DNA from: a virus
Reading direction: 5' to 3' (one strand)
DNA length: 36,465 nt
IMG/VR virus record: IMGVR_UViG_3300026518_000029
Span: 1 to 36,465 of that record
In this document: piece by piece, positions 1 through 36,465 of the stretch
How the letters are laid out: every line of letters begins with the position of its first letter
Numbering within the stretch: position 1 is the first letter of the stretch
Program-made: the position numbers and the translations under genes
Notes under the pieces: model-generated
Told to the model about the DNA's origin: nothing
The model's database searches: none
What the model saw: only the letters and a program-made list of their open reading frames with translations

Positions 1-90
1 TCTGTTCGTGGACGTTGTTACCACACACCCACACTTTTCACACTCAAATTTAAACCCATTAAAATCTTCTAATTTCACCATTACCTCCAT
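1..90 (-). CDS. truncated small protein with CxxC zinc-ribbon start
   Basis: Only the first 30 codons are present; the gene runs off the left edge with no stop codon seen. The ATG at 90 follows a good ribosome site (GAGGAG, 7 bases upstream) that lies inside the end of the RusA gene, so the two are translationally linked. The visible part contains FECEKCG, the first CxxC of a probable zinc ribbon; the second cysteine pair would lie outside the window. It is the last visible gene of the minus-strand early operon. Function is unknown; small zinc-ribbon proteins are common in phage early regions. Confidence 0.6.
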   Translation of the reverse strand, partial: MEVMVKLEDFNGFKFECEKCGCVVTTSTNR

Positions 91-91
91 T

Positions 92-478
92 TTATATCTC
101 CTCTAATTCTACCACAATTTTATTTGTATCGCCCCAAACTTTAACCACATCAAGGTCACAAATTTGTGAGTCGTCCTTATATGCTATTTTGTTCAGTGCA
201 TCCAATACGCTTTTTGACAAATTATCAATATCTCCACGTTGAGTGTGCCAGTAGGCTTCACTCTTCTTCTTCTTAGTCCAACTCTTTGTTTTCTCAAATT
301 GGAACAAGATAGACATTTTTAATGCACCCTCTAATCTAACATTATGATTTTTCTCCCACACTTCACGGATAATATCTTTATGCTCTGTGTATCGTGGGTC
401 ATTGTATGACCCCCATCTGGTTACTCTGACTCTGGGGGCAGGACGTGGGCGTGTTGGTATCTCTATACTTCTAATCAT
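92..478 (-). CDS. rusA: RusA-family Holliday junction resolvase
   Basis: RusA proteins are dimeric endonucleases that cut Holliday junctions and branched DNA left by phage replication and recombination. The family motif GDIDNLSKSVLDALN is present, followed by a KDDSQI segment; the acidic residues (two Asp in GDID, one in VLDAL, a DD pair before SQI) are the expected metal ligands. The basic N-terminal stretch after RPRPAPRVR fits the family. The length (128 aa from the chosen start) is normal for RusA. I chose the ATG at 478 because it forms an ATGA overlap with the upstream stop; an ATG at 499 in the same frame is possible and adds 7 residues. It sits with SSB and the replication initiator in the early operon, where it probably resolves recombination intermediates made by the RecE/RecT-type pair. 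Confidence 0.9.
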   Translation of the reverse strand: MIRSIEIPTRPRPAPRVRVTRWGSYNDPRYTEHKDIIREVWEKNHNVRLEGALKMSILFQFEKTKSWTKKKKSEAYWHTQRGDIDNLSKSVLDALNKIAYKDDSQICDLDVVKVWGDTNKIVVELEEI

Positions 479-804
479 TTTACAGGCTTTACGTTCCATT
501 CACCTACTGCAACTCTAAGCGTATCACCGTGCATCAGTAGCTCCCAGTGTTCGCTAAGGTTCTCTATGATTTTCTCTTCATCTTCACCATAGCTACAGAA
601 TACAACTGCCTTGTCCTTAAAGTCGCAAAGTTTCTTTTCTTCTGCCATATCAAATATGACTACCTCATCTTTGTGATTGATTTTATCCCATGAAGATTTC
701 TTTACAAATGCAAGGATAGGCTTTCTATTCACAAGATTATGCTGTAGTATTGTCCGTGCTATCTTGACTGCGTTTTGTGTGTTTGTGTGTAGTGTTTTGT
801 TCAT
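475..804 (-). CDS. hypothetical early protein (109 aa)
   Basis: I do not recognise this protein. It has a basic N-terminal third (residues 1-50, many Asn, Lys and Arg) and an acidic C-terminal half with EDEEKIIENL. There is no signal peptide or membrane segment. The ATG at 804 is preferred over one at 843 because an AGGAG ribosome site lies 7 bases before it in the gap after ssb, whereas the 843 start would overlap the end of ssb. Its stop overlaps the RusA start (ATGA). Lying between SSB and RusA, it probably has an accessory role in replication or recombination, but nothing in the sequence shows which. Confidence 0.7.
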   Translation of the reverse strand: MNKTLHTNTQNAVKIARTILQHNLVNRKPILAFVKKSSWDKINHKDEVVIFDMAEEKKLCDFKDKAVVFCSYGEDEEKIIENLSEHWELLMHGDTLRVAVGEWNVKPVK

Positions 805-814
805 CTTATATCTC

Positions 815-1285
815 CTAAAATGGTATAGAGTCTTCATCAACACTCACCTCTGGTGGTACTGCTGTCTCTGGCTGTCTATAAGTCGTTGGTGCAGGTTGCT
901 GTGCTTGTGGCTGTTCATACCCACCTTGACTCTGTTGCTGTGGTGCTTGACCGTCCTCTTTGTTTCCCAACATAGTCATATTCTCAACTACCACGCTGTG
1001 CTTACTCTTCTTGCTTCCATCTTGTGCTATCCATTGGTCTAGTTTCAATCTTCCATCTACCAATATCTTTGAACCTTTGCGTAAGAACTGGTTAGCTATC
1101 TCTGCACTACGTCCAAAGAATGTTATATCTACAAATAGCACCTCTTCTTTCTTTGAGCCGTCTGCTCCTTTAAACTTTCGTGTTGTTGCTATGGCTGTAT
1201 TACCTATGGCACTTCCACCTTGTGTATATCTAATCTCAATATCTCTGGTGAGATTTCCTGCTAGAATTATCTTATTGTATGACAT
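815..1285 (-). CDS. ssb: single-stranded DNA-binding protein
   Basis: This is a bacterial-type SSB with an N-terminal OB fold (about residues 1-105, opening with NKIILAGNLTRDIEIRY and including FVDITFFGRSAEIANQFLRKGS), a Gln/Pro-rich linker (about 108-140), and an acidic tail ending DEDSIPF. That tail matches the conserved SSB C-terminus that docks partner proteins. It coats single-stranded DNA at the phage fork and during RecT annealing. Two in-frame ATGs exist, at 1291 and 1285; the AAAGGA site is 7 bases before 1285 and only 2 before 1291, so 1285 is preferred. A phage-encoded SSB next to RusA and a replication initiator supports a self-directed replication module. Confidence 0.95.
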   Translation of the reverse strand: MSYNKIILAGNLTRDIEIRYTQGGSAIGNTAIATTRKFKGADGSKKEEVLFVDITFFGRSAEIANQFLRKGSKILVDGRLKLDQWIAQDGSKKSKHSVVVENMTMLGNKEDGQAPQQQSQGGYEQPQAQQPAPTTYRQPETAVPPEVSVDEDSIPF

Positions 1286-1309
1286 CTTCATTTCCTTTAT
1301 ATTCTAATT

Positions 1310-1537
1310 TCATTTCTCTACCTCCAACGGCTTTGCATTTGCTTTCAATCTCCAAACTGGCATACGCTCTGTCTGTGATAAATAATCATACGCCTCTCTG
1401 ATATGCGTAAACCTCTTTTCTTTGGTTAGATATTCAACCTCAACCTTTTTGACCATACGTGTTGATACACGGTACACCATCCCCTCATAAGTATCAATCA
1501 GATACTTACTGAAAGGTGTCTTGACTCTATACTGCAT
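1310..1537 (-). CDS. hypothetical early protein (75 aa)
   Basis: A small basic protein I cannot assign. It is rich in Arg, Lys, Tyr and Val (for example MVYRVSTRMVKKVEVEYL) with no membrane segment or cysteine motif. The start at 1537 lies within the last codons of the upstream gene and follows an AGGCGGG ribosome-site-like stretch, suggesting coupled translation. Its position directly upstream of ssb in a compact operon supports its being real, but gives no function. Confidence 0.65.
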   Translation of the reverse strand: MQYRVKTPFSKYLIDTYEGMVYRVSTRMVKKVEVEYLTKEKRFTHIREAYDYLSQTERMPVWRLKANAKPLEVEK

Positions 1538-1898
1538 TGTCCCGCCTCAAATCATCAAGCTTACTTGCTTCAATATCATCAATAGCCAATGTTGCATAAC
1601 CCACAATATCTTGCCATGTATCAACGTGCATAGGGTCTCCGTTTAGTAGTCTTGCTACTTTGTGCATAATCATATCAAGTGCCTCTTTGTGTGGGTGTGA
1701 TAGGTGGTCTCCGTTTGCTGTTACTGCCTTTTTAAGATACTGTGATATTTTTGCACCCTCTCTAAAGTCTCCATGTGTAGCGTTTCTCTCTTCTAATGTG
1801 TCGTGTATTGTTTTCATTTGTGCCTCCTGTGGCTTTATTTGATTTTGGCTCTTATTGAGCGATATTTGTTCCAACTTGTCTAAATAGTTATCTTTCAT
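1527..1898 (-). CDS. DUF6378-type phage early protein
   Basis: The central and C-terminal parts match the pattern I associate with the DUF6378 family: THGDF near residue 43, then KEALDMIMHKVARLLNGDP and HVDTWQDIVGYATLAI. This helical domain is common in phages and resembles all-alpha nucleotide-pyrophosphohydrolase-like folds, but its activity is not established. The ATG at 1898 forms an ATGA overlap with the muramidase stop and gives a 27-residue Gln/Lys-rich extension before the usual family start; an internal ATG at 1817 would give the more typical length. A role in nucleotide metabolism during replication would fit the operon but is inference. Confidence 0.75.
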   Translation of the reverse strand: MKDNYLDKLEQISLNKSQNQIKPQEAQMKTIHDTLEERNATHGDFREGAKISQYLKKAVTANGDHLSHPHKEALDMIMHKVARLLNGDPMHVDTWQDIVGYATLAIDDIEASKLDDLRRDNAV

Positions 1899-2452
1899 GC
1901 CGTAACTCCTGCAACTCTATTTAATCCCCATCCATACACAAATCTTTCATCTTTTTCTCTGGTTTGTGCAAGTGATATGTAAAACTCCCCTTGTAGTGCA
2001 TTAAGATATGATGTTAAAACTCTCATCCCCTCTCTGCCACGCTTATTTGAGTATGCGTAAAATGCTCTCATGGTATTTGCTCCAATATCTCCATCAACGG
2101 ATACATCTTTGTAGAGTCTGCCTCTGTCATTTAGTGCGTTAAGCACTCTCTGTAGATGTTTCCCTGCTTGTTCCACTCCCATATTCACGGCTTGTTCAAA
2201 CATTTCATGTGCAAACTCATATCCACCTGTTTTAAGTAGCTCATCCCCACGTATTCTGTTCCAATATCTACGTCTATAAATATCAATCGCTATGTCAAGG
2301 GGTAGCTTTTTCATTTTGCCGTTCCACCCAAATTTACGTGCAACTTTTTTAGTGATACCAAACTTTGTTTTGCCCCCACTATCAAGGCTATCATTTGTGT
2401 ATCCACCCTCTATACCTACTACACTCATTATAATTTCATCTCTGCTATGCAT
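1895..2452 (-). CDS. GH108-family muramidase (phage endolysin)
   Basis: Peptidoglycan-cleaving muramidase. The N-terminal catalytic domain (about residues 5-95) carries IEGGYTNDSLDSGGKTKFGIT, in which Glu15 is the expected catalytic acid. The C-terminal half (about 100-170, with LNALNDRGRLYKDVSVDGDIG) matches the peptidoglycan-binding domain usually paired with GH108. The length of 185 aa is typical and there is no signal peptide, so release should depend on the holin encoded near 12 kb. The start at 2452 overlaps the upstream stop (TAATG). Its position is odd: it lies in the early operon, two genes after the replication initiator and far from the holin/spanin cassette, so timing or dose would need separate control. 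It could alternatively serve another wall-remodelling role. Confidence 0.88.
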   Translation of the reverse strand: MHSRDEIIMSVVGIEGGYTNDSLDSGGKTKFGITKKVARKFGWNGKMKKLPLDIAIDIYRRRYWNRIRGDELLKTGGYEFAHEMFEQAVNMGVEQAGKHLQRVLNALNDRGRLYKDVSVDGDIGANTMRAFYAYSNKRGREGMRVLTSYLNALQGEFYISLAQTREKDERFVYGWGLNRVAGVTA

Positions 2453-3063
2453 TAAAACTCCCTTACTGTTGATTTTGCTAATTTCACAACATCTCTATTC
2501 GCACTCTTATCTTCCAATGCTGTTTGAGATGCACCTCTTATCGCGATTGCTTTAAAAATCTCAAACAACTTATCTTCCAATGCATCACCTACACTGCTTG
2601 ACTCTTGTAACTGTAGGCACTCTCGCAAATTTCCAATAGAATTTAATATCGCTAGGTCTCCATCTTTGAAGTAATATTCGTTTGACCCTTTTCTTTTGAA
2701 ATTGTGAAAGTTCAACTCTTTGTGCGAATACCCTAAATATTTTCTCTTGTATTCAGACTCTCTAAATGCCGTTTTAAGCTCTTTTACCTTGTTAGCCAGC
2801 TCAACTGCCCTACCTCTACCCTTTTCTATCTCTAAACGTGCATTACGTTCGTTTAAACCTACTTTATACCTCTTAGTAAGCTCTAAGAATTTCTGATACC
2901 CAGTCATAAAGCTTAGGTCTATGTGATTATGGTGTTTTTCAATGTAGCTTAGGTACGATGGAATATCTACACCTATCATCTCTTTTGTGAGTCTATCTGC
3001 TACAAGTGCATCTGCATCTTTGATGTTTAGGACTCTGATTATGTGATTTATTGTGTTTTTCAT
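2452..3063 (-). CDS. hypothetical early protein (203 aa)
   Basis: I do not recognise this protein. It is predicted mostly helical and strongly charged, with a basic middle (about residues 70-120, ELTKRYKVGLNERNARLEIEKGRGR) that could form a coiled coil. Its start overlaps the end of the replication initiator by 4 bases (ATGA) and its stop overlaps the muramidase start, so it is embedded in the operon. In many phages the gene after the initiator encodes a helicase loader or other replisome partner. There is no Walker A motif, so an ATPase loader is excluded; a helicase-recruiting adaptor is possible but only by position. Confidence 0.7.
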   Translation of the reverse strand: MKNTINHIIRVLNIKDADALVADRLTKEMIGVDIPSYLSYIEKHHNHIDLSFMTGYQKFLELTKRYKVGLNERNARLEIEKGRGRAVELANKVKELKTAFRESEYKRKYLGYSHKELNFHNFKRKGSNEYYFKDGDLAILNSIGNLRECLQLQESSSVGDALEDKLFEIFKAIAIRGASQTALEDKSANRDVVKLAKSTVREF

Positions 3064-3767
3064 TCCAACACCTCAACATCAACTGTATTTGTAGGGTGTT
3101 TATCAAAATAGGCATCTACTGCATCGTAAGATTTTTGAAGCCCAGTATGTTTTTTTTCGTTTGGGGAAAACAGCCCCTGGTATCCGTTTGCTATAGAATG
3201 TGTGACTTTACGCTCAAACTCTATTGGGTCCTGCTTGTACTGCTTCAGTAGTGTTCGTATTGTTATTTCTCGGATTGGCTTTTTAATCTCTAATCTGTAC
3301 TCAATCCAATCTTTTAAGATATTCGGAAGTTCAACAGATTTTTTTTCTTTTTCTTTTTCTTTTTTCTCTCTAACTCTATCTAAGTTCTCTCTTATAGGTT
3401 GCACCGTATCCTTTTTGATACGTCTAGCGTATCCTTTTTGATACGTTGGCGTATCCTTTTTGATACGCTCTTTTTGTTGCACCGTCTCCTTTTTAACCCC
3501 TATTAAGACGTGCCATTTTTGAGTTGTTCTGAGGTGGTTTTTCTTATTTCTTTTTAGGTACCCTTCATTGATAAGTACCCCAATCAATTTCTTGTATTGA
3601 ACAAGTGATATATCATGATGTTCTGCAAGGTCTGCTCTTGCATCTTCACAAAATCCACTCTCCGTAACTGCTTGAATAAAGTGTATATTTTCACAAATCA
3701 TCCACTTTGTAGGGTTTAATCCTGCCTCTGTCATTGCTACAAAATCTATTGTATAGTATCTCTTCAT
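3060..3767 (-). CDS. phage replication initiator (winged helix plus DnaD-like C-terminus) containing the origin
   Basis: Likely the origin-binding initiator of the phage. Residues 1-90 form a winged-helix region common to phage replication proteins. Residues 95-145 are a basic, repetitive linker (two RIKKDT copies, then an EKEKEKKS run). Residues 148-201 (WIEYRLEIKKPIREITI, then NGYQGLFSP) match the C-terminal replisome-organiser segment of phage O/DnaD-like proteins. The gene contains three perfect 18-bp iterons plus a degenerate fourth (3405-3495) next to a polypyrimidine tract, the arrangement of lambda O and its internal origin. The start at 3767 follows AAGGGAA at good spacing and overlaps the stop of a 41-aa ORF. 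Recruitment of a host helicase is inferred from the family. Confidence 0.8.
   Translation of the reverse strand: MKRYYTIDFVAMTEAGLNPTKWMICENIHFIQAVTESGFCEDARADLAEHHDISLVQYKKLIGVLINEGYLKRNKKNHLRTTQKWHVLIGVKKETVQQKERIKKDTPTYQKGYARRIKKDTVQPIRENLDRVREKKEKEKEKKSVELPNILKDWIEYRLEIKKPIREITIRTLLKQYKQDPIEFERKVTHSIANGYQGLFSPNEKKHTGLQKSYDAVDAYFDKHPTNTVDVEVLE
3339..3370. other. polypyrimidine tract beside iterons, probable DNA unwinding element
   Basis: This stretch is a nearly pure run of T and C on the plus strand (purine-only on the coding strand, encoding a Lys/Glu run). It sits about 35 bp from the iteron array inside the initiator gene. In lambda-type origins an easily melted segment lies beside the initiator-binding iterons. 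Its position suggests the same role here; that is inferred from the arrangement. Confidence 0.5.
3405..3495. repeat. origin iterons: three perfect 18-bp palindromic repeats plus a degenerate fourth
   Basis: CGTATCCTTTTTGATACG occurs exactly at 3405-3422, 3428-3445 and 3450-3467, starting 23 and 22 bp apart, about two helical turns. Each copy has inverted 6-bp arms (CGTATC/GATACG) around a T-rich centre. A degenerate fourth copy begins at 3483, and both outer copies are preceded by the same TTGCAC sequence. The copies lie in the initiator gene but are read in different frames (RIKKDT in two, YQKGYA in the middle one), so the conserved unit is the DNA and not the protein. This is the expected layout of a replication origin bound by the protein encoded around it. 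Confidence 0.75.
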
Positions 3768-3889
3768 TTTCGTTCCCTTGACATATCACAAGAAAATAGA
3801 TATAATGCACTCGTATTTATTTTTGTGCCTCCAACGCATGATAATACATTGTGGCAGGTTATGCTGTCACTCTTCAATATACTAATCAT
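3764..3889 (-). CDS. possible small protein (41 aa) between cro and the initiator
   Basis: This short ORF fills the gap between cro and the initiator. It starts at an ATG at 3889 with a GGGAG site 6 bases upstream, and its TGA overlaps the initiator start (ATGA). It encodes a small protein with three cysteines and no recognisable motif. Against it, the same stretch holds a perfect consensus promoter on the opposite strand and a hairpin (3851-3870), so the DNA may be regulatory and not coding. It may act as a leader that couples translation to the initiator. Confidence 0.4.
   Translation of the reverse strand: MISILKSDSITCHNVLSCVGGTKINTSALYLFSCDMSRERK
3778..3806 (+). promoter_or_regulatory. 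perfect consensus sigma-70 promoter, antisense to the early operon
   Basis: TTGACA at 3778-3783 and TATAAT at 3801-3806 are separated by exactly 17 bases. This is the full bacterial consensus, pointing rightward. Transcription would start near 3813 and run antisense across the 41-aa ORF and cro, then sense into the cI repressor gene at 4292. This is the position of a lambda PRE-like establishment promoter or of an antisense RNA promoter. I see no strong terminator before cI. The match is seen directly; the role is inferred. Confidence 0.7.
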
Positions 3890-3892
3890 CTT

Positions 3893-4129
3893 CTACTCCC
3901 TTTGTTTTTTGTTGTAGTCAATATCCTCTTTTAGAAATGATTTTCCAAAAAAAGTTTTCTGTGTCTCCACGCTTAAAAAAATATCCATCGGAACGTTACA
4001 AGCCTCTGCTATTCGCTTTGCTGTAATTAGTTTTAGATTTTTTTTGCCATTTAAGTACCTTGACATCGTGGCAATATTTACCCCAGACATCTTGCACATA
4101 TCACGTTGTGTGATTATTCTGTCGTTCAT
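3893..4129 (-). CDS. Cro-like helix-turn-helix regulator
   Basis: A 78-aa DNA-binding protein of the XRE/Cro family. The HTH region spans about residues 5-50: ITQRDMCKMSG (first helices), VNIATMSRYLNGKKN (turn and recognition helix), then ITAKRIAEACNVPMDIFL, the common stabilising helix. There is no C-terminal protease or oligomerisation domain, as expected for Cro. It is the first gene of the minus-strand early operon and divergent from cI, the classical switch arrangement. The start at 4129 has an AAGGAG site 5 bases upstream. Its promoter region contains a dyad operator candidate at 4143-4158. It probably represses cI and/or its own promoter to favour lytic growth. Confidence 0.8.
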   Translation of the reverse strand: MNDRIITQRDMCKMSGVNIATMSRYLNGKKNLKLITAKRIAEACNVPMDIFLSVETQKTFFGKSFLKEDIDYNKKQRE

Positions 4130-4142
4130 TTTTACTCCTTAA

Positions 4143-4163
4143 TTGAACTTAGGTACAACTATA
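4143..4163 (-). promoter_or_regulatory. cro promoter -10 with overlapping operator
   Basis: On the minus strand, TATAGT (4163-4158) is a plausible -10 for cro; the -35 is weak (AT-rich TATTAA at 17 bp), as often seen in AT-rich genomes. Directly downstream is TTGAACTTAGGTACAA (4143-4158), an imperfect dyad in which 12 of 16 positions match their own reverse complement (TTGnACnTAnGTnCAA). A repressor bound here would block the transcription start of cro. Confidence 0.6.
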
Positions 4164-4234
4164 CACTTTATTTTCTTAACTTAATATTAAATTATGTGAT
4201 TGTGCTAAAGATATATTAATAATTTATTTAACTA

Positions 4235-4263
4235 TTGACCTAAAATACAATTTATGTTATAGT
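4235..4263 (+). promoter_or_regulatory. cI promoter with second operator-like sequence over its -35
   Basis: TTGACC (4235-4240), a 17-base spacer and TATAGT (4258-4263) form a strong rightward promoter about 25 bp before the cI ribosome site. The sequence TTGACCTAAAATACAA (4235-4250), covering the -35, matches 9 of the 12 defined positions of the operator motif seen at 4143, so Cro or CI binding here could control repressor synthesis. The promoter call is fairly secure; the operator call is tentative. Confidence 0.65.
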
Positions 4264-4291
4264 GTGTTTATCAAAATGAAAGGATTTAAAG

Positions 4292-4891
4292 ATGAATATA
4301 CATGAGAAGATACAGATGCTATTGAAGAAAAAAGGTAGAGGTTCGCAAAAAGAACTTGCAGGGATATTGGGTGAAGATAAGACATATCTCAATAAATGGG
4401 TTAATGGTATAAAGCCTGTGCCACAACAACATCTACTTGGAACTGCACTATTTTTAGGAGTCACAGTAGATTACTTGATGGACGATAATCAAGAGATACC
4501 ACTCATCAAGCACGTACCCCTTATAGGTGAAGCATCGTGCGGTGTTCCTGTTAATGGCTTTTATGGAGATGGGGATGTAGAGTACGTACCTGCCACATCG
4601 GACATCTATCTTGATACTGCATACGCTGTTAAAGCGGATGGAGATAGTATGTTGCCTACTATTTCACATGGTGAGATTGTTTACTGTGACACAGGAAAAC
4701 CACCCTCTGACAATACCATAGTACACTATACCTTTGATGGAGATAGTGGCATAAAACGCATTCGCAGACAGAAAGATGGCTCAATAATGCTATTGCCAGA
4801 TAATCATGACTACTCTCCAATTATCATTCCCAAAGAGAGAACAGAAGATATACTTCTTGCAAGATGCACTAAGGTATTTAAAAACATATAA
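4292..4891 (+). CDS. CI-like prophage repressor with autocleavable S24 peptidase domain
   Basis: This protein should maintain lysogeny by repressing both early operons, and be inactivated by RecA-stimulated self-cleavage. Residues 1-62 form an HTH domain (GSQKELAGILGEDKTYLNKWVNG). Residues 70-199 form a LexA/UmuD-type S24 domain: catalytic Ser119 in GDSMLPTISHGE, catalytic Lys155 in SGIKRIRR, and a likely cleavage site Cys83-Gly84 in GEASCGVP. Cys-Gly is the bond cut in UmuD, whereas Ala-Gly is usual in LexA and lambda CI. All catalytic residues are present, so it should be SOS-inducible. The start has an AAAGGA site 7 bases upstream and its own strong promoter; it is divergent from cro. Confidence 0.9.
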   Translation: MNIHEKIQMLLKKKGRGSQKELAGILGEDKTYLNKWVNGIKPVPQQHLLGTALFLGVTVDYLMDDNQEIPLIKHVPLIGEASCGVPVNGFYGDGDVEYVPATSDIYLDTAYAVKADGDSMLPTISHGEIVYCDTGKPPSDNTIVHYTFDGDSGIKRIRRQKDGSIMLLPDNHDYSPIIIPKERTEDILLARCTKVFKNI

Positions 4892-5113
4892 CCTTACACA
4901 CCCCTTGTGTAATGGGTTGCTCTCCTACATTCAGAAACTTTTTTAAATAAATTTCACTAAAGGTATATTTTATTATTTTTCTTTAAGCTTCACTATGCCA
5001 TAATTCACTTGTCACAAAGTTGTACTTAGAAACAACATAAAGACTTAGGTTGCATTATTAAAGGCTCTTCGCTTTTTATGACTGTAGCTCAACAAAAAAA
5101 TGGAGGCATAAAA
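4892..5113 (+). promoter_or_regulatory. intergenic control region: hairpin, extended -10 promoter and operator before the recombination operon
   Basis: This gap of 222 bp holds no convincing long ORF. Just after cI is a perfect 7-bp hairpin (TTACACA/TGTGTAA, 4894-4912, 5-base loop) without a U run, so it is at best a weak terminator. An extended -10 element, TGC then CATAAT (4996-5004), can drive the rightward operon. Downstream, TTGTACTTAGAAACAA (5020-5035) is identical to the cro operator at 13 of 16 positions, and ACTTAGGT (5043-5050) repeats the core of that operator. The layout suggests a second repressor-controlled promoter, analogous to lambda pL. A strong GGAGGC ribosome site for the next gene ends the region. 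Confidence 0.6.
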
Positions 5114-5257
5114 ATGAGTATCTTAATAGTATCACTATTTATCGCATTTTTAGCATTGGTTTTTATCGTGTTTTTTTCGCAAAAAAGAGCGATAAATAAA
5201 TATAACGACACCGTATTAGAGTATCGGTTAGGCAGATTAGTAGAGGTACATAAATGA
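5114..5257 (+). CDS. small single-pass membrane protein (47 aa)
   Basis: This short gene has a strong ribosome site (TGGAGGC, 8 bases before the ATG) and a stop that overlaps the exonuclease start (ATGA). Residues 2-21 form one hydrophobic helix (ILIVSLFIAFLALVFIVFF), followed by a basic segment (QKRAINKY), predicting an outside-N, inside-C topology with a short cytoplasmic tail. It is the first gene of the rightward recombination operon. A membrane peptide in this place in other phages may be a superinfection-exclusion or host-control factor, but I cannot assign one here. Confidence 0.7.
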   Translation: MSILIVSLFIAFLALVFIVFFSQKRAINKYNDTVLEYRLGRLVEVHK

Positions 5258-6042
5258 AAACAAAATTATCAAACGAAGAGTATCATAAAGCAGAGGGTAT
5301 AAGTTCGAGTGATTTCAGATTGCTTGAAAAGTCACCTATACACTATGAGAATAAAGAGCTATTTAAACTAAGTGGTAAACAATTCGACTTGGGTTCATTG
5401 GTGCATAAAATGGTGCTGGAGCCAAGTACAGTTGGTGAAGAGTTTATCAAAGAGGATTTTGAGGGTGCAGACCTAAACAAGAACTCTAAGGAGTATAAAG
5501 AGGCTAAAGCAGATTTTGTAGCTAGATGTGAGGGCTTGTTGGTTATCCCAGTAGATGTATGGGAACAAGCAGAGGCTATGACAAAAAATGTAATGGCTAT
5601 TGCAGGTGGACTACTCCAAGAGGGTGTGGCAGAAGAGAGTTTTTTTGTAGAAGACAAGACATTTGACATTACACGAAAATGCAGACCAGACTTTTATCGT
5701 GAAGATTTAGGGTTGGTGATTGACTTAAAGACTACAGGTGATGGTAGTGAGTATGGTTTTTCAAAGTCTATGTATGACTATAGGTATCACAGACAAGCAA
5801 GTTGGTATCTAAATACATTGAGTATGGCAGGTATTAACGCAGAGAGATTTATCTTTATCACAGTTGAGACTAAAAAGCCTTACATGGTTGATGTGTGGGA
5901 GATAGACCCACTTTCACTTGAAAAAGGTAGAGAGAACTACACAGACCTACTTATTGAGTACAAACGATATAAAGACAAGGGTATAGCGAATATCGTTAAG
6001 ACCATATCTATACCAGATTGGGCGTTTAAGGAGGAAAATTAA
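5254..6042 (+). CDS. RecE-type PD-(D/E)XK exonuclease
   Basis: A 5'-3' double-strand exonuclease of the RecE C-terminal/DUF3799 type, which resects DNA ends to make single strands for the RecT partner encoded three genes on. Motifs in order: ISSSDFRLLEKSP (residues 16-28), FDLGSLVH with His51, CRPDF with Asp146, IDLKTT with Asp157 and Lys159 (the PD-(D/E)XK core), and YRYHRQASWYL with Gln181 (QxxxY-type motif). The length of 262 aa matches the isolated nuclease domain and not full-length RecE. It is translationally coupled to the membrane peptide upstream, and the SD of the next gene (GGAGG) lies in its last codons. All catalytic residues are intact. Confidence 0.88.
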   Translation: MKTKLSNEEYHKAEGISSSDFRLLEKSPIHYENKELFKLSGKQFDLGSLVHKMVLEPSTVGEEFIKEDFEGADLNKNSKEYKEAKADFVARCEGLLVIPVDVWEQAEAMTKNVMAIAGGLLQEGVAEESFFVEDKTFDITRKCRPDFYREDLGLVIDLKTTGDGSEYGFSKSMYDYRYHRQASWYLNTLSMAGINAERFIFITVETKKPYMVDVWEIDPLSLEKGRENYTDLLIEYKRYKDKGIANIVKTISIPDWAFKEEN

Positions 6043-6660
6043 ATGACACTAGAACAATTTTTAGGAAAAATCGGCAAAACAGAGAGTAATATTATTGAGT
6101 ATCGTGGGGATGAGTCAATCAAAGCTGTTGAGCAAAACGGTGATGCACTACAATATGTGAAAGACCAAACAGAAGATATTTGTATCAAAGCTGTTGAGCA
6201 AGACGGTTATGCACTACGATATGTGAAAGACCAAACAGAAGATATTTGTATCAAAGCTGTTGAGCAAGACGGTTATGCACTACGATATGTGAAAGACCAA
6301 ACAGAAGATATTTGTATCAAAGCTGTTGAGCAAAACGGTTATGCACTACAATATGTGAAAGACCAAACAGAAGATATTTGTATCAAAGCTGTTGAGCAAA
6401 ACGGTGATGCACTACAATATGTGAAAGACCAAACAGAAGATATTTGTATCAAAGCTGTTGAGCAAGACGGTGATGCACTACAATATGTGAAAGACCAAAC
6501 AGAAGATATTTGTATCAAAGCTGTTGAGCAAAACGGTGATGCACTACGATATGTGAGCAAACTTGTTTTTAGTGCTAAAGCTAAAATTGAGCTTACTATT
6601 AGTGACATTGAAACTAAGTTCGGATGTAGCGTTGTGATTGTGAGTAAAAAAGATGAGTAA
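6043..6660 (+). CDS. tandem-repeat protein resembling DUF4116 (seven 22-residue repeats)
   Basis: After a 27-residue leader, the protein consists of seven 22-residue units of the form AVEQ(N/D)G(D/Y)AL(Q/R)YV followed by KDQTEDICIK (the last unit is partial), then a 35-residue tail. The pattern resembles DUF4116 repeats found in phages, giant viruses and bacteria, and predicts a helical-hairpin solenoid likely to bind a protein partner. Unit-to-unit differences are confined to three codons, all amino-acid changing. The strong GGAGG site before the ATG at 6043 suggests good expression. It lies between the exonuclease and RecT, an unusual place for an accessory gene; the function is unknown and a role in binding a host protein is inference. 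Confidence 0.75.
   Translation: MTLEQFLGKIGKTESNIIEYRGDESIKAVEQNGDALQYVKDQTEDICIKAVEQDGYALRYVKDQTEDICIKAVEQDGYALRYVKDQTEDICIKAVEQNGYALQYVKDQTEDICIKAVEQNGDALQYVKDQTEDICIKAVEQDGDALQYVKDQTEDICIKAVEQNGDALRYVSKLVFSAKAKIELTISDIETKFGCSVVIVSKKDE
6124..6555 (+). repeat. six and a half tandem 66-bp repeats within the repeat gene
   Basis: Units start at 6124, 6190, 6256, 6322, 6388, 6454 and 6520; the seventh stops after 36 bp. Apart from three single-base sites per unit (AAC/GAC, GAT/TAT, CAA/CGA) the copies are identical, including every third codon position. The unit keeps the frame, so gain or loss of copies by slippage or recombination would not disrupt the protein. Copy number probably varies between relatives. 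Confidence 0.95.
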
Positions 6661-6832
6661 ACAGGTATTAGACTTTGCAGACAAGCTATCTCAAACGGCA
6701 GAGCTACTTAGACGTAGCACTGTCAAAAGAAGAGGCTTTAAAGCAGTAGGTCAAAGGGCAAGAGTAGAGTTGAATGAGATTAAAAAACTTATTCCTGAAA
6801 TTAAAAGAACAGTATTGGAGAATGAAAAATGA
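6653..6832 (+). CDS. small basic histone-H1-like protein (59 aa)
   Basis: This short gene begins 8 bp before the end of the repeat gene and ends with an ATGA overlap at the RecT start. It encodes a Lys/Arg-rich helical protein with the stretch GFKAVGQRARVELNEIKKLI, which resembles small Hc1/histone-H1-like proteins of bacteria and their phages. Such proteins bind DNA or compact it; here it could assist recombination or protect ends, but that rests on position and charge. There is no membrane segment or cysteine. Confidence 0.65.
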   Translation: MSKQVLDFADKLSQTAELLRRSTVKRRGFKAVGQRARVELNEIKKLIPEIKRTVLENEK

Positions 6833-8031
6833 GTAAAATGGATTTGATTGAATTAGAAACTAAAAAATTGGAGCTAGAAACTAGCAAATTTGAATTGGAA
6901 CAGCGTAGAGGTAAAGCACTTAGTGTATCCGCATTTTTCCCAGACCAGCTAAAGAATGACATCGCCAGTGCTGTTATTATCAATGATTTAGCTATCAGAA
7001 TGAACATATCACCTATGGAAGTGTCGCAAAGTATCTACATCATCTATGGGAGACCATCATTTGCCACAACATTCCTTGTAGCTAGACTCAACCAGAGTGG
7101 GCTTATCAAGGGAGCGTTGAGAACAGTAATCAGTGAAGACAAGCAAGAGGCACATTGTGTTGCAATAGACACAGAGAGTGGTGAGGAACTTGTAGGTATG
7201 TCAGTTACTATGCAGATGGCAAAATCTGAGGGGTGGCTTGATAAAAAAGGTAGCAAATGGAAAACTATGCCAGAGCTAATGCTAAGAAAAAGAGCACAAT
7301 CTTTTTTCATTAAAGAGTATTTCCCAGAGGTAATGTTCGGACTTTCAACACAAGAAGAGGTACAGGACATTGAGGCTATTGATACAGAGGTTGTTACGTC
7401 AAAAGACGATATCAACCAAGCTTTGATGAGTAAACCTAAAACTACCGTAAAAGTTCCTACACCAACTCAAAGTCAAGATGCACAAGTTGCAGAAGATACT
7501 GCACCAGAGAAGCCAAAAGCTACACGTATGCCAAGACATATCACTAAACACTATGCAAAATTAGAAGAGTGTGGAGTTAAGCGTAAAGATTTAAAGTCAT
7601 TTGCAGAACACATGGACTTTGAGGACATGGGAGAAGAAAAAGTATCAAGTTTTTTCACACAAACTAATCAAGAGATTAAAATGTATGTAAACGAGTTCTA
7701 TGGAGTCGAAGAGGACTACACAGAAGCCGAAACAGAAGAAGTTGGTGTACCTACTCATGGAGAGGAAAGCCCAAACGAACCTATGGCATCACAGGAGCCT
7801 ATGGAAGCACAGACCCAAGAGACCAGTACACAACAGCCAAAGGCAGGGGTTAGCTTAGCAAGATACAAAGGAACTATGATTTCAAAGGGAATTAAAGCAA
7901 ATGATGTGGATGAGTTCTTTGCATGGGCGAGTATTGATACATCTAATATCGCACAGTTCTTAGCAGATGAGGGAGCCGTAGCATCTCTTGTTGAACAATT
8001 CAACGCAGAGGCAGGTTATGCCGAGAATTAA
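6829..8031 (+). CDS. recT: RecT-family single-strand annealing protein with long C-terminal extension
   Basis: RecT proteins anneal complementary single strands produced by the partner exonuclease. The core is about residues 38-185: LAIRMNISPMEVSQSIYIIYGRPSF, then WKTMPELMLRKRAQSFFIKEYFPEVMFGL, which is the signature of the phage RecT branch. Residues 205-240 and 295-340 are acidic, Pro/Gln-rich linkers. They separate two similar helical segments of about 50 residues (roughly 238-293 and 344-395) that both follow a G(V/I)K-x-x-D pattern. Its length of 400 aa exceeds the usual ~270. The N-terminal 30 residues form a Glu/Lys coiled coil. It is coupled to the genes before (ATGA) and after (14-bp overlap). 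Confidence 0.88.
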   Translation: MSKMDLIELETKKLELETSKFELEQRRGKALSVSAFFPDQLKNDIASAVIINDLAIRMNISPMEVSQSIYIIYGRPSFATTFLVARLNQSGLIKGALRTVISEDKQEAHCVAIDTESGEELVGMSVTMQMAKSEGWLDKKGSKWKTMPELMLRKRAQSFFIKEYFPEVMFGLSTQEEVQDIEAIDTEVVTSKDDINQALMSKPKTTVKVPTPTQSQDAQVAEDTAPEKPKATRMPRHITKHYAKLEECGVKRKDLKSFAEHMDFEDMGEEKVSSFFTQTNQEIKMYVNEFYGVEEDYTEAETEEVGVPTHGEESPNEPMASQEPMEAQTQETSTQQPKAGVSLARYKGTMISKGIKANDVDEFFAWASIDTSNIAQFLADEGAVASLVEQFNAEAGYAEN

Positions 8032-8182
8032 TGTAGAGTACAAGAGAAAACACGGTAATAAAGGAGTTGTTACCGTGCTTAGTGTTAGAGGTGACGGAAC
8101 GGTAAAAATTAAAGATGCAGACGGTATTCACTTTGTTAAGGCAAGTACCTTTTACCAATTCTTTGAGGAAGCGAGTAAATAG
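8018..8182 (+). CDS. hypothetical small basic protein (54 aa)
   Basis: The ATG at 8018 (MPRINVEYKRKHGNKG) follows a GGCAGG stretch and overlaps the end of recT by 14 bp; a start at 7988 in the same frame would lie deeper inside recT and is less likely. The protein predicts as a small beta-barrel (VVTVLSVRGDGTVKIKDADGIHFV), similar in appearance to SH3-like or OB-like folds. No family is recognised. The following gene starts directly after its stop. Confidence 0.6.
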   Translation: MPRINVEYKRKHGNKGVVTVLSVRGDGTVKIKDADGIHFVKASTFYQFFEEASK

Positions 8183-8605
8183 ATGCAAGTAGATGTTACA
8201 GACATAGCCAAAGAGATTGTTTACAATGCACGGCTAGGACTACAAAATATGAAAGTCATTGAGGTTACAGAAAAGCTTGATGATTTGAGACAAGAGTTCC
8301 TAGCAATTAAATTTGTAAACCAATGGGGAGAGTATCACTATGAGAAATTTTACCCAGAGAAGCACGCAAGAAAGTTGTTTGAGTTGGCAAGTGCCATGAA
8401 TGATGGAATTTACAGAGAAAATGGCAGAACGATTGTCGATGCGAAGCAATTAGTAGGTGGTTATTTCAATGCTACTTTGGAACCTGCACCAATGCAGAAT
8501 GGAGATGTAACAACTACTCTATACATACGAAAGATTAGAGCTTACCCACGTAGAAAAGACACTACAGGGTCAATGGGGTTTAAGAGACCTAGAAAAAGAA
8601 AATAA
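8183..8605 (+). CDS. hypothetical protein of the recombination operon (140 aa)
   Basis: I cannot assign this protein with confidence. It is helical at the N-terminus, with a middle containing GGYFNATLEPA and a very basic C-terminal tail (GFKRPRKRK) suited to nucleic-acid contact. Genes next to RecT often encode single-strand-binding or DUF669-like partners; the length and the tail would allow such a role, but no motif proves it. It starts directly after the stop of the preceding gene and is followed by a short gap before the next ribosome site. Confidence 0.6.
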   Translation: MQVDVTDIAKEIVYNARLGLQNMKVIEVTEKLDDLRQEFLAIKFVNQWGEYHYEKFYPEKHARKLFELASAMNDGIYRENGRTIVDAKQLVGGYFNATLEPAPMQNGDVTTTLYIRKIRAYPRRKDTTGSMGFKRPRKRK

Positions 8606-8633
8606 ATACAAAACTTTGCTTGGAGGCATAGAA

Positions 8634-8816
8634 ATGGAAATAAAGAAAATATTAGAGAGTGAACTACAAAAACTACTTGATGGTGAAACAGATGTAGATA
8701 AAGCAAATGCCATCACAAAAATGTCTGCACAGATAATTTATAAAGAAAGATTGGAAGTAGAAAAAGATATAAACTCTGCGAAGATACGATACTGGGATAG
8801 AGGTATTAAGAAATGA
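8634..8816 (+). CDS. small helical phage protein, paralogue of the next gene (60 aa)
   Basis: The start at 8634 is chosen because TTGGAGGC sits 8 bases upstream; an earlier ATG at 8616 overlaps that ribosome site. The pattern ILESELQKLLDGETDVDKAN followed by MSAQIIYKERLEVEKD matches a widespread phage helical-hairpin family (two helices around a D/G-rich turn) often found in early regions. The next gene has the same pattern, so the pair looks like a tandem duplication. Function is unknown. It ends with an ATGA overlap. Confidence 0.65.
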   Translation: MEIKKILESELQKLLDGETDVDKANAITKMSAQIIYKERLEVEKDINSAKIRYWDRGIKK

Positions 8817-9112
8817 GTGACATAACAACCAGAACAGAGAAAACAGCTGATGGGTTAAGGAATAAGTTGTTTGATACCTTAGATGCACTTATTGCAGACA
8901 AGATAGAAATAGAGACAGTGGAAGCAATATGTGCCATATCGGATAAAATAATAGAAAGCTCAAAGGCAGAGTTGGAGATTTTTAAAGAGAGGGAACGTGT
9001 AGCAAGAGAAGTAAGAGAACATAATCTGATTACATTGAAGTATAAGGATAGTGTCACACAAAGATTACAGGGGGTCATAGATGTCTCAGTATCACCATCG
9101 GACAAATCATAA
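8813..9112 (+). CDS. small helical phage protein (99 aa)
   Basis: Residues 15-60 (LRNKLFDTLDALIADKIE, then AICAISDKIIESSKAELE) follow the same two-helix pattern as the preceding gene. The C-terminal part is charged and helical. The gene is coupled to its neighbour by ATGA and its end overlaps the start of the next gene by 32 bp. Similar proteins are common beside phage regulatory or Mu-like early genes, but no activity has been shown to my knowledge. Confidence 0.65.
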   Translation: MSDITTRTEKTADGLRNKLFDTLDALIADKIEIETVEAICAISDKIIESSKAELEIFKERERVAREVREHNLITLKYKDSVTQRLQGVIDVSVSPSDKS

Positions 9113-9800
9113 GGTTGCAGAAGCATTAGTGCAAGGAGGACTATTTGATGATAATAAAAACTCATTTATGACAAATAATTATCGTATCTTTAGTGGTATC
9201 TCACGGAACGGAAGATTGAGAAGATATTATTTTAATTTTTCTCAAAGATGGAGAGATGCAGAACCTCTGGCATACTCACTTCTGTCCGCTATAAAAGACT
9301 ACCATATCCCTCTATGGTTTTTAAAAAGACATATTAGATACATCGCTGAGCATTGTCTTTGGGAAAAAACATACTCTGATACACTTACTAGAATTTGGTA
9401 CACGGATGATGAAAAAGTAGCTATCTTTAAAAACCTTGCGTACGCAGGAGGAAATGGCAACTTTATACTTAAAAATGTAGATTTTCCAAGTTATGTAAAT
9501 CGTACGAGGGATAAGGAAGTGGAGATAGATGGTGAACAATATTTCAAGAAAGAAGCGTACAAGCACCCATACATAGATGTCCATACGAGTGGAGAGATGG
9601 GTATTGTTACTAAAGATATTGCAAACTATTACAGAAACGTGCAACATAGATTTTACAGGATATACGGATTAGATTGTAAAATGTGTGGACTTCACGTAAA
9701 GCATAAAGAGGCAGATGTAGTTGATAATGAACTATCAAAATACATAGGCAAAATATGCCCTACCTGCCTAAAGAGGTTATACAAAAGTATTCCACAATGA
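9081..9800 (+). CDS. hypothetical protein with C-terminal zinc ribbon (239 aa)
   Basis: The start at 9081 lies inside the previous gene but has a strong GGGGG ribosome site 6 bases upstream. The N-terminal two thirds are aromatic-rich and basic, with no recognised fold. The C-terminus carries CKMCG and, about 30 residues on, CPTC, a four-cysteine zinc ribbon or treble-clef module. Such modules occur in DNA-binding and HNH-like proteins, but no HNH catalytic histidines can be placed with confidence. It lies directly upstream of the excisionase-like gene (ATGA overlap). Function is unknown. Confidence 0.65.
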   Translation: MSQYHHRTNHKVAEALVQGGLFDDNKNSFMTNNYRIFSGISRNGRLRRYYFNFSQRWRDAEPLAYSLLSAIKDYHIPLWFLKRHIRYIAEHCLWEKTYSDTLTRIWYTDDEKVAIFKNLAYAGGNGNFILKNVDFPSYVNRTRDKEVEIDGEQYFKKEAYKHPYIDVHTSGEMGIVTKDIANYYRNVQHRFYRIYGLDCKMCGLHVKHKEADVVDNELSKYIGKICPTCLKRLYKSIPQ

Positions 9801-10045
9801 AAACACAAGTTAAAATAATTGAGTTATATCCAAAATACGCACGTACAGGAGTTATGGCAGGACTCATAGGACGTAGCACACGTTGGTTAAAGTCAAACAA
9901 GGGCGTACTGTTCAAGCAAGGCATACATTATCACCAACCAAAAGGAGAAAGAGAACCTTTTTGGGATATTGAGGCTATGAACAAATGGGTACGCTCAACT
10001 GAAACAAATGAAGAAATTGACTTAATACTCAATAAAGTGGTATAA
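9797..10045 (+). CDS. excisionase-like DNA-binding protein
   Basis: A small basic protein (82 aa) directly upstream of the integrase. MAGLIGRSTRWLKSNKGVLFKQG, followed by HYHQPKGEREPFWDIEAMNKWV, matches the winged-helix pattern of AlpA/Xis-type recombination directionality factors: a helix-turn-helix, then a wing, then an aromatic-rich helix. The ATG at 9797 forms an ATGA overlap with the upstream gene. It probably bends attachment-site DNA to direct excision and may also regulate int, whose promoter lies within its last codons. Confidence in Xis is moderate because this family also includes regulators. Confidence 0.65.
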   Translation: MKTQVKIIELYPKYARTGVMAGLIGRSTRWLKSNKGVLFKQGIHYHQPKGEREPFWDIEAMNKWVRSTETNEEIDLILNKVV

Positions 10046-10046
10046 T
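10017..10046 (+). promoter_or_regulatory. integrase promoter
   Basis: TTGACT (10017-10022), an 18-base spacer and TATAAT (10041-10046) form a strong sigma-70 promoter inside the end of the excisionase-like gene. The predicted start (about 10053) falls on a 17-base hairpin (10050-10066) that contains one copy of the repeated site near the attachment region, so Int or Xis binding could control int. Confidence 0.7.
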
Positions 10047-10049
10047 AGG

Positions 10050-10066
10050 CAGTCGATTTTCGGCTG
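10050..10066 (+). repeat. hairpin and first copy of a 15-bp repeated site, candidate integrase arm site
   Basis: CAGTCGATTTTCGGCTG folds into a 7-bp stem (one G-T pair) with a 3-base loop in the int leader. CGATTTTCGGCTGAC (10054-10068) recurs with one mismatch in opposite orientation at 11303-11317, beyond the attachment site. Two inverted copies flanking int and att suggest recombinase-binding sites. Confidence 0.5.
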
Positions 10067-10082
10067 ACCTCATAAGGAAAAT

Positions 10083-11168
10083 ATGATGGTTAGTATATAC
10101 AAAAGAGGCAAAAAACTGTACCTACAGTATTATGTCAATGAAAAAAGAAGACAAAAAAGCACTGGGCTTGATGATACACCTGCAAACAGAAAGATGTTAA
10201 AAACACAGGTTATCCCACAGCTTGAAATTAAGATTATGAATGGTGACATAGATAAAAAACCACCAACGCTCTTTAAAGTTTATGCAGAAAAGTATCTTAT
10301 CTCGAAAGACCACCTGAAAGGTATTCACGAATTAGGAAATGCAGTAAACAGGATTGTAAAAAAGTTTGGTAATCGTAAGGTGGCAGATATTAAGAGAGTA
10401 GAGATTAGAGAATACTCTACTTACCTCTTAAAAACAGCATCGCCAAAAACTGTACGTAATTATATCAGAATTTTAGGTGCAATACTAGAGATAGCCGTAG
10501 AATATGATGAAATTACAGACAACCCTGCTGAACATATCAAGTTACCTAAGCACACAAAGCCAAAGGTTACACCATTTACCCCAGAAGAGGTAGAGAAGTT
10601 GATAGGTGTAGCAGAGGGGTGGTTCAAGAACTTCTTAGCCATATCGTTCTACACAGGTATGCGTACAGGTGAAGTTTTAGGACTTATGCACGGAGACATT
10701 AACTTTGATGAGGGTACTATAAATGTAGTACGTTCCGTCACCAGAGGAAGAGTCTCTACACCAAAAACAGAAAGTGGTGTAAGGCGTGTGCCAATGTTCA
10801 ACCATGTAATACCTTATCTCAAAGACCAGATGAAAGATAGCAAAAGTCTATTTCTATTCTCATGTATCGAGGGAAAACATCTGTATGGGGCATCATCACT
10901 AAAGAGACATTGGAGAAGAGTTTGTGAAAAGGCAGGAGTTGAGTATAGGAAAGTTTATACTACACGACACACCTTTATTACTTCAATGCTAAAAAGTGGC
11001 AAGGTTACTATTTTGGAACTTGCACAGATGGTAGGTCATTCTAACACAGAACCTATTATGAAAAACTATGCAATGTTTATAGAGGGTGAACACTTGAAAA
11101 TAAGTAGAGATTTTAGCCCATTTGCTGTGACAATCCCACAGACACCACCTCTTAAAGCCCTAAGATAA
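10083..11168 (+). CDS. int: tyrosine-family phage integrase
   Basis: Site-specific recombinase that inserts and excises the phage at the adjacent tRNA-derived site. It has an N-terminal arm-binding domain (about 1-60, SIYKRGKKLYLQYYVNEKRRQKS), a core-binding SAM-like domain (62-150), and a catalytic domain (165-335) with Arg194 (TGMRTGEVLGL), Lys228 (STPKTESGVRRVP), Arg295 (TTRHTFITS), His319 (VGHSN) and nucleophile Tyr329 (MKNYAMF). The first box II histidine is replaced by Tyr292, a variation seen in other phage integrases. The start at 10083 follows AAGGA; a second ATG follows directly. It has its own promoter and ends 24 bp before the tRNA-like segment. Confidence 0.93.
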   Translation: MMVSIYKRGKKLYLQYYVNEKRRQKSTGLDDTPANRKMLKTQVIPQLEIKIMNGDIDKKPPTLFKVYAEKYLISKDHLKGIHELGNAVNRIVKKFGNRKVADIKRVEIREYSTYLLKTASPKTVRNYIRILGAILEIAVEYDEITDNPAEHIKLPKHTKPKVTPFTPEEVEKLIGVAEGWFKNFLAISFYTGMRTGEVLGLMHGDINFDEGTINVVRSVTRGRVSTPKTESGVRRVPMFNHVIPYLKDQMKDSKSLFLFSCIEGKHLYGASSLKRHWRRVCEKAGVEYRKVYTTRHTFITSMLKSGKVTILELAQMVGHSNTEPIMKNYAMFIEGEHLKISRDFSPFAVTIPQTPPLKALR

Positions 11169-11192
11169 GGGTATAACAACAGTGGCGTAGCT

Positions 11193-11220
11193 CGAGGTTC
11201 GAGTCCTCGTGGGGATACCA
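11193..11220 (+). other. attP core: 3' end of a tRNA gene (T-arm, acceptor strand and CCA)
   Basis: CGAGG, loop TTCGAGT, CCTCG form a perfect 5-bp T-stem with the canonical seven-base T-loop. They are followed by TGGGGAT (the acceptor 3' strand), discriminator A, and CCA. The matching acceptor 5' strand, D-arm and anticodon arm are absent upstream, so this is only a tRNA 3' end, as carried by phages that restore a tRNA gene on integration. Phage genes lie on both sides. The isotype of the target tRNA cannot be named from this part alone. Confidence 0.8.
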
Positions 11221-11271
11221 GTAAAATGTCCGCAAAGTCCCTTGATACCGTGCTTTGTAAGGATTTAGTGG

Positions 11272-11293
11272 TTAGATAAAAATTAGATAAAAA
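11272..11293 (+). repeat. perfect tandem 11-bp repeat beside attP
   Basis: TTAGATAAAAA is repeated twice without a gap (11272-11282 and 11283-11293), about 50 bp from the tRNA-like core. Short direct repeats at this distance are typical of arm-type integrase sites, but the AT-rich sequence could also be incidental. Confidence 0.4.
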
Positions 11294-11298
11294 AATAC

Positions 11299-11346
11299 AA
11301 GTGTCAGTCGAAAATCGGCACTTTATGGGAATATCTACTGACACTT
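11299..11346 (-). terminator. probable terminator of the late operon
   Basis: AAGTGTCAGT (11299-11308) and ACTGACACTT (11337-11346) are perfect 10-bp inverted arms with a 28-base loop that itself can form a smaller hairpin. On the minus strand the stem is followed by GTATTTTTTT, as in a Rho-independent terminator, and it starts 10 bp after the o-spanin stop. It would end late transcription before attP and int. The second copy of the candidate arm site (11303-11317) lies inside it. Confidence 0.65.
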
Positions 11347-11355
11347 CTGTGACAG

Positions 11356-11655
11356 TTACTCTGTAGAAAACTGCTTATTAAACTTTAAATTTTGCTTCTC
11401 GTAGAAGTTTATAATCTTGATACGTTTCTTACTTACTGCACTTGCTTTTTTTAATTCAATTTTTGGAATAATATAGTTATCTGCATCAAGCGATTTAATA
11501 TTTTTTGGAGTGTATGGAGATACTTTGTATATTATTCTTAGTTTAGGAACTCTACTTTTGACATAGACTGTATTAATCTTTGGCTTACACTGCCCACACG
11601 CACTAAAAAATAAGCTTGTCGTCAATAGTAATGTTATCGTCTTCAATCGCATCAC
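11356..11655 (-). CDS. o-spanin lipoprotein (Rz1-like)
   Basis: Outer-membrane half of the spanin pair that fuses inner and outer membranes at the end of lysis. A lipoprotein signal peptide is present: MMRLK, hydrophobic ITLLLTTSLFF, then lipobox FSAC with Cys20 followed by Gly and Gln, which suggests sorting to the outer membrane. The mature part has several prolines near its start, as in Rz1-like proteins, and a Lys-rich C-terminal helix. The start lies inside the 3' end of the i-spanin gene in another frame (53-bp overlap), the classic arrangement. It is the last gene of the late operon. Confidence 0.8.
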   Translation of the reverse strand: MMRLKTITLLLTTSLFFSACGQCKPKINTVYVKSRVPKLRIIYKVSPYTPKNIKSLDADNYIIPKIELKKASAVSKKRIKIINFYEKQNLKFNKQFSTE

Positions 11656-11890
11656 CTGCCCCTTTCATCTCACCCTCAAAGGTAGATACGTTCTTGTCAT
11701 CAATGCACGTAACTAATTCAAGTTCTAATGCACTATTTTTTATATACTCTGCTCTTAACTCTTTTGCCATATCTTTTTTGTCTTGTCTTAATGTTTCAAG
11801 AGGCTTGTAGTGATACTGATAATAGCACCCACCAACTAACAATATAAAAACTCCAAAGATACCAAGCTTTAGATATAGTGATGCCAACAT
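11603..11890 (-). CDS. i-spanin (Rz-like inner-membrane lysis protein)
   Basis: The N-terminal segment LKLGIFGVFILLVGGCYYQYHY (residues about 8-29) is a single membrane anchor. It is followed by a charged periplasmic helix (LETLRQDKKDMAKELRAEY and on), matching the coiled-coil design of Rz-type i-spanins. The length of 95 aa is short but in range. The start overlaps the stop of a 41-aa membrane protein gene (TAATG), and the 3' end contains the start of the o-spanin. It would span the periplasm with the lipoprotein partner and act after holin and muramidase. Confidence 0.75.
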   Translation of the reverse strand: MLASLYLKLGIFGVFILLVGGCYYQYHYKPLETLRQDKKDMAKELRAEYIKNSALELELVTCIDDKNVSTFEGEMKGAGDAIEDDNITIDDKLIF

Positions 11891-12015
11891 TATCTAACGG
11901 CTCCAATGGCTACTAAAAAACAAACATATCCTACTGCAACGATAGTCACAGTAAGCCACTTATGCAGGCTGTTTGATTTATCCACAAGCTTAATTTTGTT
12001 TTCTGTTCTCATCAT
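11890..12015 (-). CDS. 41-residue single-pass membrane protein in the lysis cassette
   Basis: This short ORF starts within the last codons of the holin gene (ATGATG at 12015) and ends at TAA overlapping the i-spanin ATG, so it exactly fills the gap. It has a basic, charged N-terminus (RTENKIKLVDK) and one hydrophobic helix at the C-terminus (about residues 20-39, WLTVTIVAVGYVCFLVAIGAV). It could be an antiholin, a second holin or a holin partner; its position between holin and spanin supports a lysis role. Confidence 0.65.
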   Translation of the reverse strand: MMRTENKIKLVDKSNSLHKWLTVTIVAVGYVCFLVAIGAVR

Positions 12016-12364
12016 CAATTCCTAAATATTTTTTTGCTTGTCTTTTCATCCCAACAGGTAAAATATTTATGATTATTGCCAGAATATCAACAGATATAAT
12101 CGTACTAAAGGCATAGAGGGCAATAGCTATCTTACTGTCTGATTTTATTTCAAGGGATGCAAGTTTTCCAAGTACCATGTTTAAAATTTCAATCAACATA
12201 GGAACAAAATATACTGCCACCACCAATGTTGCCAGAACTATTGTAATAACAATTCTTCTGTTTTTTTCTTCACCAAACCAATACTGGATAAGCATACCAA
12301 GTATCACTGCCCAGAGTTCTTTAGTTTGATGAAAGAACGCTTGCATCTTTATAATGTACTCCAT
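11990..12364 (-). CDS. probable holin (three membrane segments)
   Basis: A protein of 124 aa with hydrophobic segments at about residues 17-30 (WAVILGMLIQYWFG), 38-60 (IVITIVLATLVVAVYFVPML) and 80-105 (IALYAFSTIISVDILAIIINIL), and a charged C-terminal tail (KKYLGIDDENRKQN). Size, topology and position just before the spanins fit a three-segment holin that forms inner-membrane holes to release the muramidase. No specific family is recognised. The endolysin it would serve lies in the early operon near 2 kb and not beside it. Confidence 0.65.
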   Translation of the reverse strand: MEYIIKMQAFFHQTKELWAVILGMLIQYWFGEEKNRRIVITIVLATLVVAVYFVPMLIEILNMVLGKLASLEIKSDSKIAIALYAFSTIISVDILAIIINILPVGMKRQAKKYLGIDDENRKQN

Positions 12365-12431
12365 TTTTAATTCCTAATGTTTTTCAAAAGACTATCAAAT
12401 AAAACAGTTACTATCCACTATTTTTTGTCGC

Positions 12432-15400
12432 TTAAAACCAACGCTCTTTACTTTCTTTTTTCTTTCTTGCTTTTTTGACTTGTTTAGAGTCAAATGTCAA
12501 TGAGTTCACACCAAATTGTTTAAATAAGTTTTGGAGTGTTGAGCGTGGAACAATATCTCTTGATATTTTTCTGTTTTTCTCATCTCTTACTAAACTCTCA
12601 ATAAGGTCTATCCCACTTCTCACTTGACCCGGCAATGGAGTGAGTCCACTTGCATATTTTGCCTTATCGTAAAGCTGTTGCGATTTAGGCTTGTTGTCAT
12701 ACGTTACTGGTCGTCCGTTGTATAACTTCGTGCCACTAAGTAACCCAAGTAGTGTTTGTGGCAATCCATTCATAGCTGTTTCTCTACCCATCTGTAGTGG
12801 GTGCATAAGTTGCATGAATGGGTTTATTTTATCCATCTTTACAGTTGTTATCTCATTACCATCTTTCCATACTGGTATCCTTGCCATTTTTGCATCATCT
12901 GGCAACTCGTCTGAATATGGGTTACCTATACCTGTTAGTGCATAGGATATGGCATACAATGATGCAATAGCACCTGTGATACGAGCAGAACCCTTTATAC
13001 TACCGCCAATTCTTAACATCTTTGGTAGAGTATAATAAGTCCAAGATATAAATGGTGTGATACCACTATCTCTTAGTGTTCTCCATGCAGGAGCCATAGG
13101 CTTAGAGTAGTCTGGCATAATGGCTAAAGCACCCTCTCTTGACTTCTCTACACTCCAACCATGCTCTCTAAGGTGTGTGTACATAGCAAGTTTACTTACA
13201 CTGTCTCCACCTTGATAAGCACTTGTTAATTTTTCATCCACTTTTTTTAAAAATGATTTGTATGTGGTATGTGTCTCTGACTCACCCACACGTATATCTT
13301 CAAGCCTACTTGTATTTAATAGCCCCTGTTCTTCTGCTTCCAAGTAATACTTCATCTCATTTTTGAGTGAACTAAGCTCACTTTTTTCTACATTTGATAA
13401 CGCCCCAATTGCCTCCTTGTCTAACAGTTCGGTTAGTCTTGGAGCTTTTGACATTTTTATAAGTGATTTGCTGACCCCACCCACAACGTCTAAGGTACTC
13501 ATACCAGAGCCGTGCATTAAGAATGGGTTAGCCAAGGCATTGTTTATGTGAGTAGGTATGTTCCAAACAGTCAAAGCTTTTTTGACGGTACTTAGATACT
13601 TCATCCAAAGTGCTTTTGCTTCTGCTGTAACATCTCCCTCTCTTTGCATAATAGAGTCTGCTAATGCACCAATATCATCTGCTACGTCTTTTCTCACCCA
13701 CTGACCAGATAACGCACCAAATCTTGGATTTTTTTCAAGTTGCACAAAACCTTGCTGATTTAGTGCTTCTTTAGTAGCTAGTTTGGCTTCTGCTTTTGGT
13801 ACGATAGCACCCTCTAATTTTGCTACCTCTTGTAGTAACTTTCCGTGCTCCACCATTTGAGCCATTTTCATGAACGTCTCTGGTACAGTAATTGAAGCAT
13901 CCACTATCTCTCCCATCTCTATACGCTCTGCTTTAGTCCAGTCTCTTTCAAGTGTTACTTTTCCTGCGAGTACACTCTTTTGTATTCCCCCATCTTTTTT
14001 ATCTTTACCTATTAAAGACTCATCCAACTCACCATCTGCTACACGTCTATCATACTCTGCTTGTGAGATAGTCTCTGTATGTCCTCTTCTCTTCATTATA
14101 GGCATACCAAAGTTCCCGCCTGTAACACTATGGATAAGATTTTTTTCATCATCTCCAAAGTGCTTTTCATAAAGTCTCTTTAAGTATCTATCTCCCCACG
14201 CATCAATCTGCTCATCATCAAACACATTAAGTTTTCGCATCTCATCTTGCAAATCTTTGATAGTCTGTCTAATATTATCTCCAATCTGCCTTACTTCTTT
14301 AGATACAGAAGAGGGGTGAACATCACCCACGATATACTCTTGTATATCTTTTCTCATCTGCTCTGGCAGTTTGCTAAGTATTCTACCCATACGCTGTGCT
14401 TGTATAGCTACTTTATGCTTACCTGCTGTAGCATTTGCACGTAGCTTATGATAACCCCCAGAGAATGAGTCAAGGAATGATGCTTTAAAGCTTGATTTTA
14501 ATCCTTGTGATAAGTCCGTCCACTCTTTGACATCATCTTTATTTAATATTTTTTCTAAATGGTCTAAGTTTTTATTTGAATTTTCTGATAATTTTATAAA
14601 TCCATCCCTCATATTTGGAATTTTGGAATTTTGTGGTATAATACCATCATAAGCACCCGTATTATCCACTCTATTTGAGTGAGAAGAGTGAGGACTCCCA
14701 TCCTCTAGCGGGTGTTTATAAAACAACAATTTATCATCATCTACCTCCAAATATCTCTTTAGTTTTTTAGGACTTATATCAAAAAGTGTTGTATTTACAA
14801 GTCTGCCATTCTTGTCTATAGCGTATCCTGCTAAATGCACAATATTATTATTTTTATCTTTAAATGGCTTATAAAAAACCGCTGTGTCTTTACCTTTATA
14901 GGTGTCACTCACAACAAAAAGAGGATTTTTTAATGTGGGTATAAATCCTCCTGAATACCAAATCCTATTCTGATTATGCGTATTAGCAACAAAATGGTTA
15001 AAGCTACCTTTTGGATTAATTGCTATTGCTCCAATAGGAGTATCTAGCATACCACCATTGAGATACTTTTCTATTTCAGATGCATTATTTACAGGAAGTG
15101 GTAAAGGCTCTGCATATTTCGCCACTCGAACAGTATCAACTTTTCCATCATGAATAAAGTCTTTTTCTAGTGCTTTTGCGTGGTCAGATTTGCTTCTGGA
15201 AAAGTCAAGCGTTGCATCTTTAGGGTCTATCCCTGTAGTATCAAAGTCCTTTAGTCTACCATCAAGCTCTGCCATAAATGCACTATTGTATGCCTCATCG
15301 CTATGTTCCTCTGCACCAAGTGTTTCAGAGTTGTTGTATGGCTCTATAAGCCCTCTCTCTTCTGCACTTAATCCATGTCTTGCCTGTACCTCTCTTGCTT

Positions 15401-17528
15401 CTATCTCCCCTGCAATCTTCTTGTAGTTATTGTACGCTTCTGCTGAACGGTTATTTTTTAGATAATCAAGGTCGTTTCGGTAGTTCATAGCATCAAGTTT
15501 TGATAATTCTCCCCTCTTTTCAAGGTCATAGATTTTGCCATCAACTTGTCTTAACATAGCATCAAAGTTCCCACCACCTGCAAAGCCCTCTTTGTTCTGT
15601 ACCCAGTGCTGTACTTCATGCAAAATTGAACTTGCTAACTCATCTTTATTTTTAAACTTGTTAGATAGTGTGATAACATTTTCTCCATCAAAGGTAGCGT
15701 GTGCATCCATATTCTTATCAAACTTCACGACAACATTTTCCAACTGTGGGTAGTTGCTAAATAGCTCATCGTGTTTCATAAGCTTACCAAGCGTTGTATG
15801 CCCTTTTTGAGACAATTCAACCACTGCATTAGGGTTTACTTCTGCAACGCTATCATTTATTTCAAATCTCTCTTGTCCGTCATATTTTCCTACATGGGTA
15901 GTTCTACCCTCAAAGCCTTTAGCTTTCTTACCTGCAAAGACCCCAAGCTGAACACCATCTGTAGGCATTTTATCACCCACTTTAATATCGTTATCCATCA
16001 CCCAGCTTCTAACTTTTTCAAAGGCTTTAGGGTTCGCTTTTCTTAATGCTCTCAATCCACTTACTCCAAGAGTACCTGCTACCATACCTTGTATAAATTT
16101 GTCTGCCATTTGGTCTGTTAGGTCTTTGTTTGGGTCATAGCTACCGTCAAATAGCCCACTCCCTGCATTGACTGTACCTGCTCCAAAACCACCTGCTAAG
16201 TTGTGTCCTGCGTTTGAAAATAGTGCTTGTCCTGTTTCACTGTCTATAAGGTCGCCATTTTCATCTATGTGTGTTTCTTGTATTGGTGCTTCTTGTGTAT
16301 TCCAATTAGGGTCATTCTCCAATCTGTCAATATCGTCACGTAGTTTTGCTTCAATCTCTGGGGTTATATTACCCTTATCAATTTTCTTAACATCTGCCTT
16401 AGTAAGATTAAAACCTTGATGATAGTTAGTCTCACCATTAGCCCCTGCTCTTGCGTATGTTCCGTCTGGGTTCATCCAAGATGCGGAACCTCCACCAACT
16501 CTATCATTGTAAGTTTGAGATGCGTATCTGTCTCTTGCCAAGTCTATTGCTTCTTTGGCTCTAGGGTGTGAAAAAATATCCTCTGTTGGTACTGTTGCAT
16601 TACTTTTTTCCCTTATAAGTTCTGGCTGTGGAGTCTTGCTGTTAATGATGGTATTATATTGCTCTTTTAATGCTTCTGCTTCCACTCTTGAAAAACCTAC
16701 TCTTTCTGGGTCGTTAATAAGCGTATCAATAGCCCTTTGTGCGACTTCCTTACCATCACCCACAAGATGTTCAACATCCTTGATAGCATTGGTAACTTTC
16801 CCATCGGTGAGTCCTGCGATAACCCCATTGAGTAGAGATACAAAGCCTGTACTCACAGCATCTTCTTGACTCTTTTGTGCATCGGTTAAATCATCATTAC
16901 CATAGTTCTTAGCTTTAGACGTTGCATATCCTACACCTGCACCTGCCATCATCGACTTACCAACTCTTGTTAGTTTTCTGCCTTTGTTTATAACCCCTGC
17001 TGGTGTTAGGTTTACTGGGTCTAATATCATCTCTCCTGCTACGTGTGCTACTTTGTTGTCTTCTGTCTCTATCTCATTTTGTTTTCTTTGGACGTTCCAA
17101 TATTTAGCATTATCATCAAAAAAGCTTGTCTGGTACTTTTTAGGCAAAATAGCCTTAGATAGTTTTCCAAGCCCCTTATTTATAGATGCTCCATACTCAT
17201 CTATGTTGTGGGTAAATCCCTTTCCAAACGAGACTGCATCGCTGTAAGAAAATGGCAATACTGTAGCTAAGGCATCGTCTGGTTTATGGTATGCTTTTTT
17301 ATTTGCTTCTGCTTCTGCTATCTGTGCTTTTGATAAGCCGTTGCGTGGGTCGTTTGGGTTTTGTTTGGTTGGCTTCAAATCATCGAACATTCTTTGTTTG
17401 GTTGGCTTCAAATCATCGAACATTCTTTGTTTGGTTGGCTTCAAATCATCGAACATTCTTTGTTTGGTTGGCTTCAAATCATCGAACATTCTTTGTTTGG
17501 TTGGCTTCAAATCATCGAACATTCCCAT
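12432..17528 (-). CDS. giant polyvalent ejected virion protein (1698 aa) with zincin-like and PBECR-like domains
   Basis: This is the type of very large late protein that podoviruses package and eject with their DNA. Residues 3-57 are five identical 11-residue units MFDDLKPTKQR. Residues about 560-660 contain a metallopeptidase-like segment ending LHEVQHWVQNKEGFAGG, with zinc motif His637-Glu638-x-x-His641, matching large polyvalent domain LPD23. Residues about 800-940 (DTAVFYKPFKDKNNNIVHL and on) resemble PBECR nuclease domains. Residues about 1280-1560 (MKYLSTVKKALTVWNIPTHINNA split by linkers) resemble the C-terminal LPD38 region. There is no tape-measure-like gene elsewhere. The start at 17528 has an AAAGGA site; each repeat also begins with an in-frame ATG. 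Domain names are from pattern recall. Confidence 0.75.
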   Translation of the reverse strand: MGMFDDLKPTKQRMFDDLKPTKQRMFDDLKPTKQRMFDDLKPTKQRMFDDLKPTKQNPNDPRNGLSKAQIAEAEANKKAYHKPDDALATVLPFSYSDAVSFGKGFTHNIDEYGASINKGLGKLSKAILPKKYQTSFFDDNAKYWNVQRKQNEIETEDNKVAHVAGEMILDPVNLTPAGVINKGRKLTRVGKSMMAGAGVGYATSKAKNYGNDDLTDAQKSQEDAVSTGFVSLLNGVIAGLTDGKVTNAIKDVEHLVGDGKEVAQRAIDTLINDPERVGFSRVEAEALKEQYNTIINSKTPQPELIREKSNATVPTEDIFSHPRAKEAIDLARDRYASQTYNDRVGGGSASWMNPDGTYARAGANGETNYHQGFNLTKADVKKIDKGNITPEIEAKLRDDIDRLENDPNWNTQEAPIQETHIDENGDLIDSETGQALFSNAGHNLAGGFGAGTVNAGSGLFDGSYDPNKDLTDQMADKFIQGMVAGTLGVSGLRALRKANPKAFEKVRSWVMDNDIKVGDKMPTDGVQLGVFAGKKAKGFEGRTTHVGKYDGQERFEINDSVAEVNPNAVVELSQKGHTTLGKLMKHDELFSNYPQLENVVVKFDKNMDAHATFDGENVITLSNKFKNKDELASSILHEVQHWVQNKEGFAGGGNFDAMLRQVDGKIYDLEKRGELSKLDAMNYRNDLDYLKNNRSAEAYNNYKKIAGEIEAREVQARHGLSAEERGLIEPYNNSETLGAEEHSDEAYNSAFMAELDGRLKDFDTTGIDPKDATLDFSRSKSDHAKALEKDFIHDGKVDTVRVAKYAEPLPLPVNNASEIEKYLNGGMLDTPIGAIAINPKGSFNHFVANTHNQNRIWYSGGFIPTLKNPLFVVSDTYKGKDTAVFYKPFKDKNNNIVHLAGYAIDKNGRLVNTTLFDISPKKLKRYLEVDDDKLLFYKHPLEDGSPHSSHSNRVDNTGAYDGIIPQNSKIPNMRDGFIKLSENSNKNLDHLEKILNKDDVKEWTDLSQGLKSSFKASFLDSFSGGYHKLRANATAGKHKVAIQAQRMGRILSKLPEQMRKDIQEYIVGDVHPSSVSKEVRQIGDNIRQTIKDLQDEMRKLNVFDDEQIDAWGDRYLKRLYEKHFGDDEKNLIHSVTGGNFGMPIMKRRGHTETISQAEYDRRVADGELDESLIGKDKKDGGIQKSVLAGKVTLERDWTKAERIEMGEIVDASITVPETFMKMAQMVEHGKLLQEVAKLEGAIVPKAEAKLATKEALNQQGFVQLEKNPRFGALSGQWVRKDVADDIGALADSIMQREGDVTAEAKALWMKYLSTVKKALTVWNIPTHINNALANPFLMHGSGMSTLDVVGGVSKSLIKMSKAPRLTELLDKEAIGALSNVEKSELSSLKNEMKYYLEAEEQGLLNTSRLEDIRVGESETHTTYKSFLKKVDEKLTSAYQGGDSVSKLAMYTHLREHGWSVEKSREGALAIMPDYSKPMAPAWRTLRDSGITPFISWTYYTLPKMLRIGGSIKGSARITGAIASLYAISYALTGIGNPYSDELPDDAKMARIPVWKDGNEITTVKMDKINPFMQLMHPLQMGRETAMNGLPQTLLGLLSGTKLYNGRPVTYDNKPKSQQLYDKAKYASGLTPLPGQVRSGIDLIESLVRDEKNRKISRDIVPRSTLQNLFKQFGVNSLTFDSKQVKKARKKKESKERWF
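17358..17522 (-). repeat. five tandem 33-bp repeats encoding MFDDLKPTKQR
   Basis: On the plus strand, five units begin at 17522 and step down by 33 bp (ATGs at 17522, 17489, 17456, 17423 and 17390). All are identical at DNA level except the last codon of the final unit. Perfect identity means recent or ongoing copy-number change. The unit keeps the frame, and each unit starts with ATG without its own ribosome site. Confidence 0.95.
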
Positions 17529-18573
17529 TGTTTATCCTTTCCCAAACCGACTTTAGAGATACTGTACCATCTGGTGTTACTATTTGTCCGTCCTTTTCAT
17601 GGAGGTCTGACAAATTATATCCTTGGTCTTGGGCATAAGCGTGTAGGGCTGTATTAGTTTGATTTGTGTCTAACTTAAACACTTCCTGCTTAGGCTGTTG
17701 AGGGGTTTGGGTGGTTGGTTGTGATTGTGGAGCATAATCATCATCAAAAAACTCTCCAAATGCCTTAACTGGATTTTGCGACCATGGGGTATTCTCTTTT
17801 TTGAACGTAGGCATTTTACCTGTTTCAAGATACATAAGTCTTGCTTGTTCTAAATTTCTATCACCTATCTCATCATACACTTCTGGGCTAAGTTTTGCCT
17901 TGAATGAATTGGCATCTGGGAACATTTTAGCCCTAAATAAGTAATCCTTTTTAGCGTTACTGCTTGCGTTTGCAACACTTTCCATCTTGTCTCTTTCTAT
18001 GCTGTTACGCTCTTTGCCTATCGCATTTTGCCCCTCATAGTATTTTCCAAGCATTTTATTTCTATTGGCTGTCTCTGCAAGAGTATTGGCTCTTGATGTA
18101 GCCGTCATATCTTGACCTCTTCTATCTGTAGCATCTGCCATGCGAGCGATATTAGCCCTGCTTGTAGTGGCTCTGTTTTGTGAGTCTCCACTTATCAAAG
18201 AACCAAGCACCCCTTGTAAAACTCTTTGATTTTGTGAAGCAAGTTTGGCATTGTTTCTAGCTCTAACCACATCAAGTGCTTCATTAAATCCCTCTTGTGT
18301 GGTAAGGTTATGCTCTATCTTTGGTGCATCATAGGTAGGTGCTTGTGACAATGAGTTTATGATAGGGTTAATCTGTTTACTGTACCCTGCACCTGCATCT
18401 GTATATTGAGACTTCCAACCTTGATTGCCTTGCGTAACACCTTGATTGCCTTGCACTCTTGACTTACCAATAGTTGAACTGTGATTAACTATCGCATTTT
18501 GTGCTGACGCTACTTTTGGTGTAGCTGTTACACCTTTTTTCTTTTTCATTTTTCCAAGATTTAATACATCCAT
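17512..18573 (-). CDS. predicted internal virion protein (353 aa)
   Basis: Not recognised by family. It has a basic Gly/Gln/Ser-rich N-terminus, a long Ala/Arg/Asn-rich helical middle (about residues 100-205: ARNNAKLASQNQRVLQGVLG, then NIARMADATDRRGQDMTATSR), and a Pro/Gln linker near 285-300. The composition and the place directly before the giant ejected protein resemble small internal-core or ejection proteins of podoviruses (such as those around T7 gp14-16), so a role in the DNA-ejection conduit is likely but inferred. The start at 18573 has a GAGGA site. Its 3' end overlaps the next gene start by 17 bp. Confidence 0.6.
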   Translation of the reverse strand: MDVLNLGKMKKKKGVTATPKVASAQNAIVNHSSTIGKSRVQGNQGVTQGNQGWKSQYTDAGAGYSKQINPIINSLSQAPTYDAPKIEHNLTTQEGFNEALDVVRARNNAKLASQNQRVLQGVLGSLISGDSQNRATTSRANIARMADATDRRGQDMTATSRANTLAETANRNKMLGKYYEGQNAIGKERNSIERDKMESVANASSNAKKDYLFRAKMFPDANSFKAKLSPEVYDEIGDRNLEQARLMYLETGKMPTFKKENTPWSQNPVKAFGEFFDDDYAPQSQPTTQTPQQPKQEVFKLDTNQTNTALHAYAQDQGYNLSDLHEKDGQIVTPDGTVSLKSVWERINNGNVR

Positions 18574-18577
18574 TTAA

Positions 18578-19948
18578 CTATCCTCTAAATATAAATCCGC
18601 TAAAGTTCAGGACTGTTTTTTTCCCACCTGCAAAGTCATTCACAGACCTAACTACTATCGTGTATGGCATAAGCCCAGACACACCATCTACTCTACCCTT
18701 AGTCCACATTCTACCAATACACCCATATAGGTAAGTAGTCGCCTCTCCAGTAAGAGGCTTCCACTTCCTAAAGTTGAATGTGTGATAGTATGATGCACTG
18801 CCATCTGGCTTAACAACTCTTGCAAAATCACCATACATATCTGAATTTTGAAACTCTACACTGTCATCTTTATTATGTTTGGGCAGATGATTTTTAACAA
18901 AAATACCTTGTGTAATCATGTTATACTTTAGCGTTTTAAGAGGCTTATGTAACCAATTATCTGTCGCATAGTCATACTTTAGTCTCTTTGAATACGCCCA
19001 AACAGAACTATTTACAATACGTGCCTGAACGCCACTTGCTGTATTTTTAAACTTGTAGCTACTGGTGTTGTCTCTAAGAAAAAAATATACTTTACCTATC
19101 TTTGTTCCAAATGGGTATTTGGTTGGAGATGTAATAAAGCCACCACCACGTATGCAATACCTGCCATCAATCTCTTGCTTTACATCAAGTTTAGTATCTA
19201 AAACATAAGTCTTTGTGGCGATATTGTTTTCTATGAGTATGAGTCCGTCATCCCCAAGTGCTGTGTGATAGTCTGAATAGTTACTAATTGTAAACACTTC
19301 CCCAAGCAAAGTAAAGCTAACATAAGTACCACCATAAAAATTAAGAATATACGCACCATTTACGTAGCCTACATAGGTACTTGATGCTAAATTTAATCCA
19401 TTAGGCAGTCTTCCCAATTTGGTCATAGTTAGTGTTTTTAAAGAGTAGAATGATGCAAATATGTCTGTTATATTTCCATTTGCATCTTTAAGCGTCATAA
19501 AGCCAAATAACCCTGCATTATTATCATCATAGTATGGAACATTAACATCATATAGCACGGTGTTGCTTGATGGAATTGTACTCTGTAGGTCGGTGCTGTT
19601 TATCCCTACCCACTCTACAAATACATAGTGTTTAAGTGGGTCATACACAACTTGTGGCTCGGGCACATTACTTTTTCGTGTTGCAGGTTGCCAACCAAGT
19701 TCTTTAACTCCATCAAGGCTTAAATCTCTCTGTGTTATGTCGTATGACTGTGGTGTAATATCACCTTTTATGAGACTAATATTAGTTAGGTCGTCCTCTG
19801 TTACATTGTACCTATCCATCGGCACTTTAAAAGATTTAACCTCTGATAGCACAGCCTTTGCAAATGTACCGTTAATAAGCTCTTTTGTTAGCAAATCTCC
19901 GTCCGTATAGTTCGGACGAGGATATGGTATAGAATTATCCGTTTGCAT
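18578..19948 (-). CDS. predicted virion surface or tail protein (456 aa)
   Basis: Unrecognised. It is rich in Gly, Asn, Thr and Tyr with alternating patterns typical of beta-structured tail or receptor-binding proteins (for example FYGGTYVSFTLLGEVFTISN). The N-terminus (YPRPNYTDGDLLT) is short and polar, without a signal peptide. The gene is coupled to the preceding fibre-like gene by a 14-bp overlap and lies in the late operon. It may be a tail spike, nozzle or cap component; nothing identifies an enzyme. Confidence 0.5.
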   Translation of the reverse strand: MQTDNSIPYPRPNYTDGDLLTKELINGTFAKAVLSEVKSFKVPMDRYNVTEDDLTNISLIKGDITPQSYDITQRDLSLDGVKELGWQPATRKSNVPEPQVVYDPLKHYVFVEWVGINSTDLQSTIPSSNTVLYDVNVPYYDDNNAGLFGFMTLKDANGNITDIFASFYSLKTLTMTKLGRLPNGLNLASSTYVGYVNGAYILNFYGGTYVSFTLLGEVFTISNYSDYHTALGDDGLILIENNIATKTYVLDTKLDVKQEIDGRYCIRGGGFITSPTKYPFGTKIGKVYFFLRDNTSSYKFKNTASGVQARIVNSSVWAYSKRLKYDYATDNWLHKPLKTLKYNMITQGIFVKNHLPKHNKDDSVEFQNSDMYGDFARVVKPDGSASYYHTFNFRKWKPLTGEATTYLYGCIGRMWTKGRVDGVSGLMPYTIVVRSVNDFAGGKKTVLNFSGFIFRG

Positions 19949-21263
19949 CTGTGATAACGGTATTACTAATCACGTACCAGTCATACCCTGTATATACCAT
20001 TTTTAGGATAGTCATTGTGATGCTTGTAGCAGGACTTGATGTTCCAAGTCCAACTGTTGCATTACCAAGTATTGACAATGTTGGGTCAAATGTAATAGCT
20101 ACTGTGCCAGATGAAACAAGCATAAATGTATATGTCGTTCCCCATAGTGCAGGAACTTGTGTACCACCATCGTTAAACAAAGTAAAGTGTAGTTCAGCAT
20201 TTGTGGGAGGATATAGATAAAATACATTATTTGTGCTTGCATCTAAGTTTATTACCCCACCATTAGTACCATCGTAAAACGGATTGTCTCCAAATGCGTT
20301 TGCCCCTGCCACTCCACCACCTGTAGGTGGCGGTATCAACGTAAGTCCTGTACCAGTAGCATCTACCGCCACAACTTGATTTGCGGTATATGCTGTAGGT
20401 GTATCGGTTAGTCCTAGGAATGTTGTAGCCCCACCACCTGTTGATGGTGCTATCAATTCAAGCCCATTGCCTGCTGGATTAACTGCCACAACCTGCCCTG
20501 CTACATACGCTGTTGGAGTATCTGCTAGCCCCAAAAATGTTGTAGCCCCACCTGTTGCCTGCGGAACTAACTCTATCCCATTCTCTAAGGCGTTTACAGC
20601 TACTACTTTTCCTGCATTACCTGTGTAATTGAGTGTGTCGTCAAAGTTTCTACCATTACTTCCTACAAATTGTATAGCAGGAGTCCAAGTAGCTGTATCA
20701 ATCTTCTTAAAGCTTATGTAAATATCACCTGTGGTAAAACTGCTATGCCAAGCCGTTCCGTCTGCACTAAAACGGATATACGTTTCTTTCCCTGTTCCAA
20801 CCACTCCTGCAATAAGGTCTGCCAAATATGTTCTGTAAGCCTGCACATACGTATTAATAATAGAGTCTGCACGTTGGTCATAGTCTCCATACTCACGCCA
20901 TATTAAACCAAGCGTCTTAAATACTACAGCATACGCTAACCCATCATCAATATCTAAGTTTGCTCCTGCAACTGGTGCTACTGGCACACGTACAAAATAA
21001 TCTGTTGAAATTCTTTTAAGCTCGCTAGCTGTACTGTTAGCATTCTCTATAAGTGACACTGGTGTAGCTTTTAGTGCCACATCTTTCAGTGCCATGTCAA
21101 GAGAAAATAACTGGTCTTGTGGAGACACAATATCCAATGGGTGAGGTATCCTAGTTACAACGCCTAGTTTGTCTTTTACCCTAGAGTCTGGTGACTGGTC
21201 GTATTCAGCCAAGGTATTTGAAATTACATTCCCTATTATCTGTGTTGCATTATCTACTGTCAT
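19935..21263 (-). CDS. tail-fibre-like protein with FLGLxDTP repeats
   Basis: Residues about 215-320 hold repeats of the form TFLGL(A/T)DTPTAY followed by a VVAVN segment and GLEL/GLTL, a pattern common in phage tail fibres and collar proteins, where it builds trimeric beta shafts. The C-terminus is beta-rich and could be the receptor-binding tip. The start at 21263 is chosen for the AAGGA site upstream and because the earlier ATG at 21302 lies inside the upstream gene. It is likely a host-recognition or fibre-attachment component. Confidence 0.65.
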   Translation of the reverse strand: MTVDNATQIIGNVISNTLAEYDQSPDSRVKDKLGVVTRIPHPLDIVSPQDQLFSLDMALKDVALKATPVSLIENANSTASELKRISTDYFVRVPVAPVAGANLDIDDGLAYAVVFKTLGLIWREYGDYDQRADSIINTYVQAYRTYLADLIAGVVGTGKETYIRFSADGTAWHSSFTTGDIYISFKKIDTATWTPAIQFVGSNGRNFDDTLNYTGNAGKVVAVNALENGIELVPQATGGATTFLGLADTPTAYVAGQVVAVNPAGNGLELIAPSTGGGATTFLGLTDTPTAYTANQVVAVDATGTGLTLIPPPTGGGVAGANAFGDNPFYDGTNGGVINLDASTNNVFYLYPPTNAELHFTLFNDGGTQVPALWGTTYTFMLVSSGTVAITFDPTLSILGNATVGLGTSSPATSITMTILKMVYTGYDWYVISNTVITDANG

Positions 21264-21273
21264 TTGACTATCC

Positions 21274-22260
21274 TTATAGTGATGTTGCTTGAATGGTAGC
21301 AACTTTTAGTGCTGTCTCATTCTTTTTATTTTCTATTCTTTCGTTTACGATTAGACTCTTTGCCACCGTATTAGCCTGCTGTTGTCTATAGTACACATCT
21401 GCGTATCTAAGCTTTATTTCTGCCCCACTCAACTTAACCTGTTCTTTTTGAACTTCTATCTGTTGTGTTGTAAGTTTTACATTTTCAAGTTCATTGGCTG
21501 TTTGTGCTTCCATAAGTGGTATTTTTGCTTGCTCTACCAACACTTGTTTACCCATGAGTGATACTTTTTCACGCTCTGTCTCTATTTGCACTTCCATGAG
21601 TCCAACTTTCTTGTTCTCTAAATTAGCCTGTGCTTTCATAAGCGGTATCTTCTCTTTTTCTACATTGACCTGTTCGCCCATAAGATTTACACGTTTCTCT
21701 TCTACAAGCACCTGCGTACTTTTAAGTGCCACATCTTGTGCCATAACATCTATTTTTTTTGTCTCAACCGCTAGTGTTTTATCCTTGATAAGCAAATCTT
21801 TGTTTTTTATGTCAAGCTCTTTTTGATTAATGGCAATTTGAGATGGGATAAGTTGCTCTACTTCAATCTTAGCTTTAGCAACTTTGGTAGCTACTTCATT
21901 GCGTCTTGCTGTGTCCTCTGCCTGCATGGAGGCTATTTTTTGTGTATCTACAGCTATCTCACTATTACCTTTAGCTTGTGCTATAGCTAACTCACCCTGC
22001 ATATTTAATACTTTTTGGTCGTTTACCGCACCCTCTAATGCCATTTGTGCCGATGCTGTAATAGCTTGTGTTACTGCTGTGGTAGTAATGTCTGTTACAA
22101 ATTTAGCATAAATTCCTGCACGTTCATTATCAGTGAGACTTGTATTAGTCTCCAAATATGTTTTGACAAGACCCTCTGCATCTTTCAATATAGAGTTAGC
22201 ATCTGTATTGACAACCTGCATAGTCTGCTTGATAGCATCTTTGTAAAATGTTAAATTCAT
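21274..22260 (-). CDS. long coiled-coil virion protein with seven 14-residue repeats
   Basis: Residues 184-281 are seven consecutive 14-residue units of the form (V/I)xVExxKIxLMxxQ, and similar weaker units continue towards residue 90. Such double-heptad periodicity predicts a long parallel coiled coil, likely trimeric, about 15 nm or more. The first 80 residues are helical (SLTDNERAGIYAKFVTDITTTAVTQAI). There is no signal peptide. Next to fibre-like genes, it may be a whisker, a fibre stalk or an internal rod in the tail. The family is not recognised. Confidence 0.55.
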   Translation of the reverse strand: MNLTFYKDAIKQTMQVVNTDANSILKDAEGLVKTYLETNTSLTDNERAGIYAKFVTDITTTAVTQAITASAQMALEGAVNDQKVLNMQGELAIAQAKGNSEIAVDTQKIASMQAEDTARRNEVATKVAKAKIEVEQLIPSQIAINQKELDIKNKDLLIKDKTLAVETKKIDVMAQDVALKSTQVLVEEKRVNLMGEQVNVEKEKIPLMKAQANLENKKVGLMEVQIETEREKVSLMGKQVLVEQAKIPLMEAQTANELENVKLTTQQIEVQKEQVKLSGAEIKLRYADVYYRQQQANTVAKSLIVNERIENKKNETALKVATIQATSL

Positions 22261-22262
22261 AG

Positions 22263-22868
22263 TTATAGCTCCGTTATAGTTACGTCTGGTAATGTTGATG
22301 CAAGAGTTGATGCACCAAGTGTATTGGTAGGCAATACTACATCTGGTAAAGTAGCACTATTAAGCACTAAATTTTCATAGGTAGAGTTAAGAGAACCACC
22401 AACAATAGCTACATCATAGTTCATTTTAAGCAAGTTTTTATTCACTATAAAGTTCCTGCTCAAAGTAGTTACTACTGCTGTATCGTAAGGTATTTGCGTG
22501 AAATAAAATCCATCTACAAGAGCTATCAGGTTTCCACTTGCTATCTCAATCCCTCCACCATCGTATGCCTTGTAAGGCACTGTATAATTAGTTTTGTACC
22601 CTATCACAAAGGCAGGTTGTGGATTACCTATCTTTTTGACTACCTTTTGTGTCGATACAGTAGCAAGTAAGTACCCATCAAGATGTGGTGCAACACCTAC
22701 ATACCCATCAAACAGACCAAACTTTTTAGCTGTATGTGGGATAGAGACTACACTCCCGTCTAAAACATTCAATCCTCTCATGGTTACAGTCTCATTGTTT
22801 GGATTATTCGCATACAATGTAAACTCTCTACCTCTGGTGATGTTTGTGGTATCTATTCTTACTATCAT
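22263..22868 (-). CDS. hypothetical virion protein (201 aa)
   Basis: A beta-rich protein (many Val, Thr and Tyr) without a recognisable domain. It begins with MIVRIDTTNITRGREFTLY. There is no Shine-Dalgarno sequence before the ATG at 22868 and no other in-frame start, so its translation may be weak or coupled through RNA structure; a 7-bp hairpin lies 50 bp upstream. It ends 3 bp before the coiled-coil gene. Confidence 0.5.
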   Translation of the reverse strand: MIVRIDTTNITRGREFTLYANNPNNETVTMRGLNVLDGSVVSIPHTAKKFGLFDGYVGVAPHLDGYLLATVSTQKVVKKIGNPQPAFVIGYKTNYTVPYKAYDGGGIEIASGNLIALVDGFYFTQIPYDTAVVTTLSRNFIVNKNLLKMNYDVAIVGGSLNSTYENLVLNSATLPDVVLPTNTLGASTLASTLPDVTITEL

Positions 22869-22917
22869 AGAGTAATAGTATGGTGTGTGGGTATTTTTTT
22901 AAAGTGTTATTTGTCGC

Positions 22918-22935
22918 ATAGGGAGAGTTCCCTAT
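22918..22935 (-). other. intergenic RNA hairpin with adjacent GCGACA motif
   Basis: ATAGGGA/TCCCTAT (7-bp perfect stem, 4-base loop) lies 6 bp after the stop of the upstream virion gene. It is followed on the minus strand by GCGACAAATAA. There is no long U run, so it is more likely a stability or partial-termination element than a full terminator. Confidence 0.5.
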
Positions 22936-22940
22936 ACATT

Positions 22941-23498
22941 TTAGTATGCTACAGCTACTGTTGCTACTGGTGCATTTACATCTACAGCTGTTGTTGCTGT
23001 GGTATCTACTACTTTTACTCTCTGCTCTACAAGTACCCCATGTAGGCTACTTTCTATTGATACAATATACTCTCCTGCCGTTGGGATAGATATTGTTGAT
23101 GTAGTATATTCTCCAAGATTTCCAACTTGTGTAAGTGTAGAACCAGATGCTACATTCGCTCTAAGCGGTGTATTTAGATAGACTGTTGAGCCAACGATAC
23201 TCTGAACATACGCATACTTTCCTGTTGCATACTGAATTACATCACCTGCTACAAGCGTAGATGTGTTAGACACAGTTAGCTTCCTATCCCCAAAACTAGC
23301 AGATGCTGTTGTGGTTGCTGTATGAGGTGTAGCAACTGTTGCTACTGCTTCTGTAACACCACCTGTTACAGATGTTTTAGCGGACAAGTTATTTATATCT
23401 GCATACGCTACTTTGAAGTCTGTAGCACTTGCACCAAACAATGTCTTTTTTGTTGAGAGAACAACCTTAAAGTTTTCTCCTAAATTTCGTGTTACCAT
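22941..23498 (-). CDS. predicted beta-rich virion protein (185 aa), likely well expressed
   Basis: Unrecognised. The sequence is Val/Thr/Ala/Ser-rich with beta-strand character throughout (for example TASASFGDRKLTVSNTSTLV and GEYIVSIESS), which suits a decoration, tail-tube or Ig-like surface protein. A strong AAGGAG ribosome site precedes the ATG at 23498, and a hairpin follows the stop, both signs of an abundant product. It is separated by about 70 bp from each neighbour, unlike most genes here. Confidence 0.5.
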   Translation of the reverse strand: MVTRNLGENFKVVLSTKKTLFGASATDFKVAYADINNLSAKTSVTGGVTEAVATVATPHTATTTASASFGDRKLTVSNTSTLVAGDVIQYATGKYAYVQSIVGSTVYLNTPLRANVASGSTLTQVGNLGEYTTSTISIPTAGEYIVSIESSLHGVLVEQRVKVVDTTATTAVDVNAPVATVAVAY

Positions 23499-23570
23499 GA
23501 TTTTCTCCTTAAATTTTTTAGGTTCTATACTATACTGAAAATGGATACATTATGTAACCATTAAATGTCG

Positions 23571-24755
23571 CTAAAGAGCGGTCAAATTCGCATCTACCCA
23601 TCTGCCAGAGCCATACCCAAAACAGTAGCCATTTACTGCAAATGGTTCTGTTTCTAATAGACCATTGGTTACTATAATCTGTTGGCTCATATCATTTTCA
23701 TGGAGATAATTGATTAGCATGACCCCATCTTTATCTACAGTTTTTAGTGGGGCAAGTATGCCACCAGATATTACCTCTTGAAAAACACCGTTTACATCTA
23801 CAATAAAATTAGTTTCGTCTTGTACCACAGGAGTAGATATGCGTATGGGTTCTGTAGGTACAATTGATGCACCAGTATTTGATACCTCCATATATGCAGT
23901 ATTACCAGTATCTACAACATAACCTGTATTTCCAACGCCAGCCCAATGACTTCTATAATCTTGTCTATGTCTATTAATATAATCATAGTGCGATGGTGAG
24001 AACTCTGCACTGTAATCCACCTTTTTAGGACTATTTGCAGGAACCTGCTTTGACTTCTTTACGGTGTCAATCTTTCCTGCATTTCTAGTTATAGTTCCAA
24101 AGCCTGTGATAGGCACTTTGTTTATTGAAGATAAAACGATGTTTGTAGTTGTACCATCGCTAACTATACTATGTGTTCCCACATACCCAATAATTGCCTC
24201 TGATACACCATACACGTCTGCTAACCTTACAATCTTATCACCATTTTTTCCCTCAAATACAGCTATAATATCCGATACTTTTTCACCTTTTTTTGCAAGC
24301 ATAGGTACAAGTGGTGATACACCTCCACCAGACTTATAGTATGGTATAGGCGTTGTGATAGTCTTTCCATCTGGTATAACGTAGTAGTCATTCCTAGTCA
24401 CTCTGGCTACATTTGTATCTAAAAGTTCACTATTTACAGCTCCACTTGGAAATACTTTTGATTTTACCAGTCCACCATTATCAAACCGTAGTTTTATACC
24501 ATCTCCGCCTGCTATCTCAACCAGCACAGATGTTGGCAATACATATTGCTTCGCATCCTTTAATATGGCACTACCTGTGGTTGTTGGAGTAAAGCCAGTA
24601 TCTGATAGTGGGTCATATACATAAGATGATAATGTGCCACCATTCAGCACAAATATCTCCTCTCTTTTTTTCCCACTTTCAAGTTTTACAACCTGCTCTC
24701 CCGTAATGCTTAATCCTTTTGCACTAAGCTTCATTCCTGTGTCACGAGTTCCCAT
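23571..24755 (-). CDS. hypothetical virion protein (394 aa)
   Basis: Not assigned. It is mostly beta, with Gly-rich turns. A basic patch near the centre (VKKSKQVPANSPKKVDYSA) separates two halves. The middle contains RHRQDYRSHWAG. The start has an AAAGGA site 8 bases upstream. Its stop overlaps a GCGACA motif (minus strand TAGCGACATTTAA). Its place in the late operon supports a tail or head-completion role; no enzyme motif is visible. Confidence 0.5.
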   Translation of the reverse strand: MGTRDTGMKLSAKGLSITGEQVVKLESGKKREEIFVLNGGTLSSYVYDPLSDTGFTPTTTGSAILKDAKQYVLPTSVLVEIAGGDGIKLRFDNGGLVKSKVFPSGAVNSELLDTNVARVTRNDYYVIPDGKTITTPIPYYKSGGGVSPLVPMLAKKGEKVSDIIAVFEGKNGDKIVRLADVYGVSEAIIGYVGTHSIVSDGTTTNIVLSSINKVPITGFGTITRNAGKIDTVKKSKQVPANSPKKVDYSAEFSPSHYDYINRHRQDYRSHWAGVGNTGYVVDTGNTAYMEVSNTGASIVPTEPIRISTPVVQDETNFIVDVNGVFQEVISGGILAPLKTVDKDGVMLINYLHENDMSQQIIVTNGLLETEPFAVNGYCFGYGSGRWVDANLTAL

Positions 24756-24766
24756 ACATTTTTCCT

Positions 24767-25195
24767 TTACCAGTTTAGTCTTAGTGGTGTTCCAACTATC
24801 TCTTCACTACCATACCCATTTTGTATAATCTGTGTAGGTGCTACTTCTTTAACTGACCCACCCATTGCCTCTGGGAAAATTACATCTCTTGTTGTTCCAT
24901 CTTGCATTGTTAATGGTTTATAGTGAACATCATGCATCATCAAAGGCATACCAAACCACCGTTTCAGTTTGAATGGTGATGTTGGGGCTATCCCTTGTGC
25001 TGATGAGTCGCCTGTTATCCTTACTACAATCTGGGTAGGTAACCTATTTAGATTTAGTCTTATGGTAGCGTTTCCTAATCCAAAATGAGGTGTTACTCCA
25101 AATCTTTTGCTTGGAAATTGAGGGTGTATATCAATTTTGTTTAAAGATGGTCTCCAGTATATTCTATGAGTTCCAAAACTGTGTGGTGGTGCCAT
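24767..25195 (-). CDS. hypothetical virion protein (142 aa)
   Basis: A compact basic protein with many Pro, His and aromatic residues (MAPPHSFGTHRIYWRPSLNK) that I do not recognise. The start overlaps the stop of the 877-aa gene (TAATG), with AAGGA about 11 bases upstream. Such a short, proline-rich protein beside a large beta protein could be a tail-assembly or plug component, but there is no direct evidence. Confidence 0.5.
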   Translation of the reverse strand: MAPPHSFGTHRIYWRPSLNKIDIHPQFPSKRFGVTPHFGLGNATIRLNLNRLPTQIVVRITGDSSAQGIAPTSPFKLKRWFGMPLMMHDVHYKPLTMQDGTTRDVIFPEAMGGSVKEVAPTQIIQNGYGSEEIVGTPLRLNW

Positions 25196-27828
25196 TATAA
25201 TATATCCTTATGTAAAAATCTATCACCTAAAGTAATAGTGTTAAATTGGCTAGTAATATCATTTCCGTCTTTATCGAACGCTTGGTACGATACTGTTACT
25301 GAACCGTCCGGGTTTGCTGTTGGGGTGTAAACAACGTACATATCTGTGTTTGTGATTGCATTTGATGCTACCATGTCACCTTTTGGTATATTACTTATAG
25401 AATACCCACCCTTGCCAGATAGACTATCCACACCATTTACAATACTCTGTTGCGTTATCACACCTGTTCTTAGATTAAATGAATTTTTATTATATGTTGT
25501 GGTATCTCCTAATGGGTCATATGATAATACTGTAATCTCATCTGTGTTAGTCATAAGCGTAGCCACATAAGTTGTAGGCAATAGCCTAAGTGTGAGCGGG
25601 TCAATTCTAATAGTCTCTGGTCGTGTGGTATGCGACAGATACCTTCCTAAAAAACCCTCCATTAATTGTATTGAGGTTACTCTAGTTATTACCCCAGTAG
25701 CTCCAATATAAACATCTAGTGGTGGTGTTAATATTCCAAATGTGAAGTTTTGTGCGGTAAAACATAGGGTGTCTATCCCATTTGCTATGTTAGAAATCTT
25801 ACCGTACCCACCACTTTTAGCGAAGAGTGCATCAAAGACGTTTACTAATATGTTGTAAGAAAACCTGTCCTCATTTATAGAAATATCTATAGTTGGAGTT
25901 CCATATCTAAAGCTCCGTTTATATCCATCTCTTAGGGAGTCAATAATATGCTGTAGCACCATAATATCCTCGCTTCTAACAAAGTAGTCAGAGCTTACTT
26001 TCAATGGCTGATTTGAACAAATTAATGACAATATCTTAGGCTTGTTATTTAATGGTGTACCATTTACTGTAATATATTTTAAAAAAAACATCCCTGTGCC
26101 AGTTTTGTCTATACCGCTTGCAAAATATCCGCCAGCCGTCTTGGTACAGAACCCTGAAATTAAATAGTACATTGGTGGAACGTCATCAACAGTGATATTC
26201 TTATGCATTATAGACATACGTTCAACCAAGGAACCGACGAGTCTTACAAACCTTGTTATGCCAACATCAATAAAATCATCTATAACATCTGCCAAGTCAT
26301 TTGAGGATGTGTCGGAGTAGAAAACACCGTCCTTGATAATATACCCAGTGGACGTACCACAACCAATCTCTATATTATGGAACCCTGCTTTATAATATTT
26401 AGCAACATTCAAAAACATATTGTAGTTACCAAATTTAAGACATAATTTGGTTACCTTATTCATTATTTGGTGACCTGCGAAGTCGAGAATTTCAAGCTCT
26501 CTATGTTGTAGGGTAAGAACCCCATTTCCAAGAAAGAAAAGAAAATCGGTAAGCTTTACGATGGTTGGTACATCAAAGAAACAGTTAATAATACTTGGGT
26601 TCCCACTACCTTCTTTTGTATTTTCAAGGAGTGTTTTTTCTATAAATGTATTACTACTGTGAACAGCGTCAAATGTAAAAGCACCATTAAAAAGTGGTAT
26701 CCCTGTGGTTATTGTTCCTGCCAATTTCTGTGGCTGAATATTCCTATGAGATAGGATATATGATTTTGCACTTACCAAAATATTATGAATTTGATTTGAT
26801 GTCACGAAGATAGCACTACCCGAAGTATAAAATGCACACAACCTTGAACCATTAATATATATATCAAAATCATTTGTCACATCATTTTTTGAATGTCTTA
26901 GGAAAATATCTCCAACAAGCTCACCTATTTTTTCTACAGGCTTAATGCTTGATGCGGAAATCGAAGCCGAATAAGGAATATTTAGCCCGCTTCTGAAAAT
27001 GGTAACGGTAGCCCCAAAGTCTGTTGTTATATTAACAATTTTACTATTTATAAAATCATCTGGTGTTAGATGCTTGAATAGGCAATGAGTTATAGATGTC
27101 ATTGTAGGTAACATTAAATTAAGCAACTCTCTTACATTTTCTGTGGTAGAGGCACACAACTTTGTTATATCGTACACACCACCTGTTACTGATAAGGACA
27201 GTTCTACATTTAATGTATCTACATTGTATGATTTTATACCTTTGCTAGATGCTAAAGAATTATTCCTTATGGTATTCCATATCTCCATTACTGTAGCATT
27301 TGACGACAAAAATAATCTTATATCATTTTTACTAACAGAATTTATCGCGTTCTCAATATCAATTTGCTTTACTAAGCCTACATCAAGTACATACTCGTAT
27401 GCCTCTTTTATTGCTCTTGATAGTTCTGACAATGTTATTACACCATCTACATACATTTGTAAAGCACCATAATAATTAGGTCTTACTCCTGCTGATATTG
27501 GGTCTCTAAGAATATCCGCTGTAGCTATATATAATGGTATGTTTACAGTGTAGTCTCCATCATGGAAATTAACATACCTTACAAGTAAATTTGATAAAGT
27601 ATCAACACTTGCTTCATTGTTAGTGAATATGATAGAAAATGATGCGAATGGTTGTTTTTCCGACCAAAAAACATTGTCTCCAAGTATGTTGATTAAATCC
27701 TCTCTCCAAACATTTTCTACCCTAATCACATTTCCTGCAACTGTTGCTTTTATCTCTGGGAACGATTGTAGTAAAGCGTTGCTAAATACAACGCTCCCGT
27801 TTTGGATGAGTATGTATGCACTATTCAT
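25195..27828 (-). CDS. large virion protein of unknown family (877 aa)
   Basis: The second largest gene in the window. It is mixed alpha/beta, with early sections like WREDLINILGDNVFWSEKQPFASFSII and later beta-rich sections. No catalytic or repeat motif is clear. Lying in the late operon before the fibre genes, it is likely a tail nozzle, hub or major spike. The start at 27828 has no Shine-Dalgarno and lies 4 bp after the upstream stop, so translation is probably coupled. It shows no similarity I can see to tape-measure proteins (no long helices), which supports a short tail. Confidence 0.5.
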   Translation of the reverse strand: MNSAYILIQNGSVVFSNALLQSFPEIKATVAGNVIRVENVWREDLINILGDNVFWSEKQPFASFSIIFTNNEASVDTLSNLLVRYVNFHDGDYTVNIPLYIATADILRDPISAGVRPNYYGALQMYVDGVITLSELSRAIKEAYEYVLDVGLVKQIDIENAINSVSKNDIRLFLSSNATVMEIWNTIRNNSLASSKGIKSYNVDTLNVELSLSVTGGVYDITKLCASTTENVRELLNLMLPTMTSITHCLFKHLTPDDFINSKIVNITTDFGATVTIFRSGLNIPYSASISASSIKPVEKIGELVGDIFLRHSKNDVTNDFDIYINGSRLCAFYTSGSAIFVTSNQIHNILVSAKSYILSHRNIQPQKLAGTITTGIPLFNGAFTFDAVHSSNTFIEKTLLENTKEGSGNPSIINCFFDVPTIVKLTDFLFFLGNGVLTLQHRELEILDFAGHQIMNKVTKLCLKFGNYNMFLNVAKYYKAGFHNIEIGCGTSTGYIIKDGVFYSDTSSNDLADVIDDFIDVGITRFVRLVGSLVERMSIMHKNITVDDVPPMYYLISGFCTKTAGGYFASGIDKTGTGMFFLKYITVNGTPLNNKPKILSLICSNQPLKVSSDYFVRSEDIMVLQHIIDSLRDGYKRSFRYGTPTIDISINEDRFSYNILVNVFDALFAKSGGYGKISNIANGIDTLCFTAQNFTFGILTPPLDVYIGATGVITRVTSIQLMEGFLGRYLSHTTRPETIRIDPLTLRLLPTTYVATLMTNTDEITVLSYDPLGDTTTYNKNSFNLRTGVITQQSIVNGVDSLSGKGGYSISNIPKGDMVASNAITNTDMYVVYTPTANPDGSVTVSYQAFDKDGNDITSQFNTITLGDRFLHKDIL

Positions 27829-27832
27829 GGTA

Positions 27833-28354
27833 CTAACTTTGTGTAAAATTAATTTTATATGAAGTTCCTACAAGCTCTGGTGGAACAGTAACATCAAATG
27901 TTGTTGCATCAATTTGCGTTATGGTTGCATTGGCTATAACACTCCCATTGCTTGTTACAAACTGTGCTGTTGTGGTAACATTTGCCAACTCTTTTACTTT
28001 TGCAATAAATAGAGGGTCTGTGAGCACATCATTAACGCTCAAAGAATTTCCTGCTATCGTGGAGACGGTATCCTTAAACACATTGTTGTTAATTAGCTCA
28101 TACACGTCTGTTCCGCTCACGAAATCAACAAAGCCTAGACTGTTTCCAACAACTATTTTATTTATCTCTTGCACGTATATCACAGCTATCTCATCAACCC
28201 CTAGCGTTGCTACAATAGAGTCTTTTAACTGCTGTTCTGTTTTGCTACCATCTGACACAAAAAATTTCATATTGTGTCTTCCTGTTCCAAATGGAATTGT
28301 TTGACCTGCTACGTATCCCAATGATACATAGAGGTCTGCTACATACTTACCCAT
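27833..28354 (-). CDS. hypothetical virion protein (173 aa)
   Basis: Unrecognised. The ATG at 28354 is preferred to the GTG one codon earlier because its distance from AAGGGG is better. The N-terminal half is alpha/beta (DEIAVIYVQEINKIVVGNSLG); the C-terminal half is beta-rich with many Thr and Val (FVTSNGSVIANATITQ). It lies in a run of small fibre-like genes and might be a minor tail component. Confidence 0.45.
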   Translation of the reverse strand: MGKYVADLYVSLGYVAGQTIPFGTGRHNMKFFVSDGSKTEQQLKDSIVATLGVDEIAVIYVQEINKIVVGNSLGFVDFVSGTDVYELINNNVFKDTVSTIAGNSLSVNDVLTDPLFIAKVKELANVTTTAQFVTSNGSVIANATITQIDATTFDVTVPPELVGTSYKINFTQS

Positions 28355-28363
28355 CACATCCCC

Positions 28364-28954
28364 TTATATTACTGGCGTTGCAGTACCAGTTGCAGTACCA
28401 GTTGCAGTACCAGTTGTAGTACCAGTTGTAGTACCAGTTGGGGTGGGTGCTGGTGGTGCTGGTGGTGCTGGTGGTGCTGGTGGTGCTGGAATAAAGTCTG
28501 CTATCTCAATAGTTACCGTATTCCCTATTGTATGTGATGCTGTCATAATAAATAAATCGGAGCCTGTTATCTGTGGAGGCTTACTAACAGAGATGTCTGT
28601 GTATGCATAGTCATACCCATTGTGGTAGTCTATATCATTCCAAACAGTATAAGATGAAATTGGTGTTTTTACTCCTGCAACATCTTCAAAAATACTTATA
28701 ACTTTTCCGACAACTGTATTTTGTGGAATACTCCATGCAATATACTTTGTGTTTGCAACAAAAGACTCTGCTACAGCAGGCAATGTTCTTGGGTTAAGCA
28801 TCTCAATAATTTCTGCATCATAAAAATTATGTTGTAGCAAGGTTGCGTGTAACATATTTTCTAGGTTCCTGTCTAGTTCAGAGTGCGTGAGTTCTGTTCC
28901 TTTTGAAGCTCTTGTAACAAGCCCAAACTTTGAATTAAGTGTTTTGTCTATCAT
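28364..28954 (-). CDS. virion protein with Pro-Ala and Thr-Gly repeat tail (196 aa)
   Basis: Residues 1-150 are a mixed domain (GLVTRASKGTELTHSELDRN near the start, a segment common at the N-terminus of phage fibre-attachment proteins). The C-terminal 45 residues are low complexity: PAPPAPPAPP followed by TGTTTGTATG-type repeats, ending in PVI. The repeat DNA is a pair of microsatellites. A flexible, glycosylation-like tail on a virion protein could present a tip or vary in length; this is inference. Confidence 0.55.
   Translation of the reverse strand: MIDKTLNSKFGLVTRASKGTELTHSELDRNLENMLHATLLQHNFYDAEIIEMLNPRTLPAVAESFVANTKYIAWSIPQNTVVGKVISIFEDVAGVKTPISSYTVWNDIDYHNGYDYAYTDISVSKPPQITGSDLFIMTASHTIGNTVTIEIADFIPAPPAPPAPPAPPAPTPTGTTTGTTTGTATGTATGTATPVI
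28383..28490 (-). repeat. two coding microsatellites: five 12-bp and five 9-bp units
   Basis: On the plus strand, GTACCAGTTG(C/T)A-type units occur five times (28383-28442), then GGTGCTGGT occurs five times (28446-28490). Both unit lengths are multiples of three, so slippage changes the length of the C-terminal tail without a frameshift. Confidence 0.9.
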
Positions 28955-29133
28955 CTTCTTCCTCCTTTTGGAACGTCTGCTACCGCTGTTCCTGTATTAT
29001 CATAAAGTGCATTTCCAAAGTAAGTTAGTGTTTTCTTTGATACATCATCAAACACCAACTGACCGTCATTTAATGGTAAATCCCTATCTGTGATTTTCCC
29101 ATTTTTCATCACTATTGTTTTTGCTGTTCTCAT
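28951..29133 (-). CDS. small virion-associated protein (60 aa)
   Basis: A small basic protein (MRTAKTIVMKNGKITDRDLP), coupled to its neighbour by ATGA. The order here (small protein, then one with SELDRNLENM) is similar to the small genes next to tail fibres in many phages. Otherwise unassigned. Confidence 0.5.
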   Translation of the reverse strand: MRTAKTIVMKNGKITDRDLPLNDGQLVFDDVSKKTLTYFGNALYDNTGTAVADVPKGGRR

Positions 29134-29142
29134 TTTTTTCCT

Positions 29143-29562
29143 TTATATTACTGTTGCCTCAACGTATGTTGAGCTGTTTTCTAGTGCTATAATTCTCACA
29201 TCGTGGTCTTGCTGTGTAGTTTCTACATTACCTATTGACGTTGCATTTGCATCAATCCCTGCTTGCAATCCAACCAAATCATTAATGAGATACTCTATTC
29301 GTCCTGTAGGTGCAGGTAGCATTGAATATTTTTGCTGACATGGTGTTGAGAAAATTCTCCAAAGTTGTCCGCTATTTGTAGCATGACCGTTAGCAAAAAA
29401 TACATCCGCAAAGAAGTAGTCTAAATAGTTGCCTTGTGCATCCTTGTTTGTAGCAGGCACTTGAAATGTATTATCAAGCCAGTTAAGTGCAAAATTCATA
29501 GCTGTAGTAAAATCTGCTGTGGAGTTTGGTCTTACCAAAACCTCTTTTTTATAAAGAGCCAT
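29143..29562 (-). CDS. hypothetical virion protein (139 aa)
   Basis: A mixed, aromatic-rich protein (NFALNWLDNTFQVP, YFFADVFFANG) with a C-terminal helical segment (LQAGIDANATSIGNVETTQQDHDVRIIALE) of the sort that precedes a fibre coiled coil, ending in EATVI. The start has an AAAGGA site 6 bases upstream. Probably a fibre or a fibre chaperone/connector. Confidence 0.5.
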   Translation of the reverse strand: MALYKKEVLVRPNSTADFTTAMNFALNWLDNTFQVPATNKDAQGNYLDYFFADVFFANGHATNSGQLWRIFSTPCQQKYSMLPAPTGRIEYLINDLVGLQAGIDANATSIGNVETTQQDHDVRIIALENSSTYVEATVI

Positions 29563-29591
29563 TGTATTCCTTTTGTATGTTTATAGGTATC

Positions 29592-29613
29592 AGACAAGCA
29601 ACTAAGCCTGTCT
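29592..29613 (-). other. intergenic RNA hairpin
   Basis: AGACAAGC and GCCTGTCT form an 8-bp stem with one mismatch and a 6-base loop, 26 bp after the stop of the upstream fibre-like gene, in a 76-bp gap. There is no U run. Confidence 0.4.
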
Positions 29614-29638
29614 AACGGTAGTTATATTAGAGTGGGAG

Positions 29639-30676
29639 CTAGATAACTGCACCTGTTCCGCCTGCTGGTGGAGTTGTAGTTGATGTTGTAGATGCACAAG
29701 CACCTGTACCGTTGAGTACGTCTGCAATAGTTGCCCCACTAAATGCACAATCCATGGCTTTTCTAAACATTGAAGATAACGCTACTGCATCAATCGCTGT
29801 AATATCTGCTTTTGTTACAAATGTTGCATCTGCGTATGCTTTCGCTGTAGCAACAGCACCTGTAGATGCTTGTGTAGCAGTATCTTGTGCGATTTTAGCA
29901 ACAGAACCTGCAACAGTAACATCACCATTAAGTGTTGCAATAGATGCCGTATTCGCATCTGCTGTAGCCTGTGCGTTAGTAACAGCAACATCAACTTGTT
30001 TAATGGCTCCGTCAAGTATATTGTCTGCATCCTGTAAAGAAGTAGCTATTGGAATATAGTTAGCTTGACTATTTGCCAAGTAACTCCCATCTGCTTGTAG
30101 CCCCGCACCATTTTGTGTTGCATCAAGTTCTGCCTGAATACTTGCTACAGAACCTGTACTCCCACCTGCAAGTGCATCAATTTGTGCTTGTAACGCTGTA
30201 TCTGCATTTGCTCTTAACACCGCTTCTGCATCAACTGCACTCTTTACTGAATTAGCTACCGAACCAACTACTGTAGCATCGCCATTTAATGTAGTTATGG
30301 ATGCCGTATTTGCATCAATTCCTGATTGTAGTGTTGCTTCTGATGCTAATGCTCTATCTGCTTCTTGTTTTACAGCATACGCTACTGAACCAACCGTTGA
30401 TGCGTTACCATTTAATGTAGCTAGTCCGCCCTCTAACTTGGTAATGCGAGTGAGATGGTCTGCAAGTTGTGTTACAATGTTTTGACCTACATCAAATTGT
30501 GCTGTATTTGGATTTGCGTCAAGTATCCCCTGTATAGTAGCAATCGCTGACTGCAACTTTGCCATATCAATATTTGATGCTCCAACAACTGATGCTATCT
30601 CTGTTTTAATTTTGTTACCAACCTCAAAACCCCAGTGTTTTCCGATTAGTTCCAATAAAGCTTGTGTTTCATTCAT
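29639..30676 (-). CDS. tail-fibre-like protein with LNGDATVVGSVA repeats
   Basis: The protein contains three copies of a TLNG(D/N)xxxxGSVA segment joined by Ala-rich helical stretches (ANSVKSAVDAEAVLRANADTALQAQ), typical of trimeric phage fibre shafts where short coiled coils alternate with turns. The N-terminus (TQALLELIGKHWGFEVGNKI) may attach to the virion. The C-terminus has Thr/Pro runs and ends GTGAVI. It has a good AAGGA site. Being well before the other fibre gene (19935), it suggests two different fibres or a fibre and a whisker. Confidence 0.65.
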   Translation of the reverse strand: MNETQALLELIGKHWGFEVGNKIKTEIASVVGASNIDMAKLQSAIATIQGILDANPNTAQFDVGQNIVTQLADHLTRITKLEGGLATLNGNASTVGSVAYAVKQEADRALASEATLQSGIDANTASITTLNGDATVVGSVANSVKSAVDAEAVLRANADTALQAQIDALAGGSTGSVASIQAELDATQNGAGLQADGSYLANSQANYIPIATSLQDADNILDGAIKQVDVAVTNAQATADANTASIATLNGDVTVAGSVAKIAQDTATQASTGAVATAKAYADATFVTKADITAIDAVALSSMFRKAMDCAFSGATIADVLNGTGACASTTSTTTPPAGGTGAVI

Positions 30677-30719
30677 AGTATTTCCTTATGTAATATATTA
30701 TAGCGTCATACGCTCATCT

Positions 30720-30752
30720 ATCCCACTATACAAGAGATGAAAAAAGTGGGAT
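30720..30752 (-). other. intergenic RNA hairpin after the adaptor gene
   Basis: ATCCCACT and AGTGGGAT are perfect 8-bp inverted arms (17-base loop), 8 bp after the adaptor stop. A second small hairpin (AGCGT/ACGCT, 30702-30714) follows. No long U run is present, so RNA processing or partial termination is more likely than full termination. Confidence 0.45.
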
Positions 30753-30760
30753 GGATGAAC

Positions 30761-31171
30761 CTATGAAAGTTCATTTGATACATATACGCTAATTTGCTTA
30801 TTTGCCTTTGCTTCAAACCTATCTTTATATTTGTTGCTTAGGTAGCTACATATATAAAAAACAACTGCTAAAGATAACTGTTGGTCTATTTCAATCGCGT
30901 CTGTATCAACTATTGTGGTAGGTATGGTTGGTTTCTTAATGTAGTATTGCACCTGCCTTGTGTTTAGTGCATCTACTTGTACCGTCTCTGTGTGTAGTAT
31001 TCTAAAAACATCTGTCTGCGTACCATCGTATTCTGCTTTAAGAGTAGATGGAATACACATAGTGGCAATTTCCATTATTGCCATATCAAAATGAATGGGA
31101 GAGACTAACGCGTTTGAGTTGTCTCCCTTTAGAAACTCTGATACAAATGCCTTAGCTTCCCCATACGTCAT
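30761..31171 (-). CDS. probable head-tail adaptor (136 aa)
   Basis: Directly downstream of the capsid gene, with start and stop overlapping (TAATG). The protein is helical with a beta insertion (RQVQYYIKKPTIPTTIV), and its length matches small connector proteins that bind the portal ring in podoviruses and siphoviruses. The motif MTYGEAKAFVSEFLKG at the start resembles adaptor N-terminal helices. I chose the ATG at 31171; one at 31192 in the same frame lies inside the capsid gene. The adaptor role is inferred from position and size. Confidence 0.55.
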   Translation of the reverse strand: MTYGEAKAFVSEFLKGDNSNALVSPIHFDMAIMEIATMCIPSTLKAEYDGTQTDVFRILHTETVQVDALNTRQVQYYIKKPTIPTTIVDTDAIEIDQQLSLAVVFYICSYLSNKYKDRFEAKANKQISVYVSNELS

Positions 31172-32115
31172 TATGACAACCCTGTACCACAAGCAAAGTA
31201 ATCTGGTGACTTAACCTCTAAAGTAGCGGATGTATAGTATCTACCGAACTTAGCTGTTTTAGATGTTGGTGGCTCACTAAATGTAGTTGCAATTTTGAAC
31301 ATAACTTTTGCCTCATCAAGCTTGCCTGCAAGTACAGTATTTTGCAATTTAGGGTCTGCAAATAATCTGTGCATTTTAACCTTAACTGTACCGAAATCTG
31401 TCTCTAGCTCATAAAGCGTTGGGTCAAACTTCTTCTCGTTTTTGAGTTGTCTAAAATACTGATTACCTGCAAAACGGTTAATAGCTTTTTTCAATAGAGG
31501 TGATACAGTTAAAGAGAAACTTTCATCCTCTAATCCACCTTTTTCCCACATTGGTTGTAGAATTTCACTCAAAATATCATACGTAAAAGGTGTTGTTCCA
31601 GTTGCTCCACCTGCTGTAGCAGGAGGTACTGTGTAGTCTTGCTTGTGTGTAGGCTCAATATAGTGGAAAATACCTGCCATTTTCGCTGGAGTTGTAGGCG
31701 TTCCTACTGTATATGGGTCAAATACACTAGCATTGTGTAGCCCAAGTAGTGCATACTCAATATCCTTAGCGTGTTCTTTTCCAACTTTAGCTGTTCTGTA
31801 CGCCCACTCTTTAGTACCGTATTTAGCATTTTGCATCTCTTCATTTGAAATACCATAATCATTTTTTATAATTTGAACCACATTATCTTTAAGATATTTG
31901 GTGTCTGTTGTATTTTCAACAATGTCTGTTACTTCAAGTTGTGAATTTGCACCTGCATCACGGTATCTATCCAAAATCCATGAGTGTTTTGGTGCTGATA
32001 TGCTTCCTCTTCCGAACCATTCGAGAAAAGGTGTTTTATGCACCCCTTGTAGAATAATCGCATCGAGTATCGAGGGTTTTTGATTGGTAGTATTACCATA
32101 AGACAATAGAGCCAT
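31171..32115 (-). CDS. major capsid protein (SU10-like, HK97 fold)
   Basis: The pattern is that of the SU10/DUF5309-like capsid family: an N-terminal region with LDAIILQGVHKTPFLEWF (the family loop where T-P-F marks the start of the fold), then NSQLEVTDIVENTTDTKYLKDN, then NVVQIIKNDYGISNEEMQ, and a C-terminal part with a long beta hairpin (LFADPKLQNTVLAGK). A scaffold gene directly upstream and a connector directly downstream support this. The length of 314 aa is normal. A good AAGGA site precedes the ATG. There is no delta domain or prohead protease, so maturation probably does not involve cleavage by a phage-encoded protease. Confidence 0.85.
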   Translation of the reverse strand: MALLSYGNTTNQKPSILDAIILQGVHKTPFLEWFGRGSISAPKHSWILDRYRDAGANSQLEVTDIVENTTDTKYLKDNVVQIIKNDYGISNEEMQNAKYGTKEWAYRTAKVGKEHAKDIEYALLGLHNASVFDPYTVGTPTTPAKMAGIFHYIEPTHKQDYTVPPATAGGATGTTPFTYDILSEILQPMWEKGGLEDESFSLTVSPLLKKAINRFAGNQYFRQLKNEKKFDPTLYELETDFGTVKVKMHRLFADPKLQNTVLAGKLDEAKVMFKIATTFSEPPTSKTAKFGRYYTSATLEVKSPDYFACGTGLS

Positions 32116-32186
32116 TTTCGCTTCCTTATTTTAGTTTATAAGGGTATTTTGGCTTCTTCTGTGGTTTTGTTAAATGCTTTTTTGTC

Positions 32187-32208
32187 GCACCCTATTGTCG
32201 CGGGGTGC
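32187..32208 (-). other. hairpin between scaffold and capsid genes, with two GCGACA motifs
   Basis: GCACCC/GGGTGC (6-bp stem, 10-base loop) lies 9 bp after the scaffold stop. GCGACA occurs once inside the loop and once just after the stem, followed by a short A/T run, on the minus strand. It could set the ratio of scaffold to capsid message. Confidence 0.5.
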
Positions 32209-32216
32209 AAAAGATA

Positions 32217-32729
32217 CTAGCTACCTATAATGAACTTCCCAAGGTTAAAGTCATCTGCCTCACCTTTCATAATCATCTCATCAAGGTTTTCTCCTTGACC
32301 TCCACCACTCTCACCATCGGTAAGATTATCTGGCTTCTCCTGTGGCTTAATAAGTGCTTGTGCTGAACGGTAAGCCATTTCCATACCCTCTGGTGTTGTT
32401 TTCATAGCTTCTGCAAATTTAGGATTAATAGACGCTACCTTGTCAATTTCTTTTTGAACGATGTCATAAGGAATGTCTGGGTACTTGGCTGTCATGCTGT
32501 CTCTAATCTTCTCTGCTTTCATCTCATTCATCTGTTCTTGCATTTCAGATATGCCAAGTAACTCTTTGGCTTGTGTAACATCATCTTGTGTTGGTACACC
32601 CGCCTCTGGTTGAGGTTGTGCTTGTGGTTGAGCCTCTGGCTGTTGTGGTGTCATTTGTGCCTCTGGTTCTTGTCCTTGTCCTTGTAGTTCTGCGTACATT
32701 TCTGGTGTCATTTGTGGTGCATTTTCCAT
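32217..32729 (-). CDS. scaffolding protein
   Basis: A Gln/Pro/Glu-rich protein, with an N-terminal low-complexity stretch (PQQPEAQPQAQPQPEAG), a central helix (about residues 55-75, KELLGISEMQEQMNEMKAEK), and a C-terminal acidic helical end (DEMIMKGEADDFNLGKFIIGS). This organisation is typical of phage scaffolds, whose C-terminus binds the capsid. It is placed directly before the capsid gene. A strong GGAGG site precedes the start, in the end of the upstream gene. Confidence 0.7.
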   Translation of the reverse strand: MENAPQMTPEMYAELQGQGQEPEAQMTPQQPEAQPQAQPQPEAGVPTQDDVTQAKELLGISEMQEQMNEMKAEKIRDSMTAKYPDIPYDIVQKEIDKVASINPKFAEAMKTTPEGMEMAYRSAQALIKPQEKPDNLTDGESGGGQGENLDEMIMKGEADDFNLGKFIIGS

Positions 32730-32730
32730 A

Positions 32731-33174
32731 CTACACCTCCTCTTCTACGTTGTACCAATCTACAGTCATTACATCCTCTATTGATGGTGTGAATGGTGAT
32801 GTAAAGCTTCCATTATGAAGTGATGGTTTTGTTTCGCCTCTTTTGATGGTTACAAAGTGTGAGCTTAACTCTACATCCCATCCTCTTCTTGCTACTTTTC
32901 CTACCTTTTCTGCTACCTCAAAGGCTTCCAAAATGTTCATATCTGTTGTTGCTTCTGCCTCTTCTGCAAGTTTTGCTTGTTCTAGTGCATCTGCTTTTTC
33001 TTTGGCTTCTGCCTCTTCTATTAGTGCTTTTAAATTTTTGTACTCTTGTGTATCTCCTTTGGCATTGTCTCCAAGTGCCTCTAGTTTTTCTACTGCATCT
33101 TTTAGTTCTACATTTGTTTCATACTCTGTTGTAGCTACTGCTACCGCTATTAAATCTTTTACTGCCTGTGTCAT
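32731..33174 (-). CDS. coiled-coil protein with C-terminal DUF2829/Tad2-like domain
   Basis: Residues 1-75 are an acidic Ala/Glu/Lys coiled coil. Residues 79-145 resemble the DUF2829/Tad2 family: MNILEAFEVAEKVGKVARRGW (the ALxxxxxGKxVxRxxW signature, in pieces) and, near the end, FTPSIEDVMTVDWYNV (the xPxxEDxxAxDW signature, with Thr-Val in place of Ala). Tad2 proteins bind the cyclic ADP-ribose-type signal of Thoeris and so block that defence; other DUF2829 proteins have no known role. I chose the ATG at 33174 because AAGGAG is 7 bases upstream. Its site, between the portal and the scaffold, is unusual for anti-defence genes and could mean packaging into virions or only a recycled fold. Confidence 0.65.
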   Translation of the reverse strand: MTQAVKDLIAVAVATTEYETNVELKDAVEKLEALGDNAKGDTQEYKNLKALIEEAEAKEKADALEQAKLAEEAEATTDMNILEAFEVAEKVGKVARRGWDVELSSHFVTIKRGETKPSLHNGSFTSPFTPSIEDVMTVDWYNVEEEV

Positions 33175-33239
33175 AATTAACTCCTTGTTAATATTATATT
33201 TTTGATTAAGCTCATTGTCATAAGAACAAAGTGCCATTG

Positions 33240-33536
33240 CTACTCTTCCTCTTCAATTTCTTCTAAGCCTTTTTCATGCTCTACTTCCCCTTTCATGGTT
33301 AATATAAGTTGTGCTGTTAAGTTCATAGCCATAGCTACACCTTTCATCTGCTCTATACGATGTACCCTTTGTGTATCGGATAGTTTATCGTCTAGGGTTT
33401 GTCTAAATAGGTTGTTGTACTTCTCCTGTAGCTCCGTTTGCAGGATTTGGTAGCCCCTGCTGTTCTGAAACTCCTCCAAGTCCGCTAGCATCTGCTTCGC
33501 TGATAGTTCCTGTGTCGTCTGCGTCTCTGTCTCCAT
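33240..33536 (-). CDS. small head-region protein overlapping the portal gene (98 aa)
   Basis: The gene starts inside the portal gene in another frame, with an AAAGGA site 8 bases before the ATG at 33536, and overlaps the portal by 134 bp. The protein is helical (LADLEEFQNSRGYQILQTEL, then IEQMKGVAMAMNLTAQLIL) and ends in a run of Glu. Small acidic helical proteins between portal and scaffold are common in podovirus-like genomes, though the role is unclear. The next gene starts 66 bp on, after its own SD. Confidence 0.65.
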   Translation of the reverse strand: METETQTTQELSAKQMLADLEEFQNSRGYQILQTELQEKYNNLFRQTLDDKLSDTQRVHRIEQMKGVAMAMNLTAQLILTMKGEVEHEKGLEEIEEEE

Positions 33537-35055
33537 CTGTTTTTCCTTTAAGTGTTGGTATAATATTTTTAAGTCTTAGTGCCTTTAGCTTCTCTTCAAA
33601 AAGCTTATCAAGCACTGCAAGGTATCGCTTTGCTCCATCAATATCTTGCATCTCTGCATGGGTCTTGACATTCTGCATAGCTGAACCCTCTGCCTGCGTG
33701 ATATTGTTTAGTAATATCTCTCCATTTACTGCACCTACTCCTGCATTGATAGAGACAAAGAATTTAATATCTTTTTTTCTATCAATATCATAAAGTAAAG
33801 GGGTCTCATCGTATTTGTAAATGAGCCTTACCATGCGTCTTATGGCAGGTTCAAAAAAGCTCTCATTTAGTGCTCTTATAATATCTCCTATTACTACATT
33901 TCCCTCCTCTGATAAAATTGACATACCTGTAGCTGTCTGATATTTACTTCCTGCATCTGTAAGTCCTTGTGATGCTTTAGTTACCCCACTAACCTCTTGT
34001 ATCTCACTATCTAGTCTATCTGTATGAAAGATTGATGGGTCAATACGTGGGATAGGCACTTGTTCTACTTCACTAAGTTGTGAGACAAGTACCTTTTTAC
34101 GCCCAGATGCCAAGTCACTTTCGTTAAGCCCAGATGTTTTAGTAGCCATATACTGTGGGTTAAAGGTCTTATCAATAGCGTCTATCTGTTGGTTACGTGT
34201 AATCGTGTACTCTTCTTGTAGTGGTATCATTGACTCTATGAAACTTGCACCATAAGCCTCTACAGCGTTAGGTTCATTAATTCCTACAAATTGTGGGTCT
34301 ATGTTCCCTATGATAAAAGGTAGTCCGTCTTTAAGTGGCTCGTCTGTTCTTATAAAAGTCTGGTCTGGCAATATTGTAGATACAAGCCATTTTCCATTTT
34401 GAAATCTATACACATCATGTATCTCAACTCTTGACGCATCTCCAATGTCTGTTGTAGATACTTTACCTGCCATATCCGTTTGACCTATGTAGTTTTTCCA
34501 TTTAAACTTACGTCCAAACTGTGAGCGTAGTCTTCCTACCGTGGTAAATACTCTATTCACACAATATTGAATATCGAAAACATTACTTGCATTAGGGTCT
34601 AAGTGCAAGTCACTTATCTTGACTCTTGTGACTGATAAGTGTTTACCGCTCCAATAAATCTTAATAATAGGTGTTCCATAGACAAGTCCATCTATCACAG
34701 ATGGCTTAAATCTTGTGTATAAATTTATACGTTTTGTCGTCCAGTTATCAAGTGCTTTTTGTAGTTTTGCTACATCTTCAAAGCCCTCTTCGGTGTCATA
34801 CTCTGGTACTAGCCTAGCAAATTCATCATTTTCAAAATACGTTTTCATTACTGAAATCATCACTTTTCGTACTTTTGCCTTGATTATCTTCGGTGTAATG
34901 TGACTTTTGCGTCTTGATTTTAGGCTCTTTAGCACCGTTGGGTGTAGGTTATTCAAGTACCCATGTTCCAACTCTACAAATGAGTTCATGTAAAGGTCAT
35001 ATCCTTTTTTGGCTTCGTCAATTAATAGTAGCACTCTCTGTTGGTTTTTATTCAT
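33403..35055 (-). CDS. portal protein (podovirus-type, 550 aa)
   Basis: Forms the dodecameric ring through which DNA enters and leaves the head. Family features include the early helical region (IIKAKVRKVMISVMKTYFENDEF), the wing and stem with VNRVFTTVGRLRSQFGRKF, IPLQEEYTITRNQQIDAI (long helix), a P-rich segment (VEQVPIPRIDPSIFHTDRLDSEI) followed by SGVTKASQGL, and a C-terminal crown helix (KRYLAVLDKLFEEKLKALRL). These fit podovirus/SU10-type portals. The last 40 residues are Gly/Gln-rich and overlap another gene. The start overlaps the upstream stop (ATGA), with GGAGG 7 bases before. Confidence 0.8.
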   Translation of the reverse strand: MNKNQQRVLLLIDEAKKGYDLYMNSFVELEHGYLNNLHPTVLKSLKSRRKSHITPKIIKAKVRKVMISVMKTYFENDEFARLVPEYDTEEGFEDVAKLQKALDNWTTKRINLYTRFKPSVIDGLVYGTPIIKIYWSGKHLSVTRVKISDLHLDPNASNVFDIQYCVNRVFTTVGRLRSQFGRKFKWKNYIGQTDMAGKVSTTDIGDASRVEIHDVYRFQNGKWLVSTILPDQTFIRTDEPLKDGLPFIIGNIDPQFVGINEPNAVEAYGASFIESMIPLQEEYTITRNQQIDAIDKTFNPQYMATKTSGLNESDLASGRKKVLVSQLSEVEQVPIPRIDPSIFHTDRLDSEIQEVSGVTKASQGLTDAGSKYQTATGMSILSEEGNVVIGDIIRALNESFFEPAIRRMVRLIYKYDETPLLYDIDRKKDIKFFVSINAGVGAVNGEILLNNITQAEGSAMQNVKTHAEMQDIDGAKRYLAVLDKLFEEKLKALRLKNIIPTLKGKTDGDRDADDTGTISEADASGLGGVSEQQGLPNPANGATGEVQQPI

Positions 35056-35519
35056 ATTCTTCCTCCGTTATGGTTTTTTTTTACTCTCTGTATTCGTCTT
35101 GCACAAAATCCTGTAGCTTTTACAATTTGTGCTGTCGTCCACTTCGCTCTTACTAAATCTTCAATTATCATGTACTCTGTCATTTGTGGTGTAATCTTGT
35201 AGTCACACGCATACTCTTCACTCTTCATAAGCACTAAAAATGGGTTTCCAAAAAGCGATACAGCTCTCTTTAGCTTGTTAGACACTTTTTTATCTATTGC
35301 CAAAGCAACACTTTTAAGTGGCATATCAAGTGCCTTTGAGATTTGCTTATGTGTAAATCCTGCTTTCTGTAGCAAGTTTGCATTGAACTTCAATGCCTCT
35401 GTCTTTCGTGTAGATATTTCAATCGTTCCTGTACGCTTAATCGTATGATAAAGAGGGAATATGTGGTTATCTACCAACTCCCTTACCCTATCTCTGTTAA
35501 GCTCTCTTGCCCCTACCAT
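35052..35519 (-). CDS. DNA-binding HTH protein between terminase and portal, possible small terminase
   Basis: The protein (155 aa) has two helix-turn-helix-like segments: about residues 56-80 (AGFTHKQISKALDMPLKSVALAI) and about 126-150 (AKWTTAQIVKATGFCARRIQRV). A basic N-terminus precedes them. Small terminase subunits bind the packaging site through HTH domains but normally lie upstream of the large subunit; here the gene follows it. If no small subunit is encoded just beyond the window edge, this is the best candidate; otherwise it may be a late regulator. It is coupled to its neighbours on both sides. Confidence 0.6.
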   Translation of the reverse strand: MVGARELNRDRVRELVDNHIFPLYHTIKRTGTIEISTRKTEALKFNANLLQKAGFTHKQISKALDMPLKSVALAIDKKVSNKLKRAVSLFGNPFLVLMKSEEYACDYKITPQMTEYMIIEDLVRAKWTTAQIVKATGFCARRIQRVKKNHNGGRI

Positions 35520-36465
35520 ACTCCACCTCCGTAGTTAAATGCGTATGGCTCTTTACTGCCAAAGAAAACATCTTCCATATACTCTGTATTTCTAGCTACA
35601 TATCTTACTGACTCACAAGTCATAGCCGATGCATCTGACTTATCTGGGGAACGTCCAAGCTCTTTTCTTATTTCATCTTTTTTAATTAGTGCCAACCTAC
35701 CACTTGTACTCACTATATATTTCTGTGCCATAAGTTCACCGATAAGTTCATCATCATCCATAATTTTTCCCTCTCCAATAACATCTCTAAGCCTGTAGTA
35801 CCACTCTGTCCTTTTGTTTTCATATTTCTTATATTCTGATGCTTTCTCTGAACCTTTAACCCCAACTACCATGTCAAGTCCTTCCTCGTGACATAAGTCG
35901 GCAAGACCATATCCTACACCTACCTCATCTGTAAAAATATAATCTGGGGTACTCCCTGACCTTTCAATCTCAAATTTAATCCAATCTCTAACCTCTGGTA
36001 ATCTTAACCCGCTCCTAGACACTAATTCATAAAAATGCATTCCTTTCCTTTTTGATATTACGGATTTGTCTGTTCCTTGTTCTGCAACATCTACTCCCCA
36101 TACTTCCATACCATCATCCAAAAAGCTTGTTCTCGTTATAGCATCCTCTATCTCCTGTAGTGAGAACACGGCATTTGATGATTGTTTAGGGAACTCGCCT
36201 CTAACACGAACTCTATAAACATCACTATCCTCGCCATACTGTCGCTTTTTCTCTTCTACCCATTTCTGTGATACATTCTCTGTCTCTTCTGCATTGAACT
36301 GATAGCAATTCCACTGCCATCTGTTCTTATGGTGTGAGTCATAAAAATACCCCTCTACTCTGGTAGGGTTGGCAGTCATAACAACTAAGGTATTTTCACC
36401 TGTCATAGCACCCTCTGCTACTTCAAAAATAACTTGTGGAATACCAGAGGCTTCATCTATAATAA
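35513..36465 (-). CDS. terL: terminase large subunit, C-terminal part (N-terminus beyond window)
   Basis: The motor and nuclease that packages DNA. The gene continues off the right edge; the ATG at 36406 is internal, not the start. Upstream in frame the strand encodes IIDEASGIP (36463-36437), the Walker B motif with its catalytic Glu, and then ANPTR, the coupling motif. The nuclease domain is complete: GVDVAEQGTDKS (first Asp), FTDEVGVGYGLADL (second acidic site), and GRSPDKSDASAMT (third Asp). Walker A is missing with the N-terminal ~200 residues. Absence of any stop between motifs shows the reading frame is intact. It is the first visible gene of the late operon. Confidence 0.9.
   Translation of the reverse strand, partial: IIDEASGIPQVIFEVAEGAMTGENTLVVMTANPTRVEGYFYDSHHKNRWQWNCYQFNAEETENVSQKWVEEKKRQYGEDSDVYRVRVRGEFPKQSSNAVFSLQEIEDAITRTSFLDDGMEVWGVDVAEQGTDKSVISKRKGMHFYELVSRSGLRLPEVRDWIKFEIERSGSTPDYIFTDEVGVGYGLADLCHEEGLDMVVGVKGSEKASEYKKYENKRTEWYYRLRDVIGEGKIMDDDELIGELMAQKYIVSTSGRLALIKKDEIRKELGRSPDKSDASAMTCESVRYVARNTEYMEDVFFGSKEPYAFNYGGGVW

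Follow-up and report, generated by a model that had tools for sequence, protein, structure and literature searches.

Initiation of DNA replication at iterons that lie within the initiator's own gene has been textbook knowledge since lambda. The origins of lambda and the Stx phages, each comprising iterons and an AT-rich tract, sit in the middle of O, and the O protein binds each iteron; three iterons are enough for lambda (as cited in PMC7466680). In SPP1, oriL lies within gene 38 and has direct repeats bound by the initiator encoded by that same gene, plus an AT-rich unwinding element (PMC6316719). The lambda iterons are annotated in J02459 at 39034, 39054, 39078 and 39101, i.e. with a spacing of 20, 24 and 23 bp.

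Here we analysed a viral DNA of 36 465 bases (the window throughout), in which three identical dyads lie inside an O-like initiator gene. We found no mapped origin for this phage lineage in open-access papers. The features on which the argument rests are:

3060-3767, minus strand: O-like replication initiator, 235 aa (PHROG 678, O-like, E 5.9e-9)
3338-3381, no strand: purine tract, rich in A, as read on the sense strand of the initiator gene (pyrimidines on the plus strand), a candidate DNA unwinding element from its composition and stability
3405-3422, no strand: iteron 1, 18-bp dyad CGTATC-N6-GATACG, encoding RIKKDT
3428-3445, no strand: iteron 2, 18-bp dyad CGTATC-N6-GATACG in the other frame, encoding (T)YQKGYA
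3450-3467, no strand: iteron 3, 18-bp dyad CGTATC-N6-GATACG, encoding RIKKDT
3476-3494, no strand: degenerate half copy GTTGCACCGTCTCCTTTTT, in register with 3398-3416
2452-3063, minus strand: 203-aa ORF, candidate helicase loader, with an ATGA overlap with the initiator stop and in the position of lambda P or phage DnaB
815-1291, minus strand: single-strand DNA-binding protein of the same leftward operon (SSB 6.2e-29)
3893-4129, minus strand: Cro-like HTH regulator (HTH_3 3.8e-9), opening the leftward operon that crosses the candidate origin
4292-4891, plus strand: divergent CI-type repressor (HTH plus peptidase S24, from profile matches)

The dyad array and the adjoining tract

The dyad (CGTATCCTTTTTGATACG) is present as three identical copies with perfect 6-bp arms and a 6-bp centre, each reading CGTATC-CTTTTT-GATACG on the plus strand. 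The start-to-start distances are 23 and then 22 bp, and all three dyads and the half copy fall in the ORF at 3060-3767 (minus strand). An earlier, sequence-only reading of this DNA had described three perfect 18-bp palindromes 22-23 bp apart within the initiator gene, and this was confirmed at 3405-3467. Allowing up to three mismatches, there were no further copies in the 36 465-base window (0.03 expected), and none of 100 shuffled windows contained three dyad matches. The dyad was also absent from all of the structural relatives G001-G012, and the exact 16-mer GTATCCTTTTTGATAC occurred in 51 IMG/VR contigs as a single copy apiece, with no array. A search of the window for DnaA boxes gave one, which is the chance level, and an Rfam search around the dyad site gave no credible match.

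Read along the initiator sense strand, the three copies begin in frames 0, 1 and 0. As the earlier reading had stated, the spacing is not a multiple of three, and two copies thus encode RIKKDT whilst the middle one encodes YQKGYA. When the codons were resampled with the protein preserved (20 000 draws), out-of-frame dyad pairs averaged 10.1/18 identity and never reached 18; the full dyad score was obtained in 0/20 000 synonymous resamplings of the window initiator. The copies are identical up to the edges of the dyad and no further, so they are not explained by a simple tandem duplication of recent date. The resampling, together with third-position conservation in a proxy family (see below), supports the claim that selection acts on the DNA and not on the protein. 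The frame argument itself held in part: the multi-frame iterons are real but not unusual, as lambda's four iterons begin in frames 0, 2, 2 and 1 of gene O, and several frames are also used in nine other O-like genes.

A polypyrimidine tract had been said to adjoin the dyads, and we could verify this: no other 40 nt of the window are as rich in pyrimidines as those in the tract at 3338-3381, and in stability the 50-bp stretch from 3339 ranks among the lowest 1.3%. On the sense strand, the 40 nt that begin 27 nt past the last iteron are 93% purine and 80% AT. The lambda counterpart, measured past the third iteron at +20, is 80% purine and 70% AT, and also A-rich.

GC skew was rejected as origin evidence because it tracks the gene strand. 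Its minimum near 4 kb and its maximum near 11 kb both coincide with gene strand switches, and the sense-strand skew is positive across the whole window. Cumulative GC skew, which had been proposed as a check on the origin, is therefore unusable here; the change at ~4 kb follows gene orientation and is uninformative on the origin.

The layout matches that of lambda ori (J02459 39034-39118) in order, orientation, period and position. Both have 18-bp dyads with an A-rich centre, a spacing of 20-24 bp and copies in several frames; in both, the iterons lie mid-gene in the initiator linker, with a purine tract rich in A coming next on the sense strand; and in both, the initiator gene belongs to an early operon. 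The same spacing, linker place and tract uphold the earlier claim of a lambda-O-like layout with a distinct iteron. The window differs from lambda in its iteron sequence, in having three full copies rather than four, and in a partner gene that is not recognisable as P. SPP1 oriL also has repeats inside the initiator's own gene and an AT-rich unwinding element in the origin (a candidate element in the window), whereas SPP1 differs in having a second origin, oriR, and gp38 as its initiator; the window has a single array.

The initiator, its operon and its relatives

The 235-aa initiator has a predicted N-terminal winged helix-turn-helix (wHTH), a repeat-bearing linker and a C-terminal helical domain common to lambdoid O proteins, with the dyads forming codons 101-121 between the predicted HTH region and the C-terminal domain. 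The phrog_678 (O-like) profile is promiscuous, matching 14/14 control genomes at E<=0.01; lone matches to it are thus weak evidence for an initiator, and the window protein was therefore split for the profile search. The C-terminal part alone matched PHROG 678 at E 1.3e-8, and residues 142-203 aligned with six lambdoid-type O proteins in hhalign (probability 97.2, E 4.4e-11). By profile similarity, this part is assigned to the O-like helical domain of lambdoid O proteins; it is of the KO-TP1/phiES15 type, unlike that of lambda O. The N-terminal wHTH is weakly predicted (HTH_27 E 0.36; phrog_6336 1.5e-5; hhalign to the GTATC family described below, probability 15%). PF04492 (Phage_rep_O, the lambda O N-terminal family) did not match the window initiator at E<=1, whilst lambda O itself, as a positive control, scored 5.7e-36; on this measure, the window initiator is not a member of that Pfam family. 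A predicted structure of the initiator (pLDDT 47) was too poor for a fold search.

We did not find a close relative of the initiator carrying the same repeats: its sole viral match (L001) has a different linker, and a genome-contig scan with the initiator as query gave no matches. G003 (81% portal identity) is, of the structural relatives recovered for most of their genome, the closest; its sequence does not include the initiator region. Among named phages, the relatives of the portal protein are Helicobacter pullorum prophages and Campylobacter phages (~32%), from which we infer that the host likely belongs to the Campylobacterota.

The candidate helicase loader (2452-3063) had no family match and no relative in IMG/VR, and its AlphaFold model was unusable (pLDDT 36.9). 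In the syntenic contigs G005 and G013, a DnaB-like ATPase is encoded at most two genes downstream of the initiator. In the window, the SSB gene and a RusA gene lie further downstream in the leftward operon. This early replication operon also contains a GH108-type endolysin gene (1895-2452, minus strand), which lies not among the late genes but between SSB and the initiator with its partner ORF.

Upstream of the initiator, at 3778-3806 (plus strand), is the sole perfect TTGACA-17-TATAAT of the window; 4/100 shuffles contained one. This promoter sequence faces away from the start of the initiator gene and is antisense to the operon of cro and the initiator. In G005 there is an equivalent promoter in the equivalent place (L196:2158, plus strand) with a conserved block, TTTATnTTTnTGCCTCCAACG, downstream, although the two initiators are ~20% identical. 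The pair are candidates for an OOP- or pRE-like small RNA.

Other repeats were seen in these genomes. Close to its terminase genes (L070 13500-13680), G003 has repeats of the AAGCGTTAAGCG type in DNA that seems not to code for protein. They may serve in packaging or as some other control site; the window stops short of the corresponding region. A gene at 6043-6660 (plus strand), also present in G003, consists of 22-aa repeats (VKDQTEDICIKAVEQ...) in in-frame 66-nt units. A large late protein at 12432-17528 (minus strand) has five N-terminal 11-aa repeats (MFDDLKPTKQR), and its counterpart in G003 has three repeats of different sequence in the same place.

Linker repeats in other initiators

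We compared 16 initiators: those of the window and lambda (O); those of G005, G010, G012, G013, G014 and G021, which are viral contigs with genes in common with the window; and eight tblastn matches from named phages. For each gene, the best triple, made up of 16-mers spaced by 18-32 bp, was scored against 150 synonymous resamplings. In 12 of the 16, the linker triple beat all 150 (lambda, window, G005, G010, G013, G014, G021, phiBB, KO-TP1, Klebsiella phage 6, phiES15 and AbaSI1). The triples were out of frame in 11, G005 being the lone passing initiator with in-frame (18-nt) repeats. The triples of Rac YdaU, 683R6, Hali and G012 failed the test, so linker iterons are not universal in O-like initiators. 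The O-like initiators of KO-TP1 (Klebsiella), phiES15 (Cronobacter), vB_AbaSI_1 (Acinetobacter) and phiBB (Fusobacterium) have a C-terminal domain similar to that of the window protein (tblastn), and share with it linker repeats at 20-24 bp spacing, out-of-frame copies and an A-rich purine tract. Each has its own iteron sequence, and these repeats were detected here from sequence.

Applied to 83 genes of the window and its relatives, the triple test returned out-of-frame triples in three initiators and in one spurious ORF, which overlies apparently non-coding repeats. When 2.35 Mb of fetched loci were screened strictly, with three perfect dyads required, four arrays emerged, including that of the window; shuffled controls had none.

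To look beyond these genes, IMG/VR was scanned for two tandem GTATC-N6-GATAC dyads without protein information. The scan returned 53 contigs, many with 3-8 dyads near the middle of an ORF, 18-45 bp apart but mostly 21-24. Eight of nine distinct ORF groups tested matched replication-initiator profiles. An L214-type DNA helicase gene has a repeated dyad pair at 25-bp spacing, apparently an unrelated coincidence of coding. In six of six representative records, the dyads were confined to one array. With a scrambled-arm control (GTCTA-N6-TAGAC), there were 12 contigs; the ORFs with three or more dyads (4/4) were likewise replication initiators, O-like or of another type. Dyads arranged in tandem with this period within a phage ORF thus mark an origin well, whatever the sequence of the arms. 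The half-site of the window iteron, GTATC-N6-GATAC, is not peculiar to this phage but recurs in tandem in many other phage initiator genes.

As we found no close relative of the window initiator, conservation was followed in a proxy, the eight-member L230 family. Across the family, identity within the iteron arms is 0.958 over all positions; at third codon positions it is 0.938 in the arms compared with 0.630 at the other third positions, values somewhat inflated for the arms because the columns were picked where most members have a dyad. In members with five dyads, one departs from the frame of the others. The expectation that iteron DNA should be conserved above its flanking codons was borne out in this proxy family.

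The L230 family and L213, L218, L258 and L260 have the same half-site and spacer length as the window, in 3-8 copies in the initiator linker. Their proteins, however, are not clearly homologous to the window protein beyond the iteron-encoded stretch, and the C-terminal domains differ. Common ancestry of the window initiator and the L230 family, suggested by blast (E down to 1e-8), was rejected: without the iteron-encoded linker, blast gave E 0.04-0.07 and hhalign a probability of 15%. As the similarity is carried by that linker, we claim no shared wHTH family. GTATC-N6-GATAC could still be a recurrent iteron class, common to initiators with unrelated C-terminal domains, although we regard this as rather unlikely. 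If true, the wHTH and iteron array would be an exchangeable origin module among phages, and metagenomic phage origins could become readable from out-of-frame dyads alone.

A probable lambda-type origin and its alternatives

The three dyads are very probably the replication origin of the phage, with lambda-type initiation by the O-like initiator: an array constrained at the DNA level occupies a fixed place in the linker beside the tract, and other O-like initiators have the same layout. We infer that the initiator binds, the DNA melts, helicase is recruited and replication starts at the dyads, as follows. The N-terminal winged helix would bind CGTATC-N6-GATACG, each dyad probably taking up one dimer, and three sites some two helical turns apart would build an O-some-like complex. 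This complex would destabilise the A-rich tract of purines next to it (3338-3381); the C-terminal domain may then recruit host or phage helicase machinery, perhaps via the protein of gene 2452-3063. As in lambda, early transcripts heading leftward from the cro side would cross the origin.

Repressor operators, too, are typically dyads of this size, and an initiator bound within its own gene could act as a roadblock. The dyads might then be sites at which the initiator, Cro or CI blocks or tunes transcription, with replication beginning elsewhere. This seems very unlikely, as no copy, even with 2-3 mismatches, is present in the cro/CI promoter region (4130-4291) or elsewhere, the array is 300 nt inside a gene, and the one non-initiator parallel for out-of-frame repeats among the 83 genes is a spurious ORF. 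We can give hardly any credence to a repeat at the protein level, whereby slippage would have amplified a flexible basic linker (KKDT-type motifs) that has no function as DNA. Linkers of this type are repetitive, KK(E/D)TVQ recurs in frame at 78 nt and G005 has in-frame 18-nt repeats; yet in the window the frame and the encoded residues of the middle copy differ from those of the other two, every copy is itself a perfect dyad, and synonymous resampling never yields the array.

The dyads could instead act in RNA, as hairpins of the leftward transcript or as terminators of a rightward antisense transcript. The sense RNA does fold better than all shuffles (z -6.1), and the plus-strand half-sites followed by CTTTTT resemble terminators. 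However, any inverted repeat yields such a fold; the dyad centre varies freely in other phages, mostly without a T run; and there is no rightward gene upstream of the dyad site. As an action in RNA would also leave the spacing of about two helical turns and the adjoining purine tract unexplained, we consider it highly improbable.

Under the origin reading, the intragenic design is that known from lambda and SPP1; what is new is the iteron array and the lineage. It provides a precise, testable origin for a group of temperate phages with structural genes like those of Helicobacter pullorum and Campylobacter phages. The comparison also shows a simple and general rule of position: in the scans made here, likely origins of very different phages were flagged by an initiator linker that contains tandem dyads, out of frame and spaced by some two helical turns.
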